This document shows positions 1 through 64,000 of a DNA stretch of 64,000 nt, piece by piece. The stretch is from Pseudofrankia saprophytica (GTDB lineage: Bacteria > Actinomycetota > Actinomycetes > Frankiales > Frankiaceae), in the NCBI RefSeq assembly GCF_000235425.2, contig NZ_KI912266.1, forward strand, positions 5,267,217 through 5,331,216, given 5' to 3'. The notes below the pieces were generated by a model, which saw only the letters and a list, made by a program, of their open reading frames with translations, searched no databases and had not been told where the DNA came from. A program made the translations under genes and the position numbers. The first letter of the stretch is position 1. Every line of letters starts with the position of its first letter.

Positions 1-445
1 GGCCCCACTGGCTCTTGTCGACGTCGAAGAACTCGCCCTCCTGCTGGATGAACGTCAGCGAGCCGTCAAGGTCGTAACGCCAGCCGTGGTACTTGCAGGT
101 GAACTGCCGGCAGATCCCCTGGCTCTCGTTCTTCGGATCCTCGGTCCAGACGAGCTTGTTGCCCCGGTGCCGGCACATGTTGTGGAAGGCCCGCACCTGG
201 CCGGCCTTGTCGCGCACGACGACGATCGACGCGTGGGCGGCCTTGATGTCCTTGGTGAAGTAGCTGCCAACGCGCGGAAGCTGCTCGACCCGGCCGACGT
301 TCAGCCAGGCCCGCTTGAAGATCGCCTCCTTCTCGCGCTCGAAGTACTCGGGCGAGATCGAGTCCTCATACGACACGGGGCCGGTGCCGAGCTCCGGGTA
401 GTGCTCGGTCCAGCTGCCTTCCGGTGGTTTCGGGAAACGTGGCAT
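1..445 (-). CDS. Rieske-type ring-hydroxylating oxygenase alpha subunit, N-terminal part (runs off the window)
   Basis: Only the first 148 codons lie in the window; the C-terminal mononuclear-iron domain is beyond base 1. The ATG at 445 has a strong Shine-Dalgarno (AAGGAGG) 7 bases upstream. The visible part contains a complete Rieske [2Fe-2S] site, with C-x-H in 'NMCRHRGNK' and C-x2-H in 'CKYHGWRY'. Family members pass electrons from this cluster to a non-haem iron that hydroxylates aromatic or related substrates. It is closely similar along its whole visible length to the oxygenase at 3979-5268 (shared 'SYEDSISPE', 'RAWLNVGRVEQLPR', 'AFHN.CRHRGNKL'), so the two are paralogues. It is the third gene of a leftward unit after the SDR and the CMD-like gene. 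The substrate is unknown. Confidence 0.9.
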   Translation of the reverse strand, partial: MPRFPKPPEGSWTEHYPELGTGPVSYEDSISPEYFEREKEAIFKRAWLNVGRVEQLPRVGSYFTKDIKAAHASIVVVRDKAGQVRAFHNMCRHRGNKLVWTEDPKNESQGICRQFTCKYHGWRYDLDGSLTFIQQEGEFFDVDKSQWG

Positions 446-457
446 GCGCTGCCTCCT

Positions 458-1135
458 TCAGGGGATCGGCGCGGCGTCGGGAACGGTGCGGCCGTTTTTC
501 GCGCCGTCCGGGTCTGGTAGAGCCGCGGGCTCCAGACCGACGCTGTTGAGCACCATGGCGAGACACACATAGCCACCCACCACGAAGGTCAGCTCCAGAA
601 GCTGGCGCTCGTCGAGGTGCGCGGCCAGGCGCGCCCAGGTGGCGTCGTCGATGACGTGGTCGTCAACGAGCTGGTCGACGGCGCGCAGCAGGTCACGGTC
701 GCGGTCCGTCCACCCGTCAGCGGCCGTGGCGACGCAGGCAGCGCCGGACGTGGTGCCGGCAGCGTCAGACGCGACGCCGGCGGCCACGGCGGCGATCTCG
801 TCGAGCGTCAGCCCGGCGGTCTGCGCCATGCCGACATGCTGCGCCCACTGGTACCGGCAGCCCGTCCGATGACCGACTCGGAGGATCAGCAGCTCACGGT
901 CGCGCGGATCGAGTGCGCCGTCGTCGAGCAGCGTCCCGCTGAACGCGAGCCACGGCCCACCTACCCGGGAGTGGCGGGCGAACAGGCCGAGGATCGCCGG
1001 CATGGGCGGCGCGTCCGCCTCACCCGACAGGTAGCGGTCGGCACGGGTCAGGTTGCCGCGCAACAGCTCGCGGTCCTCCTCAGTCCACTCCGACACCGGC
1101 AGCGGCCCCAACCGGGGGGTAGGGGCAGGCCTCAC
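458..1135 (-). CDS. Carboxymuconolactone decarboxylase (AhpD-like) family protein
   Basis: The product is 225 aa. The core 'LLILRVGHRTGCRYQWAQHVGMAQTAGLT.DEI' is the CMD/AhpD helical signature, in which a Cys near 'CRYQWAQH' and a following His normally form the active site; here only one Cys is present in that stretch, so classical AhpD C-x2-C disulfide chemistry is not supported. Family members act as decarboxylases or peroxidase partners, and many in actinobacterial catabolic clusters are uncharacterised. It starts at a GTG that overlaps the SDR stop codon (GTGA), so it is translationally coupled to the SDR. The C-terminal half ('LAAHLDERQLLELTFVVGGYVCLAMVLNSVGLE') is typical of the longer CMD proteins that accompany oxygenases. 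Confidence 0.85.
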   Translation of the reverse strand: MRPAPTPRLGPLPVSEWTEEDRELLRGNLTRADRYLSGEADAPPMPAILGLFARHSRVGGPWLAFSGTLLDDGALDPRDRELLILRVGHRTGCRYQWAQHVGMAQTAGLTLDEIAAVAAGVASDAAGTTSGAACVATAADGWTDRDRDLLRAVDQLVDDHVIDDATWARLAAHLDERQLLELTFVVGGYVCLAMVLNSVGLEPAALPDPDGAKNGRTVPDAAPIP

Positions 1136-1896
1136 AGCACAGACCCGCCGTTGACGCCCAGCACCTGGCCCGTGATGAAGCCGGCCTCCTCGGAGGCGAG
1201 GAAGGCGACCGCCGCGGCCAGGTCGTCCGGGGTCCCGAGATGGCCGAGCGGGATGCTCGCGGCCATCACCTCATTGGGCGGCAGGTTCCCCGCGGCCTGG
1301 TCACGATGCTGCATCGGGGTCTCGATCCCCGACGGCGGAACGCAGTTGACCGTGATGCCGTGGGTCGCATAGGCACGGGCCAGGGACTTGGTCAGCACCA
1401 TGACACCGCCCTTGGCCGCCGCGTAGTGCGCCATGTTCGGCGAGCCCCGCTGGGCGCTCGACGACGAGATCGTGACGATCCGGCCCCACCCGGCCGCGAC
1501 CATGTCGGGCACCGCCGCCTGGCAGCAGTGGAAGGTGCCGGTGAGGTTCACCTCGACGACCCGGTTCCACCGCTCGAGCGTGATCTGCTCGAACGACTGG
1601 AAGTCCACGAGGCCGGCGCTGGTCACCAAAATCTCCGTCGGGCCCAGCGCCGAGCGGATGCTGGTGAAGGCGGCGTCGAGGGCCGGGCGGTCCGTGACGT
1701 CGACCGCGAGGCCGAGAGCCTCCGCCCCCTCGGCCCGCAGCTCCTTGGCCACCCGCTGCGCGCCGTGGTCGTCGAGGTCGAGGACGGCGATCCGGTGGCC
1801 ACGCTCGGCCAGGTGATGGCAGGTGGCCTCCCCGATGCCCGATGCTCCGCCGGTGACCACGGCCACGCGCGACTGTTGCACTCTGCTACGCGGCAT
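1132..1896 (-). CDS. SDR family NAD(P)-dependent oxidoreductase
   Basis: A 254-aa classical short-chain dehydrogenase. It has the cofactor motif TGGASGIG near the N terminus, a DVTD stretch that contacts adenine, the catalytic Ser in 'VTISSSSAQ' and the YAAAK (Y-x3-K) catalytic pair. It ends with 'FITGQVLGVNGGSVL', usual for this fold. The ATG at 1896 is chosen because GAGGAAGGAC lies just upstream; an in-frame extension to 1980 lacks any ribosome site. It is the first gene of the leftward unit with the CMD-like protein and the partial Rieske oxygenase, so it probably oxidises an alcohol formed by the oxygenases. The operator-like element at 1995-2023 sits about 100 bases upstream. Confidence 0.93.
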   Translation of the reverse strand: MPRSRVQQSRVAVVTGGASGIGEATCHHLAERGHRIAVLDLDDHGAQRVAKELRAEGAEALGLAVDVTDRPALDAAFTSIRSALGPTEILVTSAGLVDFQSFEQITLERWNRVVEVNLTGTFHCCQAAVPDMVAAGWGRIVTISSSSAQRGSPNMAHYAAAKGGVMVLTKSLARAYATHGITVNCVPPSGIETPMQHRDQAAGNLPPNEVMAASIPLGHLGTPDDLAAAVAFLASEEAGFITGQVLGVNGGSVL

Positions 1897-1994
1897 CGTT
1901 CTGTCCTTCCTCACTCGAAGACGACTTCGCCGACGGGGGTGACCTGTACCGCCCTTCGCCACCCGTACACGCTGGGACATCGGTGTTCTTCGAA

Positions 1995-2023
1995 CGACTA
2001 ACGCTGTTCTTCACATGACTAAC
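1995..2023. promoter_or_regulatory. Operator-like element A (two GACTAAC half-sites)
   Basis: CGACTAAC at 1995-2002 and TGACTAAC at 2016-2023 are direct copies 21 bases apart, between the leftward SDR operon and the rightward tetR gene. The right part (GTTCT, then TGACTAACAT) matches the element at 5325-5352 at 17 of 20 positions. It is probably the binding site of the neighbouring TetR protein; this is inferred from placement and repetition. Confidence 0.55.
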
Positions 2024-2116
2024 ATGGAGCGTGGCCCAGGGCAAGGGCTGCCCAGCGGCGGACGGGGGCGACACTGGGACTGGCAAGGGGCGCCGGGAGC
2101 AGCGAGAGGAACAGAC

Positions 2117-2752
2117 ATGACGCGGGCACGGCGGAGCGCCGTCGACGACTCGGTCACGCGCACGGCGCTCCTCGACGCCACCGAGGCCCTGATGCTCGAG
2201 GAGGGCTACGCCGCCGTCACCACCCGCCGGCTGGCGACCAGGGCGGGCGTCAACAACGGGCTCGTCTACTACTACTTCGGCACGATGGACGGCCTGTTCA
2301 TCGAGCTGTTCCGCCGCGGCGCCGAGCGCAGCCTGGACCGGCTCCGCCACGCGATGCGCTCCCCGCAGCCGTTGTGGGCCCTCTGGGAACTCGTCCAGGA
2401 GTCCTCGAACAACGCGCGCACGATGGAGTTCACCGCGCTGGCGAACCACCGCAAGGCGATCCGCGCCGAGATCGCCTCCTACTCGCGGACGTTCCGGCGG
2501 CTGCAGCTCGAGACCCTCTCGGACGTGCTCAGGGGCTATGGCGTCGATCCCGACCGGTGGCCGCCCGCGTCGTTGATCCTCGCCATGGCCGCGATCTCCC
2601 GGTTCCTGCACATCGAGGAGGCCTTCGACATCGACATCGGCCACCGCGAGCTGATCGCCGTCGTCGAGCGCGAGATCCACGCCCTGGAAGGCGACCGCCG
2701 GCCGGCCGACGACGAGGTCGTCGACGCCATCGCCGGCCGACGGGCCAGCTAG
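2117..2752 (+). CDS. TetR/AcrR family transcriptional regulator
   Basis: A 211-aa protein with an N-terminal TetR helix-turn-helix: 'ALLDATEALMLEEGYAAVTTRRLATRAGVNNGLVYYYFG' has the usual spacing and ends in the YYYF recognition-helix signature. The remaining residues form the variable ligand-binding domain. The ATG at 2117 has GAGAGGA 6-7 bases upstream; an in-frame start at 2015 would place the operator half-sites inside the gene and has no ribosome site. It is divergent from the SDR-CMD-Rieske unit. Because similar operator-like elements occur here and before the Rieske/ALDH divergent pair, it probably represses the whole 1-6.8 kb catabolic cluster. Confidence 0.92.
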   Translation: MTRARRSAVDDSVTRTALLDATEALMLEEGYAAVTTRRLATRAGVNNGLVYYYFGTMDGLFIELFRRGAERSLDRLRHAMRSPQPLWALWELVQESSNNARTMEFTALANHRKAIRAEIASYSRTFRRLQLETLSDVLRGYGVDPDRWPPASLILAMAAISRFLHIEEAFDIDIGHRELIAVVEREIHALEGDRRPADDEVVDAIAGRRAS

Positions 2753-2789
2753 CCGACCGGCCAACCGGCCCGTTCACCGGCCGCCGCGG

Positions 2790-3635
2790 TCACTGGATCG
2801 GCTCGTCCCCAAAGACGGTGGTGCGCAGCATCTCGCGCGGCGAACTCGGGTCGTACGGAGCGGCCCGGTGCACGACGCCGGTGTTGTCCCAGATGACGGT
2901 GTCGCCGACCGACCATTCGTGGCGGTAGGTCAGCCCGCCCGCGGTCGTGTGGTCGAGCAGCTTTCCCAGCAGCGCTCGCCCCTCGTCGAGGTCCATGCCG
3001 ACGATGTGGCTGGCGTGGGCGCCGATGACCAGCGACCTGCGGCCGGTCCGGTGGGTCCAGACCAGGGGGTGGGCCGAGGTCGGGCGGGCGCGCCACTTCT
3101 CGAGCTGTTCCGGGGTCGGGTCCGGGTACACCGTGCGCTGGGACGCCTCGAACGTGTGCATCACCCGCAGCGAGGCGAACCGTTCCTTCTCTGCGTCGGA
3201 CAGCGCGTCATAGCCGGCGTAGGTGCTGGCGAACTCCGTCTCCCCGCCGTTCGCCGCCACCTGCTTGGCGCTGAGAATGGTCGCCTTCTGCGGCGGCTCG
3301 CCGTGCAGCGGGGTGCACCCGTCCATATGCCAGGCGAAGGTGCCCCTGAGATAGGCCGCCGACGAGTTCTTCGACTGGTCCAGGGTCACCCGGTAGATAC
3401 CCGCGACCGGGTGGTGCCCCGGCTCGAAGTCGATCTCACCGAGCCGGCGGCAGAACGCCACCTGGTTGTCCGGCTCCAGGTTCAGGCCGCGGAAGACCAG
3501 CACGCCGAACTGCTCGAGCGCCTCGAGGATCGACCCGGCGATCGTGTCGTCCTGGGCGAGGCGCTCGGCGTCGACACCGCTCACCTCGGCGCCGACGGTC
3601 GCGGCGAGCGGCTCGCAGGTGATGGTCGTCGTCAT
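2790..3635 (-). CDS. TauD/TfdA family Fe(II)/2-oxoglutarate-dependent dioxygenase
   Basis: The 281-aa length is normal for TauD/TfdA enzymes. The iron facial triad is visible: H103 and D105 in 'WHMDG' and the distal H256 in 'WDNTGVVHRA'. The arginine in 'SPREMLRTTVFGD' is in the position that binds 2-oxoglutarate. Such enzymes hydroxylate a substrate while decarboxylating 2-oxoglutarate. It is the last gene of a leftward unit (Rieske oxygenase, small protein, TauD) with 4-base overlaps between genes, so it probably acts in the same pathway. The sequence lacks features that would assign taurine or 2,4-D as substrate. Confidence 0.92.
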   Translation of the reverse strand: MTTTITCEPLAATVGAEVSGVDAERLAQDDTIAGSILEALEQFGVLVFRGLNLEPDNQVAFCRRLGEIDFEPGHHPVAGIYRVTLDQSKNSSAAYLRGTFAWHMDGCTPLHGEPPQKATILSAKQVAANGGETEFASTYAGYDALSDAEKERFASLRVMHTFEASQRTVYPDPTPEQLEKWRARPTSAHPLVWTHRTGRRSLVIGAHASHIVGMDLDEGRALLGKLLDHTTAGGLTYRHEWSVGDTVIWDNTGVVHRAAPYDPSSPREMLRTTVFGDEPIQ

Positions 3636-3982
3636 GGCGCGGGCTCCAGGTAACGGTCGAAGTAGGCGGTGCCGGCGTCGATGACCCTGGGCTGGTGCCA
3701 GACCTCGACCGGCAGCGAGACCATCACGAACGAGTACACGAGATACAGCAGGTTCTCCTCCTGCTCGGGCAGCTCGTCCAGCGGGAACTGGTCGAGATAC
3801 GCCATGGCGTCGCGCACCCGTGGGAACGTGGCGTCATAGAACGCCTGCATGTCCGCCATCGCGCTGTTCAGCCGTGCGGTGTACCTGGCCGGCTCGCCGG
3901 GGAGGCACCACCTGGCGGCGAAGGACTCGAGATCGGCGAACTGCGTCGGGAGCAACGAGGCCGGGAGTAACGAGTCGCTCAT
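3632..3982 (-). CDS. Small uncharacterised protein between Rieske oxygenase and TauD genes
   Basis: A 116-aa protein that I do not recognise as a named family. It is acidic and mostly helical in appearance, with no cysteine cluster, signal peptide or membrane segment. The end 'LLYLVYSFVMVSLPVEVWHQPRVIDAGTAYFDRYLEP' is hydrophobic but not a clear transmembrane helix. Its start overlaps the Rieske stop by 4 bases and its stop overlaps the TauD start by 4 bases, so it is made in step with both enzymes. An accessory role for the oxygenase is possible but is inference. Confidence 0.85.
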   Translation of the reverse strand: MSDSLLPASLLPTQFADLESFAARWCLPGEPARYTARLNSAMADMQAFYDATFPRVRDAMAYLDQFPLDELPEQEENLLYLVYSFVMVSLPVEVWHQPRVIDAGTAYFDRYLEPAP

Positions 3983-5268
3983 GCCCGGACCCCCTTTCCG
4001 TCTCGAAGGTAGGCCCGCACCCAGTCACCGGTGACCTTGTGCAGGTGGCGAACGGTGATCTCCTGGTCGGAGAGCGGGTATTTGTCGATGACCCGGGATT
4101 CCAGGCCCATCTGGGTTCCGTCGAGCGTGCCGGCGTCCTGCAGGCCCGCTTCCTTGGAGATGACGGCGGTGACCTCGTGACGGATCCGCTCGCTGGCGGT
4201 CCGCGACCGCGGGAAGTAGTACGACATCTCCCATGCGTGCGTGTTGGGGCCGGTCGGCCAGTAGTGGTAGGTGAGGTACCAGCCGCGCTCGTAGACCAGG
4301 ATGACGAAGTTCGGGAAGATCTGGAAGTTCGAGATCGACCAGGGGTCCAGCCCACCGGGATTGAGCCCCGCCGGCAGGTTGACCGGGTCGAGCTCGGGGA
4401 TGTCCGGGCGCTGCCAGGGGCCCATGAGGCCGGCCTCGGTGAGGGGCTCGATCGGGTACATCTGGTCGTGCGGCAGCATGTGCCGCGGCACGCCCTTCCA
4501 GCCACCGGTGCTGATCATCCGGTGCGGCCCGTCGATCTGGTAGTGCGGCGCCTTGAAACCGGACTCGAAGCTGCGCAGGCTCGGCACCTGCTGCTGCGAG
4601 TGCAGGATCGACGCGTGGTAGTACTCCTGGAAAGCGTCCAGGTAGATCTTCCAGTTGCTGTTGAGGTCGGCCTTGTACGCGTACCGCTCCGTGACGAGAT
4701 GGAACGGATAGCCCTCCAGGCCACGCACCATCGGCCCGAGGAAATCCAGGAGGGTCTGGCTGGGCTCGTCCGAGAGGTTGACGAAGATGAAACCCTCCCA
4801 GACCTCGCAGTGCACCGAGACGAGCGGGAAGTCGGCCTTGTCGAAGTCGAAGAACTCCTCCTGCTGCAGGACGAAGTTCAGCTGGCCGTCCAGGCCGTAC
4901 CGCCAGCCGTGGTACTTGCACATGAACTGGCGACAGACGCCGCTGGTCTCCTCCTTCGGAGTCCCTTCCCACAGCAGCTTGTTGCCACGGTGACGACACA
5001 CGTTGTGAAAGGCGCGGACCCGGCCGTCCAGGTCACGCGCGACGATGACGGAGGTCTTCGCGACCGCGAGGTCCTTGGTGAAGAAGCTCCCTTTGCGCGG
5101 CAGCTGCTCGACCCGGCCGACGTTCAGCCACGCCCGCCGGAAGATCGCCTCGCGCTCCAGTTCGTAGAACTCCGGCGAGATCGAGTCCTCGTACGACACG
5201 AGGCCGGTGCCCAGCCCCGGGTAGCGCTCCGTCCAGCTGGCCTCCGCCGGCTTGGTGGCACGTGCCAT
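3979..5268 (-). CDS. Rieske-type ring-hydroxylating oxygenase alpha subunit
   Basis: A full-length 429-aa oxygenase large subunit. The Rieske cluster ligands are C91-x-H93 ('VCRHRGNK') and C117-x2-H120 ('CKYHGWRY'). The catalytic domain has the expected 'NWKIYLDAFQEYYHASILH', in which the Asp bridges to the Rieske centre and the two His bind mononuclear iron. The ATG at 5268 is preceded by GAGGACTGG; an upstream in-frame extension runs antisense through the neighbouring aldehyde dehydrogenase and is rejected. It heads the leftward unit with the small protein and the TauD enzyme. No ferredoxin, reductase or beta subunit is present in the window, so the electron-transfer partners must be encoded elsewhere. 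Confidence 0.95.
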   Translation of the reverse strand: MARATKPAEASWTERYPGLGTGLVSYEDSISPEFYELEREAIFRRAWLNVGRVEQLPRKGSFFTKDLAVAKTSVIVARDLDGRVRAFHNVCRHRGNKLLWEGTPKEETSGVCRQFMCKYHGWRYGLDGQLNFVLQQEEFFDFDKADFPLVSVHCEVWEGFIFVNLSDEPSQTLLDFLGPMVRGLEGYPFHLVTERYAYKADLNSNWKIYLDAFQEYYHASILHSQQQVPSLRSFESGFKAPHYQIDGPHRMISTGGWKGVPRHMLPHDQMYPIEPLTEAGLMGPWQRPDIPELDPVNLPAGLNPGGLDPWSISNFQIFPNFVILVYERGWYLTYHYWPTGPNTHAWEMSYYFPRSRTASERIRHEVTAVISKEAGLQDAGTLDGTQMGLESRVIDKYPLSDQEITVRHLHKVTGDWVRAYLRDGKGVRA

Positions 5269-5324
5269 GGCCCAGTCCTCCCGTTGCGGTCGCTCGAGAC
5301 CACCGGTCGAGAGCGTTCTACGAC

Positions 5325-5352
5325 TGACTAATGTTCTCCAAGTGACTAACAT
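5325..5352. promoter_or_regulatory. Operator-like element B (two TGACTAA half-sites)
   Basis: TGACTAA at 5325-5331 and TGACTAAC at 5343-5350 are direct copies 18 bases apart in the 126-base gap between the leftward Rieske unit and the rightward aldehyde dehydrogenase. GTTCTCCAAG separates them, as GTTCTTCACA does in element A, so both regions are likely targets of one regulator. Confidence 0.55.
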
Positions 5353-5394
5353 AGGCTCGGCGCAGGCCACAAGGCCCCAAACCAGGGAGCGCTC

Positions 5395-6843
5395 ATGCAG
5401 GAGCGGGGACAGCTGTTCATCGGCGGCGAGTGGATCATGCCCAGCACCGGGGCTCGCATCGAGGTGATCTCCCCGCACAGCGAGCAGCCGGTCGGAAGCG
5501 TCGCGGCCGCGGGCACCGCGGACGTCGACCGTGCCGTCGCCGCCGCGCGCCGCGCCTTCGACGAAGGGCCGTGGCCGCGCACCGATCCGGCCGAACGTGT
5601 CGAGACGATCCGCCGGCTGGCCGCGCTCTACAGCGCCCGCCGCGACGAGCTGGCGGAAATCATCACCGCCCAGCTGGGCGCCCCGATCTCCTTCGCCAGG
5701 CGCGCCCAGGTCGGCCTGCCCGGATCCATGATCAGCGCGTTCGCCGACATCGCCGCCGCCTATCCATGGCAGGAGAACCGCCCGGGTGTCTATGGGCAGG
5801 ACATCGTCCTGCGCCGAGAGCCCGTCGGCGTCGTCGCCGCGGTCGTCCCGTGGAACATGCCGCAGTTCCTGACCGTCACCAAGGTGATCCCCGCGCTGCT
5901 CGCCGGCTGCGCGGTCGTGCTGAAACCGGCGCCCGAGTCGCCACTCGACGCGCTGTACCTCGCCGACCTGTTCGCGCGGGCCGGTCTTCCGCCCGGCGTC
6001 GTGAGCGTCCTGCCCGCCGACCGGGACGTGAGCGCCTACCTCGTCGCCCACCCCGGCATCGACAAGGTCTCCTTTACCGGCTCGACGGCGGCCGGCCGCC
6101 AGGTCGCCGCCGCCTGCGCCTCGAACCTCACCAGAGTCAGCCTCGAACTCGGCGGGAAGTCAGCCGCCATCGCGCTCGGCGACGCCGACCCGGCCACCGT
6201 GGCGAAGGCCGTCCGGTTCTCCGGCATGGGCATGGCCGGCCAGATCTGCAACGCCCTCACCCGCGTGCTGGCCCCCGCCAACCGGCTCGACGACTACGCG
6301 GACGCGCTCGCGGCGGAACTGTCGACCATCAGGATCGGGAACCCTGCCGACCCGGACACGCAGATGGGCCCGCTCGTGACCAGGCGCCAACGGGAGCGGG
6401 TACGGAGCCACATCGACACCGGCGTGCGCGAGGGCGCCCGGCTCGTCCGTGGCGGCAGCGCGCCGCCCCCCGGCATCGACAGCGGCTGGTACGTCCAGCC
6501 CACCGTCTTCAGCGACGTGGCCCCCGCCATGACCATCGCCCGTGAGGAGATCTTCGGCCCGGTGGTCGTGGTCCTCCCCTACGACGACGAGGACGACGCC
6601 GTCCGGATCGCGAACGACACCGACTACGGCCTCGCGGGCTCCGTGTTCACCGCGGACCCGGCCCGCGGACTCGACATCGCCGGCCGGGTCCGCGCGGGAA
6701 CCTTCGGCGTGAACCAGGGCTACTCCATGGACCCGGCGGCACCGTTCGGCGGGGTGAAGGCGAGCGGCTACGGCCGCGAACTCGGCCGCGAGGGCCTCGA
6801 AGGCTACCTCGACATCAAGTCGATCTCCATCGCCCCCGGATAG
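5395..6843 (+). CDS. Aldehyde dehydrogenase family protein
   Basis: A 482-aa NAD(P)-dependent aldehyde dehydrogenase. Visible landmarks in order are 'PWNMPQFLTVTKVIPALLAGCAVVLKPAPESP' (cofactor cleft), 'FTGSTAAGRQVA' (NAD-binding), 'LELGGKS' with the general-base Glu, 'GQICNALTR' with the nucleophilic Cys, and 'EEIFGPVVVV'. It is transcribed away from the Rieske unit across operator-like element B. It probably oxidises an aldehyde released by the oxygenases of this cluster to the acid; the precise substrate is not evident. Confidence 0.95.
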   Translation: MQERGQLFIGGEWIMPSTGARIEVISPHSEQPVGSVAAAGTADVDRAVAAARRAFDEGPWPRTDPAERVETIRRLAALYSARRDELAEIITAQLGAPISFARRAQVGLPGSMISAFADIAAAYPWQENRPGVYGQDIVLRREPVGVVAAVVPWNMPQFLTVTKVIPALLAGCAVVLKPAPESPLDALYLADLFARAGLPPGVVSVLPADRDVSAYLVAHPGIDKVSFTGSTAAGRQVAAACASNLTRVSLELGGKSAAIALGDADPATVAKAVRFSGMGMAGQICNALTRVLAPANRLDDYADALAAELSTIRIGNPADPDTQMGPLVTRRQRERVRSHIDTGVREGARLVRGGSAPPPGIDSGWYVQPTVFSDVAPAMTIAREEIFGPVVVVLPYDDEDDAVRIANDTDYGLAGSVFTADPARGLDIAGRVRAGTFGVNQGYSMDPAAPFGGVKASGYGRELGREGLEGYLDIKSISIAPG

Positions 6844-6975
6844 CAGGCGCCCGAGCGGCAAGAGGTCGCTTGCGCTCCGCCGGCCTGACGGGAGCTGGCG
6901 ACGGCTACGCGACGCTGATGACGACGCCGCCGAGAATGCGTTGATCGCCCGGACCGCTGACGAGGAGTCGGCGGT

Positions 6976-8256
6976 CTATGGCGCGGTCGCGAGGCGGCGG
7001 GCGAGCAGGGCGAGGCGGGCGCGGAACCGGCCCTCGGGTTCGTCGAGGCGCCAGCCGAGGACGTCCTCGAGATGCGCCACCCTGGCGGCGACGGAGCTGT
7101 GGTGCAGGTGCAGGACGGCGGCCCCCTGCCGCAACGAGCTCGCCCGGCAGTACGCCTCGAGGACGGCGATGTCGCCAGCACCGGCCGGCGCCTGGGCGAG
7201 CGCGTCGAGGGCGCGGACGTCCGGGTCGGCGCGCAGCCGGTCGACCGGGACGTCCGCGAGCAGCGCGACCGAGCCGAGTTCCGAGTAGTCGACGACCAGC
7301 GCGTCGGCGGATCCGGGGGCGGCGAACCGCAGCGCGAGGCGCGCCTGCCGCCAGGAACGCCGGGCGTCGAGCCCGTCGACCGGGCCACCGACCCCCACCC
7401 GCGGCTGGGCGGCGCCGTCCCAACGATCGGCGGAGGCGGAGCAGTCGGGCGTGCTCGTGTCGGTCCGGCTGGACGGGCGTTCGGCGAGCGCGAGGCGCAG
7501 GTCGCCGGCCGGGGTCGCCGCCGCGGACCGGTCCTGGAGCAGCACCGCCGCCATCCGGCCCAGGACGGCCACCCGGACGGTGCGCCGCCCGAGCCGGCCC
7601 CGGGCCATCAGGGCGACCGCCTGCACCCCGACGTCCGTCCCCGCCGGCGGGGAGATCGCCACCGCCCGCACCGCCACGTCGGGCAGCAGCCCCAGCAGGC
7701 GCAGCGCGCGAGCCCGGTCCTCGGCCGACTCCCGGTCCGAGAGCACCAGCTCCACCAAAGCCGGGTCGGCGATGTGCAGCGACGGGCGGGCTCTCGTGCC
7801 GATGGCCCGCGCGGCGATCGCCATCCGCTCCAGGACGATCTCGTCCAGCGGGCGGGGTAAGCCGGGCCGCTCCAGCCATACCCGGCCGCCGTCGCCGTCG
7901 AGGCTCATCCAGCCGGAGACGTGCCCGGGCTCGGCGGACCCCTCCGCCGAACGGACCCCCTCCACCGAATGGGGCATCGGTGTGCCGTCCTGGCGGTACC
8001 GCACCCGGCCGATGTCCGCCGTCTCCAGCCCGGCGCCGCACTCGGCGAGCGCCGCGGTCGCGCGGACCAGGGAGGCGGCGTCCGCCCGGGCGGCCACCAG
8101 GGCGTCGAAGTACGCGATGACCCGGACCGCGCTCTCGGCGTCCGCGTCGAGCGCGGACAGCTGCAGCAGCAGGCCCTTCACCGCCGGCCGCCGCGGCTCG
8201 TCCAGGCAGCGGTTCGCACACGGGGAGGTTACGGCGTCACTCGGCGAGGCCGCCAC
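6976..8256 (-). CDS. PucR-type helix-turn-helix transcriptional regulator
   Basis: A 426-aa protein. The C-terminal segment 'LEAYCRASSLRQGAAVLHLHHSSVAARVAHLEDVLGWRLDEPEGRFRARLALLARRL' is the PucR/CdaR-type HTH, in which short sequence variations on 'HHSSVAAR..HLE..LG' are diagnostic. The middle resembles the degenerate GGDEF-like domain of this family, and the first 150 residues look like a small-molecule sensor region. The GTG at 8256 is used; a later GTG at 8181 ('VKGLLLQLSALDADAES') is a reasonable alternative. It is convergent with the aldehyde dehydrogenase and divergent from the esterase at 8376, which is its most likely target. GAF- or purine-specific features are not seen. Confidence 0.85.
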   Translation of the reverse strand: MAASPSDAVTSPCANRCLDEPRRPAVKGLLLQLSALDADAESAVRVIAYFDALVAARADAASLVRATAALAECGAGLETADIGRVRYRQDGTPMPHSVEGVRSAEGSAEPGHVSGWMSLDGDGGRVWLERPGLPRPLDEIVLERMAIAARAIGTRARPSLHIADPALVELVLSDRESAEDRARALRLLGLLPDVAVRAVAISPPAGTDVGVQAVALMARGRLGRRTVRVAVLGRMAAVLLQDRSAAATPAGDLRLALAERPSSRTDTSTPDCSASADRWDGAAQPRVGVGGPVDGLDARRSWRQARLALRFAAPGSADALVVDYSELGSVALLADVPVDRLRADPDVRALDALAQAPAGAGDIAVLEAYCRASSLRQGAAVLHLHHSSVAARVAHLEDVLGWRLDEPEGRFRARLALLARRLATAP

Positions 8257-8375
8257 ACTCCGGACCCCATCGCCAGGTGGCGGGTGCCGGCGCGCGAACG
8301 TCCGACGACTGGCGGATGACCGGGGCAGCCAGGTTCGGCAGAGTGCTGCCAGCCACCACCTGAGGGAGCTCCGCG

Positions 8376-9347
8376 ATGACCTACCGATTCGACCCCGAGC
8401 TGGCAGCCGTCATCCCGATGCTGCCCGCGCCCGACTTCTCCGACCTGGCCTCGTTCCGCGCCCTGCTCGCCGAGTTCAGGAACAGCATGCGGTCCGACAC
8501 CACCGGGGTCGACGTCCGGGACCTGCGCGTTCCCGGACCGCCGGGCGCTCCCGAGGTTCCCGTCCGGGTCTACCGGCCGGCGCGGCCGACCCCCGGCTCC
8601 CGAGCCGGCCTCACCGCCGGTGTGCTCAACATCCACGGCGGCGGGTTCGTGATCGGGGACATCAGCATCGACGACGGGTCCTGCCTGGACCTGGTCCGCG
8701 CGCTCGGCGTCGTCGTCGTGTCGGTGGACTACCGGCTGGCCCCGGAACACCCGTTCCCGGCCCCGCTGGAGGACTGCTATGCCGCCTTGGAGTGGCTGGC
8801 GAAGAGCACCGGCGACCTCGGCGTCGACCCGACCCGGATCGCGGTCCGCGGGATCAGCGCCGGCGCCGGACTGGCCGCCGGCCTCGCGCTGCTGGCCCGA
8901 GACCGCGGCGGCCCGCCGCTGTGCTTCCAGTTCCTCGGCGTCCCCGAGGTCGACGACCGGCTCGACACCCCCAGCATGCGCCGGTTCGTCGACACCCCGA
9001 TGTGGAACCGGCCCAACGCGGTCATCAGCTGGAACTCCTACCTTGGCGACGGCGTCCCGGGCACGCCCGGCGTCTCGCCCTACGCCGCGCCCGCTCGGGC
9101 GACCGACCTGACCGGCCTGCCGCCCGCCTACATCTCCGTCATGGAGTTCGACCCGTTGCGAGACGAGGGCATCGCCTACGCCCAGGCACTGCTCGCCGCC
9201 GAGGTGCCGGTCGAGCTTCACCTGTACCCCGGCACGTTCCACGGCTCCGCGGTGGCGGCGCAGGCCGCCGTCAGCCAGCGGGAGAGCAGGGAGGCGACGG
9301 CCGTCCTGGCCGCCGCGCTCGGGCTGTCCCCCACGACCGCCGGCTGA
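8376..9347 (+). CDS. Alpha/beta hydrolase, HSL-type (family IV) esterase
   Basis: A 323-aa hydrolase. 'NIHGGGFVIGD' supplies the HGGG oxyanion motif of hormone-sensitive-lipase-like esterases, 'RGISAGAG' supplies the nucleophile elbow (G-x-S-A-G), 'MEFDPLRDEG' carries the catalytic Asp, and the final 'YPGTFHGSAV' carries the catalytic His. It hydrolyses a carboxylic ester or lactone; the substrate is unknown. The gene is preceded by GAGGGAG at a good distance. It is followed after 24 bases by a periplasmic-binding lipoprotein gene, so uptake and hydrolysis of one compound may be coupled. Confidence 0.93.
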   Translation: MTYRFDPELAAVIPMLPAPDFSDLASFRALLAEFRNSMRSDTTGVDVRDLRVPGPPGAPEVPVRVYRPARPTPGSRAGLTAGVLNIHGGGFVIGDISIDDGSCLDLVRALGVVVVSVDYRLAPEHPFPAPLEDCYAALEWLAKSTGDLGVDPTRIAVRGISAGAGLAAGLALLARDRGGPPLCFQFLGVPEVDDRLDTPSMRRFVDTPMWNRPNAVISWNSYLGDGVPGTPGVSPYAAPARATDLTGLPPAYISVMEFDPLRDEGIAYAQALLAAEVPVELHLYPGTFHGSAVAAQAAVSQRESREATAVLAAALGLSPTTAG

Positions 9348-9371
9348 CTCCCGTCCCTGGCAAGGAGGAGC

Positions 9372-10694
9372 ATGGATATGCGAACGACAGCGGAGATGCG
9401 GACGGCAGCAGCCTCGCTCGGACGACGGACGGGCGCTCGACCGGGACGACGCTCGCTGGGCGCGGTGTTAGCCGCGTCGCTGGCCCTGGTGGTGTTCGGC
9501 GCGGCCTGCGGCTCGGACGGAGACGCCCCGTCACCCGCGAACACCACGGCGAACGCCGGCGTACTCGGGCCGGTGAGGGCCGCGAGCGGCGAGCCGGTGA
9601 AGATAGGCATCATCTCGGACGGCGCGACCCCCGGCTTCGACGCCTCCGCCCAGCTCGACGTCGCCGACGCCACCGCCGCGTACCTCAACGAGCGGCGTTC
9701 CGGGATCGGTGGCCGCCCGATCAAGCTGGTGAAATGCAAGACGCAGGGGGATCCGTCCAAGGCCACCGACTGCGCCAACCAGCTGGTCTCCGACGACCTC
9801 GTCGCCGTCGCCGTCGCCGAGTCGGGAGTGATCGACGACATCTGGCGACCCCTGGCGGCCGCGAACGTGCCCACCATGGTCTACGGTGCCGGCAGCCCCG
9901 ACGTGCTCGCCGACAACGAGTCGACGTTCGCCCTCGGCGACCCGAACTACGCCACTCTCCAGATGCCGATCAGCCTCGCCAAGAAGCTGGGAGTGCACAA
10001 GGTGACCGCGGTGGTGATCGACGTGCCGGCCGCGCTGCACAGCGCCCAGGAGGTCGCGCCGGGGGCGTTCGCCAAGGCGGGCCTCGAATACCAGCTCGTC
10101 ACCGTCCCTCCGGGCACCGCCGACATGACACCCCAGATGCAGAACGTCGCGGGCGCCCACCCCGGCCTCGTGTTCGTCATCGGCAATGACTCGTTCTGCA
10201 TCAGCGCGTTCAACGGCCTGCGCGCCGTCGGCTTCGACGGCAAGATCAGCGCGATCTCCCAGTGCGTCACCGACGCCACCCGCAAGGCCGTGCCCGCCGA
10301 CGCGCTCAAGGGAATGATCGTCTCGGCCACCGTGCCCAACGGCGGCACCGACCCGTCCACGGTGCTCTACGACGCGGTGCTCAAGACCTACAGCCACGGC
10401 ATCGGCAGCGCGGACGCGGTCATCGGCCGCGGCATGTTCATGACTCTGGCCGGCCTCGCCACCGCCACCGAGGGAATCTCGGGAACCATCACGCCGGCGA
10501 CCGTCATCGCGACCATCAAGGCGATGCCAGAGCGAGAACTACCCGGCTCGGGCGGCCAGAAGTTCCGCTGCAACGGGAAGGCCGACCCGGCGGACCCGGC
10601 GGTCTGCGTGCGAGGCGGCCTGTCGACGACCCTCGACGACAAGGGCCAGCCCACCGCCTTCGAGGTGCTGGGCTCCACCCCGATCGGGAACTGA
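9372..10694 (+). CDS. ABC transporter substrate-binding lipoprotein (branched-chain amino acid type, orphan)
   Basis: A 440-aa type I periplasmic-binding protein. A basic n-region, a hydrophobic stretch ('LGAVLAASLALVVFGAAC') and a Cys followed by 'GSDGD' make a bacterial lipoprotein signal, so the protein should be anchored outside the membrane. The mature part starts 'EPVKIGIISDGATPGF', typical of LivJ-like proteins. It retains several cysteines ('CKTQGDPSKATDC', 'ISQCVTDATRK', 'FRCNGKA', 'AVCVRGG'). No permease or ATPase genes are nearby. It is clearly paralogous to the lipoprotein at 58726-60021, with the same cysteine positions. AAGGAGG precedes the start. The gene ends just before a strong hairpin terminator. 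Confidence 0.92.
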   Translation: MDMRTTAEMRTAAASLGRRTGARPGRRSLGAVLAASLALVVFGAACGSDGDAPSPANTTANAGVLGPVRAASGEPVKIGIISDGATPGFDASAQLDVADATAAYLNERRSGIGGRPIKLVKCKTQGDPSKATDCANQLVSDDLVAVAVAESGVIDDIWRPLAAANVPTMVYGAGSPDVLADNESTFALGDPNYATLQMPISLAKKLGVHKVTAVVIDVPAALHSAQEVAPGAFAKAGLEYQLVTVPPGTADMTPQMQNVAGAHPGLVFVIGNDSFCISAFNGLRAVGFDGKISAISQCVTDATRKAVPADALKGMIVSATVPNGGTDPSTVLYDAVLKTYSHGIGSADAVIGRGMFMTLAGLATATEGISGTITPATVIATIKAMPERELPGSGGQKFRCNGKADPADPAVCVRGGLSTTLDDKGQPTAFEVLGSTPIGN

Positions 10695-10698
10695 ACGA

Positions 10699-10745
10699 AT
10701 CCCGGCCCGGACCGACGCGGCTTTCCCGCTGGTCCGGGCCGGGAT
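10699..10745. terminator. Bidirectional intrinsic terminator
   Basis: Perfect 15-base arms (10699-10713, ATCCCGGCCCGGACC, and 10731-10745) enclose a 17-base loop between the convergent lipoprotein and epimerase genes. No U-tract is obvious, which is common in high-GC actinobacteria. Confidence 0.8.
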
Positions 10746-10773
10746 GGCCGTCGACTCCGTCAGCGCCCCGCGG

Positions 10774-11673
10774 TCACGCGGGCAGCGCGTAGGCGCCGGC
10801 GGCGATGTCCTCCAGCAGCGTCGGGCCGGTCGGCGTCCAGCCGAGCAGCTCCCGGGTACGGGCGTTGGACGCGACCGCGTCCATACCGAAGAAGCGCCCG
10901 ATCCAGCCGAAGTGAGCCTCGGCGTCCGCCGGCGGGACCGACGCCGTCGGCAGGCCCAGGTAGTCCCCGATGGCGGCGGCGATGTCGCGGGAGGGGATGC
11001 CGCCCTCGGCCACCGCGTGCACCCGTGAGCCGGCTGGGGCCTTCTCCAGCGCGAGGCGGACGAGCCGTGCGGCGTCGGAGCGGTGCACGGCCGCCCAGCG
11101 GGTCGCGCCGTCGCCGATGTAGCCGGCCACCCCGGCCTCCTTGGCGATCCTCGTCAGGGTCGCGGTGAAGCCGTGGTCGCCCATGCCGTGCACGGTCGGG
11201 GAGAAACGCAGCGCCACCGTGCGGACCCCCCGGTCGGCGAAGTCGAGGGCGAGGTTCTCGCTGCCGCCGCGCATCGAGTCCGCGCCGCGGAACGGCGAGG
11301 CGTCGTCCTCGGTCAACGGCCGCCCGATGGCGCCCGACGCCAGCCCGGAGGCGAGCAGGAACGGCCGGTCGCTGCCCTTGAGCGTGTCGAGCATCCGCTG
11401 GACGGCGGCGTGCTCGGTGCGGCCGGCGCCGGCGTAGTCGGCGAAGTCGTGGTTGAAGGCGAGGTGAATGACGCCGTCGGCGGCCTCGGCACCCGAGGCC
11501 AGGCTGTCGAGGTCGTCGAGGCCGCCGCGGTGGGCGGTGGCGCCCTTGGCCGCCAGGGCGGCGGCCGACTCGTCGGAGCGGGCGAGACCGACGACGTCGT
11601 AGCCGTGGGCGAGGAGCTCGTCGGTGACGGCCGAGCCGATCCAGCCGGAGGCGCCGGTGACGAAGACGCGCAT
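10774..11673 (-). CDS. NAD-dependent epimerase/dehydratase-type SDR (extended SDR)
   Basis: A 299-aa protein with the extended-SDR cofactor motif 'MRVFVTGASGWIG' at the N terminus, followed by 'VVGLARSDESAAALAAKGATAHRGGLDDLDSL', which resembles the NmrA/YwnB-like oxidoreductases. The ATG at 11673 is chosen because AAAGGGAGC precedes it and because an extended start would cover the palindrome at 11696-11712. It is divergent from a tetR gene; the perfect palindrome just upstream suggests repression by that TetR protein. The classical YxxxK catalytic pair is not clearly present, so a redox-sensor or reductase role is more likely than epimerisation. Confidence 0.88.
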   Translation of the reverse strand: MRVFVTGASGWIGSAVTDELLAHGYDVVGLARSDESAAALAAKGATAHRGGLDDLDSLASGAEAADGVIHLAFNHDFADYAGAGRTEHAAVQRMLDTLKGSDRPFLLASGLASGAIGRPLTEDDASPFRGADSMRGGSENLALDFADRGVRTVALRFSPTVHGMGDHGFTATLTRIAKEAGVAGYIGDGATRWAAVHRSDAARLVRLALEKAPAGSRVHAVAEGGIPSRDIAAAIGDYLGLPTASVPPADAEAHFGWIGRFFGMDAVASNARTRELLGWTPTGPTLLEDIAAGAYALPA

Positions 11674-11695
11674 GGTGGGCTCCCTTTCCGCAGGT

Positions 11696-11744
11696 ATGTC
11701 AGTGACTGACATCAACCGTAGCACCCCATGTCAGCTACTGTCAT
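11696..11744. promoter_or_regulatory. Two palindromic TetR-operator candidates in a divergent promoter
   Basis: ATGTCAGTGACTGACAT at 11696-11712 is a perfect 17-base palindrome around a central G. ATGTCAGCTACTGTCAT at 11728-11744 is a close but imperfect copy 32 bases away. The pair lies between the epimerase start (11673) and the tetR start (11761), the standard layout for TetR autoregulation. Confidence 0.75.
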
Positions 11745-11760
11745 CACTACACTCCTCGGC

Positions 11761-12330
11761 ATGGGCCGATGGATGCCGGACGCGCAGGGGCGGATGATCC
11801 GCGCCGCGGTGGAGCTGTTCGCCGAGCGCGGCTTCGAGCAGACCACCGCCGGCGACATCGCCGAGCGCGCCGGCGTCACCGAGCGCACCTTCTTCCGGCA
11901 CTTCGCCGACAAGCGCGAGGTCCTCTTCGACAATTCGAAGACCATGGAGCGCAAGGCCTACGACGCGATCCTGGCCGCGTCGGCCGGCCTGTCACCACTG
12001 GACGCGGCGCTGGCCGGGGTGGTCGCGGGTGCCAGCCTGCTGGAGGACCGCCGCGACCACGCCGTCCGCCGGTCCCGGATCATCGCGGCCAATCCGGGTC
12101 TACAGGAGCGCGAACTGCTCAAGCTCGCGGCCATGGCCGAAACGGCCGCCGAGGCGCTGCGCGCGCGTGGAGTCGCCGAGCCCACCGCCAGCCTCGCCGC
12201 CCACAGCGCGGTGACGGTCTTCCAGGTCGGGTTCGCGCACTGGGTCTCCGACGAGGTCTCCGCCGAGAGGCCCCCTGGCATCGCCGCCTGCATCGCGGAA
12301 GCCGCCGCGGCGTTACGCGCCCTGACCTGA
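11761..12330 (+). CDS. TetR/AcrR family transcriptional regulator
   Basis: A 189-aa regulator with the N-terminal HTH 'RMIRAAVELFAERGFEQTTAGDIAERAGVTERTFFRHFADKREVLF', a standard TetR_N domain with FFRHF at the recognition helix. The ATG at 11761 is preferred; an in-frame ATG at 11728 lies inside the second palindrome and would extend the protein by 11 residues. No clear ribosome site precedes either start, so the mRNA may be leaderless. It probably controls itself and the divergent epimerase through the palindromes at 11696-11744. The C-terminal domain gives no clue to the ligand. Confidence 0.9.
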   Translation: MGRWMPDAQGRMIRAAVELFAERGFEQTTAGDIAERAGVTERTFFRHFADKREVLFDNSKTMERKAYDAILAASAGLSPLDAALAGVVAGASLLEDRRDHAVRRSRIIAANPGLQERELLKLAAMAETAAEALRARGVAEPTASLAAHSAVTVFQVGFAHWVSDEVSAERPPGIAACIAEAAAALRALT

Positions 12331-12368
12331 CCCAGCCGCCGGCCACCCCGCGTGGGCCGCGGACGCTG

Positions 12369-12653
12369 TCAGGGCGCCGGCTGGTGAACCTCTTCGGATG
12401 GCGCGGGCGGGCGGTTCGTCGCCCAGCGGACACCGGCCACCACGCCCCAGCCGGCCAGCCGGCCGACGGTCCCCTCGACCACCGGCAGGTAGGGCAGCCG
12501 CAGGGGCCACCGCGTCCAGGCGGGCATCAGGCCGACGGCGGCCGCCCCCAGCGCGGTGTACGGCACCCGGGCCGCAAGCGGGAGCGGGGCGCTGACCAGC
12601 AGGTACCGCGCGGCCTGGCGTGCCGGCGGCGTGCCGGCCAGCTCCGGCCCGTC
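12369..12653 (-). pseudogene. MpaB-like (DUF2236) oxygenase, C-terminal fragment
   Basis: On the minus strand, 'GPELAGTPPARQAARYLL' through 'GLMPAWTRWPLRLPYLPVVEGTVGRLAG' aligns with the last 90 or so residues of the intact homologue at 21071-21946 ('RPELAGTPEARSAARYLL', 'GLMPAWTRWPLRLPYLPVAEETVGRIAG'). The similarity stops at about 12653, where the sequence changes to a phage-like gene read on the other strand. The matching N-terminal fragment is at 22001-22480, also on the minus strand. Together the two fragments lack about 52 residues of the middle of the protein, so the gene was split and partly deleted by island 1. Confidence 0.85.
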
Positions 12654-13483
12654 TACCCGCAGGGGGCGGCGCTCCCGAGGAGGGCGAGGGCAGCCCCGGT
12701 GATAGCGCTGGGGGTGACACCCCGGACAGCGGGGGTGAGTCGCCACAGGACGACGCTGGAGCGCCCGACGGCGACGGGAACGACGCCCCCGACGACGAGG
12801 ACGAGGTGGCGAAGCTTCGTAGGCGCCTACGGGCTGCCGATCGCCGGGCGTCCGCGCTCGAGAAGCAACTGAAGGAGTGGGACAGCCGCCCCGAGTCGAT
12901 CGAGACTCGGCGTCTTGCCGATCGAGCTGCCGAGCTTGAGGCCCAGTTGGAGGCCGCGCGGGGCGAGAGCAGGGCAGATCGGATCAAGGTCGCCTTTCAC
13001 CGCGCCTCTCACGAAGTGCAGTGGCACGACATCTCGGATCCGCTTGGTGTCATCGAGAACGCGCCGGGTGTGGTGTACGACCCTGAGACCGGCCGGGTGA
13101 CGGGCATGAAGGAAGCCGTCGCCGACCTGGCGAAGCGGAAGCCTCACTGGGTCAAGGGCAATCAGCCGACCGGCGCTCCCAGGGTGGAGCCAGGGAACGG
13201 CGTCGTGACAGCGGAGAAGGCCGCCGCGCTGGTCAACAAGTACCCGTCGCTTCGTGGTGGCTCGCGCGCCCCGGCGAGCCAGCCCAGCGGCGAGCCAGGC
13301 GATACCGGCGCCGAGCTGAGGAGGAAGTACCCCGCCCTCGCGGAGAACACAGGCCCGAAGGCCAAGCCCCGATCGGATGCCGAGTGGGAACGGAGGAAGG
13401 CCGAGCAGAAGGCCAAGCCCGCGATCACCGACCAGGCTGCCCTGTGGGACAAGTACCCGGGCTTGCGGCCGGGGTCGCTCTGA
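12654..13483 (+). pseudogene. Phage scaffold-like protein, 5'-truncated at the island junction
   Basis: The open frame begins at the junction with the disrupted DUF2236 gene and has no credible native start. It begins with an acidic, Gly/Pro/Asp-rich segment ('GDTPDSGGESPQDDAGAPDG'), continues with a coiled coil ('EDEVAKLRRRLRAADRRAS', 'AAELEAQLEAARGESRAD') and ends with a region repeating the K-Y-P-x-L motif ('NKYPSLRGG', 'RKYPALAEN', 'DKYPGLRPG'). Acidic low-complexity followed by a coiled coil is typical of tailed-phage scaffolding proteins; this assignment rests on architecture, not on a recognised domain. An internal GTG near 12806 could still allow translation of the coiled-coil part. 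Confidence 0.55.
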
Positions 13484-13815
13484 TAGGTCCTCGGGGCACC
13501 GCAGGACGCGCGCCCTGATCGACGCACGCGGGGCGTTGTCCACTCGCCGCACGACGCCGTCAGGCGCCTCTACGACGTGCCCTCGCGTCGCACGTCACGA
13601 CGTGCGCGCGCACTGTGCCCCGATCGCCTGACCAGTCCACAGCCCCCGCTCAGCCTCACCGACGCCGGCTGACGGGGGGTGTGGAGTAGTCAGCCGCAGG
13701 CGTAGCGCGGGTAGAGGGATTCGGACCGGTCGTCGCTGAAGTTGTGGATTACGTTGATGATTCAGCCGGTCGCCGCGAACGTCACTTTGGCGATCTTCGC
13801 CACGCGCATGCCCTA
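13484..13815. other. Non-coding stretch with one direct-repeat copy
   Basis: There is no convincing gene between the scaffold-like fragment and the small gene at 13816. The notable content is the 25-base repeat at 13669-13693. From about 13740 the base composition drops clearly in GC, which marks the start of the nuclease cassette. Confidence 0.6.
13669..13693. repeat. 25-base direct repeat, copy 1 (CTGAC...GTCAG hairpin, G-rich loop)
   Basis: CTGAC and GTCAG arms enclose a loop that begins GGGGGGTGTGGAG. The copy at 16229-16253 is identical at 24 of 25 positions and in the same orientation, and a partial copy of the loop recurs at 20963-20976. The two full copies lie 2,560 bases apart and bracket the NucA/B-type nuclease cassette. 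Confidence 0.75.
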
Positions 13816-14340
13816 TCATGGCTGCCCTGGCTGATAAGGTCCTTCGGCAGCCAGAGCCCTCCCAATCTCGCTGGTGATCTTGTGGACGAAATCAGGTGCC
13901 GGCTCTCCTGGCCATAGGGAGATGCGGATGACCTCGGGCCACGGGCTGCGCTTGGCCTCAACCCGGAGTCGATAGTTGCCAGCGCCGAACGGAAGAGGTT
14001 CGATATTCTCGCGGTAATTAGCATATGCGTCTGTAATGAAGAGCGCCGATTCGGTCGGCGACCATGACGTTTCGATAGCGTCATCCGCTTCTTCCCAGAG
14101 GGGTGGAGCGCTTTCGTAGGCGATAATCTTGACAGTCGCCTCGGCAGCTTCTGGGTCCACTGCCGAATCCGAAGCGCAGAAGATACGAACTAGACCCCCG
14201 TCGACCGCTAGGAGCGGATCAATCGGGAAGGACATGCCGAGGGATGCGACAGAGCCGTCACAGAGAAAAAGAGCCCAATCGGCAATTTTTCTAGGGCCGC
14301 TGAAGAGAACGTGTCGTCCACTACTGCTTGCCGCCGCCAT
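13816..14340 (-). CDS. Hypothetical protein, possible ComJ/Nin-like nuclease inhibitor
   Basis: A 174-aa acidic protein with a good ribosome site (AAGGAGC) before the ATG at 14340. I do not recognise it with certainty. The pattern 'GGLVRIFCASD' ... 'ATVKIIAYES' ... 'SALFITDAYANYRENIEPL' ... 'FGAGNYRLRVEAKRS' is a series of short beta strands, with a final 'G-x-Y-R-L-x-V' like the end of ComJ (Nin), the inhibitor of the Bacillus competence nuclease NucA. It lies immediately downstream of, and on the same strand as, a secreted NucA/B-type nuclease gene, which is where an inhibitor or immunity gene is expected. The codon and base composition is AT-richer than the chromosome. The inhibitor role is inference. 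Confidence 0.6.
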   Translation of the reverse strand: MAAASSSGRHVLFSGPRKIADWALFLCDGSVASLGMSFPIDPLLAVDGGLVRIFCASDSAVDPEAAEATVKIIAYESAPPLWEEADDAIETSWSPTESALFITDAYANYRENIEPLPFGAGNYRLRVEAKRSPWPEVIRISLWPGEPAPDFVHKITSEIGRALAAEGPYQPGQP

Positions 14341-14438
14341 AATATTGCTCCTTACGGCAGTTCCGAAACCAGGCCATCATATTTTAGCAGAAGTCGTCTT
14401 CTTGTGATTTTGCTAGCTTTGAACGCGGAACGCAGTCA

Positions 14439-14480
14439 GACCGTGCCGCGCGCATAGGAGCAAGTGCGCACGGCACGGTC
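14439..14480 (-). terminator. Intrinsic terminator after the nuclease gene
   Basis: GACCGTGCCG (14439-14448) pairs with CGGCACGGTC (14471-14480), and the inner bases GCGCA and TGCGC extend the stem. It lies downstream of the nuclease stop (14593) and upstream of the 13816-14340 gene, so the two genes may be partly uncoupled. Confidence 0.6.
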
Positions 14481-14592
14481 CTCTACTGGAACAGGCGCAG
14501 CGGAGCCAGGGGGCCACGCTCTCGCATCCGCTTGCCTGCCCTCCGGGTTAGGCGAGCCAACCGGAGTAGCGCTGTCCGGTCCCGGTCCTAGT

Positions 14593-15798
14593 TTACGACG
14601 CCGGGTCCAGCACTACGTGGAATGCCTCGCCGTTGAACAGGCGGTTGTCTGTGTAGAACTTTCCGAGGTCCTGCGACCCATGAAGACTGTTCTCGGTCGA
14701 CGGCACGTGCCACGTGTGTCCGCCGGCTCCGCCCTCCAATGTTGACGCGTAGGGATATTCGTCGCAGGTATCAAGAGGGCCGCTTGCGACAAAACCTGCG
14801 CACGCCGCGTTCCGATTTGACTGCCTTGTTCGCCCGCTCGGATCCTTCCCATCAATAAGTCTGTGGAGAGTCGTGGGCTTGCCAGCCACGATGGCGTCCA
14901 GGTCACCTAGCCAAACGTTCGGGTAGGCGGACCTGTGTAGGACATAGGTCGGGACGAATTCATCATGAATGCATCCGCTAATAGCGACCTGACCGGATTC
15001 GGAGTCGCACTGGATCCAGTTTGTGTAGCCCTGATCAAAGTGGGTGAGGCCAATCGCCTCGCCGATACCGAAGTCCCCGGAGGCGAATGGTCGGAATGCT
15101 GAAATTTGGTCTCCCGGCGAATCGAACGAGACGGAGGAGATTTGTGAGATATTCATCGCCAGATTCATCAGATGCGTGCCGATGAAAATAGAGCAACCAG
15201 GACTGGCTAGGCAGGAGACGTCCTGGGACCACCTGACTTGCGGCATTGGCTCCCCGACGTTGTCGGTGAGCACGACGCCGACCTTCACAGTATTCAGGAG
15301 GCGGGACTTGGCGTTAAGCTGCGAAAGTATGAAGCTCGTCGCTATGGCTTGGCTGACGACGGTGTTATTGCGTCTATACTGCACCAGCCCCTGACTGCCC
15401 GTACAGCCTGAAGTACGGGAAGCAAGGATTATGGGATCAGCGGGAGGGCTCGGCATTCTACCGCAGGATTCTGGGTCCAGTGCATCAGCGAGGTCTTGAA
15501 TCGGGCCAGCCACGCTCGATGGGGCGAGTCTGGCGGTTGATTGCGGGTGCAGAGGTGTATAACAGGCCTGCGTGCCAGATGCACTGACCGCGCCGCACGT
15601 GGATTCGGCGGTAAGCCCGGCCAGCGGCGGTGTTTCCGACGCGGCGCTTGCCGAAGTCGTTCCCGCCAAGATCGCGAGACCGATACCGGCGGCCACCGAG
15701 AGAGAGATACCTCTCTTAGGTCGTCTGGGGGGACGGAGGCGTCTCAGCATCAATAGCTTTGGCACGTGGGGGCGCACCTCTCTGCCGTGATGCGGCAT
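14593..15798 (-). CDS. Secreted protein with C-terminal NucA/NucB-type deoxyribonuclease domain
   Basis: About 401 aa from the ATG at 15798; an ATG at 15750 (385 aa) also gives a normal signal peptide and neither has a clear ribosome site. The N terminus has arginine-rich 'RRLRPPRRPKRG' and a hydrophobic core ending 'ILAGTTSASA', a Sec-type signal with a likely signal-peptidase site. The middle region is not recognised and contains paired cysteines. The last 75 residues match the NucA/NucB family: 'TCDEYPYASTLEGGAGGHT' holds the catalytic DEYP...EGG signature and 'LGKFYTDNRLFNGEAFHVVL' the closing segment. The protein should be an extracellular DNase, used for nutrient DNA, DNA processing or as a toxin. 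It lies inside the low-GC, repeat-flanked cassette. Confidence 0.85.
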   Translation of the reverse strand: MPHHGREVRPHVPKLLMLRRLRPPRRPKRGISLSVAAGIGLAILAGTTSASAASETPPLAGLTAESTCGAVSASGTQACYTPLHPQSTARLAPSSVAGPIQDLADALDPESCGRMPSPPADPIILASRTSGCTGSQGLVQYRRNNTVVSQAIATSFILSQLNAKSRLLNTVKVGVVLTDNVGEPMPQVRWSQDVSCLASPGCSIFIGTHLMNLAMNISQISSVSFDSPGDQISAFRPFASGDFGIGEAIGLTHFDQGYTNWIQCDSESGQVAISGCIHDEFVPTYVLHRSAYPNVWLGDLDAIVAGKPTTLHRLIDGKDPSGRTRQSNRNAACAGFVASGPLDTCDEYPYASTLEGGAGGHTWHVPSTENSLHGSQDLGKFYTDNRLFNGEAFHVVLDPAS

Positions 15799-16228
15799 CG
15801 TTTTGTGCCACGCCAAAATAGGCTCATGGGCAAAGGTCGGTTAGAGAGCCGTTGACTTGACGGTCAAGGCTTTTACGCGCTTGTGGCGCATCGGAAACAT
15901 AACTCGATGCGTCGTCCTCCGCCGCGCTTTGGCGAACCCCCAGTAGAGGACGACGCAAGGTGGGTGACTCCGTGTAGCGCGATCGCACAGGGTGAGGTTT
16001 CAGTCTTCGCCGATTCGCGTTTCTGAACGGTAAACGATCAATCTTCCGGCCGGGACGCTGCAGTCTGTAAGCGACCTCGTAACTAACCGTTGAATGTGAC
16101 TTACGCCACTGCTCGCCGAGACGAGAACTGGAGCCCTCGCAACGTCACGAATCTGGCGATGGACGTCGAGGACCCGCCCACCGAGCAACTCGGGGAGACC
16201 CTTGCTGGGTATGGCGGTCCACACCGCT
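15799..16228. other. Non-coding stretch upstream of the nuclease gene
   Basis: No gene of convincing composition is seen. The segment is AT-richer than average and should contain the promoter of the nuclease gene near its left end. The repeat copy 2 begins at its right end. Confidence 0.55.
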
Positions 16229-16253
16229 CTGACGGGGGGTGTGGAGTGGTCAG
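16229..16253. repeat. 25-base direct repeat, copy 2, overlapping the end of the excisionase-like gene
   Basis: Same as the copy at 13669-13693 except for one base (A to G near the right arm). It overlaps the stop codon of the HTH gene at 16250-16462, which is where attachment sites often lie relative to xis or int genes. It could alternatively serve as that gene's terminator. Confidence 0.75.
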
Positions 16254-16462
16254 GCTTCGCCGCGCCAGCCGGGGCGGTTCGCGTCAAGCCAGGTCTCGAC
16301 CTCGGTGCGTAGCCACAGGCGGGTGGTGCCGTCACGCGAGACGAACCAGGGCTCTGGGAACCGACGCTCGCCCACGATGACCGAGGCCCGCTGGCGACTG
16401 ACGCCGAGGGCTTCGCGGACGTCGCCGAAGGTGATCAGGTCCTCAGGTCGGACGTTGCCCAC
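16250..16462 (-). CDS. Excisionase-like helix-turn-helix protein (AlpA/MerR-type fold)
   Basis: A 70-aa protein from a GTG start. 'ITFGDVREALGVSRQRASVIVGERRFPEPWFVSRDGTTRLWLRTEVETWL' matches the small winged-helix proteins annotated as excisionases or AlpA-like regulators: an HTH ('DVREALGVSRQRASVIV'), a wing ('FPEPWFVSRDGTTRLW') and a C-terminal helix ('RTEVETWLDANRPGW'). Such proteins bend DNA at attachment sites or regulate integrase genes. Its stop codon lies inside repeat copy 2. No integrase partner is left in island 1. Confidence 0.82.
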   Translation of the reverse strand: MGNVRPEDLITFGDVREALGVSRQRASVIVGERRFPEPWFVSRDGTTRLWLRTEVETWLDANRPGWRGEA

Positions 16463-16579
16463 GGGCAGGACTGTCAGTCATTGGCGTAAGTAGCTGTCTC
16501 ATCCCCTGACCTATGTCAATGGGCACGCCAGGCTGGGCCATGCCTCGCGCGTCGCGCGTCTTGAGCCCAGGGAGCCCCG

Positions 16580-16738
16580 ATGTCCGCCCCGTCCACACCG
16601 CCCGATAACGAGCCCAGGGGCGCCGTAGGCGAGCCCACCCCGACCGACGAGCCCGACCCACTCGAACGCGACGCCGGGGCGGTGTGGGACTGGCGGAGCG
16701 TCGTCACTACCGACGAGCTGTCGCGGCCTACCCGGTGA
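16580..16738 (+). CDS. Small hypothetical protein (52 aa)
   Basis: The ATG at 16580 has AGGGAG at a good distance. The product is Pro/Asp/Glu-rich at the N terminus ('PSTPPDNEPRG', 'EPTPTDEPDPLERDAGA') and ends 'VWDWRSVVTTDELSRPTR'. It resembles short accessory proteins of actinobacterial mobile elements, and I cannot assign a function. The stop overlaps the GTG start of the next small gene (GTGA). Confidence 0.5.
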   Translation: MSAPSTPPDNEPRGAVGEPTPTDEPDPLERDAGAVWDWRSVVTTDELSRPTR

Positions 16739-17013
16739 GCGACTCGACGGCTTCGGCACTGGCTGTCCGGTCTACCGTCGTCGCCGAGTGCGCACGGGTA
16801 CGTGGTGCCGGTCCCCGGACGGTAGGCAGTGGCCGAATGACGGTTGCCGTCGTACTCGGCGACGATGGCCAGCCCGCGGGAGCCTACGGCCCATACCCCA
16901 GCGTGATGTACGCCCAGACGGCAATGACGCTCGCCGGCATCGACCGATGGCGGCCCGTCCCATGGGCGCTCACACCACCACCGGCGGTCAGAAACCGCCT
17001 GGCTGGCTTCTGA
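16735..17013 (+). CDS. Small hypothetical protein (92 aa)
   Basis: The frame starts at a GTG that overlaps the previous stop, so the two are probably translationally coupled; an internal ATG at 16837 ('MTVAVVLGDDGQPAGAYGPY') is a possible alternative start. The C-terminal half ('YAQTAMTLAGIDRWRPVPWAL') looks like a folded small domain but is not recognised. Its context in the phage-derived island suggests an accessory phage or plasmid gene. Confidence 0.5.
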   Translation: MSDSTASALAVRSTVVAECARVRGAGPRTVGSGRMTVAVVLGDDGQPAGAYGPYPSVMYAQTAMTLAGIDRWRPVPWALTPPPAVRNRLAGF

Positions 17014-17176
17014 CGGCCGCCATTCCTGTCTTTCAGGGCCATCACTCGCGACCGAAAACCCATGAGGTTCGACGTTAGCGCGCTAGCGGAACTCCCATTT
17101 TTGAAGGAAGTTGAGATTCCGCACTCCTAGCACTTAGCGTTGATCTTGACGATCCGACGCCCCTAGGAGACCGGAA

Positions 17177-17527
17177 ATGTCCTACGACCCCGAAGCTCGA
17201 CGGACGCGCCGGCAAGAAAGGTACCGCAGAAGGAAGGAGGCCGACCCGAGGCATGGTCTGACTCGGAATCTATGGTCCCACTATGGCATAACCATTGAAG
17301 AGTGGGACAGGCTGCTCATCGCCTCGTGTGGGCTGTGCGCCATCTGTGCCCGGCCGTTCAGAAACACCCCGAAGGAGCCGCACGTCGACCACAACCACCG
17401 GACGGGCGTGGTCCGGGATCTGCTCTGCGCCCCGTGCAACCGCAGACTTGAGGCACTAGAAGCACCCGGTTTCGTGCGGGCCGCGCACGCATACCTCCTC
17501 CTCCACCGCCAGGCCGCTGGGGTTTAA
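17177..17527 (+). CDS. Recombination endonuclease VII family protein (HNH-type)
   Basis: A 116-aa protein with AGGAGACCGG in front of the ATG. The C-terminal half has the endonuclease VII zinc/HNH arrangement: 'SCGLCAICARPF' (C-x2-C), then 'HVDHNHRTGVVRDLLCAPCNRRL', in which D-H-N-H is the nuclease core and C-x2-C closes the zinc site. T4 endonuclease VII resolves branched DNA, and family members are common in actinophages, often near terminase or capsid genes. It supports a phage origin for island 1. Confidence 0.9.
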   Translation: MSYDPEARRTRRQERYRRRKEADPRHGLTRNLWSHYGITIEEWDRLLIASCGLCAICARPFRNTPKEPHVDHNHRTGVVRDLLCAPCNRRLEALEAPGFVRAAHAYLLLHRQAAGV

Positions 17528-17968
17528 CCTAGCCGAGGGTGCCATTGGCCGATATGAAAGATTATGTAGAGCTCGAAGCGCCCATATCGCCCACCGCTGT
17601 TGCGCAGCGTCGATAGTTCGTCACGCCAGCCGGCTTTCTTCACGCTCGGTAATTGTGACGCGGCGTGAACCCTCACCCGTCACACAGCGTCAAGATGACC
17701 GATCACCTGCGGGCGCTGATCGGTGGCTGAGTCCGCGCGAGATAGCGCCTCGGCGAAGCACCCCGTAACGGCGCTGAGGCGGGTGCTGACGGGGCAACGG
17801 CCCCTATGCCGAGGTCTAGCATTCCGGCGCCAGGTGACGCGCGCACAGAGCATGAGCGGTTTTCCTCGGCGATGTCTCCACGTGCTGTTGCTCAAAGTTT
17901 TCCTTTAGATGGCGCTCCCCCTCTCCTAGCGTTGTCTCAACGCCCCACCGATACAAAGGAGCCCGACA
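17528..17968. other. Non-coding stretch, lower GC
   Basis: No credible gene. It contains GTGACG/CGTCAC inverted elements near 17650-17690 and leads into a strong ribosome site (AAAGGAG) at 17957-17963. A promoter for the next gene probably lies near its right end. Confidence 0.5.
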
Positions 17969-18316
17969 ATGACCGAGCCCGTCAAGGCCACCCGCACCCG
18001 CAAGCCCCGCACCGCCGCGAAGCCCGCCGAGGCCCAGGCCGCCGAGGAGGTCGTCACCGTCGAGGAGGTCGCCCCGGCTGAGCCGATCGCCGACACCGAG
18101 GCCCAGGCCGACGACGTGACCACGACCGAGACCGACGACGTCACCCCGGCCGGTGTAAAGAACACCGCCGAGCCGGCCGCCGAGGAGAAGCCGAAGCGGG
18201 CAAACACCAGCCACACGACGTGCGACCACCCGTCCACCAAGGCCGCCCGCGCGAAGTGCCGTCGCGATCGTGCCAAGGCCGCCGAGCCGACGCCGGCCGA
18301 GGCTGCTACCGCCTGA
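17969..18316 (+). CDS. Ala/Glu/Lys-rich low-complexity small protein
   Basis: A 115-aa product with an excellent ribosome site (AAAGGAGCCCGACA then ATG) and a terminator just downstream, so it is very likely expressed as a single-gene unit. The sequence is a string of A, E, T, P and K ('RKPRTAAKPAEAQAAEEVV', 'TAEPAAEEKPKRANT') ending in a short conserved-looking part with two cysteines ('SHTTCDHPSTKAARAKCRRDRAKA'). Similar disordered proteins are frequent in actinophages. No function can be assigned. Confidence 0.75.
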   Translation: MTEPVKATRTRKPRTAAKPAEAQAAEEVVTVEEVAPAEPIADTEAQADDVTTTETDDVTPAGVKNTAEPAAEEKPKRANTSHTTCDHPSTKAARAKCRRDRAKAAEPTPAEAATA

Positions 18317-18330
18317 CCGCAATACTGATA

Positions 18331-18375
18331 AAGGCCCCCGCCCGATCCGTCGCGATCGGGGAACGGGGGCCTTTC
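18331..18375 (+). terminator. Intrinsic terminator
   Basis: AAGGCCCCCG at 18331-18340 pairs with CGGGGGCCTTT at 18364-18374, with an inner CCGATC/GATCGG helix, directly after the 17969-18316 gene and ending in CTTT. It is one of the clearest intrinsic terminators in the window. Confidence 0.85.
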
Positions 18376-18821
18376 GGTGGACGCCCTCACACCGGCCCGT
18401 GCAATGTGTGCGCCGAGTGCACGCGTTGACAACGTTGGCAAAAACGATCTCTCGCCCTCGCATAGTCGGCGTTCGGGCGATTTGCCCCTCGCTCGACGTG
18501 CGCACATGCGTGACGCGAGGCGGCGTGTTGAGGCGCTCTGAGATCGCCGTAGGGCAAGTGGAACGCGCGTCGCGTGTCATCGATAGGGGCACGTCGATCG
18601 GAACGTCACGGTCGCGCTGAATAGCCGCGATCTTTCCCGAAAGCGCTCAGAGGGGCCGCCGCAAGCCGATATTTTCACCGAGGGGGCGACTCTCGGAAGC
18701 CAAGTCGTGGCGCACCGTTGTGGTCTCCCTGGGTGACAGGTCGGACACCGATAGGGGATGATCGCCACATGGGCTGGTGGCTACAGTCGACTTCTCTGCG
18801 TCAACGACGGACGATCGATCC
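18376..18821. other. Non-coding stretch before the TPR gene
   Basis: Nothing is recognised. It contains several short AT-richer patches and presumably the promoter of the following gene. Confidence 0.5.
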
Positions 18822-19844
18822 ATGGACTTCGCGGAACCACCACCACGAGGACCGACGATCGACCGCCGAGGCTTCGTTCACCTACTGCTCGCCGGCGCGG
18901 GCGCTGGGCTCGGGGGCGGGCTGGTGAGAGAGCCGCTCGACGGGCCTAGCCTGATCCTCGAATCGGTCACCCGCACCGTCAACGCACTGGCCACGGGCTA
19001 TTCGTCGACCGACCCGCGCAGGATCGGCACCGCCCTGAACCACGCCGAACGGAACATCACCAAGCTGGTTACCGGTCGACCATCGCCAACCCAGATGCGC
19101 GACACCAAGGCCGTGTACTCCCGGCTGTTGACGATCTCGTCGGCCGTCGCGGACGACACGGGCGACTACGACGAGGCGATCCGCACGGGCGAGCTGGCGG
19201 CCAGCCTCGCGACCGAGGTAGGCGACGCACAAACCAGCGGCTACGCCTGGTCGATCGTGTCCGGCGCGCTGCACCACTCGGGCCGCCACCGCAAAGCCGT
19301 GGACATCGCCCAGCGGGCCAAGAGCACCGCGGGTGCCTCGCCGTCCGGCGTGATGGCCCTCCTGGAGGAAGCCACAGCGGCCGCCGCGATGGGTCGAGCC
19401 CACACCACCATCGACGCCGTGATGGCCGCCGAGGAGCAGCACGGCAAACTGTCGGACGCCGCATGGGGAAACCCAGGCTTCGGCTTGCTCGGCACCTACC
19501 ACCCGAGCAACCTCAAAGCGTTCGCCGGCTCGGCCCTGGTCGAGGTCGGGCTGTTCGACGAAGCCACACCCCGCCTGGAGGAAGCCGCCGACATCCTGGC
19601 CGGCTCACCAGCCGCAGGCATCCGCGCGTACGTCTGGGTGTACCAGGCTCGGGCCGCGCTCGGCCAAGGCGACGTCGACAAGGCACACGCGGTGGCCTCC
19701 AAGGCCGTCGCGATGGCCGACGCCCGACCCACAGCGTTCATCGCGGGCTCGGTCGTCCAGCTCGACCTCATGGCTGGTGGCGAGTTCTCAGACCTCGTCG
19801 ACCGAGTCAGACCATGGGGCTTCTCGCCGCCCTCGACGGTGTAG
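18822..19844 (+). CDS. Free-standing TPR-repeat protein with twin-arginine-like N terminus
   Basis: About 340 aa from the ATG at 18822; a GTG at 18777 in the same frame is an alternative, and no ribosome site favours either. The N terminus 'PTIDRRGFVHLLLAGAGAGLGGG' has an R-R-G-F-V motif followed by a hydrophobic run, as in Tat signals. The rest is a helical repeat solenoid with TPR character ('GDYDEAIRTGELAASLATEVGD', 'GLFDEATPRLEEAADILAG', 'GDVDKAHAVASKAVAMAD'). It resembles the C-terminal part of actinobacterial XRE-TPR regulators but has no DNA-binding domain. A comparable stand-alone protein is encoded in island 2 (48353-49306). Function unknown; protein or peptide binding is likely from the fold. 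Confidence 0.75.
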   Translation: MDFAEPPPRGPTIDRRGFVHLLLAGAGAGLGGGLVREPLDGPSLILESVTRTVNALATGYSSTDPRRIGTALNHAERNITKLVTGRPSPTQMRDTKAVYSRLLTISSAVADDTGDYDEAIRTGELAASLATEVGDAQTSGYAWSIVSGALHHSGRHRKAVDIAQRAKSTAGASPSGVMALLEEATAAAAMGRAHTTIDAVMAAEEQHGKLSDAAWGNPGFGLLGTYHPSNLKAFAGSALVEVGLFDEATPRLEEAADILAGSPAAGIRAYVWVYQARAALGQGDVDKAHAVASKAVAMADARPTAFIAGSVVQLDLMAGGEFSDLVDRVRPWGFSPPSTV

Positions 19845-20120
19845 CCGGGTGGGTGTGGAAGATCGACTAAAGTCGGATCGTAGATCTTTTAAAGTAGGTG
19901 GCGCGGTGCGGGCGACCGACTGAACGGATCGATCGACGCACCGCGCCGGTGGTGGAGGATCACATCACGTGACTCGGTCCTACACCTGAGGTACGGTTAC
20001 CTCTGCGAACAGCAGCCAAGGGGCTCCCGGCAAGGATCTTTGGCTTACTGCCCGGCGGCGACCGGCGGGTGCCGTCACACCCCACTCGACCGGTCGCCGT
20101 GCCTGGTGATGCCAGCCATT

Positions 20121-20837
20121 TCACTCACCTCCGTCTTCCTCGACCTTAGCGTCATCCCGTTTGGGAGACGAAGTCTCGATCCTGTATTTTTTCGAAGCCT
20201 TCCCATTGCCGCATTTTGGGCAGCGAGCGTTCTGCGGGAGAGAGACAAAGATCTCACCGCAATCTTGGCAGGCATACCGAATAGGACGTCTCGCCCCTGT
20301 GTATGGCTCCAATGCGAGCGCTTGGCCTGATATCTGCCACCGGCTGTCGTCGGTTCGAGCTACAAGACCGAGATCCTCCGCCCTCTTGAGGGCGCTGTAC
20401 ACGCTCTGAGCTGGCGCCGCCCAATGCTTCTCCACCCATCCGCGCTCTTCGAACGCCTTGAGGACATCCGCAGGGCGGAGAGGGTGCGGCGCATCAGTGA
20501 GAACCTCCACTACCCGCTGGGCAGCGACGCTCATCTTGTGGGGAGCCGGCGACACCTGTGGTTCGTTCGAGGCCAGTGGACTACCGGTGGTTTCCGTTCG
20601 AGCACTACCGGTCGGCGCGAAGTTCCGTCGAGGTGGCACAGGTCGCTTGCGCGTTCTCTTCTGCTGATCTAGCAGCGCCTTGACGGCATTTTGCGCTTGC
20701 CTCGCCTCCACTAGACGCGCTTCGACGATCTCAAGTCGTCGGGAGGCATCTTCATGCTGAACGAGCAACCTAAAGACTTCCTCGTCCGCAGCCCGCACTG
20801 CAGCCTCAAGGGCGGCGATGAGGTCCGAGGGCTCCAT
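20121..20837 (-). CDS. Winged-helix protein with C-terminal zinc ribbon
   Basis: About 238 aa. The order of parts is an N-terminal coiled coil ('EDASRRLEIVEARLVEARQAQN'), a basic linker ('QQKRTRKRPVPPRR'), a winged-helix-like segment ('HPLRPADVLKAFEERGWVEKHWAAPAQSVYSALKRAEDLGLVARTDDSRW') and a four-cysteine zinc ribbon ('YACQDCGEIFVSLPQNARCPKCGNGK'). The ATG at 20837 is chosen over a GTG at 20852. The composition is AT-richer than the backbone. It probably binds DNA; whether it regulates genes of the island or defends it is not evident. Confidence 0.75.
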   Translation of the reverse strand: MEPSDLIAALEAAVRAADEEVFRLLVQHEDASRRLEIVEARLVEARQAQNAVKALLDQQKRTRKRPVPPRRNFAPTGSARTETTGSPLASNEPQVSPAPHKMSVAAQRVVEVLTDAPHPLRPADVLKAFEERGWVEKHWAAPAQSVYSALKRAEDLGLVARTDDSRWQISGQALALEPYTGARRPIRYACQDCGEIFVSLPQNARCPKCGNGKASKKYRIETSSPKRDDAKVEEDGGE

Positions 20838-20962
20838 GGTCACAGCAACCACCGTAGTGGATGAAGGAGGTCTTGTCTAATCCTAAAGGTCAACAGAGGG
20901 ACAACGTCGCTTCATCACCAAAGACGGGATACTTATACCGGGGAGCTGGTCGGTCGCGCGCG

Positions 20963-20976
20963 CGGGGGGTGTGGAG
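20963..20976. repeat. Partial third copy of the G-rich repeat
   Basis: CGGGGGGTGTGGAG repeats the loop of the 25-base repeats at 13669 and 16229 but lacks their CTGAC/GTCAG arms. It lies about 95 bases before the intact DUF2236 gene. Confidence 0.5.
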
Positions 20977-21070
20977 ACAGCAGCCGTGCCTTAGGTCGCC
21001 GGGCCTTGGTCGTGCCTTACGGAAGCCCCAAGCCCCGCCCGATGCGCGGTGCTCGGCGCATGATGGGGGC

Positions 21071-21946
21071 ATGGTGGCCAGCACGGTCGTGCTCGAACGG
21101 ACGGAGGACCTGCGGATCTGGCTCGGCGGCCACGTGTTAGGCCGGGTGGCTGGGTCCGAGGGGCCGGCACGCCGGGAACGGATCTTCGAGGCTCCTGGGA
21201 AGCGCTGGTTCACCGAGGATCGGCCCATCCGCCGCGTACACGCGGATGCGTCGATGTTCGTGGGCGGCCTGCGCGCGCTACTGCTCCAGTCGCTGCACCC
21301 GCTGGCCATGGCCGGGGTCGCCGAGCACTCGGACTACCGCAACGACCCGTGGGGACGTCTCCAGCAGACCAGCTACTTCCTCGCTATGACGACCTTCGGA
21401 CCGGCCGAGGGAGCCGAGCGCGCCGTCTCCCGGGTGAAGGGCGTACACCGCCGAGTCCACGGCACCGCGCCTGACGGCCGCCCGTATGACGCCTCCGACC
21501 CGCACCTGCTGCGGTGGGTGCACGTGGCGGAGACAGATAGCTTCCTTGCAGCATTCCAGCGGTACGGCCACACCAAGCTGAGTCCCGAGGAGTGCGACGG
21601 CTACATCGCCGATATGGCTGTTGTCGGTCGACACCTGGACATCCCTGATCTTCCCGAGACGCGCGAGGAGTTGGACACCGCGATCCGGGAGTACAGACCA
21701 GAGCTGGCTGGAACCCCAGAAGCCCGTTCGGCTGCTCGGTACCTACTGCTTCAGGCACCCCTCCCCCTGCCCGCGCGACCGCCTTACGGCGCTCTGGCCG
21801 GAGCCGCCGTCGGTCTCATGCCCGCCTGGACGCGGTGGCCTCTGAGGCTGCCCTACCTGCCCGTCGCCGAGGAGACCGTGGGTCGCATCGCGGGGCAGTC
21901 GATCGTTACGACGATCCGGTGGGCGATGGGACCTAGGCGCGCCTGA
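21071..21946 (+). CDS. MpaB-like (DUF2236) oxygenase family protein, intact copy
   Basis: A 291-aa protein, normal length for the family. It has the family landmarks 'RRERIFEAPGKRW', 'FVGGLRALLLQSLHPLAMAGVAEHSDYRNDPWGRLQQTSYFLAMTTFG', 'VKGVHRRVHG' and 'DPHLLRWVH', whose histidines are proposed haem or metal ligands in latex-clearing and mycophenolic-acid related MpaB proteins. The start at 21071 matches the start of the disrupted copy. Its codon use is less GC-rich than that copy and the two differ at many positions, so it is an imported homologue, not a local duplicate. It may restore the activity lost when island 1 split the chromosomal gene. Confidence 0.88.
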   Translation: MVASTVVLERTEDLRIWLGGHVLGRVAGSEGPARRERIFEAPGKRWFTEDRPIRRVHADASMFVGGLRALLLQSLHPLAMAGVAEHSDYRNDPWGRLQQTSYFLAMTTFGPAEGAERAVSRVKGVHRRVHGTAPDGRPYDASDPHLLRWVHVAETDSFLAAFQRYGHTKLSPEECDGYIADMAVVGRHLDIPDLPETREELDTAIREYRPELAGTPEARSAARYLLLQAPLPLPARPPYGALAGAAVGLMPAWTRWPLRLPYLPVAEETVGRIAGQSIVTTIRWAMGPRRA

Positions 21947-22000
21947 GGCTGAGCACGGCGTCTCCGGCGAGCGAGCCTAGTTGTGACACGGGCGATTTGA

Positions 22001-22480
22001 ACTGTCCACCTCCGCGAGATGCACCCAGCGCAGCAGATGCGGGTCGGAGGCCGCGTACGGCCGCCCGTCAGGCGCCGTCCCGCTGACCCGGCGGTGCACA
22101 CCCTTCACCCGGGCGACGGCCCGCTCCGCCTCGTCGGCCGGCCCGAACGTCGTCGCGGCCAGGAAGTAGCTGGTCCGCTGCAGGCGGCCCCAGGGGTCGG
22201 CGCGGAAGTCCGAGTGTGCGGCCACCCCGGCCATCGCGAGCGGGTGCAGCGACTGCAGCAGCAGCGCGCGCAGGCCGCCGACGAACATCGCCGAGTCGCC
22301 GTGGACCCGCCGGATCGGGCGGCCCTCGGCGAGCCACCGCTCGCCGGCGGCCTCGAAGATCCGTTCACGCCGCCGCGGACCGTCCGGTCCGGCCACCCGG
22401 GCGAACACCTCGCCGCCGACCCACGAGCGGATCTCATCCGCGTCGACGGGCAGCCTGGGCACCCTGGGCAGCACCATCAC
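22001..22480 (-). pseudogene. MpaB-like (DUF2236) oxygenase, N-terminal fragment
   Basis: From the start at 22480 the protein matches the intact copy from 'RRRERIFEAAGERW' through 'DPHLLRWVHLAEVDS' (about 160 residues) and then changes to an unrelated 'SNRPCHN' and a stop at 21977. The rest of the gene is the fragment at 12369-12653. Both fragments have native high-GC codon use and the same strand, which shows they were one gene before island 1 arrived. Confidence 0.88.
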
Positions 22481-22715
22481 CCCATCATGCGCGCGGTCCC
22501 GCCGGTCGGCCTGATCGAAAGACTGTGAGTATGTGGTCAGACCCTCGGGTTGATGCGGGGCCGACCCGGAACGTTACGGTCGACGTGGCCCGCGCGTTCC
22601 GGTGACCCGGTGCCTGACGTCTGGCCATCGTCCGGACACTCGCGTGCGGCGAAAGGAGCGGCATCCCGGTGGCACCTGTGGACTGGATCGGTATCCGTCG
22701 GCAGGACCAGACCCG

Positions 22716-25406
22716 GTGAGGGCCTTCCTCAGGCGCCGGCGTCGTCTCGTCACCGTCACGGCGGTCGCGCTCCTGGCCGTCGTCGGCGGCCTGATCGCGC
22801 TGGCCTCGACCGGCAACGACGACTCAGTCCGGACCCGGTCCCAGTTCGTCGCCGGCGTCGCGGAGAACGGCTCGTCGGTCATGCTGGACACGACCGTCTA
22901 CCTGCCGCGGTCGACGCCTGCGCCGGCGATCCTGCTCGCTCACGGGTTCGGTGGGTCCAAGGACGACCTCGCCTCCACGGCCCGTTCCTTCGCGCGGCGC
23001 GGATACGTCGTCCTTGCCTACACGGCGAGGGGCTTCGGTCGGTCCGGCGGCCTGGTTCATCTGGACGCGCCGGAGTACGAGGTGGCGGACGCGAACAAGC
23101 TGATCACCTACCTGGCCACGCTGCCGCAGGTGTCGAAGGACGCGCCCGGCGACCCGCGTGTGGGCGTCGCCGGCTCGTCCTACGGTGGCGCGCTCGGGCT
23201 GCTCGCGGCGGGCAATGACAGGCGGATCGACGCGGTCGCGGCCGACATCACCTGGAACGACCTGTCGCAGGCGCTGTTTCCGAACGCCGTCCCCACCGAT
23301 CAGGCGGCCCCCGCCACCGGCCAGCCAGCCGCCGACCAGCCAGCCGCTGACCGGGCGGGCGTCTTCAAGAAGCAGTGGGCCGGCGTGCTGTTCACCTCCG
23401 CCGCGGCCCAGCAGCCCGGTGAGTGCGGACGGTTCGCGCCGGACCTGTGCGCCGCCTACCAGCGGGCGGCCGCCACCGGACAGGCGGACGCGACGATCCT
23501 GTCGCTGCTGCGGGCGTCCAGCCCTGCCAGCGTGCTCGACCGGATCACGGTTCCGACGCTGCTCATCCAGGGCGAGCGGGACTCGTTGTTCTCCCTCGGC
23601 CAGGCGGACGCGAACGCCCGTGGCATCGCCGCCCGGGGCACGCCGGTGAAGGAGGTCTGGCGAACCGGCGGCCACGACGGGACGACGTCCACCGACGTCC
23701 TGGTCCGCAACGTCGACGACTGGTTCGCTCCGGTACTGCTCGGGCACGGGCAGCTCGACACCTCGTTCGAGGTCGGCGTGCCCGGCAGCAGCATCTCCAC
23801 CCAGACCGGGCAGACCGTCCCACGGGTCCTGCGCGCGGACGACGCCGCGACGAGCCGACGGACCGACCGCGTGACCGTCGCCGGCCCGCCGCAGACCATC
23901 TACGCGCCGGCCGGTGGCAGTCCGGCCGCCATCACCACCATCCCGGGCCTGGGCAACCTACTTGCCAACGCGACCGCGCTCTCGAGTTCGGCGGGGTCGA
24001 TCTCGGGGTCGGGATCCGAAACCGGGGCTGAAACCGGGGCCGGGGCCGCGGCCGGGCTGACTGGTCTGGCCACGATTCCCGGCCAGGTGGCGGCGTTCGT
24101 GTCTGAGCCGCTGCCCGTGGGGATGCTCGTGGGCGGATCATCGACGATCGCCCTGCAGGTGACCGCGCGGGATACCACCGACGCGACGCTGTTCGCCTCA
24201 CTGCTCGACGTGCCGGCGGACGGGACTCCCGACCTCCCGAACGGCCTGGTGGCGCCGATCCAGCTCACCGGCCTGCGGCCTGGCGAAGCGAGGACCGTGA
24301 CGGTGGCCCTGCCGGGCATCGTGACCCAGATACCTGCCGGTCACCGCATCGTGGTCGCCATCGGCACCACAGACTCGGCCTACCAGCTGCCGGCCTCCCC
24401 CCGCAGCTACGTCATCGCGCTGGCCGGCACGTCGCTGCGCGGTGACCTGGCCATCGCCACGATCGACGGGCACATCGGGGGGGCCAGCCTGCCGTGGATC
24501 TGGCTGGTGGTGGGTGGCGCGGCGATGGCGGCGCTCGTGCCCGGCGCGCTGGTCGCGCGCCTGCGCCGCCGGCGCCGGCGTGCCGTCGACGCCGAACTGA
24601 CGACGGTGCCGGTGGTGATCGAGGGCCTGGTCAAGGAGTACGGCGACGGGTACCGCGCGGTCGACGGGGTGAGCTTCCGGGTGGAGGGCGGCCAGGTCGT
24701 GGGGCTGCTGGGTCCGAACGGCGCGGGGAAGACCACGGCGCTGCGCGTGCTCATGGGGCTGATCAGGCCGACGGCGGGCACCGTGCGCCTGTTCGGTGAG
24801 CTCGTCGAGGCGGGGGCGCCGGTGCTCGCCAAGGTCGGGACGTTCATCGAGGGCCCCGGGCTGCTGCCGCACCTGTCGGGCCGGGACAACCTGCGCCTGT
24901 TCTGGGCGGCGACCGGCCGGCCGCCGGCGGACGCGCGGTTCGACACCGCGCTGGAGATCGCCGGCCTGGGATCGTCGGTCGAACGGCCGGTCAAGACATA
25001 CAGCCAGGGCATGCGCCAACGCCTGGCGATCGCGCAGGCGATGCTCGGGCTGCCTGAGCTGCTGGTGCTCGACGAGCCGACCAACGGCCTGGACCCGCCG
25101 CAGATCGCCGAGATGCGGGAGGTCCTGCGCCGCTACGCCACGACGGGCCGCACCGTCGTGATCTCCAGCCACCTGCTCGCCGAGGTGGAACAGACCTGCA
25201 CCCACGTCGTCGTCATGCACAAGGGGAAGCTCGTCGCGGCCGGGTCGGTGGAGGAGATCGTCGGCATGGGCAGGACGCAGCTCTCGGTCGCGGACCCGGA
25301 GGAGGCGCAGCACATCCTGGCGGCCGCCGGCGTGCCGTCACAGATCATGCCGGCCCAGCGCTCGTTGGAGGAAGTGTTTCTCAGGATGGTCGGCGCGGAT
25401 CAATGA
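22716..25406 (+). CDS. Fusion of extracellular alpha/beta hydrolase (X-Pro peptidase/CocE-like) with an ABC ATPase
   Basis: About 896 aa from the GTG at 22716. Residues 11-31 form a transmembrane anchor ('LVTVTAVALLAVVGGLIALAS') after a poly-arginine stretch. Residues 45-590 are an alpha/beta hydrolase of the CocE/X-Pro dipeptidyl-peptidase (S15) type: 'LAHGFGGSKDD', the nucleophile elbow 'VAGSSYGGALG' (Ser about 153), 'PTLLIQGERDSLF' with the acid and 'GGHDGTT' with the His, followed by a C-terminal beta-sandwich. Residues 594-618 form a second membrane helix. From about 629 on comes a complete ABC ATPase: Walker A 'GPNGAGKTT', signature 'YSQGMRQRLA', Walker B 'LLVLDEP', H-loop 'ISSHLL'. The two helices put the hydrolase outside and the ATPase inside. 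It overlaps the permease start (ATGA). Confidence 0.9.
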   Translation: MRAFLRRRRRLVTVTAVALLAVVGGLIALASTGNDDSVRTRSQFVAGVAENGSSVMLDTTVYLPRSTPAPAILLAHGFGGSKDDLASTARSFARRGYVVLAYTARGFGRSGGLVHLDAPEYEVADANKLITYLATLPQVSKDAPGDPRVGVAGSSYGGALGLLAAGNDRRIDAVAADITWNDLSQALFPNAVPTDQAAPATGQPAADQPAADRAGVFKKQWAGVLFTSAAAQQPGECGRFAPDLCAAYQRAAATGQADATILSLLRASSPASVLDRITVPTLLIQGERDSLFSLGQADANARGIAARGTPVKEVWRTGGHDGTTSTDVLVRNVDDWFAPVLLGHGQLDTSFEVGVPGSSISTQTGQTVPRVLRADDAATSRRTDRVTVAGPPQTIYAPAGGSPAAITTIPGLGNLLANATALSSSAGSISGSGSETGAETGAGAAAGLTGLATIPGQVAAFVSEPLPVGMLVGGSSTIALQVTARDTTDATLFASLLDVPADGTPDLPNGLVAPIQLTGLRPGEARTVTVALPGIVTQIPAGHRIVVAIGTTDSAYQLPASPRSYVIALAGTSLRGDLAIATIDGHIGGASLPWIWLVVGGAAMAALVPGALVARLRRRRRRAVDAELTTVPVVIEGLVKEYGDGYRAVDGVSFRVEGGQVVGLLGPNGAGKTTALRVLMGLIRPTAGTVRLFGELVEAGAPVLAKVGTFIEGPGLLPHLSGRDNLRLFWAATGRPPADARFDTALEIAGLGSSVERPVKTYSQGMRQRLAIAQAMLGLPELLVLDEPTNGLDPPQIAEMREVLRRYATTGRTVVISSHLLAEVEQTCTHVVVMHKGKLVAAGSVEEIVGMGRTQLSVADPEEAQHILAAAGVPSQIMPAQRSLEEVFLRMVGADQ

Positions 25407-26365
25407 CGACACCACCCGGCAACGAGCTCGGCGAGTTTCGGCCGCCTCCCACCCAGCGCGGCGCGCACGACCTGCTGGTGGACACGGCCGAGTCCCACGA
25501 CGCCGAGACCCGCGACACCGGCTTCCGGCCCGAGCGCACGCTGCGAACACGCGTGGAGTTCGTCCGGCAGCTACGCCGCCGGCGGACCCACCTGGTCGCC
25601 CTGATCCTCCTGCTGTTGCCGCTGGCCATCGCGCTCGCCTTTCAGGCGAGCTCGCCCGGGTCGGCGTCGGGAAACAACAACGGCAACTTCTCGGGACCGC
25701 TGCTGGCGACGCTGGCGACGAAGGGGGCGATCAACTTCGCCCTGTTCACCGAGTTCGCCTCGGCGTCGTTCCTGCTGGTCGTGCTGGTCGCCCTGTTCTG
25801 CGGCGACACGGTGGCGAGCGAGGCGAGCTGGTCCTCGTTGCGCTACCTGCTCGCGATCCCGGTGCCACGCGCGCGGCTGCTGCGGCAGAAGCTGATCGTC
25901 GCCCTGTCGTTGAGCCTCGGCGCGAACGTGCTGCTGCCCGCCTGGGCACTGCTGGTCGGTGGCCTGTTCTTCGGGTGGGCGCCGGCGCAGTCACCTCTGG
26001 GTGGTTCGTTCACCACCGGGGAAGGGCTGACGAGGCTGCTGATCGTCGTCGGCTACGCGAGCCTGCAGTCGCTGCTGGTCGCGGCGCTCGCGTTCCTGTT
26101 CGGCGTGCTCACCGACGCCCCGTTGGGCGCGGTCGGCGGCGCCACCATGGTCGTGGTCCTGTCGAACATCCTCGACTCGATCGCCGCTCTGGACCCGTAC
26201 CGCAGGTTCCTGCCCACCCACTTCCAGTACGCCTGGCTCGACGCGATCGGACCCGGCGTCCAGTGGGACAACATGATGCGCGGAAGCGGCCTGGTCCTGG
26301 TCTACTCGGCGGTCCTCTTCGCCCTGGCCTGGTGGCACTTCCAGCGCAAGGACATCGTCAGCTGA
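25403..26365 (+). CDS. ABC-2 type permease, partner of the hydrolase-ATPase fusion
   Basis: A 320-aa integral membrane protein with about six hydrophobic segments, for example 'HLVALILLLLPLAIALAF', 'SASFLLVVLVALFCGDTVA', 'LGANVLLPAWALLVGGLFFG', 'SLQSLLVAALAFLFGVLTDAPLGAV' and 'LVLVYSAVLFALAWWHF'. The layout and 'EASWSSLRYLLAIPVPRARLLRQKL' coupling region are typical of ABC-2 exporters. The N-terminal 60 residues are cytoplasmic and polar. It overlaps the fusion gene by 4 bases, so a complete exporter is made from two genes: fused hydrolase-ATPase plus this permease. The exported substrate is unknown. Confidence 0.92.
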   Translation: MTTPPGNELGEFRPPPTQRGAHDLLVDTAESHDAETRDTGFRPERTLRTRVEFVRQLRRRRTHLVALILLLLPLAIALAFQASSPGSASGNNNGNFSGPLLATLATKGAINFALFTEFASASFLLVVLVALFCGDTVASEASWSSLRYLLAIPVPRARLLRQKLIVALSLSLGANVLLPAWALLVGGLFFGWAPAQSPLGGSFTTGEGLTRLLIVVGYASLQSLLVAALAFLFGVLTDAPLGAVGGATMVVVLSNILDSIAALDPYRRFLPTHFQYAWLDAIGPGVQWDNMMRGSGLVLVYSAVLFALAWWHFQRKDIVS

Positions 26366-26700
26366 CGCCTCCGGCCGGGGCCTGACCGCGAGACGAGTGT
26401 GCACTCACCTATCTAAGGTAGCGAGCGTTCGCTCATGATGCTACGGTCCGCCGGGAGGCCGGGAGAACAGCCCAGGGAGGCGGACGTGTCGACGGATCCG
26501 CGTTACCGGCGGGGCCCCGGGTTTTACTCGCCACGAAGACCGGCATCGACCGGGTGGTGGCCGCCGCCCGCCTGGCGTCCGGCGATGGTTCATGGCCGGA
26601 TGAGCCCGGCCGGCCGCGCTGTCGCCACCCGTGCGGCCGGTCTTTCCGGATCAGCACCGACTAGCGGACGTCCCCGCTGAGTCCTCGAGGAGTGAGTGGC
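26366..26700. other. Non-coding stretch with a palindromic operator candidate
   Basis: AGCGA (26420-26424) and TCGCT (26429-26433) form an inverted repeat of the kind bound by TetR-type repressors. A GTG frame near 26486 with a plausible ribosome site (GGGAGGCGG) gives a 64-aa basic peptide of uncertain reality. Nothing else is recognised before the gabD1-like gene. Confidence 0.45.
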
Positions 26701-28077
26701 ATGGCGATCCAGACCATCAACCCGGCGACCGGCGCCGTCCTGAAGACCTTCGACCCGCTCAGCGCCGACGAGATCGACGCCAAGATCGCCCGCGCGGCCG
26801 AGACGTTCACGAGCTACCGGCGCACGACGTTCGCCGAGCGCGCCGGCCTGCTGCGCGCGGCGGCGGACCTGCTCGACGCCGAACGCCGCGACATCGCCGT
26901 GACGATGACGACCGAGATGGGCAAGACGCTCGCCTCCGCCGAGGCCGAGGCGGCCAAGTGCGCCAAGGGCCTGCGGTTCTACGCCGAGCACGCCGAGGCG
27001 TTCCTGGCCGACGAGCCGCTCGACGACCCGGCCGCCGTCGGGGCGAGCCGGGCGTTCGCCCGCTACCAGCCGCTCGGCGTCGTGCTCGCCGTGATGCCAT
27101 GGAACTTCCCGCTGTGGCAGGTGACCCGGTTCGCCGCGCCCGCGCTGATGGCCGGCAACGTCGGCCTGCTCAAGCACGCCTCCAACGTGCCGCAGTGCGC
27201 GCTCTACCTGGGAGACCTGTTCGCCAGGGCCGGCTTCCCGGAGGGGGCCTTCCAGACCCTGCTGATCAGCGCGCGCCAGGTCGAGGCGGTGCTGCGCGAC
27301 CCGCGGGTCGCCGCCGCCGCGGTCACCGGCAGCGAGCCCGCCGGCCAGTCGGTCGCGTCGATCTGCGGCGACGAGATCAAGAAGACGGTGCTCGAGCTCG
27401 GCGGCAGCGACCCGTTCGTCGTCATGCCGTCGGCCGACCTGGAGCGGGCCGCCACGGTCGCCGTCACGGCCCGGTGCCAGAACAACGGCCAGTCCTGCAT
27501 CGCCGCCAAGCGGTTCATCGTCCACGAGGACGCCTACGCCGAGTTCGCCCGGCTGTTCACCGAGAAGATGGCCGCCCTCACGGTCGGCGATCCCATGGCC
27601 GCGGGCACCGACGTCGGGCCGATCGCCACCGAGCAGGGACGCGTCGATCTGGAGGAGCTGCTGGCCGACGCCGTCGCCAAGGGCGCGACGGTGCTCTGCG
27701 GCGGGAAGTCGCAGGAGGGCCCGGGCTGGTTCTTCCCCCCGACGGTCGTCGCCGACGTCACCGACGCCATGCGGCTACACCTCGAGGAGGCGTTCGGCCC
27801 GCTGGCCACTCTCTACCGGGTGCCGGACCTCGACGCGGCTCTTGAGATCGCCAACGCCACCACCTTCGGCTTGGGCTCGAACGCGTGGACCAATGACCCG
27901 GCCGAGCAGGACCGGTTCGCGAACGAACTCGTCGCCGGCGCCGTCTTCATCAACGGCATGACGACCTCCTACCCGGAGCTCCCCTTCGGCGGAGTGAAGC
28001 GGTCCGGCTACGGGCGTGAGCTCGGCGCTGTCGGCATCCGGGAGTTCTGCAACCAGAAGTCCGTCTGGGTGGGCTGA
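26701..28077 (+). CDS. gabD1: NADP-dependent succinate-semialdehyde dehydrogenase (GabD1-like)
   Basis: A 458-aa aldehyde dehydrogenase that follows mycobacterial GabD1 almost block for block: 'AIQTINPATGAVLKTF' at the start, 'VGASRAFARYQPLGVVLAVMPWNFPLWQ', 'LMAGNVGLLKHASNVPQCALYLGDLF', 'GSEPAGQSVASI', 'LELGGSDPFVVM' with the catalytic Glu, and 'NNGQSCIAAKRF' with the nucleophilic Cys. The reaction converts succinate semialdehyde to succinate, feeding the TCA cycle. GAGGAG lies 8 bases before the ATG at 26701; an in-frame GTG at 26692 is not needed. It precedes the P450 gene by 96 bases. Confidence 0.93.
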   Translation: MAIQTINPATGAVLKTFDPLSADEIDAKIARAAETFTSYRRTTFAERAGLLRAAADLLDAERRDIAVTMTTEMGKTLASAEAEAAKCAKGLRFYAEHAEAFLADEPLDDPAAVGASRAFARYQPLGVVLAVMPWNFPLWQVTRFAAPALMAGNVGLLKHASNVPQCALYLGDLFARAGFPEGAFQTLLISARQVEAVLRDPRVAAAAVTGSEPAGQSVASICGDEIKKTVLELGGSDPFVVMPSADLERAATVAVTARCQNNGQSCIAAKRFIVHEDAYAEFARLFTEKMAALTVGDPMAAGTDVGPIATEQGRVDLEELLADAVAKGATVLCGGKSQEGPGWFFPPTVVADVTDAMRLHLEEAFGPLATLYRVPDLDAALEIANATTFGLGSNAWTNDPAEQDRFANELVAGAVFINGMTTSYPELPFGGVKRSGYGRELGAVGIREFCNQKSVWVG

Positions 28078-28173
28078 CCCCAGGGACGAAGCCATCCATT
28101 TATATCGTTGGGAGGACATGTACCAGGAGGCTCGTCACACGGCTGCCTCCGCCGACCTGGGTTGGGGAGAAGC

Positions 28174-29406
28174 ATGACAGCGGCGAGCACCGCCACCGCG
28201 CCAAAGATCGACCTGCTCGACGCGGCGTCGTTCGCGAACGGCCAGCCACACGACCAGTTCAGCTGGCTGCGCGAGCACGACCCGGTACACCGCCACGACG
28301 AGCCCGACGGCCCCGGCTTCTGGGCCGTCACCCGCTACGAGGACGTCCGGCACGTCGCCCGCGACCCGGGCACGTTCTCCAACTCGCCGTCCGTGCAGAT
28401 CGCCGACATACACGGCGACGGCGCTTCGGTGGGCGACCACCAGATGATGCTGATGATGGACCCGCCTCGGCACAGCAGATACCGCAAGCTCGTCAGCCCC
28501 GACTTCGTGCCCCGCTCCGTCAAGCCACTCACGCACCGGGTCGAGGCGCTCGCCCGGCGGATCGTCGACGCGGTCATCGAACGCGGCGAGTGCGACCTCG
28601 TCGACGACCTCGCCGGCGAGATGCCGTCCCTCGTCATCGCCGACCTGCTCGGCATGCCACTGGAAGACGGCCGGGAGCTCTACAAGCTGACCGAGCTGAT
28701 CCACGCCGTTCCGGACACCGTGCCGGAAGGCACCCAGCTCAACGCGGCGATCAAGATGTTCACCTATGCGAGCGAGCTCCAGGCGTCCAAACGCCGCAAC
28801 CCCGGCGAGGATCTCTCCAGCCGGCTGCTGGCCGCCGAGGTCGAGGGCCACCGCCTCGACGAGATGGACTTCAACCTGTTCTTCATGCTTCTCATCGACG
28901 CCGGCGGTGACACCACCCGCCAGCTCGTCGGCGGCGGCCTGCACGCCCTGTTCGAGCACCCGGAGGCGCGGGCCGCGCTGACGGCCGACCTGGACGGCCG
29001 CCTGGACCCGGCGATCGAGGAGATGCTCCGCTGGGTCAGCCCCGTCGTCTACATGCGCCGGACCGTCACGACCGACACCGAGCTGCGCGGCCAGAAGATC
29101 AGCGCGGGCGACAAGGTCGTCATGTACTACGGCTCCGCCAACCGCGACGAGCGGGTGTTCACCGACCCCCAGACGTTCGACATCACCCGCTCCCCCAACG
29201 ACCACATCGCCTTCGGCAGCGGCGGCCCGCACTTCTGCCTCGGCTCCCACCTGGCCCGCGTCGAGATCGCCGCGCTGCTGCGCGAGATCCTCACGCGGAT
29301 GCCCGACATCGAGCCCGCGGGGCCGACCACCTGGCTGCAGTCGAACTTCATCTCCGGCCCCCGCCACCTCCCGATCCGCTTCACCCCGGGCCCGAAACTC
29401 GGCTGA
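28174..29406 (+). CDS. Cytochrome P450
   Basis: A 410-aa soluble bacterial P450. The I-helix oxygen-binding motif is 'DAGGDTTRQL', the K-helix ExxR is 'EEMLRWVSP', and the haem-binding loop is 'FGSGGPHFCLGSHLAR' with the proximal cysteine. It also has the 'MDPPRHSRYRKLVSPDF' C-helix region common in actinobacterial CYPs of the CYP124/125/142-like kind. The ATG at 28174 follows GGGGAGA. A hydroxylation of a hydrophobic substrate is expected, in keeping with the fatty-acid/steroid-like catabolic genes around it. No ferredoxin gene is adjacent. Confidence 0.95.
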   Translation: MTAASTATAPKIDLLDAASFANGQPHDQFSWLREHDPVHRHDEPDGPGFWAVTRYEDVRHVARDPGTFSNSPSVQIADIHGDGASVGDHQMMLMMDPPRHSRYRKLVSPDFVPRSVKPLTHRVEALARRIVDAVIERGECDLVDDLAGEMPSLVIADLLGMPLEDGRELYKLTELIHAVPDTVPEGTQLNAAIKMFTYASELQASKRRNPGEDLSSRLLAAEVEGHRLDEMDFNLFFMLLIDAGGDTTRQLVGGGLHALFEHPEARAALTADLDGRLDPAIEEMLRWVSPVVYMRRTVTTDTELRGQKISAGDKVVMYYGSANRDERVFTDPQTFDITRSPNDHIAFGSGGPHFCLGSHLARVEIAALLREILTRMPDIEPAGPTTWLQSNFISGPRHLPIRFTPGPKLG

Positions 29407-29552
29407 GGACGGCGCGACGGCCGATCGATCACCCGGTTGCCGAGGGTGACAGCGCGGTGGATTCCCGGTTGGTAAGACCCACGATCGATCTGTGTCAGCA
29501 GGCACAGGCGTTGGCACAGGTCAGGCTCGCGTCATGGCGTGCTTCTTGCGGG

Positions 29553-30599
29553 TCATGACGGTACCCAACGGCCGGTGACCAGGTCGGTCCACAGGCGACG
29601 AATCGCCAGGCTGTTACGGTCGGCGCGCGCGTGGGCGTTCAGGTGCCGCGCGAGCGGGAACGGCGTCGGCAGCAGCTCGAGCAGCGCTCGGTCCTCGGTC
29701 TCGACGGCGATGTCGAAGGCCAGGATGTCGGCGGCCGGACGGTCCTGTTCGGTGTCCGTGCGCAGGACGATCTGTACCAGTCGACACCGTTCGTCGTCGA
29801 CCGGGGTGATCGCTTTGATCATCAGGTGCCGCAGACCGTCCGGATAGGCGATATGGATACGCGCGAAGAACGGCGCGTAGAGGTCGGAGACGGTGGTGCG
29901 GGTCGTCGCCCCGGTCTCACCGGGGCGGGACTCGACACTGACCTGACCACACGAGCGCAGGCCGTAAGGCTCGCGGGTGACCGTCGTATCGGCCAACTCG
30001 GCGCGGTCCGGGTTTCCGAACGTGTTCCGGTGCACGAACGCGATATGTGCCGGATCGAAGTTGTTCTCCAGCAGGTGCGGCGCGGTGCACGCAAAATCGA
30101 ACTCGTACTCCGGCACTACCCGCCACGCGGGGTCGTCGTACTCCGGCAACGGCGGGATGTCCACGATCGGATCGTCGGCCAGGCACACCCACACCATCCC
30201 GTAGCGCTCTCGCGTCGCGACCATGGTCAGACCGCTCTTCGTCGGGTGTGGCGCGTCGGGGAACTGCGGAATGCGCCTCGTCCGTCCGGCGCCGTCCCAT
30301 TCCCAGCCGTGGTAGGGACAGACCAGGTGACAGTTCGCGATCCAGCCCCGTGAGAGCGGTGCGTCCCGGTGCGCGCACCGGTCCAGCGCGGCGCTGGCTG
30401 GGGCGTCCGCGGAGGGCCGCCACAGCACAAGAGGGGTGCCCAGCACCGTCAACGCCACCGGCTCGTCGCCCAGGCTGCGGGCCAGACAGGCGGCGTACCA
30501 GAACCTACGAAAGACCGGATGTTCCGAGATCACCAAATGATCGGGCCGATCTACCCGCTCCTGGCGCTCGTCGCCGAACTTCTGTGGGGCGGTCCTCAT
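29553..30599 (-). CDS. Rieske 2Fe-2S oxygenase (aromatic ring-hydroxylating type), divergent
   Basis: A 348-aa protein from the ATG at 30599 (GGAGGA upstream; a GTG at 30641 is an alternative). Rieske ligands are 'CAHRDAPLS' and 'CPYHGWEWDG'. Mononuclear-iron ligands are in 'ENNFDPAHIAFVH'. It is shorter than and only distantly related to the two Rieske oxygenases at the left end; it is closer to the phenylpropionate/vanillate-type single-component alpha subunits. It is convergent with the P450. No reductase gene lies nearby. Confidence 0.92.
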   Translation of the reverse strand: MRTAPQKFGDERQERVDRPDHLVISEHPVFRRFWYAACLARSLGDEPVALTVLGTPLVLWRPSADAPASAALDRCAHRDAPLSRGWIANCHLVCPYHGWEWDGAGRTRRIPQFPDAPHPTKSGLTMVATRERYGMVWVCLADDPIVDIPPLPEYDDPAWRVVPEYEFDFACTAPHLLENNFDPAHIAFVHRNTFGNPDRAELADTTVTREPYGLRSCGQVSVESRPGETGATTRTTVSDLYAPFFARIHIAYPDGLRHLMIKAITPVDDERCRLVQIVLRTDTEQDRPAADILAFDIAVETEDRALLELLPTPFPLARHLNAHARADRNSLAIRRLWTDLVTGRWVPS

Positions 30600-30902
30600 C
30601 TCGGGACTGTCCTCCGAGGGCCGCGTGGAGGCGGTGACCACCGCCGGCTACCCACGAGGCCGCGCCCTCAGTACACACACCAGGCATAGCCGGCCGGTTT
30701 CGGTGACGTTGCGACCTGACCTGCCTCGCGGCGTCGCTCAACTGCCCATCACACCTCGCGCTGTACACCTCGCCGCTTCGCTGCAGTTGGCCGTTCGCTG
30801 CGGTCAATGGCCGAGCCCACAATCGAGGCCATTGGCCAGCCCCGGGCACCGTGGCAGCGGGCTGGTGCTCGGCCGGCCGAGGACGACCCGACGTCACCCG
30901 GC

Positions 30903-32666
30903 CTACCGCGCGCCCGATGGCTGGAGATGTTGCAGGAGGACGTAGAGCGAGTCGTCCCAGCTGAGGCGGCCGCCGCCATGGGTGTGGATCGCGTCGTCGT
31001 CGACGTGTCGGGTGGCGGCGATCAGCTGCTCGACCGGATCGGAATCCCCGCCGGAGTGGCGCCGCCGATCTGGCAGATCCGCGCGCTGGTCGAGACGGGG
31101 CGCCGGGACGATCTCGAAGCCGTCCGGCAGCGTCGCCACGATCCTGCCGTCGTCGCGGCGGCGCAGCGCGATGCCTTCGTCGTGGATCAGTCGGTGATGC
31201 CGGGAACACAGCAGTGTCAGGTTCTCCAGGTCCGTCGCACCCGCGTCCGCCGCCCAGGTACGCAGGTGATGGGCCTGCAGCCATCGAGTGTGGCTACAAC
31301 CCGGGTACTGGCAGATCCCCTGGTCCCGGGCGTAGACCGCCTCCCGGAGCCGCTGGGTCGGCAGCCGACGCCGTCGCCCGAGTGCCAACGGGTTGGCCGC
31401 GTCGTCCTGGACGAGCGCGCGCACGAGCACGTCGCACCCGAGCCGGGACAGCACCGCCCGAGGCAGGCCGATGCCAGGGCCGGCGTCACACCGCAGCAGC
31501 CCGCGCGCCAGCCGGCTGACCGGATCGTTTCCGATCACCGCCGCAAACCCGCCAGCCGCCGCGATCCCGTCGTCCGACGTGGACCGCTCGTCCAACGCGA
31601 ATTCGTTCCCCGTCGCGGACTGGTCGTCCGGCGCGGACCGATTCCCTGTCGTGGACCGGTCCGCCGTCGCAATCCTGCTACTCGCCACCGCGCTCTCCAC
31701 CACCTTTCCACGCGCGGACCGCTCCCCCGCTGACAGCCCGCTGCCGCAGTCCCGGCCCGCTCCGTCGGCGGTCGGCGGCGAGGCCCCGCCCTCACCTCCG
31801 TCTCCCCGCCCAGCGGCGAGCCGTTCACCGGCCACCAGTTGACCGACCAGCAGGGTCTCCGCGTCAACATGCACCGTCAGCGTGTGCGCTGGGTCCATCA
31901 GCGCGGGCACAGGCCGGCACAGGAATCCCTCCGCGAGCGAGACCAGGGCGTCAGCGTCAGCGCGGCGATCACGCGGCGCGGCCACTATCTCGCCGTCCAC
32001 CGACACAGGCCCGGGCTCGCCGTCGACCGGTGGTGGCGTGACGTCGTCCAGGGCCGCCCGGGCCGCGTCGATGGCCACCGACAGCCGGGCGCCCTCCTCC
32101 GCCGTCAGGACCGCCGACAGCCGGAACAGGCCGTCCGAGCCCGTCCGCCACGAAACCTTCCGCGCCGCCGACTGCTCCGACGGGTCCGCGGTCAGCTGGT
32201 GAAATCGGGACACGAGCCGCTCCAGCTGCCCGGCCGTGCAGTGCAGCGCATGAGCCAGCCACGACGGCTCCGACGCCGGCTCGGCCACCCGCGCCACCGC
32301 CCGTACCTTCGAGTACGACAGCCGCCCGGCCGCGAACGCCGCCCGCACCGCCGGCAGCCCCTCCAGTGCCCGGGCCACGGCCACGTGCTCCTGCGCCGTG
32401 CGGACCGAGATGCCACAGCGCCACGACAGCCACTGCGCGCACGTCGACATCCCGAGCCCCGACCACCCCTGACGTCGGTCGAACGCCGCGAGTACCCGCA
32501 ACATCTGGCACGTCGCCGCCGCGATTCGCCCCGCCCACCCACAGATCTCCGCCTCCAGCTCGGGCAGCGGAGCCGTCTCCACCTCCAGCCCGGCCGAGCC
32601 GGATCCCACCATGCTGATCTTCTCCGCGCCGCTGATCTTCTCAGCGTCGAACTTCTCGTCGGACAT
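30903..32666 (-). CDS. DUF222 / HNH endonuclease domain protein (13E12-like)
   Basis: A 587-aa protein. The N-terminal 300 residues are DUF222 ('AAATCQMLRVLAAFDRRQGW', 'WLSWRCGISVRTAQEHVAVARALEGLPAVRAAFAAGRLSYSKVRAVARVA'). The C terminus is an HNH nuclease domain ('AVYARDQGICQYPGCSHTRWLQAHHLRTWAADAGATDLENLTLLCSRHHRLIHDEG'), with both cysteines and the histidine pair intact. Between them a low-complexity linker repeats R/S/T/D-rich units ('DRSTTGNRSAPDDQSATGNE'). The start at 32666 is chosen because the longer frame upstream is repetitive and non-coding in style. Such genes are numerous in actinobacteria and behave like selfish or mobile-linked nucleases; no specific target is known. Confidence 0.88.
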   Translation of the reverse strand: MSDEKFDAEKISGAEKISMVGSGSAGLEVETAPLPELEAEICGWAGRIAAATCQMLRVLAAFDRRQGWSGLGMSTCAQWLSWRCGISVRTAQEHVAVARALEGLPAVRAAFAAGRLSYSKVRAVARVAEPASEPSWLAHALHCTAGQLERLVSRFHQLTADPSEQSAARKVSWRTGSDGLFRLSAVLTAEEGARLSVAIDAARAALDDVTPPPVDGEPGPVSVDGEIVAAPRDRRADADALVSLAEGFLCRPVPALMDPAHTLTVHVDAETLLVGQLVAGERLAAGRGDGGEGGASPPTADGAGRDCGSGLSAGERSARGKVVESAVASSRIATADRSTTGNRSAPDDQSATGNEFALDERSTSDDGIAAAGGFAAVIGNDPVSRLARGLLRCDAGPGIGLPRAVLSRLGCDVLVRALVQDDAANPLALGRRRRLPTQRLREAVYARDQGICQYPGCSHTRWLQAHHLRTWAADAGATDLENLTLLCSRHHRLIHDEGIALRRRDDGRIVATLPDGFEIVPAPRLDQRADLPDRRRHSGGDSDPVEQLIAATRHVDDDAIHTHGGGRLSWDDSLYVLLQHLQPSGAR

Positions 32667-33816
32667 CGCCACCACCGAGGTCAAGGAGTGCCAGGCCCAG
32701 TAACGGGCCGTCGATGCCGCCCGTCGATGCCACGACGATCGCACGCCGGTCCGACAGTTTTTCCAGGTCAGGGACCCGCCCGTACCTCCGACGGCCGGCC
32801 CCAGCCTGGGCCGCCGCCAGTCACGTCCATGGCGTGAGCCACGAGCCGTGCCGAAGACGCGTTCCGCGGCGTGCACCGGCCGGCCGCCGCCCGGCGGCTC
32901 GACGGCACGATGCCCGGCCGCCCGGCAGCGGCTCGGCGGCACGACGGACGACGGCCAGGCAGCGGCTCGACGGCCCGCCAGCGGCTCGACGGCCCGGAGG
33001 CGGCTCGACGGCTCAGCGAGCAGGCGAGCATGCGAGCATGCGAGCCAACCTCGCCGTGCGCCGCGGGCAGTCAGCGCACCCGCCGCGCGCCGCGCGTCAT
33101 CAGGTCCCCGGCGAACCAGCAGGACGGAACATGCCGCATGGACAACCGTGCTCCGACCGGTGGATCTTCGCGTTCCGCGGCGCGCACCGATCTCCACCGG
33201 TCGCGGCAGGATGCCCCTAGGGACGCGCCTGGATCGCTTTCTGGGCTAGCGATCTTTGGTCGCTGGGAGGTCTTCACATCCGTGTCACGTTTCTGCAGGT
33301 GAGTGTGGCCCTTCGCGGCGGACGCCTTGATGCGGACGCTTTGATGTTGCGCAGCGCACAGCCCAGCTCACCGGCCAGGTCGACTTCTGTCACCTCAGAG
33401 CCGTGTTCGCTGGCACGCCGAGCCCGGCGCTGGCTGTGCTCGCCGCGGTGCGGGCCCTGTGAGTCTTGGCCCCGAATGACTCGGGCCCGCGGACCGACTG
33501 GCGGGAAGTTCTGGCTATGATCTACCGCAAGCACCTGCGCCACGGGGGGCGGATTCGTCCGCATACACGCGCGGGAGTCACGTCGTCATCCTGACGTTGG
33601 GTTGCCGGCCCCGGTTTCCGGCAGGCCCGCCTCTACGTAGAGGCACGTCCGGATAGGCGTGGCTGGCTCGACGGTGGACGCTGCTCAACAGCGCTTCGTC
33701 ATATCCGGGGGACGAGGCGCGGGTGTGGAGCACCGTCGTGTTGTCCGTCGACCCCATCGGGGTCTGGATCCCGTCCTTCATGCCGTGCGCGGCGACCGCG
33801 GCGCGGCGGTGATCCG
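32667..33816. other. Long gene-poor region with low-complexity repeats
   Basis: About 1.15 kb without a convincing gene. Bases 32894-33020 consist of repeated GCGGCTCGACGGC-like units. Several short open frames exist but have no ribosome sites or recognisable domains. A frame near 33330-33460 weakly recalls DUF222-type sequence and could be debris of a second such gene. Confidence 0.55.
32894..33020. repeat. Degenerate tandem repeat, unit about GCGGCTCGACGGC
   Basis: Five or so imperfect copies occur at roughly 32895, 32929, 32962, 32981 and 33000, at a spacing of about 19 to 35 bases. It lies about 230 bases upstream of the DUF222/HNH gene. Simple expansion is the likely origin. Confidence 0.6.
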
Positions 33817-34383
33817 ATGTTCCACGCCTACTTGGACGAGTCCGGCTCCGATCAGGCTCGCGATCCCCACACCTACCTGCTGGCTGCGGCAATCTGCGAG
33901 CCCGCCAAGCTCGATCAGCTCCGCTCCACCATGCGCGACCTGCTGCTTCCCGGACAGGTCAAGGTTCACTGGCGCGCGGAGCAGGAGAAGCGCCGTCGCC
34001 AGATCATGGAAACCGTCGCGTCGATCGCTCTTGAGCACATCGTCGTCATCCGCGACGGCAGAGAAGGCGAGCGCAGCGAACGCCGGCGCCGCCACTGCCT
34101 GGAACGCATGCTCTTTGAACTCGACCAGCTCGGGGTCGAGCAGGTCGTGGTCGAGTCGCGCGGCCGCAAGGACGATCAGCGTGACCGCGGGATGCTCGAC
34201 ATTTTGCGAACCCAGAAGGTAGTCCGGGGCCAGCTGCGCATGGACCACAGGCCCGGCCCAGAGGAAGCCCTCCTCTGGATCGCCGACGCGATCTGCGGAG
34301 CTGTGACACGCGACCGCACAGGGGATCCGCAGTTCCTCGAAACGGTCTCATCCCGACTGACGGTCATCTCCATCGAATGCTGA
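33817..34383 (+). CDS. DUF3800 domain protein
   Basis: A 188-aa protein starting 'MFHAYLDESGSD', the diagnostic opening of DUF3800, in which the first Asp-Glu pair belongs to an RNase H-like fold. A second acidic position ('RDGREGERSERRR') and 'HRPGPEEALLWIADAICGAV' near the end agree with the family. DUF3800 proteins are widespread and sometimes linked with defence or mobile DNA; their biochemical activity is not established. It stands alone, with a hairpin terminator downstream (34402-34440). Confidence 0.88.
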   Translation: MFHAYLDESGSDQARDPHTYLLAAAICEPAKLDQLRSTMRDLLLPGQVKVHWRAEQEKRRRQIMETVASIALEHIVVIRDGREGERSERRRRHCLERMLFELDQLGVEQVVVESRGRKDDQRDRGMLDILRTQKVVRGQLRMDHRPGPEEALLWIADAICGAVTRDRTGDPQFLETVSSRLTVISIEC

Positions 34384-34788
34384 CCGATCTACGCAGCGCG
34401 AAGCCCCGGGCCCTGTCGTCCGGCAGGAAGTCCCGGGGCTCACTTCCATCCCCACCGCGATGGGAACGGCACCAGTCCGATCGTGCGGATCCTCGACACC
34501 GAAGTCAACCTGTCGACGCGAGTAGTTACTGGACTGCCCGGTGTGTCCGGAGCCTCCGCCCACACCGGTGCCGGTTCAATAGGCCTGTATCGACAGCTAC
34601 GTCCCACTCGACGCCCCAGGCTGCCCAGCGCGACCGGTCTCGGCGCAGGAGGCCGCCTGACGCCGGCCGACGAGCAGGTCAGCTTGGAGCTCGCTGGACC
34701 GGCGGAGGCCGCTTGCGCGGGTGGCTGTTGCCTGGTGAGATCCCTTTAGATCTTTGGTGCCGGCTTGACGTCCTTCTGGGAGCAAACC
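34384..34788. other. Non-coding stretch with terminator
   Basis: AGCCCCGGG at 34402-34410 pairs with CCCGGGGCT at 34432-34440, probably ending the DUF3800 transcript. No gene is recognised in the rest; the promoter of the LLM gene should lie near 34700-34770. Confidence 0.55.
34402..34440 (+). terminator. Intrinsic terminator after the DUF3800 gene
   Basis: Nine-base perfect arms (AGCCCCGGG and CCCGGGGCT) with a 21-base loop, 19 bases after the stop codon. Confidence 0.65.
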
Positions 34789-35862
34789 ATGAACACCGCC
34801 ACGGCGAATGGCGCGAGCGACACCGGCCGGGTGCACGAGGAGCTTGCCTGTTACCTGCTGGCCGGGCAGCCGAAGTCGTCGCATGACATCGTCGTCGAGG
34901 CCGCCGAGGCCGAACGGCTCGGCCTCGGCACCGCCTACATCTCGGAGCGGTTCAACAAGAAGGAAGCCGCGGCCCTGTCCGGCGCGGCGGGCGCCGTCAC
35001 CGAACGCATCACCATCGCCACCGGGGCCACGAACCACAACACCCGCCACCCCATGGTGACCGCCGGCTACGCCCGCACGATGCAGAGCCTCACCGGCGGT
35101 CGCTTCGTCCTCGGGCTCGGCCGTGGGGTCCCGCGGATGCAGGACATCTACGGCATCCCCCGGGTGACGACCGCGCAGCTCGAGGACTTCACCAACCTCA
35201 TGCGCCGGCTCTTCCGTGGCGAGGTCATCATCGGCCACGACGGTCCGGCCGGCTCCTGGCCGGTGCTCCACCTCGACGCGACGCTCGACGAGCACCTGCC
35301 GATGGGCATCGTGGCGTTCGGGCCGAACACGCTCGAGCTGGGCGGGCGGGTCTTCGACCAGGTCGTGCTGCACACCTTCTTCACCGACGAGACCACGGCG
35401 CGCGCCGTCGCGACGGTGAAGCGCGCCGCCGAGGAGGCCGGGCGCGACCCCGACTCCGTCAAGGTCTGGTCCTGCTTCGCCACGGTCGGCGAACACGTCC
35501 CCGCCGACCAGCGGCTCATGAAGCTCGTCGGCCGTCTCGGCACCTACCTCGAGGGGTACGGCGACCTGCTCGTACGCACCAACGGCTGGGACCCCAAGGT
35601 GCTCGAGCGGTACCGGGCCGACCCGATCATCGCCGGCATCCGCGGCCTCGACGTGACCGGCACCCCCGAGCAGCTCCAACACGCCGCCACACTCATCCCC
35701 GCCGAATGGCTCGAACCAGCCGCCACCGGCACCCCGGCCCAGTGCGTCGCCGCCGTCCGCAACCAGCTCGCCCTCGGCTGCGACGGCGTCATCATGCACG
35801 GCGCCACCCCCGCCGAGCTCGCCCCGATCGTCGCCGAATACGAGAAGACCGCCCAGCCATAG
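34789..35862 (+). CDS. LLM class F420-dependent oxidoreductase (TIGR03857-like)
   Basis: A 357-aa TIM-barrel of the luciferase-like monooxygenase class. 'YLLAGQPKSSHDIVVEAAEAERLGLGTAYISERFNKKEAAALSGAAGAVTERITIATGATNHNTRHPMVTA' and 'LTGGRFVLGLGRGV' are the typical strand-helix blocks of the F420-binding branch, and the particular 'YISERFNKKEAA' wording recalls the TIGR03857 family of mycobacteria and Frankia. It should transfer hydride to or from deazaflavin F420; the substrate is unknown. The ATG at 34789 has CTGGGAG upstream. The gene is monocistronic and convergent with the DUF7064 gene. Confidence 0.9.
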   Translation: MNTATANGASDTGRVHEELACYLLAGQPKSSHDIVVEAAEAERLGLGTAYISERFNKKEAAALSGAAGAVTERITIATGATNHNTRHPMVTAGYARTMQSLTGGRFVLGLGRGVPRMQDIYGIPRVTTAQLEDFTNLMRRLFRGEVIIGHDGPAGSWPVLHLDATLDEHLPMGIVAFGPNTLELGGRVFDQVVLHTFFTDETTARAVATVKRAAEEAGRDPDSVKVWSCFATVGEHVPADQRLMKLVGRLGTYLEGYGDLLVRTNGWDPKVLERYRADPIIAGIRGLDVTGTPEQLQHAATLIPAEWLEPAATGTPAQCVAAVRNQLALGCDGVIMHGATPAELAPIVAEYEKTAQP

Positions 35863-35888
35863 CCAGATGACCAGCCGACCAGACGAAC

Positions 35889-36851
35889 TCAGGGGGATTC
35901 GTAGCGGCTGGCCTCGAACCAGCCGCGGCACGGACCGTCCCACCCGGGCACCCTGGCCCGCACGAGGGTGCGCCAGTACGGCCACTGCTCCGGTTCCTGG
36001 CAGGTGTGGGCCATGTCGAAGGAGACGCTCGGCATGATCGGTTCGAGCTCCACCTCGATCGGGGCGCCGTCGGCGTCCTCGAAGCGCAGCGTTCCAGGGG
36101 TGATCGTCCGCGTCTTGTCGTCGTACCCGACGGTCCCGCCGACCCAGCGCAGCCGGCGCGGCTCGGCGGAGCCGTCGCGCAGGTATCCGGAGCCGCGGCC
36201 GTACCTGGGCGAGCCGACGAAGTAGAGCTGGCGGTCGCCGCCCTGCAGGTCACCGATCGCGAACGGCAGCCGCCACTCGCGCGGCCCCCACGACCGGTCC
36301 CGGTGCGCGCCGGCGCGCACCGGGCGAGCGTCGCCGCCGACGGCGACGGTCCCGAACGCCCGGAGAGACTGCTCGAAGCGGTCGGCCGGATACGACGGCC
36401 GCGGCGTGTCGGTGCCCGGTGCCGCGCCGACGCGCTCGCTCGTGGCCGCGCAGGTCAGGTCGATCGAGACGGGCACCTGGGCGCCCGCGTCGGCGCCGGA
36501 CCGGGTGAGCAACGTTCCGGCGAAGGTGAAGCGCGCGCCGGCCAGCGGCAGCTCCGGGCGCCAGCCGAACCGAAGGGCCCACCTGTCGTAGGAATGCCCG
36601 GCGGCAAGGTCGAAATCGGCGAGCACGAGCCGGGACTCCTCGACGCCGAGCCACGCGTCGTCGACGTGGACGAAGCACCAGAGCATCGCCCGGCGCTGGT
36701 TCGGCAGGAGCCCGACGCGGAAGAAACCGGCTGGCCCGCCGTCCAGGTCGATCCAGGAGAAGTACCAGGACTCGTTCCACGACCAGTCGTCCGGGTCGGA
36801 CGGATGCACGTTCTCGTCGTCGGCGGTGAACCTCGCGGATGACTCAGGCAT
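35889..36851 (-). CDS. DUF7064-type (AttH/CrtC-like lipocalin fold) protein
   Basis: A 320-aa protein. The opening 'HPSDPDDWSWNESWYFSWIDLDGGPAGFFRVGLLPNQRRAMLW' and the central 'AHRDRSWGPREWRLPF' are the signature blocks of the DUF7064/7065 family, related to AttH and hydroxyneurosporene-synthase-like double lipocalin proteins. Members bind hydrophobic compounds and occur in mycobacterial and Frankia lipid-catabolism clusters; enzymatic activity is unproven. Its start overlaps the phosphotransferase stop by 8 bases, so the two are one operon. Confidence 0.8.
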   Translation of the reverse strand: MPESSARFTADDENVHPSDPDDWSWNESWYFSWIDLDGGPAGFFRVGLLPNQRRAMLWCFVHVDDAWLGVEESRLVLADFDLAAGHSYDRWALRFGWRPELPLAGARFTFAGTLLTRSGADAGAQVPVSIDLTCAATSERVGAAPGTDTPRPSYPADRFEQSLRAFGTVAVGGDARPVRAGAHRDRSWGPREWRLPFAIGDLQGGDRQLYFVGSPRYGRGSGYLRDGSAEPRRLRWVGGTVGYDDKTRTITPGTLRFEDADGAPIEVELEPIMPSVSFDMAHTCQEPEQWPYWRTLVRARVPGWDGPCRGWFEASRYESP

Positions 36852-37974
36852 GGGTCGCCCTTTCCACGCACGCCTCCCAGCGGGCGACCAGCGGGTTGGC
36901 CGATTCGATTCCCTCGTCCGCCAGACCCCACTGGATCATCGCCCGGGTGGCCGTGACGCAGAGGATCGTCACGCCGAAGGCCGTCCAGTAGGCCGGGTCG
37001 TCGACGGCCCGGCCGGTCGCGCGGCTCCACCGGTCCCAGGTCTCGGCGGCGGACGGAAGCCCGTCGAGCGGTTGTTGCGCGCCTGACCGGTGCAGGTCGT
37101 CGAAGAAGATGCTGTAGGCGACGTCGGCGGCGGGATTGCCGACGTAGGCCACCTCGAAGTCGACCAGCGCCCGTGCCTCGTTCCCGTCGATGAGGCAGTT
37201 GGCGATCCGGGCGTCGCCCATGCAGACCGCCGGCGCGTCGTCGGCGCCCGGTGGGACGTGGTCCCGCAGCCAGTCCAGCGCGCTGAGCTGCCTGGGCACC
37301 GAGGACGCCGGTGCGGCGTCCAGCAGCGCTGCCCGCCAGTAGTCGAGGACGTCGAGCACGCCGCGCGGGCCGTGACTCGCGTCGGGAACCTGGCGCGCGT
37401 CGACCGCGTGCAGGGCGGCGAGCGCGTCGTGGAAGGAGTCCCAGATCGCCCGCCGGGCATCCGGGTCGACGGTCCGCAGCCAGGCGTCCTCGTGCGGGCC
37501 CGCCATCGACGAGTCGGCCAGCCCGCGTCCCGCCACGCGCTCCATGACGAAGCATCGCCGGCCGGTGGCGGTGCCGGTGTCGACGGCGAGCACGTCCGGG
37601 ACCGGCCCGCCCAACCCCCGGATGGCGGCGAGGATCCGCGCCTCGCGGCAGGCGTCCCGCCGGTACACGACGCTCGGCTCCCCGGGAGCCTTGAGGATCA
37701 TCGGCCGGACGCCGTCGCCGCCGATGACGGCGTCGACGCGCCACACCCCGCTGGAGTGGCCGCCGGGCAGCTTGCTGACCACCGCCGACGACACCGCGGG
37801 GTCCAGGCTCTCGCTCAGCCAGGCCGCGATACGCCGCGCGTCGACGCCGTCGACGCCGTCGGGGTCGGGGTCGGTCGCGCGCTGTGCGTCGACGCTGACG
37901 GTGTCGATCGGTGCGCCTGGGTCGTCGCCGGCGGGTAAGCCGGGTTCGTCGTCCGGTACCGGGTCGGGGCTCAC
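36844..37974 (-). CDS. Phosphotransferase family protein (APH-like kinase fold)
   Basis: A 376-aa protein from a GTG start. It has the aminoglycoside-phosphotransferase fold: 'GGHSSGVWRVDAV' (nucleotide loop), 'MILKAPGE' with the ATP-binding Lys, 'VCMGDARIANCLID' as the catalytic loop and 'ALVDFEVAYVGNPAADVAY' as the metal-binding Asp. The usual HGD of the catalytic loop reads MGD here, while the catalytic Asp and the Asn are kept, as in the ACAD10-type branch often found with acyl-CoA dehydrogenases. An operator-like site (38046-38062) lies 72 bases upstream. The substrate may be a hydroxy-acid or CoA-linked compound, not an antibiotic. Confidence 0.88.
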   Translation of the reverse strand: MSPDPVPDDEPGLPAGDDPGAPIDTVSVDAQRATDPDPDGVDGVDARRIAAWLSESLDPAVSSAVVSKLPGGHSSGVWRVDAVIGGDGVRPMILKAPGEPSVVYRRDACREARILAAIRGLGGPVPDVLAVDTGTATGRRCFVMERVAGRGLADSSMAGPHEDAWLRTVDPDARRAIWDSFHDALAALHAVDARQVPDASHGPRGVLDVLDYWRAALLDAAPASSVPRQLSALDWLRDHVPPGADDAPAVCMGDARIANCLIDGNEARALVDFEVAYVGNPAADVAYSIFFDDLHRSGAQQPLDGLPSAAETWDRWSRATGRAVDDPAYWTAFGVTILCVTATRAMIQWGLADEGIESANPLVARWEACVERATHA

Positions 37975-38045
37975 GTCCGAGCCCGTTCGATGTCCATGCG
38001 GCCTCCTCGCGCGACGGCTCCTGCGCTGCTCGCAGAGGTTAGGCC

Positions 38046-38062
38046 ATACGTCTATATGTCTT
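38046..38062. promoter_or_regulatory. CTAKA-type operator, copy 1
   Basis: ATACGTCTATATGTCTT is a member of the site family also seen at 38945, 39015, 56432, 57485 and 61157. It lies upstream of the phosphotransferase/DUF7064 operon. Confidence 0.55.
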
Positions 38063-38109
38063 CAATGCCCGCGCGGCATCTGCGCCCGCGCGGCAGCCGC
38101 GCCCTGGGG

Positions 38110-38892
38110 CTATGGCCGGGCGGGACGCAGCCGGGGCGCGGCCGCCAGACGGGCGGTCGCCAGGGCGCTGAGCCTGCCGACGCCGGCGTCGGTCAGGCGC
38201 ACCAGGCAGGTGTCGCCGTGGCGCTCGGCCGTCGCCCGGGCCGGGCCGACCGCGAACGGCCTCAGGTAGCGCAGCGTCAGGGACTCCAGGAACACCGGGG
38301 TGTCGGACAGCGAGGCCGCGGCCTCCTCGGCGGCCAGCGCGACCAGGCCGCCCTGGATCCCGCCGGACGCGTTGAGCCCGTCCAGCTTCCGGGGGACCTC
38401 CGCCGTCCCGGGGTTCTCGACCACGGACCCGGCCCGCTCGGCGAACGGCATCGACAGCCGGCCGGCCTCCTGCCGAAGCGGCGGCCGGAAGTCGGGGGGA
38501 AAGACGTGGCTCGGATCCGGTGAGGCGATGAACGACACCAGCGCAAGCGCGGCCGGCGCGGCGGACCCCTCCACGTGGAACCTGGCCTCGGTCACCATGA
38601 CGGTCCGGCCCAGTTTGACCATGCTGGCCTCGATCGTGACCGTGTCCCCCTCGACGGGTGGCTCGAACACCTGGACCTCGAGATCGAGCGTGAGCGGAAT
38701 GCGCGGCGCGATCGCGGAGATGCAGAGCGTTCCGGTGATCACGTCGGCCCAGGTGGCCAGGACCGAGGTCCGCGGCACGACGCTCCCCGGCACGCAGATC
38801 TCCGGAACGACCGCGGCGCGTCCCACCGCCAGCGGGCCGTCGATCGCGACGGAGAGACCGAGCTCGACGACGATGTGGCTGGCCGGTGTCAC
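38110..38892 (-). CDS. Acyl-CoA thioesterase-like protein (double hotdog)
   Basis: A 260-aa protein from a GTG at 38892 with AGAAAGGATG as ribosome site; an ATG at 38943 would overlap the operator and has none. Two hotdog units are visible. The first contains 'TSVLATWADVITGTLCISAIAPRIPLTLDLEVQVFEPP', and the second 'NASGGIQGGLVALAAEEAAASLSDTPVFLESLTLRYLRPFAVGPARATAERHG', in which 'GGIQGG' is the substrate-binding helix start of PaaI-type thioesterases. It probably hydrolyses an acyl-CoA intermediate. It is divergent from the DHDPR-like/ALDH unit, with operator copies 2 and 3 between them. Confidence 0.85.
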   Translation of the reverse strand: MTPASHIVVELGLSVAIDGPLAVGRAAVVPEICVPGSVVPRTSVLATWADVITGTLCISAIAPRIPLTLDLEVQVFEPPVEGDTVTIEASMVKLGRTVMVTEARFHVEGSAAPAALALVSFIASPDPSHVFPPDFRPPLRQEAGRLSMPFAERAGSVVENPGTAEVPRKLDGLNASGGIQGGLVALAAEEAAASLSDTPVFLESLTLRYLRPFAVGPARATAERHGDTCLVRLTDAGVGRLSALATARLAAAPRLRPARP

Positions 38893-38944
38893 GGCGACAT
38901 CCTTTCTGGGCTCCACCGGGCCGGTCCGCACAGCCCTGAGCATG

Positions 38945-38962
38945 ATACATCTATATATTTAA
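38945..38962. promoter_or_regulatory. CTAKA-type operator, copy 2
   Basis: ATACATCTATATATTTAA lies 53 bases upstream of the thioesterase start. It shares the ATACATCTA core with copy 3, 70 bases to the right. Confidence 0.6.
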
Positions 38963-39014
38963 CGGAGCGAGGAGGCTGGGGACGCAGACGCCCGGAGGCC
39001 GGGAAACCTGCGCG

Positions 39015-39031
39015 ATACATCTAGATGACTT
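39015..39031. promoter_or_regulatory. CTAKA-type operator, copy 3
   Basis: ATACATCTAGATGACTT contains the palindrome CATCTAGATG and lies 78 bases upstream of the DHDPR-like gene, in the divergent promoter with the thioesterase. Confidence 0.65.
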
Positions 39032-39108
39032 GCCTCTCACGAGGTAGAACCTTCACCAGGACGCCCAGCGCTGTGTCCAGCTTGTCGCGTCCGGAGCGGA
39101 GATGCGCG

Positions 39109-40179
39109 ATGACCTATCGGGTTGTGCAGTGGACCACCGGCAACGTCGGCCGACAGTCGGTCGAGGCCATACTCACCCATCCTGACCTGGAGTTAGTCGG
39201 CTGCTACGCGTGGTCGCCCGACAAGGTCGGCAAGGACGTCGGGGAGCTGTGCGGCACGGCCCCCGCGGGGGTGGCCGCGACGAACGACGTCGACGCGCTG
39301 CTCGCGCTCAAGCCCGACTGCGTCGTCTACAACCCCATGTGGCTCGACGTCGACGAGATGGTGCGCATCCTCGAGTCAGGCGCGAACATCGTCAGCACGG
39401 CGGGGTTCATCACCGGCCACTCCCTCGGCGCGGGCCGTGGCCGCCTCCAGGAGGCCTGTGCCCAGGGCCAGTCCTCCGTCTTCGGCTCCGGCATCAACCC
39501 GGGCCTGGCGAACCTGATCGCGATGGTCTCCGCCGCCGGCTGCGACCGCGTCGACAAGATCGTGGTCAGCGAGACGGCCGACGCCACCGGCTACGACTCC
39601 CCCGCCACCGAGCTGCCGGTCGGGTTCGCCCGCCCCATCGACGACCCGAACCTGCTGGCGATGACCACCAAGGGCACCGGGGTGTTCGAGGACGCCGTCC
39701 GGCTGCTCGGCGCGGCCCTCGGCGTCGAGTTCGACGAGGTGGTCTGCGAGGCGGAGTACGCGAAGACCACCGAGGATCTCGACCTCGGCTCCTGGAAGAT
39801 CGACGCCGGCTGCGTCGCGGGGATCGCCGGCAGCTGGCAGGGCAAGGTGGCCGGGCGGACCATCGTCGACCTGCGCTTCCGGTGGCGCAAGGGCCAGTCC
39901 CTGGAGCCCGACTGGAAGATGGACACCGGCTATCTCATCGAGGTCCACGGCCGCCCGACGATCCGGACGAAGGTCGAAATTCTGCCGCCCCCCGACTTCC
40001 AGGGAACCACCTTCGCGGATTTCATGGTTCTGGGCATGGTCATGACGGCCATGCCGGCGGTGCACGCCATCCCCGCCGTAGTCGCCGCGCCGCCCGGAAT
40101 CGTGACCTACGCCGACCTGCCACTCCCACTGCCCAGGAAAGTCGTCTCCCGATCCGCGCCAGCCCTTACGGAGAACTGA
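39109..40179 (+). CDS. Dihydrodipicolinate reductase-like NAD(P)H-dependent dehydrogenase
   Basis: A 356-aa protein with an N-terminal Rossmann domain 'YRVVQWTTGNVGRQSVEAI' followed by 'HPDLELVGCYAWSPDKVGKDVGELCG', the wording of the DapB-N-like dehydrogenases that actinobacteria carry in catabolic clusters. The family is related to 2,4-diaminopentanoate dehydrogenase, and true lysine biosynthesis is unlikely for this length and context. The ATG at 39109 follows GGAGCGGAG. Its stop overlaps the ALDH start (TGATG), so both are co-translated. Confidence 0.85.
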   Translation: MTYRVVQWTTGNVGRQSVEAILTHPDLELVGCYAWSPDKVGKDVGELCGTAPAGVAATNDVDALLALKPDCVVYNPMWLDVDEMVRILESGANIVSTAGFITGHSLGAGRGRLQEACAQGQSSVFGSGINPGLANLIAMVSAAGCDRVDKIVVSETADATGYDSPATELPVGFARPIDDPNLLAMTTKGTGVFEDAVRLLGAALGVEFDEVVCEAEYAKTTEDLDLGSWKIDAGCVAGIAGSWQGKVAGRTIVDLRFRWRKGQSLEPDWKMDTGYLIEVHGRPTIRTKVEILPPPDFQGTTFADFMVLGMVMTAMPAVHAIPAVVAAPPGIVTYADLPLPLPRKVVSRSAPALTEN

Positions 40180-41639
40180 TGTCCGAGCAGCGAATGTTAA
40201 TCAACGGCAAGCTCGTCGACGCCGAGGGCGGCCGGGTCTTCGACAACGTCAACCCGGCGACCGAGGAGGTCCTCGGGGTCACCGCCGACGGGTCGCGCGC
40301 CGACATGGAACGTGCGGTCGCCGCGGCCCGGGCCGCGTTCGACCAGTCGGACTGGGCGCGCGACCACGCCGGCCGCAAGAAGGCGATCCTGCAGCTGCAG
40401 GCGGCGATCGAGGCCGAGGTGGAGGAGTTTCGGTCCGAGCTGGTCGCCGAGGTCGGCTGCCCGGTGATCACGACCTACGGGCCGCAGCTCGACGCGCCGC
40501 TGCGGGAGGCGCTGCGCTGGCCCGCCGAGCAGATCGAGTCGTTCCCGTGGACGCGGACACTCGAGGCGAAGGACGCCTTCGGAATGGGCTACCTCTCAGC
40601 CCGGGAGGTGTGGAAGGAGCCCGTCGGGGTCGTCGGCGTGGTCACCCCGTGGAACTTCCCGCTCGAGATCGCGCTCAACAAGCTCGGCCCGATCCTCGCC
40701 ATGGGCAACACCTGCGTGCTCAAGCCGGCGCCGGACACCCCCTGGAACACCACCCGGCTCGGCCGGCTCATCGCCGAGCACACCGACATCCCGCCGGGCG
40801 TCGTCAACATCGTCCCCTCGTCCGACCACCTCGTCGGCGAGGTCATCTCCACCTCTCCCCTGGTCGACATGGTCGCCTTCACCGGCTCGACCGTCACCGG
40901 CCGGCGCATCATGGCGGCGGCGGCCGCCACCGTGAAGCCGACGTTCCTCGAGCTCGGCGGCAAGTCCGTCAACCTGTTCCTCGACGACGCCGACTTCGCC
41001 CAGGCCATCCCCAGCGCCGCCATGGTCTGCATGCACGCCGGCCAGGGCTGCGCGATGCCGACCCGGCTGCTCGTGCCGAACTCCCGCTACGACGAGGCCA
41101 TCGAGCTGGCTACCGCCGCCTTCGAGGGCGTCAAGTACGGCGACCCGACCGACCCGTCGGTGCTGCAGGGCCCGCAGGTCTCCCGCCGCCAGCAGGAGCG
41201 GGTGCTCGGCTACATCGAGTCCGGCCGCGCCGAGGGCGCCCGGCTGGTGCTCGGCGGCGGCGTGCCCAAGGACCTCGACCGCGGCTACTTCGTCGAGCCG
41301 ACGCTGTTCGCCGACGTCACCCCCGGCATGACGATCGCCCAGGAGGAGATCTTCGGCCCGGTGCTCGTCATCATCGGCTTCGAGGACGACGACGACGCGG
41401 TCCGCATCGCCAACGACTCCGTCTACGGCCTGTCCGGGGTGATCACGTCGGCCGACCTCGACCGGGCCAAGGGCCTGGCGCGCCGGATCCGCACCGGGAC
41501 GCTCGGCCTCAACGGCGGCCTCTGGTACGGCGCCGACGCCCCGTTCGGCGGCTACAAGCAGTCCGGCATCGGCCGCCAGTGCGGCCTCGAAGGCCTGGAG
41601 ATCTTCACCGAGACCAAGACGGTCAGCTGGCCCGCCTGA
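40179..41639 (+). CDS. Aldehyde dehydrogenase family protein
   Basis: A 486-aa ALDH. Landmarks: 'VTPWNFPLEIALNKLGPILAMGNTCVLKPAPDTPW', 'FTGSTVTGRRIM', 'FLELGGKSVNLF' with the general base, 'HAGQGCAMPTRLL' with the nucleophilic Cys and 'EEIFGPVLVI'. It overlaps the preceding DHDPR-like gene by one base. Island 2 begins 33 bases after its stop codon. It probably oxidises an aldehyde made in the same pathway; it is distinct from the ALDHs at 5395 and 26701. Confidence 0.94.
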   Translation: MSEQRMLINGKLVDAEGGRVFDNVNPATEEVLGVTADGSRADMERAVAAARAAFDQSDWARDHAGRKKAILQLQAAIEAEVEEFRSELVAEVGCPVITTYGPQLDAPLREALRWPAEQIESFPWTRTLEAKDAFGMGYLSAREVWKEPVGVVGVVTPWNFPLEIALNKLGPILAMGNTCVLKPAPDTPWNTTRLGRLIAEHTDIPPGVVNIVPSSDHLVGEVISTSPLVDMVAFTGSTVTGRRIMAAAAATVKPTFLELGGKSVNLFLDDADFAQAIPSAAMVCMHAGQGCAMPTRLLVPNSRYDEAIELATAAFEGVKYGDPTDPSVLQGPQVSRRQQERVLGYIESGRAEGARLVLGGGVPKDLDRGYFVEPTLFADVTPGMTIAQEEIFGPVLVIIGFEDDDDAVRIANDSVYGLSGVITSADLDRAKGLARRIRTGTLGLNGGLWYGADAPFGGYKQSGIGRQCGLEGLEIFTETKTVSWPA

Positions 41640-41657
41640 CCCAAGCCGAACCGTGTC

Positions 41658-41699
41658 GGATGGGCAGGCCTATAGTTCCCTGAGTCTCAGCACTCACAA
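41658..41699. other. attL of island 2 (serine integrase attachment site)
   Basis: From left to right: chromosomal half-site GGATGGGCAGGCCT (41658-41671), core AT (41672-41673) and element half-site of 26 bases (41674-41699) that ends GTCTCAGCACTCACAA. Each half is an inverted match to the corresponding half at 51702-51743 at the same distance from the core, exactly as expected for attL and attR of a large serine integrase. ATAG is common to both sites. Confidence 0.85.
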
Positions 41700-41715
41700 T
41701 GATATGATCTTACTT

Positions 41716-43296
41716 ATGACGCTACAACGATCCGTGACCAGGACGTTTGGTGCAGGCAGCGAGAGCGGGGCGGCGCTGCGGGTGGTGATCTATGCCCGCC
41801 GGTCTGCCGCTGGCGGGACGTCGACGGCTGATCAGGTCCGGATGGGTCAGGAGGACGCTGGCCACCACGGTTGGGCTGTGGTGGCTGTGCATGCCGAGTC
41901 TGGACAGTCAGCCAGTATGTACCGCAAGGACGGTGCGCCGCGCGCGGAATGGGCAAAGGTGCTGGATCTTGTAGCGGCCGGTGCGGTGGATCTGGTGTGG
42001 GTCCGGGAGACGTCGCGGGCGGATCGTCAGATGGCGACGTGGGCGCCGTTCCTCGACGAGCTGCGCCGTGGCGGGGTGGGCCTGTATGTGCAGGCGGATC
42101 GGCGGTTGTATGACCTGTCGGTGTGGCGTGATCACAAGACGCTGCTTGAGGACGGGATCGACAACGCGGACGAGTCGGCGAAAAAGTCCAAGCGGGTCAA
42201 GGACGGTGTCGATGACAACGTCCGCTCGGGCAAGCCGACGGGTGCCGCGCCGCTGGGGTATCGCAACGTCTATGACCCGCGCACCCGCAAGCTGACAGCG
42301 CGGGAGGTCGATCCGGCGTGGTCGGCGGTGGCGTCGGAGATGTTCGATCGGGTCGGGCGGGGTGACTCGTTGGCGAGCGTGGCCCGGTGGCTGAATGGCA
42401 AGGGCGCGCCGGTGCCTCGGGCGGGGAAGCGCTGGGATGAGCGCATCGTCCGTACCGCGTGCGAGAACCGCGCCTACCTCGCGGAACGGGTCCACACCTT
42501 CTTCGGTGACGAGATGCCCACGACGGTGCCGCAGGGCTGGCGTGCGCTGGTGAGTCGGGCGCAGTGGACGGCGGCCCAGAACGCTCTCCAAAAGATCGCC
42601 ACGGTGCACGCGGTCCGGGGCCGCGCTCCGGGTGCCTATTCCAACCTGATGTCGTTCACCGCGACGTGTGGTCTGTGCGGTGCGCCGGTCGCGGTGGGCA
42701 ACGCACGTGGGGTGCGGGTGTACGTGTGCTCGTCGGGTAGTCGCCACGCGGTGGTCAACCAGCAAGACACGGACGACTACGTGATGCGTCTGGTGGTGGC
42801 GCGGATGGCGCGCCCGGACCTGTTCGCCAGCCTGACGGCTGCTGACAACGACGTGATCCGTAAGGCGGAAGCCGAGGTGGAGGGGATCGAAGCGGAGCTA
42901 GCCGAGCTCGGCGCGGAGGTGAAGAACCGTTCCGGCCGTGCCCGGTTGGCCGCGCTCGACGCGATCGACGATTTGGAGATCAAACTCGGCGCGGCGCGGG
43001 AGCGGTTGGAAAAGCTCGCGGTGCCTGCCAGTCTGCGGGAACTCGCCCATGGTGCACGGGAGGACGAGAACGCGGTACGGGCGAACTGGGAGGGCATGAC
43101 AATGGCGGCGCGTCGGGACGCGGTCCGGTCGTTGCTCGCCTATTTCCGGGTCCTGCCCGCCCCGGTCGTCGGGGTCAGTCCTCGGACGGGTAAGCCGATG
43201 AAGGCACGTGGAATCCGTGGGGCTCTCGATCCACGCCGCGTCGAACACGACTGGCGGGACTTCACCCAACCTGCGGCGCAGATCAGTGCAGCCTGA
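41716..43296 (+). CDS. Large serine recombinase (site-specific integrase)
   Basis: A 526-aa integrase from the ATG at 41716 (an ATG at 41704 is also possible). The N-terminal resolvase domain has the nucleophile Ser30 in 'VVIYARRSAAGG', plus 'VDLVWVRETSRADRQM'. A recombinase domain follows ('AKKSKRVKDGVDDNVRSGKPTGAAPLGYRNVYDPRTR', 'SLASVARWLNGKGAPVPRAGKRW'), then a zinc-ribbon-like part near residue 317 ('TCGLCGAPVAVGNARGVRVYVCSSG') and a coiled-coil at about 378-435 that normally governs integration versus excision. It starts 16 bases inside attL, the usual int-att arrangement. Confidence 0.95.
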   Translation: MTLQRSVTRTFGAGSESGAALRVVIYARRSAAGGTSTADQVRMGQEDAGHHGWAVVAVHAESGQSASMYRKDGAPRAEWAKVLDLVAAGAVDLVWVRETSRADRQMATWAPFLDELRRGGVGLYVQADRRLYDLSVWRDHKTLLEDGIDNADESAKKSKRVKDGVDDNVRSGKPTGAAPLGYRNVYDPRTRKLTAREVDPAWSAVASEMFDRVGRGDSLASVARWLNGKGAPVPRAGKRWDERIVRTACENRAYLAERVHTFFGDEMPTTVPQGWRALVSRAQWTAAQNALQKIATVHAVRGRAPGAYSNLMSFTATCGLCGAPVAVGNARGVRVYVCSSGSRHAVVNQQDTDDYVMRLVVARMARPDLFASLTAADNDVIRKAEAEVEGIEAELAELGAEVKNRSGRARLAALDAIDDLEIKLGAARERLEKLAVPASLRELAHGAREDENAVRANWEGMTMAARRDAVRSLLAYFRVLPAPVVGVSPRTGKPMKARGIRGALDPRRVEHDWRDFTQPAAQISAA

Positions 43297-43703
43297 CCAG
43301 CGCAGAGCCTGCGCGGTGGCCGGCTGGTCGTCGTGGGTGTAGTCCTGGTGGGCGTCGCGCTCGGCGGGCTGGTCCTGGTGGGCGTTGCTCTCGGGTCGCG
43401 GCCCGGCCGTGTCTGCCGGATGGCTGGGGCTAATCTCTGAACTCCGATGATCGTTTAGCCCGGTATGAGAATGTAGCCCTAAGATTGATGTTGTCTACGG
43501 CGATTCCAGGGGCCTTTACGGCCAATTCTTCTGATCTTGCCGTGAATGGCTCCGACCGGGATTCTCGGATTCGGCTGCATTTACCGGCACGGCGGTTTAC
43601 AATGGTAAGCAGAACGACAACTCAATAAGGCGGCCCGGGACGGTGCGCTAACACCAATCCCGGGCCTTGATCCCAAACCTTGAGCTAGCAAGGAGTGGAA
43701 CCC
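43297..43703. other. Intergenic region with short direct repeat, promoter-like site and leader hairpin
   Basis: GTCCTGGTGGGCG units recur at 43342 and 43372 (30-base spacing). Around 43440-43620 the GC falls, with TACAAT near 43600 as a -10 candidate. A terminator-like hairpin is at 43632-43666. No gene is recognised; a 35-residue hydrophobic frame over the repeat has no ribosome site. Confidence 0.5.
43632..43666 (+). terminator. Terminator-like hairpin in the leader of the 43704 gene
   Basis: GGCCCGGGA (43632-43640) pairs with TCCCGGGCC (43658-43666), followed by TT. It lies between a likely -10 (TACAAT near 43600) and the AAGGAG ribosome site at 43689-43694, so it may attenuate rather than end transcription. 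Confidence 0.55.
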
Positions 43704-44102
43704 ATGGCCATCATGGCAGATGGGGTGCGGGCTGTTGCCTTCACCCGTCACGGAGTTGGGGCGGATCGGCTCGCAGACCAGCGGCGGGCGTTTCGGGCGG
43801 CGTGCGCGGAGCGTGGCTGGGTCGCGGGTGGTGAGGTCTGCCAGATCGGTACCGGTGGCGGCCGTGGCCGTGCGTGGGCGACGGTGCGGCGGCTGGTCCG
43901 GATGCGTCGGTATGACGTGGTCGTGGTCGACGCGTTGGACACCATCGGCGCAAACGAGCGGGAGATTGCCCGGGAGCTGGTTCTCCTGCGCCACGCGGGG
44001 GTGCGGCTGCTGATCGCGTCGACCGGTTGGGACACGGTCGAGCCGCTGGTCTCGGACCTGATCGTGGGTGCCCTCGGCTCGGCGGCGGGGGTGGCGGCGT
44101 GA
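43704..44102 (+). CDS. Stand-alone serine-recombinase-like domain lacking the catalytic serine
   Basis: A 132-aa protein with AAGGAG before the ATG at 43704. It has the resolvase N-domain pattern: 'RLADQRRAFRAACAERGW', 'RLVRMRRYDVVVVDALDTIGANEREIARELVLLRHAGVRLLIAS'. The catalytic Y-x-R-x-S motif reads F13-T-R15-H-G17, so serine is replaced by glycine, and the D-R-L-S-R motif reads D-A-L-D-T. No recombinase or DNA-binding C-terminal domains follow. It is therefore a pseudo-recombinase that could bind the integrase and modulate it, for example as a directionality factor. This role is inference. It is translationally coupled (GTGA) to the next gene. Confidence 0.85.
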   Translation: MAIMADGVRAVAFTRHGVGADRLADQRRAFRAACAERGWVAGGEVCQIGTGGGRGRAWATVRRLVRMRRYDVVVVDALDTIGANEREIARELVLLRHAGVRLLIASTGWDTVEPLVSDLIVGALGSAAGVAA

Positions 44103-44575
44103 ACGGCTGGCCGCTGGTGCGGGCCCTGACGCTGCCAGACAGCGGATATGGCCTGGAAGTACAGGTAGGCGCGACTCCAGCCGAGATCGGCACCGTCGCG
44201 GCGGGGCTCCCCCCGGCGTCGTTCGTCGATCACATGCCCGCACGGCACGCGGGAGTGGTGCTGCTATTCCGCCGGTTCCCGGACGGTGTACCCGACCCGG
44301 CGGCATCGTCCAGCGGGCCCGGCGGTGGGCAGGAAGCCGTGACGATCCCTGGCGGCTGGGTACCGGACGTCGCGGCGGTGCCAGACCGTGGCCTGACCCC
44401 GTACCAGGTCGCGGCCTACGAACTGATCTCGGCGGCGGCGGACTCGGCGATCGGGGCCCGTGTCTTCGACCTGGTCAGGCGGGAGGCTCCGGAAACGGTC
44501 GTCGCACTGGCGGGCCTGCTGCGAGACGGGACACGGGGCCGGTGCGGCTGCCGGTCGGATCGGCACGGCTCGTAG
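44099..44575 (+). CDS. Hypothetical protein coupled to the recombinase-like gene
   Basis: A 158-aa protein from a GTG overlapping the previous stop. It has no recognised domain. The N-terminal half is beta-like ('LVRALTLPDSGYGLEVQVG', 'HAGVVLLFRRFPDGV'), and the C-terminal half is helical ('TPYQVAAYELISAAADSAIGARVFDLVRREAPETVVALAGLL'). The overlap with the pseudo-recombinase suggests a shared role in the element's maintenance. Confidence 0.7.
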   Translation: MNGWPLVRALTLPDSGYGLEVQVGATPAEIGTVAAGLPPASFVDHMPARHAGVVLLFRRFPDGVPDPAASSSGPGGGQEAVTIPGGWVPDVAAVPDRGLTPYQVAAYELISAAADSAIGARVFDLVRREAPETVVALAGLLRDGTRGRCGCRSDRHGS

Positions 44576-45229
44576 TCCAGGTGGACGGCGGCGGCCGACG
44601 ATCCTGCACAGGGTTGCCGGCCGTCGCCGTTCCGGGGCCTCGGGGCTCTGCCCCGTCATACCCCTGGCTGAGCGGGGCTTCTCCGGTGGGCAGGCAAGCT
44701 CTGCTTTGCTACAGGGTTCTCGGCCGTGCAAGATCCGCCCGTCGTTGCCTGCGCTCATCGTGTCGGGTGGCGGTCTTGCGCGGTCGGGGTTCCTGTGGCA
44801 ACCCTCTGGGTGCCTGCTCACCGGAGGAGACACGCGGACTCCCGCCCTGCCCTGTCCCCTCTCCGGAGGCGGCCGGGGGTTCGGGGGCTGGCCCCCGAGC
44901 ACTAAACCGGACTCGCCCGGCTCACTGTCATGCCTGCGGTATCGCGCTGCCTACTGACGGATTCCGCGGTGGCCTTCACCGTCCTGGTGGTGGGGTGCGA
45001 CGGGCCGACGCTCCGACGCTCCGGGTGGGTGGCAGACCCGACACGCCCGGGGTGCCGAGCGAAGCGAGGCGGGGCCCCGGGGCGTGGCGGGGCTGACGGG
45101 CCCCACCCGGAGCGGCGCGTGCGGCGCGCACGGCGCACCCCACCACGGCGGCCGAAGGCCGCCCTTGAAGATGTACAGAAAGTCTGCGACGGCGATCATC
45201 GACCTGCGCGCCGAAGGGCGTCCGTGGGG
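44576..45229. other. Gene-free segment of island 2, GC-rich inverted repeats
   Basis: About 650 bases without a convincing gene. It contains several GC-rich hairpins (for example GGGGCCTCGGGGCTCTGCCCC near 44635 and a GCGCGTGCGGCGCGC patch near 45113). It may hold termination or transfer/replication sites; nothing specific can be named. Confidence 0.5.
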
Positions 45230-46375
45230 TCATCCGCGCTGTGGATCGCGCCTGCCTGCTGCTCGCTCAACCTCCGTGACCAGTAGGCGCAGGGTCAACG
45301 AGTGCTTGTCCGGAGGTAGACGGTCCATGGCGGCGTGTGCGTACTGGGTGCCGCCGTCGCGGTCACCGGCCCGCGCGAGCATCAGCCCACGGTGCAGCTC
45401 AAGATGAGTCGCGAATCGTGGAAGCGACGATGGAAGCAGGCTACGGGCGGTGTCCTGCGCTTCCACTGCGTCGCGCTCGTCGCCGAGTCGGGCGTGTAGG
45501 AGGCTGGTGAACACGTTCATGCGCCACTCAGGAACGGCGTAGTCGGACGTCTGTTCCTCAGAGCCTGCGGCGTCGAAAATGCGTCGGCCTTCGGTGAGCA
45601 GGTCAAGCGCGGTGGTCCGGTCGCCTCGGATCGCTGCTACGTGGGCGAGGCCCATGACGGCGTTCAGTCGGCCGAGTGACGGCCTGTCAGAGATCTCGAA
45701 TGCCTGGCGGGCGAAGGACTCCGCGATGCCGAGCGAGGCTCCTTCGTAGCCAAGGGCGATCGCTGCCCGCCCGCGTACCCAGACTCGGGTCTGGTCGTCT
45801 TGGGATCGGTCTGCGGCGGTGGCGGCTGTCCGGTACCAATCCACGGCCTTGGACCCGTCAGCCCCGGGGAAGGTCTTCCCGAAGAGGGTGGCGAGCTTGG
45901 CGGATACGCCCCAAAGCTCCGGTCGATCTAGTTGCTGTTGGAGAACGAGCAGGTCAATGGCCAGGCGCCGTTGGATCTCGGCCGCGCCAAGGGCCATGTA
46001 GTCGGCGCCGTACGTGGCGAGCTTTTCGTGCCACTCGTCGACGTCTGGGCCGTGGCCCTGGAGTCTGGCACTGAACCCAGCGTGAATGAGGTCGCTCGCG
46101 ACGAGTGGGGCGATCGACGTGGCGGCGAGATCGGTCAGAAACCTGCGGCGGTCCAACTTTTCATTCTCCAAGACTTGGAGCGGCACCTGGAGGACGGCGG
46201 CGAGGTGCCGGAGCCAGTACGGGTCAGGGCAGGTGATCTTTCCCGTCTCCCAGCGGGACACCGTCTCGCGGGTGACTGTCGTGCGGCCGGCTACCCGGCA
46301 AAGCTCGTCAGCTAGCCGGCCCTGGGACCAGCCTCGCGCCGAGCGCAGTTCTCGCACAAGTTCTCCGACTGCCAC
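45230..46375 (-). CDS. XRE-type helix-turn-helix regulator with TPR-like C terminus
   Basis: A 381-aa protein from a GTG. 'LVRELRSARGWSQGRLADELCRVAGRTTVTRETVSRWETGK' is a Cro/C1-type HTH. After it comes 'LDRRRFLTDLAATSIAPLVASDL', a twin-arginine-like segment frequent in these regulators, and then helical TPR-like repeats ('GASLGIAESFARQAFEIS', 'GDRTTALDLLTEGRRIFDAAG'). It is divergent from the Nudix gene, and a perfect inverted repeat (46392-46405) lies 17 bases upstream of its start, suggesting autoregulation. It probably controls excision or replication of island 2. Confidence 0.9.
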   Translation of the reverse strand: MAVGELVRELRSARGWSQGRLADELCRVAGRTTVTRETVSRWETGKITCPDPYWLRHLAAVLQVPLQVLENEKLDRRRFLTDLAATSIAPLVASDLIHAGFSARLQGHGPDVDEWHEKLATYGADYMALGAAEIQRRLAIDLLVLQQQLDRPELWGVSAKLATLFGKTFPGADGSKAVDWYRTAATAADRSQDDQTRVWVRGRAAIALGYEGASLGIAESFARQAFEISDRPSLGRLNAVMGLAHVAAIRGDRTTALDLLTEGRRIFDAAGSEEQTSDYAVPEWRMNVFTSLLHARLGDERDAVEAQDTARSLLPSSLPRFATHLELHRGLMLARAGDRDGGTQYAHAAMDRLPPDKHSLTLRLLVTEVERAAGRRDPQRG

Positions 46376-46391
46376 ATGACCATCATGCCCC

Positions 46392-46405
46392 TAGTGCTGC
46401 CACTA
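46392..46405. promoter_or_regulatory. Inverted repeat, candidate XRE operator
   Basis: TAGTG-CTGC-CACTA is a perfect 5-4-5 inverted repeat directly upstream of the XRE gene and in the gap shared with the Nudix operon. Confidence 0.5.
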
Positions 46406-46745
46406 CCCGCGACAGTGCGCCACCGGCAGGCTACGTCTAGGCCCTCGGGCCGGCAGCACGGATGCCGGCCCGAGGTGCCACAGAAGCAGTCGGTTATCTG
46501 GGACGGAGGACGAGCGGGCACGCATCCGAATGACCGCACGGGACGTGCCGGGCGGCTGGTCGGGCGGCCAGGGTCGGCCCCGGTACTACAGCGCCACAGG
46601 CTACGGCTCTCACTTCGGCCTGCGGGTGCAATCCTCCGGCCGATCGCCTGATGCCGGCGCGGCGGGCCGGCGGGCGATACAGCACGGGATCCGGCATCAT
46701 CGTCGACGCGGACAAGCCCAGAAGCCGGAACCGGAGGAAAGCGCG
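46406..46745. other. Divergent promoter region, no gene recognised
   Basis: About 340 bases between the XRE operator candidate and the Nudix start. An open frame from 46530 runs into the Nudix gene but its composition is not coding-like before 46746. A well-placed GGAGGAAAG precedes the Nudix ATG. Confidence 0.5.
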
Positions 46746-47195
46746 ATGAAGAAAGTGCTGGAGGTAGCGTGGAAGGCAATTCGTGGCCCGGCGCAGTGGT
46801 GGGTACTGTGGGCGGCGCACTCTAAATTCATGATCGGCGTCACTGGGGTTGTGACGAACAGCGACGGTCACGTGCTCCTTTTGCGCCACCGGCTATGGCC
46901 GGAACGCCGACAGTGGGGCCTGCCGACGGGATACGCGAAAGCGTCGGAGCGATTCGAGGACACGATCGTTCGCGAGGTTCGCGAGGAAACAGGGCTCAAT
47001 GTGGAGGTCGCCGAACTGGTGCACCTGAAAAGCGGCTACAGACTACGGGTCGAGGTCGCCTACGCGGCCACTTTCATCGGCGGCAAGCTCAAAATCAACC
47101 CTTCGGAGATCCTGGAGGCAAGATGGTTCCCGCCGGACCAACTACCGGAAGGGACACACGACTCTCATCGGCTCCTGATCCAGACGGCGCGCTGA
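46746..47195 (+). CDS. Nudix hydrolase
   Basis: A 149-aa protein with GGAGGAAAG before the ATG. The Nudix box is complete: G62-x5-E68-x7-R-E-V-R-E-E-T-G-L ('REVREETGL', residues 76-84). Such enzymes hydrolyse nucleoside diphosphate-linked compounds in a Mg-dependent way. The N-terminal 'AIRGPAQWWVLWAAHSKFMIG' is hydrophobic and might attach the protein to the membrane. Nudix genes recur in actinobacterial integrative elements, where their role is unknown. The downstream gene begins inside its last 73 bases. Confidence 0.93.
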   Translation: MKKVLEVAWKAIRGPAQWWVLWAAHSKFMIGVTGVVTNSDGHVLLLRHRLWPERRQWGLPTGYAKASERFEDTIVREVREETGLNVEVAELVHLKSGYRLRVEVAYAATFIGGKLKINPSEILEARWFPPDQLPEGTHDSHRLLIQTAR

Positions 47196-48208
47196 TCTGG
47201 CGGTCGCAACACGAGCCGCTCGCACCGAACGAGCATCTGGGCGGCCGGCTGGCAGATCGGGCTGACGCTAGTCTGCTGCTCGCTGCCGCACGAGCAACCG
47301 CCGCGCTGGACCGTGCCCACCCCGCCCACCCGGACCTGACGTTTCTATCGCTCTACGCTGTGGTCGGGGCATGGGACCAGCAGGCTCGGGAGATCTTCCG
47401 CGTCGGGACGGCGTTAGCAATGGCCCGCTGCGGACAGCTCGGGTTACACAGGATGCTTCCGCCAGATCGCGTATGGGTGGGCATCCGTTCAGAATCGGCG
47501 GAGAGGTATGGCGGGTTCCACCATGGGGGCCAAGGATACCGGCACCTCCAGATGGGCGCGGTGGTCACCCAGCACGGCTATCTACACCCGTCGCAGCCAG
47601 GCACGCCGCCTACTCTGGTAGCGCTGGATCTGCTGCGGTCGTACACACACGATTCTCTGCACTACGGAACATTCCGCGAGTATGTCATCTACGAAGCTGA
47701 GGTGTTCCGCACCCGGTACGGGATCAACCGCCGGGATCCTGGCGGGCTCTCATTCTCCGCTGTAGACCCTCCGGACGCCGAATCTACGCGGAACCTTGGC
47801 GTGGTAATGGAGGGAGCGACGGATCGGGAGGCCCGGACGGTCGCTCGCCATACGGCGGTCGCTCTCGGCCTGTCGGCGCCAGCGGACGCGTCAAACCGCG
47901 TCATGTTCCACGACACCACAGGCCAACTCACCGGCGCCGAACGCGCCAAGCTCGCCTCATGCTTGTACTCCGCCGAGACCTACGGCTGCGGCATCGACCG
48001 CTACCTTGCCGCTCTGGCCGCCTACAACCGCGAGGTAGACACCCGCTACACGGCGTTCCTCGCTGAAATCGGCGGCAGGGAGGCCGAAGACCTTCACGTG
48101 CTGATCGTGGCCGCGATGGTCACCGGGGATCTCGGCGAACTGACGCGATGGCTGGACCAGCGCCACGGCGCAGACGCCTTCGACCGCATCTTTCGCCGAT
48201 CCGGCTAA
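47123..48208 (+). CDS. Uncharacterised protein, overlapping the Nudix gene
   Basis: A 361-aa protein. The ATG at 47123 follows GGAGG by 5 bases and overlaps the Nudix 3' end by 73 bases; no better start is seen before residue 90. I do not recognise the family. Characteristic stretches are 'RSESAERYGGFHHGGQGYRHLQMGAVVTQHGYLHP', 'ALDLLRSYTHDSLHYGTFREYV' and 'SCLYSAETYGCGIDRYLAALAAY'. The histidine-rich 'GGFHHGGQGYRHLQ' and 'THDSLHYG' segments could bind a metal. Tight overlap means it is made with the Nudix enzyme. Confidence 0.8.
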   Translation: MVPAGPTTGRDTRLSSAPDPDGALIWRSQHEPLAPNEHLGGRLADRADASLLLAAARATAALDRAHPAHPDLTFLSLYAVVGAWDQQAREIFRVGTALAMARCGQLGLHRMLPPDRVWVGIRSESAERYGGFHHGGQGYRHLQMGAVVTQHGYLHPSQPGTPPTLVALDLLRSYTHDSLHYGTFREYVIYEAEVFRTRYGINRRDPGGLSFSAVDPPDAESTRNLGVVMEGATDREARTVARHTAVALGLSAPADASNRVMFHDTTGQLTGAERAKLASCLYSAETYGCGIDRYLAALAAYNREVDTRYTAFLAEIGGREAEDLHVLIVAAMVTGDLGELTRWLDQRHGADAFDRIFRRSG

Positions 48209-48352
48209 CTCGATCGGCGGCGCCATAGCCGGCGGGGTCACGCCAGCGGACCCGAACTTACTGACAGAGACGAAAAGTGCCGCTGCGGCACGGAACATCG
48301 TTCAGACTGGAGGAGCAATGCGCACGTCCGGCCGCATCGGACAGGAGCGAGC

Positions 48353-49306
48353 ATGCATCGACCACACCGGCGTACCCTGCTGCGCGCGGGTCTCGCCCTT
48401 CCGGTGGCAGCGATGACGGCTGGTGCTGCCGACGCTGCCGGCGCTGGTAGCGCTACCGAAATCCGCGAGAGCATAGACAACGGGGTGGCGACGCATAACG
48501 CCCGCTGGGAGGTTACGCCGCTGGCGACCGTGTTGGACGACTGCCATCACTGGTCCTACCTCTGCGGTCAGGTCGGGACGTCCGGCGATGCCGACTGGGA
48601 GGCTACAGCCGCTCACGTCGCACTGCTCGATGCCCGAGCGCACCTCGATAGTGGCCTCCCGGATAGGGCGCTGGAACTGGCGCAACGGGCAAGGATGCTT
48701 GCCCGGGGGCATGGGGATCTGTACACCGAGCTGCGTGCGGATCTGGTCGCGGCAGGAGTGTGGGACGCTACCCGGCCCGAGAGTTACGGCGTGCCTGACG
48801 CAATCCTGGCCAAGGTGCGTACGCGCGGCCGTGTTACGTGGCTGGCGGCGACTGCCGCTGTCCTCGGGGCGAATCTGAGCGCCCGGCGTGGCGATGTCGA
48901 CGCAACGGTGCTGCTGGTCAAGGGTGCCGAACGGCTTGCGGGGCAACTGGGCGCCTCGTCGCCGGGTGACTATAACCGCGCCCATGTCGCCGCGTTCAGT
49001 GCAAACGCGCTGGTTCGGGCTGGCCTGGGGAAGGCGGCTCGCCCACGGCTGAGCCTCGCGGCCTATCTGGCCGAGGATCAGGGTCCCGGGCTGCGCTCGG
49101 CGGTTGCCCTCTACGAATCGCGGGCGGCGTTGGACGGCGGCGATCGGGCGGAAGCGGCCAGCCACGCGAGGCGCGCGCTCGATATCTCCGCCGGTCGGCC
49201 GGCGTCGTGGCTTGCTCGGTCGGTGATCGAGCAGGCGCGGCAGGCTGGCGATGGGTATGGCTGGGACATGCTCGCCAACCGGGCGGGCTCCTGGCAGATG
49301 GCCTAG
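48353..49306 (+). CDS. TPR-like protein with twin-arginine-type N terminus
   Basis: A 317-aa protein with GGAGCGAGC before the ATG. It starts 'MHRPHRRTLLRAGLALPVAAMTAGAADA', a good Tat-type signal (R-R-T-L-L, hydrophobic core, A-x-A end). The body is a helical repeat array ('GLPDRALELAQRARMLARGHGD', 'GDVDATVLLVKGAERLAGQLG', 'GDRAEAASHARRALDISAG'). It resembles the C-terminal half of the XRE-TPR regulators but has no DNA-binding domain. The counterpart in island 1 is at 18822-19844. Function unknown; export is suggested but the same motif occurs inside cytoplasmic XRE regulators. Confidence 0.8.
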   Translation: MHRPHRRTLLRAGLALPVAAMTAGAADAAGAGSATEIRESIDNGVATHNARWEVTPLATVLDDCHHWSYLCGQVGTSGDADWEATAAHVALLDARAHLDSGLPDRALELAQRARMLARGHGDLYTELRADLVAAGVWDATRPESYGVPDAILAKVRTRGRVTWLAATAAVLGANLSARRGDVDATVLLVKGAERLAGQLGASSPGDYNRAHVAAFSANALVRAGLGKAARPRLSLAAYLAEDQGPGLRSAVALYESRAALDGGDRAEAASHARRALDISAGRPASWLARSVIEQARQAGDGYGWDMLANRAGSWQMA

Positions 49307-49768
49307 GGCCGACGGGTCATAGCCGTGGGGCTGACCCTGCGCTAGGCGGCATATAGGTACGGGGGCATGGGCTTGGGGCCTGTGCCCTCGTTTTCTTGTG
49401 TTTGGCTTGTTTGGGGTGTGGCTGGCTGGGTACGGTGGGGTCAGGTCATCGGGTAGACCCTTTAGAGCCCGTTAGGGCTAGGTCAAGATTCCCAGACCTG
49501 GATTAAGTACGGGTGCCGCCACACGGAAAGCTGGCCATGAGGACGACGGCCCGGGCTTCGGTGTCACCACCTACGCGCTTGGTGTGACCTCCGCGAGCAA
49601 CAGCGGTAGGTATCCCGGGCGCACCCCACCTGCGGGTGGGGCGGCCTGCGGGCCTCGACTCCATCTTCGCGTTGCCTTCACCCCGGTCTGCCGCGCTGTG
49701 CGGCGTTGGTGGTGGGTGTGACGTGAGGTGTGGTCGGGCCTGCTTCCCGGGGTGGGGGCGCGGTCCCG
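49307..49768. other. Region upstream of the replication initiator with hairpins
   Basis: No gene is recognised. CCCCACC (49624-49630) and GGTGGGG (49635-49641) form a hairpin, and GGTGT-containing arms lie near 49558-49590. Being directly upstream of a rolling-circle initiator gene it is a candidate origin or regulatory region, but no nick site can be named. Confidence 0.5.
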
Positions 49769-51178
49769 ATGACCGAGGCATCTTCGTCAACGACACCAGC
49801 AACCGAGGGCTGTAGCCGGCCTGTGCGGCTCTCCGGACGGTCGGATCAGGTGGACCTGGCGACCGGTGAGATCCGGCGGGCGTCGGCCCCGCCGACGGTG
49901 CATGTGCGGTGTAACAACCGGCGGGCGTCGGCCTGTCCGGACTGCTCGAAGCTGTATCAGCGCGATGCGCGGCGCATCGTGGTGCGCGGCCTGGACACCG
50001 GCCCCGACGGCGCGGCTGCGGTGGCGGGTGGGCCTGCCTGGTTCGTGACCCTCACCGCCCCCAGCTTCGGGCCGGTGCACTCCCGGCGGGCCAGCAAGGG
50101 CGCGGACAGCCGAGTGTGTCGGCAGCGTCGTGGAACCTGCGAACACGGCCGTGCCCTGTCCTGCCATCTGCGCCACGATGCGGATGACCGGCGTCTTGGT
50201 GAGCCGCTGTGTCCGCGCTGCTTCGACTACAGCCGCGCCGTGGTGTGGAACGCGATGGTGCCCGCGCTGTGGAAGGCCACCCGGGACCGGTTGGAATCCG
50301 CGGTGGCCTCGGCGGTCGGGCTGACGGTCACGGGGCTGCGCCGGGTGGTGCGGGTGTCGTTCGTGAAGGTCGCGGAGATGCAACGGCGGGGCCTGGTGCA
50401 TCTGCACGTGGTGGTCCGGGTCGATGGCCGTGACCCGTCCGGCGAACCGACCACCCCGCCCGAGTGGGCGTACGGGGATCTGATCGCGGACTGCCTACGG
50501 GCGGTCGTTGACTCCGTGGCGGTGGCTGCTCCCGACCCTGCGGCCGTGGCGCTGTTCGACAGCTCGGGGGCGCTGCCGTCGGCGGCGTCGGTCGGCGGGT
50601 GGGCGGTGCGCTGGGGTGGGCAGGTCGACATCCGCCGGATCCGGCTGGGCTCGGACGTGGACGCGGTCAAGGTCGGTAACTACCTGGCGAAGTATCTGAC
50701 CAAGTCGGTGACCGACTCCGGGGCGCTCGACGGGCCGGTGCGGTCGCTGCGTCACCTTGCCCGGCTCGGCCTGCGCGGACACACAAAGCGGCTGGTCGAG
50801 ACGTGCTGGCGCCTCGGCACCGACCGGGCGTTCGCGGAAGCGTTGGATGCGGCGGCGGGCCGTCCGGCGGGCCGAGTGTCGGGGCTGATCCGCTGGTCGC
50901 ACTCGTTCGGTTTCGGTGGCCACTGGCTCACCAAATCGCGGAAGTACTCCACCACGTTCCGGCAGTTGCGCGGGATGCGGCGGCGCTGGTCGCGGCTACT
51001 CGCGGCGGCGCTGTCCGGCCGTCCGCTGGGCCTGGACGACGACGGCTCGCCGGTCGTGCTCGACGAATTCGGCCGACCCGACGGCGACCCCCAAACGGAG
51101 ATCATCGGACAGTGGCGCTACGCCGGACGTGGCCGTGACCCTGCCATGGCGCAGAACTCGCGCGGGGTGGGGTCGTGA
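49769..51178 (+). CDS. repSA: Replication initiator, RepSA-like rolling-circle (HUH) protein
   Basis: A 469-aa protein from the ATG at 49769. It carries the rolling-circle initiator motifs in order: motif 1 'WFVTLTAP' near residue 90, the metal-binding HUH motif H211-L-H213 in 'GLVHLHVVVRVDG', and the catalytic tyrosine motif Y305-L-A-K-Y309 in 'VGNYLAKYLTKS'. Cysteines in 'RASACPDC', 'CRQRRGTCEHG' and 'CPRCFDYSR' may bind zinc. The whole arrangement matches RepSA of pSAM2-like elements, which nick the origin of the excised circle and replicate it. Confidence 0.92.
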   Translation: MTEASSSTTPATEGCSRPVRLSGRSDQVDLATGEIRRASAPPTVHVRCNNRRASACPDCSKLYQRDARRIVVRGLDTGPDGAAAVAGGPAWFVTLTAPSFGPVHSRRASKGADSRVCRQRRGTCEHGRALSCHLRHDADDRRLGEPLCPRCFDYSRAVVWNAMVPALWKATRDRLESAVASAVGLTVTGLRRVVRVSFVKVAEMQRRGLVHLHVVVRVDGRDPSGEPTTPPEWAYGDLIADCLRAVVDSVAVAAPDPAAVALFDSSGALPSAASVGGWAVRWGGQVDIRRIRLGSDVDAVKVGNYLAKYLTKSVTDSGALDGPVRSLRHLARLGLRGHTKRLVETCWRLGTDRAFAEALDAAAGRPAGRVSGLIRWSHSFGFGGHWLTKSRKYSTTFRQLRGMRRRWSRLLAAALSGRPLGLDDDGSPVVLDEFGRPDGDPQTEIIGQWRYAGRGRDPAMAQNSRGVGS

Positions 51179-51648
51179 CGCGGCGGCGCGGGAGTGGGCC
51201 GGTGGCTGGACAGGTCGCGCTGTCCTTCGACGACCGGGCTGACGTGCCCGGAGCGGCAGACGTGACCGGAGCGGTAGATGTCGTTACGGTGTGTAGTGAA
51301 GTTCACACCTTCTACTCGGCGTCCGCCTCGTCCTCAACCAGAGCGGGGGACTGGGCGGGCGCCGAGGAAGCTGCGCCTCCCGTGGGGGTGGGGGGGTGGG
51401 CCCCGTCCCGTCCAGCGGCGTCGCATAGACGATCACGCGTTACCGGCGGGACGGCGGGCGCGGCTCGTAGTGCACGCACTGACGATCCTGCTCCGCTATC
51501 GGATCATGACCGCGTCGCGGCCATCCTGGCGGCGCAGGAAGAGGCCATCCGACGAGCGGTGGAATCGGCACCGCCGGTGCCCGTCGAGGTCGCCAGTCAC
51601 CTGCGCACGCTGTTCGGCCATGTGCACATAGCCGGCGAAACTCCGTAA
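51175..51648 (+). CDS. Hypothetical protein coupled to the replication initiator
   Basis: A 157-aa protein from a GTG overlapping the initiator stop (GTGA). The middle is low-complexity; the only structured-looking part is the C terminus 'SDHDRVAAILAAQEEAIRRAVESAPPVPVEVASHLRTLFGHV'. It sits next to attR at the position of xis in many AICEs, but no HTH is recognisable, so an excisionase role is not supported. Confidence 0.65.
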   Translation: MTRRRGSGPVAGQVALSFDDRADVPGAADVTGAVDVVTVCSEVHTFYSASASSSTRAGDWAGAEEAAPPVGVGGWAPSRPAASHRRSRVTGGTAGAARSARTDDPAPLSDHDRVAAILAAQEEAIRRAVESAPPVPVEVASHLRTLFGHVHIAGETP

Positions 51649-51701
51649 CGCGCACCACGCTGCCCGCCGGGGATACGGTCCATCCCGGCATAGGACAACT
51701 C

Positions 51702-51743
51702 TTGTGAGTGCTGAGACACACATCTCGATAGGCCTGCTCATCC
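51702..51743. other. attR of island 2 (serine integrase attachment site)
   Basis: Element half-site 51702-51727 (starts TTGTGAGTGCTGAGAC), core AT (51728-51729) and chromosomal half-site AGGCCTGCTCATCC (51730-51743). The 16-base element arm is the exact inverse of the one in attL, and both lie 10 bases from the core. Confidence 0.85.
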
Positions 51744-51824
51744 GCCACAATCCGTACCCGCTTCAGCGGCGCGGCGGGGCGCCAGGGCGGCGCCGAGGCA
51801 GAAGCGGGCGTCGAACCCCCGGGC

Positions 51825-53009
51825 TCAGGCGCTCCTCGGCATGCCCAGGATGCGCTCGGCCACGAGGTTGCGCTGAATCTGCGACGTGCCGGCGGCGATC
51901 GTGTATTGCAGCGACCACAGGTAGTCGCGCGCGGCCTCCCGCGCCCGGCCGGCGGCGCCGCCCAGCACGGGCCGGCCGAGGATCCGGACCGTCAACTCGG
52001 TGATCTCCTGGGCCAGCTCGGAGAACCGCAGCTTCACCGCGGAGCCGGTCGGGGCGGGCAGGCCGGTCCGTTCGGCCTCGGCAATGCCCAGCTGGGTCAG
52101 CCGCCACAGCGCGTCGACGCTCGCCGAGAGCCTGCCGACCTGCTTGCGCAGCGCCGAGTCGTCCCACGCCGTCTGCCCGCCGGGGCCGGTCGGGGTCGCC
52201 ATCGCGATCTCGAGGAGCGCCCGGACCTGCGAGCGCAGCGTGATGATGTGCTGGGCGAACGCGGTGCCGCGCTCGAAACGCAGCGTCACGTTCGTGACCC
52301 GCCAGCCGTCGTTCTCCTCGCCGACCCGGTTCGTGACAGGAGCGCGGGCGCCGTCGAGGAAGACCTCGCAGAAGTGGCTCTCCCCGTCGATCGTGCGCAT
52401 CGGGCGGACCTCGACGCCGGGCTGGTGCATGTCCAGGATCAGCCAGCTGATCCCGCGGTGCTTGCGCGCCTCGGGGTCGGTACGGACCAGCAGCTCGCAG
52501 TAGTCCGCGACGTGCGCGCGGGTGCTCCAGATCTTCTGGCCGTGGATGACGTACTCATCGCCGTCCCGGACCGCCCGGGTCCGCAGCGACGCCAGGTCCG
52601 AACCGGCGTCCGGCTCGGAGAAACCCTGGCACCAGACGTCGTCGCCGCGCAGGATCCGCGGCAGGTGGAACGCCCGCTGCGCCTCGGTCCCCTCCGCGAT
52701 CAGCGTCGGGCCGGCGTGCATCATGCCGACGAAGTTCACGGAGATGTACGGCGCGTTCGCCGCCGCATACTCCTCCAGGTAGACCAGCTGCTGGCTGACC
52801 GCCACGCCGCGGCCGCCGAACGCCTTCGGCCAGTGCAGGCCCGCGTAGCCCGCGTCGTACAGCCTGCGCTGCCACGCCGTGTCGTAGGCACGCCGCGCCG
52901 GCCAGTCGCCGGGCGGTGGGGGCGCGCCGTGGGCCGGCACCTCCCTGGCCAGCCACGTCCGCAGCTCGGCGCGGAAGCGCTCGTCCTCCTCGCTGTAGGT
53001 GAGGTCCAT
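51825..53009 (-). CDS. Acyl-CoA dehydrogenase family protein (FadE-like)
   Basis: A 394-aa flavoenzyme. 'WCQGFSEPDAGSDLASLRTRAVRDGDEYVIHGQKIWST' is the FAD-contacting beta-domain block, 'RHRGISWLILDM' follows, and 'AAGTSQIQRNLVAERILGMPR' is the C-terminal signature. It is the last gene of a tightly overlapping leftward operon (ACAD, crotonase, ligase, ACAD). With the shorter ACAD at 55350 it could form an alpha2beta2 heterotetramer like the FadE pairs of steroid side-chain oxidation; this is inference. It lies 82 bases from attR. Confidence 0.94.
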   Translation of the reverse strand: MDLTYSEEDERFRAELRTWLAREVPAHGAPPPPGDWPARRAYDTAWQRRLYDAGYAGLHWPKAFGGRGVAVSQQLVYLEEYAAANAPYISVNFVGMMHAGPTLIAEGTEAQRAFHLPRILRGDDVWCQGFSEPDAGSDLASLRTRAVRDGDEYVIHGQKIWSTRAHVADYCELLVRTDPEARKHRGISWLILDMHQPGVEVRPMRTIDGESHFCEVFLDGARAPVTNRVGEENDGWRVTNVTLRFERGTAFAQHIITLRSQVRALLEIAMATPTGPGGQTAWDDSALRKQVGRLSASVDALWRLTQLGIAEAERTGLPAPTGSAVKLRFSELAQEITELTVRILGRPVLGGAAGRAREAARDYLWSLQYTIAAGTSQIQRNLVAERILGMPRSA

Positions 53010-54559
53010 CAGCGCTCACGCTCCCACTCCTGGTCCTGGCCCTGATCCTGATCCCGGTTCGGTGTGGCGAGCAGTTCCTTGATCGCGCCAAGATCGGCCT
53101 TGCCCGACGGGGTGCGCGGCAGCGCGTCGACGACGCGGATCTCGGTCGGCAGCTCGTAGGCCGCGAGAACCCGGGCAGCGTCGGTCCGCAGCGCCTGGGC
53201 CACCTCCTTCGCCTCGAGCGCGCCGACGGCCGTTCGCAGTTCGACGGCGGCGACAGGAACGGCGCCCAGCCGTGGGTCGGGACGGCCGACGACCGCGGCG
53301 GCGCGGACCCGCGGGTCCCGCTCCAGCGCGACCCGAACGTCGTCCGGAATGATCTTGAAGCCGCCGCGGATGATCGCCTGGTCGGCCCGGCCGAGGATCC
53401 ACAGGAACCCGTCGGCATCCAGGCGGGCGAGGTCGGTGGTGTGGACCCAGCCCGCGCCGTCACCGAACTGGTGCGCGCGGACCTCCAGCAGGCCCTCGGT
53501 GTCGGGCGGCAGCGGCTCGAGGCTCTCCGCGTCGACGACGCGCAGCTCGCAGCCCGCGTGCGCCCGCCCGACGCTGCCACGCTTGGCCGCCCAGTACTTC
53601 TGGTGGTCGGCCAGGTTCCAGCCCGCCACGCCGCCGCCGAACTCGGTGGCCGCGTACGAGACGAGCACCGGCACGCCGTACTTCGCCTCGAACGCGTCCG
53701 CGTCGTCCGGGGACAGCGGGGCGGTGCCGGAGATCACCGAGCGGACACTCGCGAAGACCGCCGGGTCGAGGTCGGCCTCCAGCACCATCCGCAGTGCCGC
53801 CGGCACGAGGCTGACCGTGCGTGGCCGGTGCCTGCGCACCGCGTCCGCCCACGGGTCGAGCGCGAACCGCTCCAGCAGACACAGCGCCCGACCGTCGTAG
53901 AGGCACTGCAGGACCCGGAACAGGCCACCCATGTGCACCAGCGGCGCGTTCACGATCGCGACGCCGGAACGCAGCCGAGGAGTGTCGTCCTGGTTCGACT
54001 CGTAGTGCTTGGCGCCGACGAGCCCGCGCAGGAGCATCTCGTAGCCGAGCGGGATGCGCTTCGGCGGGCCCGTGGTCCCGCTGGTCAGCATCTCGACGGC
54101 GACCTCCGGCCGCGGCGCGCCCAGGTCGTCGGGAAGCGCCCCCGAGGCGGCGACCGGCCCGCCGAGATCCGTGGCGGTGAGCACCCGGAGTCCCAGCTCC
54201 GGGTCGACGAACATCGCGATGTCGTCCGGCGTGCCGGCGAGTATCGGCAGGCCGAGGCCGGCGAGATCGGCGCGGACCCGGTCGACGCCACGGCTCGGGT
54301 TGATGGTGACGACGCAGGCCCCGGCGCGCAGAAGGCCGACGAGGATGCCGACGTGCGCCGGCCGGTTGCGCAGGAGCACCCCGACCCGAGTGCCCGGCGT
54401 GGGCACGTGGGCCGCGACCGCGTCGGCGGTCACCGCGAGCTGGCCCCAGGTGCGCCACTCGCCGTGGAACTCCAGGAACGGGGCGGACGGGTCCAGGACG
54501 AGGGTGTCGGCGATGCGGCCGGACAGCGCGGGGCGCCCGACCTCCTCGACGCTCGTCAT
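53009..54559 (-). CDS. AMP-binding acyl-CoA ligase
   Basis: A 516-aa adenylate-forming enzyme. It has the A3 phosphate loop 'TSGTTGPPKRIPL', the A5 block 'SYAATEFGG', the A7/A8 hinge 'TTDLARLDADGFLWILGRADQAIIRGGFKIIPDDV' and the A10 lysine in 'LPRTPSGKADL'. It should activate a carboxylic acid to the acyl-CoA with ATP. The ATG at 54559 overlaps the upstream crotonase stop by 4 bases, and its stop overlaps the next gene by one base. It supplies the CoA-ester for the dehydrogenases and hydratases of this operon. Confidence 0.94.
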   Translation of the reverse strand: MTSVEEVGRPALSGRIADTLVLDPSAPFLEFHGEWRTWGQLAVTADAVAAHVPTPGTRVGVLLRNRPAHVGILVGLLRAGACVVTINPSRGVDRVRADLAGLGLPILAGTPDDIAMFVDPELGLRVLTATDLGGPVAASGALPDDLGAPRPEVAVEMLTSGTTGPPKRIPLGYEMLLRGLVGAKHYESNQDDTPRLRSGVAIVNAPLVHMGGLFRVLQCLYDGRALCLLERFALDPWADAVRRHRPRTVSLVPAALRMVLEADLDPAVFASVRSVISGTAPLSPDDADAFEAKYGVPVLVSYAATEFGGGVAGWNLADHQKYWAAKRGSVGRAHAGCELRVVDAESLEPLPPDTEGLLEVRAHQFGDGAGWVHTTDLARLDADGFLWILGRADQAIIRGGFKIIPDDVRVALERDPRVRAAAVVGRPDPRLGAVPVAAVELRTAVGALEAKEVAQALRTDAARVLAAYELPTEIRVVDALPRTPSGKADLGAIKELLATPNRDQDQGQDQEWERER

Positions 54560-55353
54560 CGCAGCCTCGGCTGGCGCTTCGGCCGCGGGTTGGCCCTGAC
54601 CTCGGCCATGCCGATCGGGTTGCCCAGACGGGTGTAGATCAATCCCTGCTCCATGGCGGCGCGGTATGGACGGTCCAGTGACTCCCAGATGGCGCGGACC
54701 GTGCCCTGGGTGGCCGACGACGGCTTCTCGGCGATCCCGGCGGCGATCTCGTGCGCCCGTTCCCACAGCCGGTCACGCTCGACGACCTCGGTCACGAGCC
54801 CGATGCGCAGCGCGGTGGCGGCGGTGACCCGCTCGTCGTTGCCCGACAGCGCGATCCGCAGGGTCTCGCCGAGCCCGATCCTGCGCATCAGGCCGATCGG
54901 CTCCAGCGCCAGCACCATCCCCTGGCTCACGTGCGAGTCGAAGAAGGTGGCGTCCTCGGAGCAGATCACGATGTCCGACTCGTTCAGGAAGTAGAAGGCC
55001 CCGGCCGTGCAGATGCCCTGCACGGCGCACACGACCGGCTTCCAGACCTTCTGCCACTTGGGCGAGAGCAGCTCGCCGGGGTCCTCGTGGTTCCAGACGT
55101 CGTCCGGCTGGCCGTAGCTCTTCTTGATGTCCAGGCCCGCGCTGAACGCCCGGTCGCCGGCGGCGCGCAGCACGACCGCGTTGACCGCCGGGTCGTCCTT
55201 GACCCGCTTCCAGACGTCGCGGATCTCCTCGCACATCCGGCGGTCGAAGGCGTTCAGCGCCTCGGGCCGGTTGAGCGTGATCGTGGCGACCTTGTCGGGG
55301 GTCACCTCGTACTTGACCGTGCCGTACGAGGGTGGCCGCGTCGCCTCCGTCAC
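54556..55353 (-). CDS. Enoyl-CoA hydratase/isomerase family protein (crotonase)
   Basis: A 265-aa crotonase from a GTG. 'AAGDRAFSAGLDIKKSYG' and 'GICTAGAFYFLNESDIV' provide the two oxyanion-hole segments. It is embedded in the ligase/ACAD operon with 4-base overlaps on both sides. The region after the first motif has a normal length, unlike the three other crotonases of the cluster that carry low-complexity inserts. The reaction is probably hydration of an enoyl-CoA, but crotonases catalyse several reactions and the catalytic glutamates are not certain from sequence. Confidence 0.9.
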   Translation of the reverse strand: MTEATRPPSYGTVKYEVTPDKVATITLNRPEALNAFDRRMCEEIRDVWKRVKDDPAVNAVVLRAAGDRAFSAGLDIKKSYGQPDDVWNHEDPGELLSPKWQKVWKPVVCAVQGICTAGAFYFLNESDIVICSEDATFFDSHVSQGMVLALEPIGLMRRIGLGETLRIALSGNDERVTAATALRIGLVTEVVERDRLWERAHEIAAGIAEKPSSATQGTVRAIWESLDRPYRAAMEQGLIYTRLGNPIGMAEVRANPRPKRQPRLR

Positions 55354-56378
55354 CCGTTCACCGCCTTCGTCGTCCCGCCCGCCTCGGCCGCGAGGGTGTC
55401 GGCCAGGGCGAGCGCGTGGCTGTCGGCGGGGCCGAAGCCCTGTTCCAGCACCCAGGCCCGCTTGAGGAAGTAGTGCGGAAGCATCTCCCAGGTGAAGCCC
55501 ATGCCGCCGAGCACCTGGATGGCGGCGCGGCCGTTGCCGATGCCCGCCTCGCCGGCCAGCAGCTTCGCGGCGCTCGCGGCCCGGACGGCGTCCCCGGCGC
55601 GTGGGTCGTCGATCATGGCGGCGGCGGCGTAGGTGGCGCTGCGGGCGAGCGCGACCCGCACGTACATGTCGGTGAGCAGGTGTTTCACGGCCTGGAACGA
55701 GCCGATGGGCACGCCGAACTGCCTGCGCCCGGCCGCGTAGCTCGTCGCCGTGTCCAGCGCGCCCTGCGCGACCCCGGTCAGCAGCGCGGCGGACAGGGTC
55801 GTGCCGAGCAGCCGCAGCCGAGCAGCCTCCCGCGCGCCGCCGATCGCGGTGCCGGCGGGCAGCGTCTCGAACACCGCCGTGGGCGTCAGCGGGTCGAACG
55901 GCTCACCGGCGACGGAGACCGGCAGGTCGGCCGTCTCCAGCCGCTCGACGCGGTCCGGGTACAGCGCGATCAGCACGTCGCTCTCCCCCGCGTGCTCAAC
56001 GGCGACCGGACCGGCGGGCAGGCCGGGCTCGACGCGCACCCCGGCGACCCGGACGTCCCCGTCGCCGGCGCCCGGGACGAGCGGGGCGCCGATCGTCGAC
56101 CAGAGCAGCGGGCCGACGCACAGGTGCCGGCCGAGCTCCTCGAAGGCGATGGCGACCTCGGCCGCGCCACCGGGCGCTTCGCCACCGGGCGCCGCGCCGT
56201 CGGCCGCGTCCGGGACCAGCATGCCGAGCACGCCGATTCCCGCGAGCTCCGACCACGCCCCGGCATCCGCCGGCTTGCCCTCGCGGGACGCGGCCGCCGC
56301 CACGTCGGAATGACCCTTGCAGAACGACACGACGGTGTCGCGCAGGGCAAGCTGCTCGTCGCTGAGACGGAAGTCCAT
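55350..56378 (-). CDS. Acyl-CoA dehydrogenase family protein (short, FadE-like)
   Basis: A 342-aa ACAD, shorter than usual. It has 'MDFRLSDEQLALRDTV' at the start, 'GVAQGALDTATSYAAGRRQFGVPIGSFQAVKHLLTDMYV' (the R-x-F-G FAD/NAD-facing helix) and 'QVLGGMGFTWEMLPHYFLKRAW' at the C terminus. The short form and pairing with a normal-length ACAD in the same operon recall the heteromeric mycobacterial enzymes (FadE28/FadE29 type). It is the first gene of the operon; an operator-like site (56432-56447) lies 54 bases upstream. Confidence 0.93.
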   Translation of the reverse strand: MDFRLSDEQLALRDTVVSFCKGHSDVAAAASREGKPADAGAWSELAGIGVLGMLVPDAADGAAPGGEAPGGAAEVAIAFEELGRHLCVGPLLWSTIGAPLVPGAGDGDVRVAGVRVEPGLPAGPVAVEHAGESDVLIALYPDRVERLETADLPVSVAGEPFDPLTPTAVFETLPAGTAIGGAREAARLRLLGTTLSAALLTGVAQGALDTATSYAAGRRQFGVPIGSFQAVKHLLTDMYVRVALARSATYAAAAMIDDPRAGDAVRAASAAKLLAGEAGIGNGRAAIQVLGGMGFTWEMLPHYFLKRAWVLEQGFGPADSHALALADTLAAEAGGTTKAVNG

Positions 56379-56431
56379 GCAGTGACGCTTCCCTCTGCCT
56401 CGTCATGGCCGGCCGCGCGCGGCTCGCTGGA

Positions 56432-56447
56432 AATATCTAGACATTAA
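56432..56447. promoter_or_regulatory. CTAKA-type operator, copy 4
   Basis: AATATCTAGACATTAA lies in the 107-base divergent promoter between the leftward ACAD operon and the rightward crotonase, and shares the CTAGA core of copies 3, 5 and 6. Confidence 0.6.
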
Positions 56448-56485
56448 CCCTAGGATGGCAACGACTCACGCGCAACGGGAGAAGG

Positions 56486-57424
56486 ATGACCGCGTTGACT
56501 GACGGACGCGTACTGATGGAGCGGGATCCCGAGTTCGGGATCGCCCGCATCACGCTCAACAACCCCGACCGGCGCAACTCCTACGACGCCGCGATGCGCG
56601 ACCAGCTCGCCGCGTACCTGGACGACGCGGCCTGCGACGACGACGTCAAGGTCGTGTTGCTGCGCGGCGCCGGTGGTGACTTCTCCGCCGGCGCGGACAT
56701 GCGCAACGCCTACGGCTGGTACGGCGAGGGCACCGGCAAGGACGGTACTGGCAACGACGGCGCCGGAAAGGACGGCGGCGGACCGGGCGCGGCGACCAGC
56801 AATGGCGCCAGGCCCCGGCGGCCCAGCCAGCGTCGCCGCCTCACCGTCGACCGACGGACGTTCGATTTCTACCACGAGTTCCTCGGGTTCCCGAAGGCGA
56901 CGGTCGCCGAGGTCCGCGGCCTCGCGCTCGGCGGCGGCTTCGAGATGGCGCTGATGGCCGACATCGCGGTCGTCGGCCGGGACGCCAAGCTCGGCATGCC
57001 GGCGACCCGCTTCCTCGGCCCGGCGCTCGGCTCCCTGCACGTGTTCTTCCACCGGCTCGGGCCGGTCCTGGCCCGCCGCATGCTGCTGACCGGAGACTCG
57101 ATCTCCGGCGCGGCCGTGGAGCACCTCGGGGTCTTCACGGAGGTCGTCGACGACGGCGACGTCGAGAAGCGGGCCGAGTGGTGGGCCCGCAAGGTCTCGC
57201 GGATGCCCGCCGACGGCATCGTGATGGCCAAGGAGGCGTTCCGCCTCATCGAGCAACTGCAGGCCTACCAGGGCGAGGAGGTGCTCAGCTACCTCTTCCA
57301 CGCGTACGGCACGAACCTCAGCTTCGAGGATGGCGAGTTCAACTTCGTCAAGGAGCGCGCCCGCCATGGCGTCAAGCGCGCCTTCGAGCTGCGCGACGAG
57401 CACTTCGAGATCCCCGAGCCGTGA
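56486..57424 (+). CDS. Enoyl-CoA hydratase/isomerase family protein with Gly/Asp/Lys-rich insert
   Basis: A 312-aa crotonase. 'GAGGDFSAGADMRN' is the first oxyanion motif and 'RGLALGGGFEMALMADIAV' the second. Between them, at residues 80-100, is an unusual Gly-Asp-Lys repeat ('GTGKDGTGNDGAGKDGGG') followed by a basic 'RPRRPSQRRRLTVDRR', which makes the protein longer than normal. It is divergent from the ACAD operon across operator copy 4. Confidence 0.93.
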   Translation: MTALTDGRVLMERDPEFGIARITLNNPDRRNSYDAAMRDQLAAYLDDAACDDDVKVVLLRGAGGDFSAGADMRNAYGWYGEGTGKDGTGNDGAGKDGGGPGAATSNGARPRRPSQRRRLTVDRRTFDFYHEFLGFPKATVAEVRGLALGGGFEMALMADIAVVGRDAKLGMPATRFLGPALGSLHVFFHRLGPVLARRMLLTGDSISGAAVEHLGVFTEVVDDGDVEKRAEWWARKVSRMPADGIVMAKEAFRLIEQLQAYQGEEVLSYLFHAYGTNLSFEDGEFNFVKERARHGVKRAFELRDEHFEIPEP

Positions 57425-57484
57425 CAGGCTGACGGCCCGCGTCAGCGCGCACCACCAGTCCGTCACGACGACACCCCAGAGGGT

Positions 57485-57502
57485 AAGCATCTAGATGTCT
57501 AC
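57485..57502. promoter_or_regulatory. CTAKA-type operator, copy 5 (overlaps the next start codon)
   Basis: AAGCATCTAGATGTCTAC contains the CATCTAGATG palindrome; the ATG of the crotonase at 57495 lies inside it. Repressor binding here would block both transcription through and translation start of the gene. Confidence 0.6.
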
Positions 57503-58367
57503 GAGCGAAGCGTCCGGTGCGGTGGCCACCCCGGATGACGTCGAGACCGCGCGGGCCGTCGAGACGGCCGTGCGCGACGGCGTGCTGCGGATCGTGCTCA
57601 ACCGGCCGGCTCGCCGCAACGCGCTCGACATTGCCGCCGTCGGCGTCCTCGTCGCCACGCTGGAGGCGGCCTCGACGGACGACCGCCTGCGTGCCGTCGT
57701 GATCGAGGGCGCGGGTGGCCACTTCTGCTCGGGCGCCGACTGGGTGTCATCCAACACCGGCGACAAGGCCGACAAGGCCGATGAGGCCCCGAAGAGCAAA
57801 CCGCGGCCGGGCAGCGTGCAGCGGCGCACCCCCGTCCAGGCGCACCGCCTCGTGCAGCTGATCATGGAGATCCAGCTGCCGGTGGTCTGCGTCGTGCGCG
57901 GCTGGGCGGCGGGCCTCGGCTTCCAGCTGGCGCTGGCCGCCGACGTCACCGTCGCCGCCGACGACGCGCGGTTCTGGGAGCCGTTCCTGCAGCGTGGCTT
58001 CACCCCGGACAGCGGGGCGACCTGGCTGCTGCCCCGGCTGGTCGGCGTCGCCCGGGCGCGTGACCTGCTCCTGCTCGGCCGCAAGCTGACAGGCGCCGAG
58101 GCGGCCGCCTGGGGCCTGATCCACGCCAGCGCCCCCGCAGGCGAGCTGGACGCCACCGCCGCCGCGGTCATCGAGCAGCTCGCGACCGGCCCGACCGTCG
58201 CCATCGGCCTGGCGAAGCGCTGCCTCAACCGCAACCTGGAGAACAGCTTCGCCCAGGCGCTCGAAAACGAGTCCCTGGCGCTGGAGCTGAGCTCCCGCAC
58301 CGCGGACTTCCGCGAGGGCCTTACCGCCTTCACCACTCGCCGCGCGCCGAACTACACCGGCCGCTGA
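57495..58367 (+). CDS. Enoyl-CoA hydratase/isomerase family protein
   Basis: A 290-aa crotonase. 'GAGGHFCSGADWVS' is the first oxyanion motif and 'RGWAAGLGFQLALAADVTVAADDARF' the second. A charged low-complexity segment ('NTGDKADKADEAPKSKPRP', residues 87-105) sits between them, as in its neighbour. The ribosome site AGAGGG is 11 bases upstream, longer than usual because of the operator at the start. It is followed by a 358-base non-coding gap. Confidence 0.92.
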   Translation: MSTSEASGAVATPDDVETARAVETAVRDGVLRIVLNRPARRNALDIAAVGVLVATLEAASTDDRLRAVVIEGAGGHFCSGADWVSSNTGDKADKADEAPKSKPRPGSVQRRTPVQAHRLVQLIMEIQLPVVCVVRGWAAGLGFQLALAADVTVAADDARFWEPFLQRGFTPDSGATWLLPRLVGVARARDLLLLGRKLTGAEAAAWGLIHASAPAGELDATAAAVIEQLATGPTVAIGLAKRCLNRNLENSFAQALENESLALELSSRTADFREGLTAFTTRRAPNYTGR

Positions 58368-58725
58368 AGCACACCGATCACGATCGGTGACCGGGTTGTG
58401 AGGATCTTCCGGAACGACGGGTAGGCGTCCGCGCGCCCTCACCCCTCACCGCCGCACTCCCGTACACCCAATTTCCCGCACCCCCGCACCCCTGCACCCC
58501 GCGCCAGGACCAAGGCCAGGCCGGCAATGGCCGTCGTCGACGGCCACGATCGGTTGGGTGGCGGCGTTCGCGCGGGGCGGCGACGCTTCGCGTCGCCCGT
58601 GGTGGCCGGAGCCGGTCTGTTGCCAACGCGCACCGGCCGCCGCTATGTTCCCAACATCGACGTTGATGTCAACATAACTCTTCACGAGTGCCCGGTCCTG
58701 CCATGACCATGAATTGGAGATACCC
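58368..58725. other. Intergenic region with operator-like inverted repeats
   Basis: ATGTT-CCC-AACAT (58646-58658) and GTTGA-TG-TCAAC (58663-58674) are inverted repeats 40-70 bases upstream of the lipoprotein gene, probably a regulator binding site. The sequences differ from the CTAKA-type sites. No gene is recognised. Confidence 0.55.
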
Positions 58726-60021
58726 ATGCGGCACAAGGTGATCCAACACCGTCGTCCCATGGCGGGGCGACGCCATCGACGGACCGCCGGCACACTGTTA
58801 ACCGCGCCCCTGGCCCTGCTCGTGCTCACCACCGCGTGCGGCTCGGACTCCGACTCCGGTGGCACCACGGCGAAGCCGTCCGCGACCACGAACGCGCTGG
58901 GACCGGTCGACAGGGCGGCGGGCGCGCCCGTCAAGATCGGCATCGTCTCCGACGGCAAGTCCGCGGCCCTCGACAACTCGGTCCAGTTCGACGTCGCCGA
59001 TGCCACCGCCAAATGGCTCAACGAGCACCATGGGGGCATCGGCGGCCGGCCCGTCGAGCTGGTCACGTGCGAGACCCAGGGGGACCCGGGCAAGGGCACC
59101 GACTGCGGCAACCAGATGGTCGAGAAGGACGTCGTCGCGGTCGCGATCGGCGAGTCGGCGGTGGGCGACGCGGTGGCGAAGCCGCTGAGCGACGCGGACA
59201 TCCCGGCGATGTTCTACGGCCTCACCACTCCGGCCCTCCTGAGTGACCCGACGACGTTCACGATCAGCGACCCGAACTTCGCGATCCAGCAGCTGCCCAT
59301 CGCCCTCGCGAAGGCCGAGAACCTCAAGAAGGTGACGTCGGTCGTCATCGACGTACCCGCCGTGCTCCCCAGCGTCCAGGACGTCGCGCCCAGGCTCATG
59401 AAGGCCGCGGGCCTCGAGTACACCCTGATCCGCATCCCCCCGGGTACGGCCGACATGACGGCGCAGCTGCAGGGCGTCACGAGCGGCACGCCCGGGGTCG
59501 TGTTCGTCGTCGGCAACGACTCGTTCTGCATCAGCGCGTTCAACGGCCTGCGGGCGGTCGGCTACGACGGCAACATCAGCGCGCTGTCGCAGTGCATCTC
59601 CGACGCGACCCGCAAGGCCGTGCCGGGCGACGTCCTGAAGGGGATGACCATCGCCGCGTCCATGCCGACCGGCGGGGACGACCCCTCCACGGTCCTCTAC
59701 AACGCGGTCATCGGCACCTACGGCAAGGGCATCCCCGCCGACTCGGCCGTGGCCCGCGGAATGTTCGTCACGTTCGCCGGCCTCGCGACCGCGCTCGAGG
59801 GCATCAAGGGTGACATCACCCCGGCCACGGCCGCCGCCGCCATCAGGGCGATGCCGGAGAAGGAGCTGCCGGGCGCGGGCGGACTGAAGCTCCGCTGCAA
59901 CGGCAAGGCCTTCCCGGAAACGCCCGCGGTCTGCGTGCGGGGTGGGCTCACGACGACACTGGACAGTGACGGCCAGCCCACGGACTTCAAGGTCCTCGGG
60001 AACTCTCCCATCCCGAACTGA
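58726..60021 (+). CDS. ABC transporter substrate-binding lipoprotein (branched-chain amino acid type, orphan)
   Basis: A 431-aa type I periplasmic-binding protein from the ATG at 58726 (GGAGA upstream). The signal 'HRRTAGTLLTAPLALLVLTTAC' ends in a lipobox L-T-T-A-C, so it is membrane-anchored outside. It parallels the lipoprotein at 9372 throughout: 'PVKIGIVSDG', 'NSVQFDVADATAKWLNEHHGGIGGRPVELV', 'VVFVVGNDSFCISAFNGLRAVGYDG', 'SQCISDATRKAVP', 'LRCNGKA', 'AVCVRGGLTTTLD'. No transporter membrane or ATPase genes are adjacent. The likely ligand is a small carboxylic acid or related compound. Confidence 0.92.
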   Translation: MRHKVIQHRRPMAGRRHRRTAGTLLTAPLALLVLTTACGSDSDSGGTTAKPSATTNALGPVDRAAGAPVKIGIVSDGKSAALDNSVQFDVADATAKWLNEHHGGIGGRPVELVTCETQGDPGKGTDCGNQMVEKDVVAVAIGESAVGDAVAKPLSDADIPAMFYGLTTPALLSDPTTFTISDPNFAIQQLPIALAKAENLKKVTSVVIDVPAVLPSVQDVAPRLMKAAGLEYTLIRIPPGTADMTAQLQGVTSGTPGVVFVVGNDSFCISAFNGLRAVGYDGNISALSQCISDATRKAVPGDVLKGMTIAASMPTGGDDPSTVLYNAVIGTYGKGIPADSAVARGMFVTFAGLATALEGIKGDITPATAAAAIRAMPEKELPGAGGLKLRCNGKAFPETPAVCVRGGLTTTLDSDGQPTDFKVLGNSPIPN

Positions 60022-60079
60022 CGCACGCCCATTCGAACTGACGCATGGGCGTACCCACCGGGGTGGGTCACGGCGTCGA

Positions 60080-60123
60080 GGGTCTGTTGCGCGGGACAAT
60101 GACGTGGCCCGCGCAACGGACCC
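60080..60123. terminator. Strong convergent terminator hairpins
   Basis: A 16-base stem pairs 60080-60095 with 60108-60123 with one mismatch. A second smaller hairpin (ACGCCCAT at 60025-60032 with ATGGGCGT at 60045-60052) precedes it. They lie between the convergent lipoprotein and crotonase genes. Confidence 0.7.
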
Positions 60124-60205
60124 TTCGATTCCTTCGACCGGCCGATTTGCTTCTTGGCCAGTCGACGCTTCCCAGCCAAGCGGCCGACGTTGCTTGTTGC
60201 CGACG

Positions 60206-61054
60206 TTACTTCTTGATCGCGGTCTTCATGCCGTCGAGAAGCGTCAGGATAGGCAGTCCGGTCTCGGACAGGGCGTGGCCGTGGCCGGTCTGGTGAATGT
60301 CGAACACCGACTGGATCGCCGCGTAGAAGCCCTGGACGTCCAGGGTCTGGTTGACCGCGCGCTTCGCCTGGCGCAGCGCGAACGGATGCATCTGGGCGAT
60401 GTGGGCCGCGAGCTCACGGACCGCCGGGCGCAGCTCGTCGAGCGGCACCACCCGGTTGACCATGCCGACGCTCTCGGCCTCCTGCGCCGTCATGTGCCGG
60501 CCGGTGAACAGGATCTCCTTGGCCTTGCGAGGGCCCATCTCCCAGGTGTGGCCGTGGTACTCGACACCGCCGATGCCCATCATGACCACCGGGTCGGAGA
60601 ACTTCGCGTTGTCGGCCGCGACGATCAGGTCGCACGGCCAGGCCAGCAGCAGGCCACCGGAGATGCACACACCCTGCACGGCGGCGATCGACGGCTTGGG
60701 GATGTTGCGCCACCGCAGGGTGTACTCCAGGAACCGCTTCGCCTCGATCTCGTAGATGCCGGCGAGGGTCCACTTGGGAGCCTCTCCGTTGCTGGCACCG
60801 TTGCTGGCGCCATTACTGGCACCGTTGCTGGCGGCCTCGGGGCCGACGCCCTTGATGTCGTGGCCGGCGGAGAAGTGCTTGCCGTTGGCCTGCAGCACGA
60901 TGACCCGGACCTCGGGGTCGTCCGCCGCGCGGCGCCACGCCTCGTCCAGGTCGTCGAGCAGCGGCAGCGTCTGGGCGTTGGCCGCCTCCGGCCGGTTGAG
61001 CGTGATCGTCGCGATCCGCTCGCTGACCTCGTACTCGATGAAGCTTGTGATCAC
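60206..61054 (-). CDS. Enoyl-CoA hydratase/isomerase family protein with (ASNG)4 insert
   Basis: A 282-aa crotonase from a GTG with GAGGAG 6 bases upstream. 'ANGKHFSAGHDIKG' and 'QGVCISGGLLLAWPCDLIVAADNAKF' are the two oxyanion segments, and 'MGIGGVEYHGHTWEMGPRKAKEILFTGRHM' is typical of actinobacterial enoyl-CoA hydratases. The insert at residues 75-90 is four exact repeats of Ala-Ser-Asn-Gly, encoded by a 12-base tandem repeat at 60785-60832. An operator-like site is 103 bases upstream (61157). Confidence 0.93.
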   Translation of the reverse strand: MITSFIEYEVSERIATITLNRPEAANAQTLPLLDDLDEAWRRAADDPEVRVIVLQANGKHFSAGHDIKGVGPEAASNGASNGASNGASNGEAPKWTLAGIYEIEAKRFLEYTLRWRNIPKPSIAAVQGVCISGGLLLAWPCDLIVAADNAKFSDPVVMMGIGGVEYHGHTWEMGPRKAKEILFTGRHMTAQEAESVGMVNRVVPLDELRPAVRELAAHIAQMHPFALRQAKRAVNQTLDVQGFYAAIQSVFDIHQTGHGHALSETGLPILTLLDGMKTAIKK

Positions 61055-61156
61055 GACGGTCTCCTCGAACCCTGGCGGGTGCCACCTGGCGCCCGTCGGC
61101 CGGCCGGTCGGGGGCAGCCCTGTGGGCCCGGCGTGCCCGGCGGCCGACTGCCGCCG

Positions 61157-61175
61157 AGATGTCTAGATGTTAATG
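61157..61175. promoter_or_regulatory. CTAKA-type operator, copy 6
   Basis: AGATGTCTAGATGTTAATG, upstream of the leftward crotonase, matches the CTAGATGT core of copy 5. Confidence 0.6.
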
Positions 61176-61241
61176 ACCGATGTGCGCCGCCGCCAGGAGC
61201 GGCCGCCGCCCCGGGATCACGCCCAGGGATGCCCGGTATCC

Positions 61242-61313
61242 GATCAACTCAGTGCCCGATCAACTCAGTGCCCGATCGGCTCAGTGCCCGATCGGCTCAG
61301 TGCCCGATCGGCC
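61242..61313. repeat. 16-base tandem repeat at the 3' end of the thioesterase gene
   Basis: Units start at 61242, 61258, 61274 and 61290 (GATCAACTCAGTGCCC twice, then GATCGGCTCAGTGCCC twice), with a partial fifth at 61306. The stop codon of the thioesterase lies in the third unit, so changes in copy number could alter the protein's C terminus. Confidence 0.8.
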
Positions 61314-62303
61314 GGGCGCCCCCGCTCCCAGCCACAGGGCCGCCGTCTGACTACCCACGCCCGCGAGCGAGCCGTCCGGGGTCCAGAGCCGTACCGAGCC
61401 GTGGCCATAGCCGCCGGCCGCCTGCTCGGGGGTGCCGTCGACGAGCACCCACTCGCTGTCCGGCGCCGAACCGATCCGGATCGTGTTGTCGAGGCTCGAC
61501 CCGGAACCGCTGTGGCCGAGAGCGGCCATCACCATGGTCGGCACCGAGTCGGCCACCATCGGAAGCATGGCGGGACGGGTCACCGGCCGGCCGGGAAAGC
61601 GCATCCAGAAACGCAGCCGCGGCCCTTCGCCGAACTCGCGCATCTCGACCATGGCGAAGAACCCGGGCGGAAGATCCGGCGGAATCGGCAACCGGGTCGG
61701 CGGGCAGTCCTCCGGAGGCGGCACCACCGGCATGCTCGGGACTGTCCCCTCCGGGATGGCCGGGTTGACGTCTCCGGCCGCGCCCAGCCCGGCCAGCACG
61801 ACCCGGCCGCCGACGAAACCGGTGACCCGCACCTGCGACGTGCGCCGGCCCGCAGCCAGCACCTCGGCGACCAGGTCGACACGGTCGCCGTGCCGCGGCG
61901 TCCCCACGAACTGCGCCGTCGCCCAGCGCAGCGACCGCCCGGTCGCCGCCTCGACGAGCGCGCCGACCAGCGAAAGCCCGGTGCCGCCGTACATCCGCCG
62001 CAACTGGGTGAGATGACGCTCCGCCATCACCACGGTCGCACGTGTCGTGGCGACGCCGGTGGCATCGGGGCCGGCCTCGAGCAGCTCCAGACCGAGCCAC
62101 CGCCGGTCAGCGGCGCGCCCCGCCTCAGCGACCGCCTCTGCGACCGCGGCCTCAGCGATCCCTGCCTCCGTGACCGCGGCCGGGTGGACGTCCTCGATGC
62201 TCGCCTCAGCGTCCACGGCGCCCGTGAGGCCCGTGGCCTCCACCGTGCTCCCGGCGCCCCGGGCGCCCCTGGTGCCCTCGGTATCCGTCGTCACATCGGT
62301 CAC
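61281..62303 (-). CDS. Acyl-CoA thioesterase-like protein (TesB-type double hotdog)
   Basis: About 340 aa from a GTG at 62303; an ATG at 62330 would begin inside the inverted repeat and is less likely. The first 60 residues are a low-complexity acidic leader. The core has 'QLRRMYGGTGLSLVGALVEAATGRSLRWATAQFVGTPRHGDRVDLVAEVLAAGRRTSQVRVTGF' (first hotdog) and 'FWMRFPGRPVTRPAMLPMVADSVPTMVMAALG' plus 'SLDNTIRIGSAPDSEWVLVDGTPEQAAGGYGHGSVRLWTPDGSLAGVGSQTA' (second hotdog), the TesB/thioesterase-like block order. It likely hydrolyses acyl-CoAs of the same pathway. Confidence 0.85.
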   Translation of the reverse strand: MTDVTTDTEGTRGARGAGSTVEATGLTGAVDAEASIEDVHPAAVTEAGIAEAAVAEAVAEAGRAADRRWLGLELLEAGPDATGVATTRATVVMAERHLTQLRRMYGGTGLSLVGALVEAATGRSLRWATAQFVGTPRHGDRVDLVAEVLAAGRRTSQVRVTGFVGGRVVLAGLGAAGDVNPAIPEGTVPSMPVVPPPEDCPPTRLPIPPDLPPGFFAMVEMREFGEGPRLRFWMRFPGRPVTRPAMLPMVADSVPTMVMAALGHSGSGSSLDNTIRIGSAPDSEWVLVDGTPEQAAGGYGHGSVRLWTPDGSLAGVGSQTAALWLGAGAPGRSGTEPIGH

Positions 62304-62313
62304 GATGCCTGAC

Positions 62314-62328
62314 GTTAGCATTTCTAAC
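62314..62328. promoter_or_regulatory. Inverted repeat upstream of the thioesterase gene
   Basis: GTTAG-CATTT-CTAAC is a perfect 5-5-5 inverted repeat 11 bases before the chosen start. Its half-site CTAAC recalls the elements at 1995 and 5325, but the spacing and orientation differ. Confidence 0.5.
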
Positions 62329-62439
62329 ATCCGGACGTTTTGGCGACTGCGACCGGCTCGCCAGCCCGGTCACGGTATTATCGCCATGCTTTCCGTATCG
62401 ACGGCGCATCGATGTTCACCAGATACGGAGGAACATCCA

Positions 62440-62544
62440 ATGAGCGAAGATAAATGGCCGGTGAGGGTCGCGAACCGCCCACCGGTACGTCACCTCTACG
62501 GCTGTCGACTCGAGCCAGAAAGCGGAGGGACGGTCGAGCACTGA
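62440..62544 (+). CDS. Possible small protein (34 aa)
   Basis: A strong ribosome site (CGGAGGAA) is 7 bases before the ATG, and TATTAT near 62373 is a good -10 candidate upstream. The peptide 'MSEDKWPVRVANRPPVRHLY' and a further 14 residues is basic and has no recognised motif. It could be a small protein or a leader peptide. It is the only coding candidate in the 62331-62739 gap. Confidence 0.4.
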   Translation: MSEDKWPVRVANRPPVRHLYGCRLEPESGGTVEH

Positions 62545-62739
62545 CCCAGGCGCTGCCCGGGCATCGGCCGCCGGTGCTTTGTCGGTGTACCCGGCCGAAA
62601 GAGTCACCGCCGATGCGCGCGCCGGTTCACCCGGACCGCGTGAGGCCGACATGAAGCCGGATGTCCGGCATCCAGCGCGGCGGGGCTGACCGGCGGTTAC
62701 GGGCACCCGGGCGAAGCTCGGACGCTAGAGTCGGCCGTG

Positions 62740-63444
62740 ATGCGCCTAATACTGATCCGCCACGGCCAGACTCCCCACAACGTCGACGGCGCGCTCGACA
62801 CCGCGCGCCCGGGCGCTGGGCTGACTCCCCTCGGGCACGCGCAGGCACAGGCACTCCCGGCCGCGCTCCGTGACGAACGAATCTCGGGGATCTACGCCTC
62901 GGTCCTGACTCGCGCCCAGCTCACGGCGGCTCCCCTCGCCGCGGCCCACGGCCTCACCGTGCAGGTGCGCGAGGGAGTCGAGGAGATCGTCGCGGGCCAC
63001 CTCGAGCTACGCAGCGACAAGACTTCGATCACGACGTATCTAGAGACCATCCGCCACTGGATACACGGCGACCTGGACCACACGATGCCGGGCGGGGAGA
63101 GCGGCCGCGCCTTCGTCACCCGGTATGACACCGCCATAGCGGACATCGCCGCGGCGCATGCCGCCGACGACACCGTCGCGGTCATCAGCCACGGCGCCGC
63201 GATACGGACCTGGGCCGGCATCCGCGTGGGCGCGGTCGGGCCCGCGGACAACCGATGGGTGTCGAACACCGGGATGGTCATCCTCACCGGTGGTGGGACG
63301 GTCGGCTGGGACCTCGAGCAGTGGCTGGAGGAGCCGCCAGGCAGGCACGCCGGCCCAGGCATCGACGACCCGGGCCTCGCCGCCCGCGACGTCACCGGCG
63401 CCCCCGCCCGCGAGGCCATCGCCGAGGTTCGCGGCACCACGTAA
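62740..63444 (+). CDS. Histidine phosphatase family protein (phosphoglycerate mutase-like)
   Basis: A 234-aa protein from the ATG at 62740 (a GTG at 62737 is in frame). The catalytic 'LILIRHGQTPHN' and the second His in 'VAVISHGAAIRTW' mark the two-histidine phosphatase superfamily, together with 'YASVLTRAQLTAAPLA' and the acid region 'MPGGESGRAF'. The substrate is not predictable; these proteins dephosphorylate sugars, cobalamin precursors and others. No adjacent partner is evident. Confidence 0.92.
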   Translation: MRLILIRHGQTPHNVDGALDTARPGAGLTPLGHAQAQALPAALRDERISGIYASVLTRAQLTAAPLAAAHGLTVQVREGVEEIVAGHLELRSDKTSITTYLETIRHWIHGDLDHTMPGGESGRAFVTRYDTAIADIAAAHAADDTVAVISHGAAIRTWAGIRVGAVGPADNRWVSNTGMVILTGGGTVGWDLEQWLEEPPGRHAGPGIDDPGLAARDVTGAPAREAIAEVRGTT

Positions 63445-63622
63445 CGGCCGGCCGCGCGGTCCGGCCGCGCCTGGCGCACCGCCGCCGGGTCGTGTTCCGA
63501 TCGGACGGGCGCCGCGGGCTTGACCTGGAGCGCACTCGAAGTTGGAGACTGGCCAGGTGCCCGCGGGACCGCCCGAGCGCGGTGTCCGCTGGTCTCCGTC
63601 ACCAGAGAGGATCCCGCTCAGG

Positions 63623-64000
63623 ATGCAGTTCACTCACCTCGGCCGTTCCGGTCTGTCCGTGTCTCGCCTCTGCCTGGGCACGATGAACTTCGGCCCGCTG
63701 ACCGACGAGGTCGACGCACACGCGATCATGGACGCGGCGCATGAGTACGGCATCAACTTCTTCGACACCGCCAACGTCTACGGGCTGCGCTCGGCCGGGG
63801 TCTCCGGCCTCGGGGACGGCGTGGGCGCCACCGAGTCGATCATCGGCCGCTGGTTCGCCGAGGGCGGAGGGCGCCGCGAGCGCACGGTGCTCGCCACCAA
63901 GGTCTACGGCAACATGGGCGAGGGGCCCAACGAGGGCAAGCTGTCGGCTCTCAACATCCGCCGCGCCCTGGACGCGAGCCTGACCCGCCTCCAGACCGAC
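63623..64000 (+). CDS. Aldo/keto reductase (C terminus beyond the window)
   Basis: The first 126 residues are present. 'YGINFFDTANVYG' has the catalytic Asp and Tyr of the AKR active site, and 'ATKVYGNMGEGPNEGKLSALNIRRALDASLTRLQTD' is the start of the Lys/His region. The opening 'MQFTHLGRSGLSVSRLCLGTMNFG' is the classic NADPH-dependent aldo/keto reductase beginning. GAGAGGATCC stands upstream of the ATG. The substrate is unknown. Confidence 0.9.
   Translation, partial: MQFTHLGRSGLSVSRLCLGTMNFGPLTDEVDAHAIMDAAHEYGINFFDTANVYGLRSAGVSGLGDGVGATESIIGRWFAEGGGRRERTVLATKVYGNMGEGPNEGKLSALNIRRALDASLTRLQTD

Follow-up and report, generated by a model that had tools for sequence, protein, structure and literature searches.

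The window analyzed here, a 64,000-nucleotide stretch of Pseudofrankia saprophytica DNA, contains an integrative element between 41672/73 and 51728/29. Base-level inspection of both ends gives it a length of 10,056 bp, which would also be that of the excised circle. The element is flanked by genes for an aldehyde dehydrogenase (ALDH, 40194-41639) and an acyl-CoA dehydrogenase (51825-53009), and its own genes and end features are collected in Table 1. The start of the integrase gene is 43 bp away from the left core. Residues S30, C318, C321, and C338 of its product are invariant in three integrase relatives in an alignment; we take S30 to be the candidate serine nucleophile and the three cysteines to be candidate members of a zinc ribbon. 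No solved-structure match to the integrase was found at an E-value of 1e-3. Among 35 genomes of the family, integrases of this kind, at more than 75% identity, occur only in the element's own genome (G000, 9.98 Mb) and in two relatives, taken to be Pseudofrankia asymbiotica NRRL B-16386 (G028) and Pseudofrankia sp. BMG5.36 (G032), where both are 77% identical to the integrase of the element.

Table 1. Genes and end features of the integrative element, in window coordinates.
Feature	Position	Strand	Evidence or remark
attL, combining the left half (41653-41672) of the 40-bp attB palindrome with the right half of attP	41653..41699		top-scoring half-site of the window
Crossover dinucleotide AT, left copy	41672..41673		center of attB and attP symmetry; junction identity ATAG
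Inner attP arm, GTCTCAGCACTCACAA	41684..41699	+	exact inverse at 51702
Large serine integrase, 526 aa	41716..43296	+	PF00239 3.4e-12 and PF07508 5e-9; phrog_95 integrase 2.2e-54
Small resolvase-N-domain protein, 135 aa	43695..44102	+	PF00239 3.6e-6
HTH regulator	45230..46375	-	NsdA-family model below cut-off, 61.1 bits vs 75
Nudix protein	46740..47195	+	
ORF	46895..48208	+	no Pfam or NCBIfam match; start position uncertain, 5' part overlaps the Nudix gene in a different frame
ORF	48353..49306	+	no Pfam or NCBIfam match
RepSA-family replication initiator	49730..51178	+	PF20199 3.6e-128
ORF adjoining attR	51175..51648	+	no Pfam or NCBIfam match
attR, combining the left half of attP with the right half (51729-51748) of the attB palindrome	51702..51748		51729 ranks second among the half-sites of the window
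Inner attP arm	51702..51717	-	exact inverse of 41684-41699
Crossover dinucleotide AT, right copy	51728..51729		

The gene content joins an integrase to a replication initiator, a combination expected of an AICE, and the element carries AICE modules without tra, in keeping with the AICE remnants and mobilizable elements, defined by the lack of tra or rep, that are described in a survey of such elements (PMC3218068). The replication initiator scores 268 against a cut-off of 700 for the NCBIfam RepSA equivalog, and it shares 91% identity across 333 aa with a RepSA protein of G028 that adjoins a different serine integrase (36% identical). That kin of this RepSA lie beside other serine integrases suggests that modules have been exchanged between elements. 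The related RepSA genes at loci L007 (G028:C162), L004, and L006 are 91, 56, and 79% identical to that of the element, and stand beside serine integrases of about 35% identity. The Nudix protein possibly has a role like that of Pif, the Nudix protein that confers conjugal immunity in pSAM2, and Nudix genes are frequent in AICEs by the account of the same survey (PMC3218068). A gene for FtsK/SpoIIIE-type transfer was absent from the ORFs scanned, and nothing in the window matched, at an E-value of 1e-3, the FtsK-like protein that the G028 element encodes. That protein is recognized through PHROGs (phrog_1358, 1.1e-13), without being named by Pfam or NCBIfam, and has an 85% identical counterpart in the G032 element. 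Likewise, Pfam and NCBIfam named no excisionase or directionality factor among the element ORFs scanned, which covered the short ORFs in part. Given that neither a transfer gene nor a directionality factor was recognized, the word intact, applied to the element in a preliminary description of this locus, says more than the sequence supports. The element appears to be an AICE-derived and possibly mobilizable integrative element, whose passage from cell to cell would need help because an FtsK-like transfer gene was not found in it. Within the Frankiaceae, the nearest described system may be Faln2929 of Frankia alni, which likewise combines RepSA with a serine integrase; as described, Faln2929 carries tra and interrupts an endonuclease gene, whereas the window element lies in a dispersed intergenic palindrome and yielded no FtsK-like gene (PMC3218068). 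Serine recombinases were reported for 19 of the 144 AICEs surveyed (PMC3218068).

Inspection of the ends confirms, to the base, the architecture given in the preliminary description and enlarges one part of it. The outer 14-base halves (41658-41671, GGATGGGCAGGCCT, and 51730-51743) are indeed inverted matches with a single mismatch, and their symmetry extends to 20-bp halves (41653-41672 and 51729-51748) in which 18 of 20 pairs are complementary. Rejoining the flanks gives GTGTCGGATGGGCAGGCCTATAGGCCTGCTCATCCGCCAC, a 40-bp palindrome centered on AT, so that the near-palindromic attB proposed earlier is retained at a greater size than the roughly 30 bases then assigned to it. The 16-base inner arms are exact inverses as had been stated, each 10 bases away from the core AT, and the inner halves join into an attP of 54 bp, again as stated. 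The sequence ATAG is common to attL and attR at the junction, and identity alone would confine the crossover to these 4 bp; AT is the center of symmetry of both attB and attP, and symmetry places the predicted crossover on it. Serine-integrase sites comprise an attB of about 40 bp, a longer attP, and a common 2-bp core, and here these are 40 bp, 54 bp, and AT. With the integrase gene next to attL, a palindromic attB, and a longer symmetric attP, the earlier reading of a serine integrase acting on a 2-base core is supported.

Symmetry alone is nevertheless weaker evidence than the preliminary description held, because two other long inverted repeats (12.4-22.4 kb) outrank the element ends in the same symmetry scan of the real window. 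Exact inverted pairs of 16 bp number 28 in the window, whereas 30 random windows matched to it in dinucleotide composition had 4.6 on average and never more than 12, and the 16-bp inverted arm taken by itself is not significant in a window of this size. The combination of an inner arm with a matching outer arm is rare: the best outer match beside any 12-bp inverted pair was 11/14 in the 30 random windows, compared with 13/14 in the element. The two repeats that outrank the element ends are unrelated to it and diverged, and lie at 21102-21532 and 22010-22440 (431 nt at 79%) and at 12451-12659 and 21686-21894 (209 nt at 73%). On comparative grounds, the ends of the element are settled by two further lines of evidence, a family of repeats and an empty site for a sister element.

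The repeat family came to light through G028, where the locus of the sister integrase (L009) holds a second, complete palindrome 64 bp from the attL half. A first search pattern, written from the window and L009 sequences, matched 13 sites in G000 in forward orientation and none when reversed, and a second palindrome lay exactly 64 bp away in 10 of 10 distinct loci of this pattern, from which the spacing was absent. A covariance model of the resulting 104-bp unit gave 94 matches in G000, 49 in G028, 58 in G032, and two in G030, and none in the four other congeners. These counts are approximate and incomplete: they include both strands, and no more than 150 first-look candidates were scored in any one genome, out of as many as about 10,500. 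The half-site pattern matched 38, 46, and 65 times in G000, G028, and G032, against 0, 0, and 1 times when reversed. That the palindromes are mostly paired is a statement about the copies examined, the later set having been found with the pair model, while a model of the lone palindrome (R1) was run on the window, L008, and L009. Nine stretches with half-sites that had no listed partner were judged by eye; two end in attP-like sequence, five are degenerate pairs, one is a lone palindrome (L204), and one has no palindrome (L203). Several orthologous pairs of units hold the same position between G000, G028, and G032, and one such conserved place has no unit in G029, G030, G033, and G034; the family thus seems to have expanded in this clade and to have been inherited within it.

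Conservation within the family was assessed in 62 units, after three of the 36 distinct unit places read in G000 (L132-L134) were set aside for their misfit to a fixed 64-bp frame; L132 also lies within a called ORF. AT stands at the center of 107 of the 124 palindromes of these units, and the majority half-site is GTGKYRGATSRGC-NN-GYCYA, with a consensus start of GTG(T/G). L133 and L134 are similar pairs with a different arm (GTGGTCGATG...), perhaps a subfamily of slightly different spacing. In another genus of the family, the unit model gave 10 and 32 weak matches, on both strands together, in two genomes (L101-L116, from G018 and G020); their lengths vary from about 47 to 124 bp, with one listed place at 104, for which reason they are not counted as 64-bp units, and they perhaps represent a different palindrome family. 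Dispersed extragenic palindromes in many copies are also what defines the REP/BIME repeats, which have a linked RAYT (Y1) transposase and start with GTAG. No description of paired palindromes, or of a dispersed palindrome as the target of a serine integrase, was found in the literature searched, coverage of which was partial.

The positions of the units relative to genes, by the gene calls made for this analysis, bear on what the palindromes are. Both neighboring genes were called for 56 of the 62 units (six have a neighbor uncalled, and where units are orthologous between the three genomes each one enters the count), and these genes are tandem in 38 cases, convergent in 17, and divergent in one, against a divergent share of 39% among control intergenic bases (2623/6663). 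A facing stop codon lies within 20 bp of, or is overlapped by, 26 of 58 units. Such placement would be expected if the palindromes were transcription terminators behind genes, whose DNA the integrase exploits, a reading that is compatible with placement of the element by its own integrase. Several properties of the units make it unlikely nonetheless. In the 39 units in tandem context, read in transcript sense, G-U mismatches are no commoner than A-C mismatches (88 and 92 of 1404 pairs), which does not show the tolerance of G-U pairs that marks an RNA hairpin or intrinsic terminator. The two halves are complementary at 12.74 of 18 pairs, compared with 11.81 after halves were shuffled among sites (sd 0.14), an excess that lies beyond all 500 shuffles and is small, so that most of the complementarity comes from the common half-site. 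No Rfam match to the palindromes reached the gathering threshold in the six sources scanned, and neither the exact 64-bp spacing nor the conserved central AT is a feature of terminators. The parity of G-U and A-C mismatches, together with the small excess of complementarity, points to protein half-sites in DNA rather than to RNA hairpins.

The 104-bp units might themselves be sites of a serine recombinase, comprising four 20-bp half-sites in two attB-like palindromes 64 bp apart, each with a conserved, symmetric AT core, and disseminated within a single clade by a recombinase system of which the element is one user. We regard this extension as improbable, about on a par with the terminator reading; it would entail random orientation of insertion and possible inversions between units, and such inversions would fit the break in gene order at the window element, and perhaps that at the G032 element, described below.

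The comparisons identify attB as one copy of the dispersed palindrome family, a point that goes beyond the preliminary description. A half-site matrix built from 52 palindromes of other loci, with the window site excluded, ranks 41653 and 51729 first and second among the 127,962 20-mers of the window (26.8 and 25.7 bits, with the third at 14.1). At 52.4, the rejoined attB lies above the family median of 49.6 and outscores 33 of the 52 family palindromes, whereas 2000 random joins all scored -27 or lower. Some of the resemblance between attB and the family was built in by the first pattern, which had been drawn from the window and L009, but the making of that pattern has no bearing on the reversed controls, the 64-bp spacing, or the vacant site of the sister element. 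The window palindrome stands without a partner at 64 bp (the best contiguous 40-mer of the window scores -4.8, against a family minimum of 12.7), which is what could be said for an ordinary single-copy attB that resembles the repeat by chance; this explanation is strongly disfavored by the rank of the two half-sites under a matrix that excludes them, and by the presence of two sister elements at half-sites of this kind, one of them with an empty unit that was seen.

Both sister integrases have, upstream (5'), a half-palindrome like that of the window element and then a similar attP arm, and the integrase gene adjoins attL in all three elements. A search for the sister attR by attP-arm patterns returned only the known attL arms and matches about as frequent as those of the reversed control, and the candidate attR ends were found by half-site search instead. 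For the G028 element, attL lies on contig C139 (half-site at L009 9938) and attR on C30 (L198 3867), where the half-site is followed by a partly attP-like arm. Both draft contigs end inside the element, and their flanks suggest a single element to which both ends belong: the chromosomal flanks on C139 and C30 align to adjacent stretches of a single G000 locus (L205). When these flanks are rejoined in silico, their alignment to G000 runs across a 104-bp unit; the junction falls on the center of one palindrome, where no base is gained or lost. The empty attB that the preliminary description proposed to seek in a relative was thus found for the sister element, with the flanks of the G028 insertion contiguous in G000 around an unoccupied site. 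This unoccupied unit is somewhat diverged, and the rejoined attB of G028 is a perfect palindrome.

The element of G032 can be followed less far. Its attL flank abuts a unit in G028, and a candidate for its right end on contig C280 has the matching half-site and an inner sequence starting CGAGATG, as in the attR of the window. The C280 flank is not orthologous to the C88 flank of the same element and corresponds to a different place in G028, with no palindrome seen beside it there. Beside this candidate attR lies a gene for an NB-ARC/TPR protein (L197 5573-7180, G032:C280) whose first residues resemble the tail of RepSA by eye, a resemblance not reported by tblastn at 1e-5; the gene is possibly part of a decayed element end.

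Orthologs of the genes that flank the window element are common within the genus. Those of the acyl-CoA dehydrogenase are at least 81% identical in seven of the eight genus genomes, its own included (the best match in G031 is 57%), and those of ALDH are at least 93% identical in six of the eight, with G031 and G034 lacking one. In the flanks fetched from the five congeners that have close orthologs of both, the two genes are in no case neighbors; the other two congeners lack a close ortholog of one or both. In G030 and G033 the acyl-CoA dehydrogenase lies at a contig edge, with 66 and 98 bases of 3' flank, and the ALDH side alone is informative. An apparent decayed left half in the 3' flank of ALDH in G032, and another hairpin following ALDH in G030, are suggestive only. 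Since the flanks are not neighbors in these five congeners, the empty site of the window element itself is reconstructed, not seen. These comparisons put the window element at a break in gene order, and the G032 element may lie at one too. Such breaks, together with the capacity of dispersed repeats to recombine, might suggest that the junctions were made by another enzyme, a transposase or the machinery of homologous recombination between repeats, but this is very improbable given the integrase gene against attL in all three elements, the meeting of a palindrome half with an attP half at each end, and the rejoining of the G028 flanks without target duplication beyond the core.

Comparison of the genomes demonstrates the ends of the element, the membership of attB in the family, and the insertion of a sister element at a palindrome center with an empty counterpart in G000. 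Very probably, then, an AICE-derived element was placed by its own serine integrase through recombination of a 54-bp attP with a dispersed 40-bp palindrome serving as attB, cut at the central AT. The integrase would catalyze the exchange, with each dimer predicted to bind two 20-bp half-sites. Serine integrases exchange strands by subunit rotation. In the proposed sequence of events, integrase dimers would bind attP and attB, the latter being one member of the palindrome family, cut both at the 2-bp AT core and rejoin them, steps that are described as established for this family of enzymes (PMC3556126, PMC3783163). The closest parallel for the sites is the integrase of Listeria phage A118 and its relatives, reported to have a minimal attB of 42 bp, an attP of 50 bp, a 2-bp core, and the same half-site architecture (PMC3556126, PMC3783163). 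The core of A118 is an asymmetric GG that fixes orientation, in contrast to the symmetric AT of the window element, and A118 mutants with a symmetric core are reported to recombine in both orientations (PMC3556126, PMC3783163). The natural AT core is accordingly predicted to permit insertion of the element either way round. The displacement of the outer (zinc-domain) motif between attB and attP shows no distinct peak at the shift of 5 expected from A118 (24/54, compared with 23 and 24 at shifts of 7 and 10). Because many palindromes lie just 3' of genes and very few lie between divergent genes, insertion at this multi-copy target should do little harm.

The phiRv1 prophage of Mycobacterium tuberculosis also has a serine integrase whose attB lies inside a host repeat, REP13E12, which is long and partly coding. 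The present system resembles that of phiRv1 in placing attB in a host repeat and differs in that the repeat is a palindrome of 40 bp, which usually comes in pairs spaced 64 bp apart, is present in tens of copies, and has a symmetric core. To our knowledge, the well-studied serine integrases each favor a single attB in the genome and have an asymmetric core by which direction is fixed. Mobile DNA directed to dispersed extragenic palindromes is also represented by insertion sequences with REP palindromes as targets; these are described as using transposases (PMC1525189), whereas insertion by a serine integrase through attP and attB is the probable route here. Serine-integrase elements and the use of repeats as targets are thus already known, and what is new is a multi-copy family of palindromic attB sites with a symmetric core. 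The system described here is a natural one in which each genome offers tens of candidate sites, attB is a nearly perfect palindrome, and the core is symmetric, so that the determinants of direction and target choice become testable on natural sites. For the Frankiaceae, described as completely lacking genetic tools as of 2011 (PMC3218068), the palindrome family could provide multi-copy landing pads.
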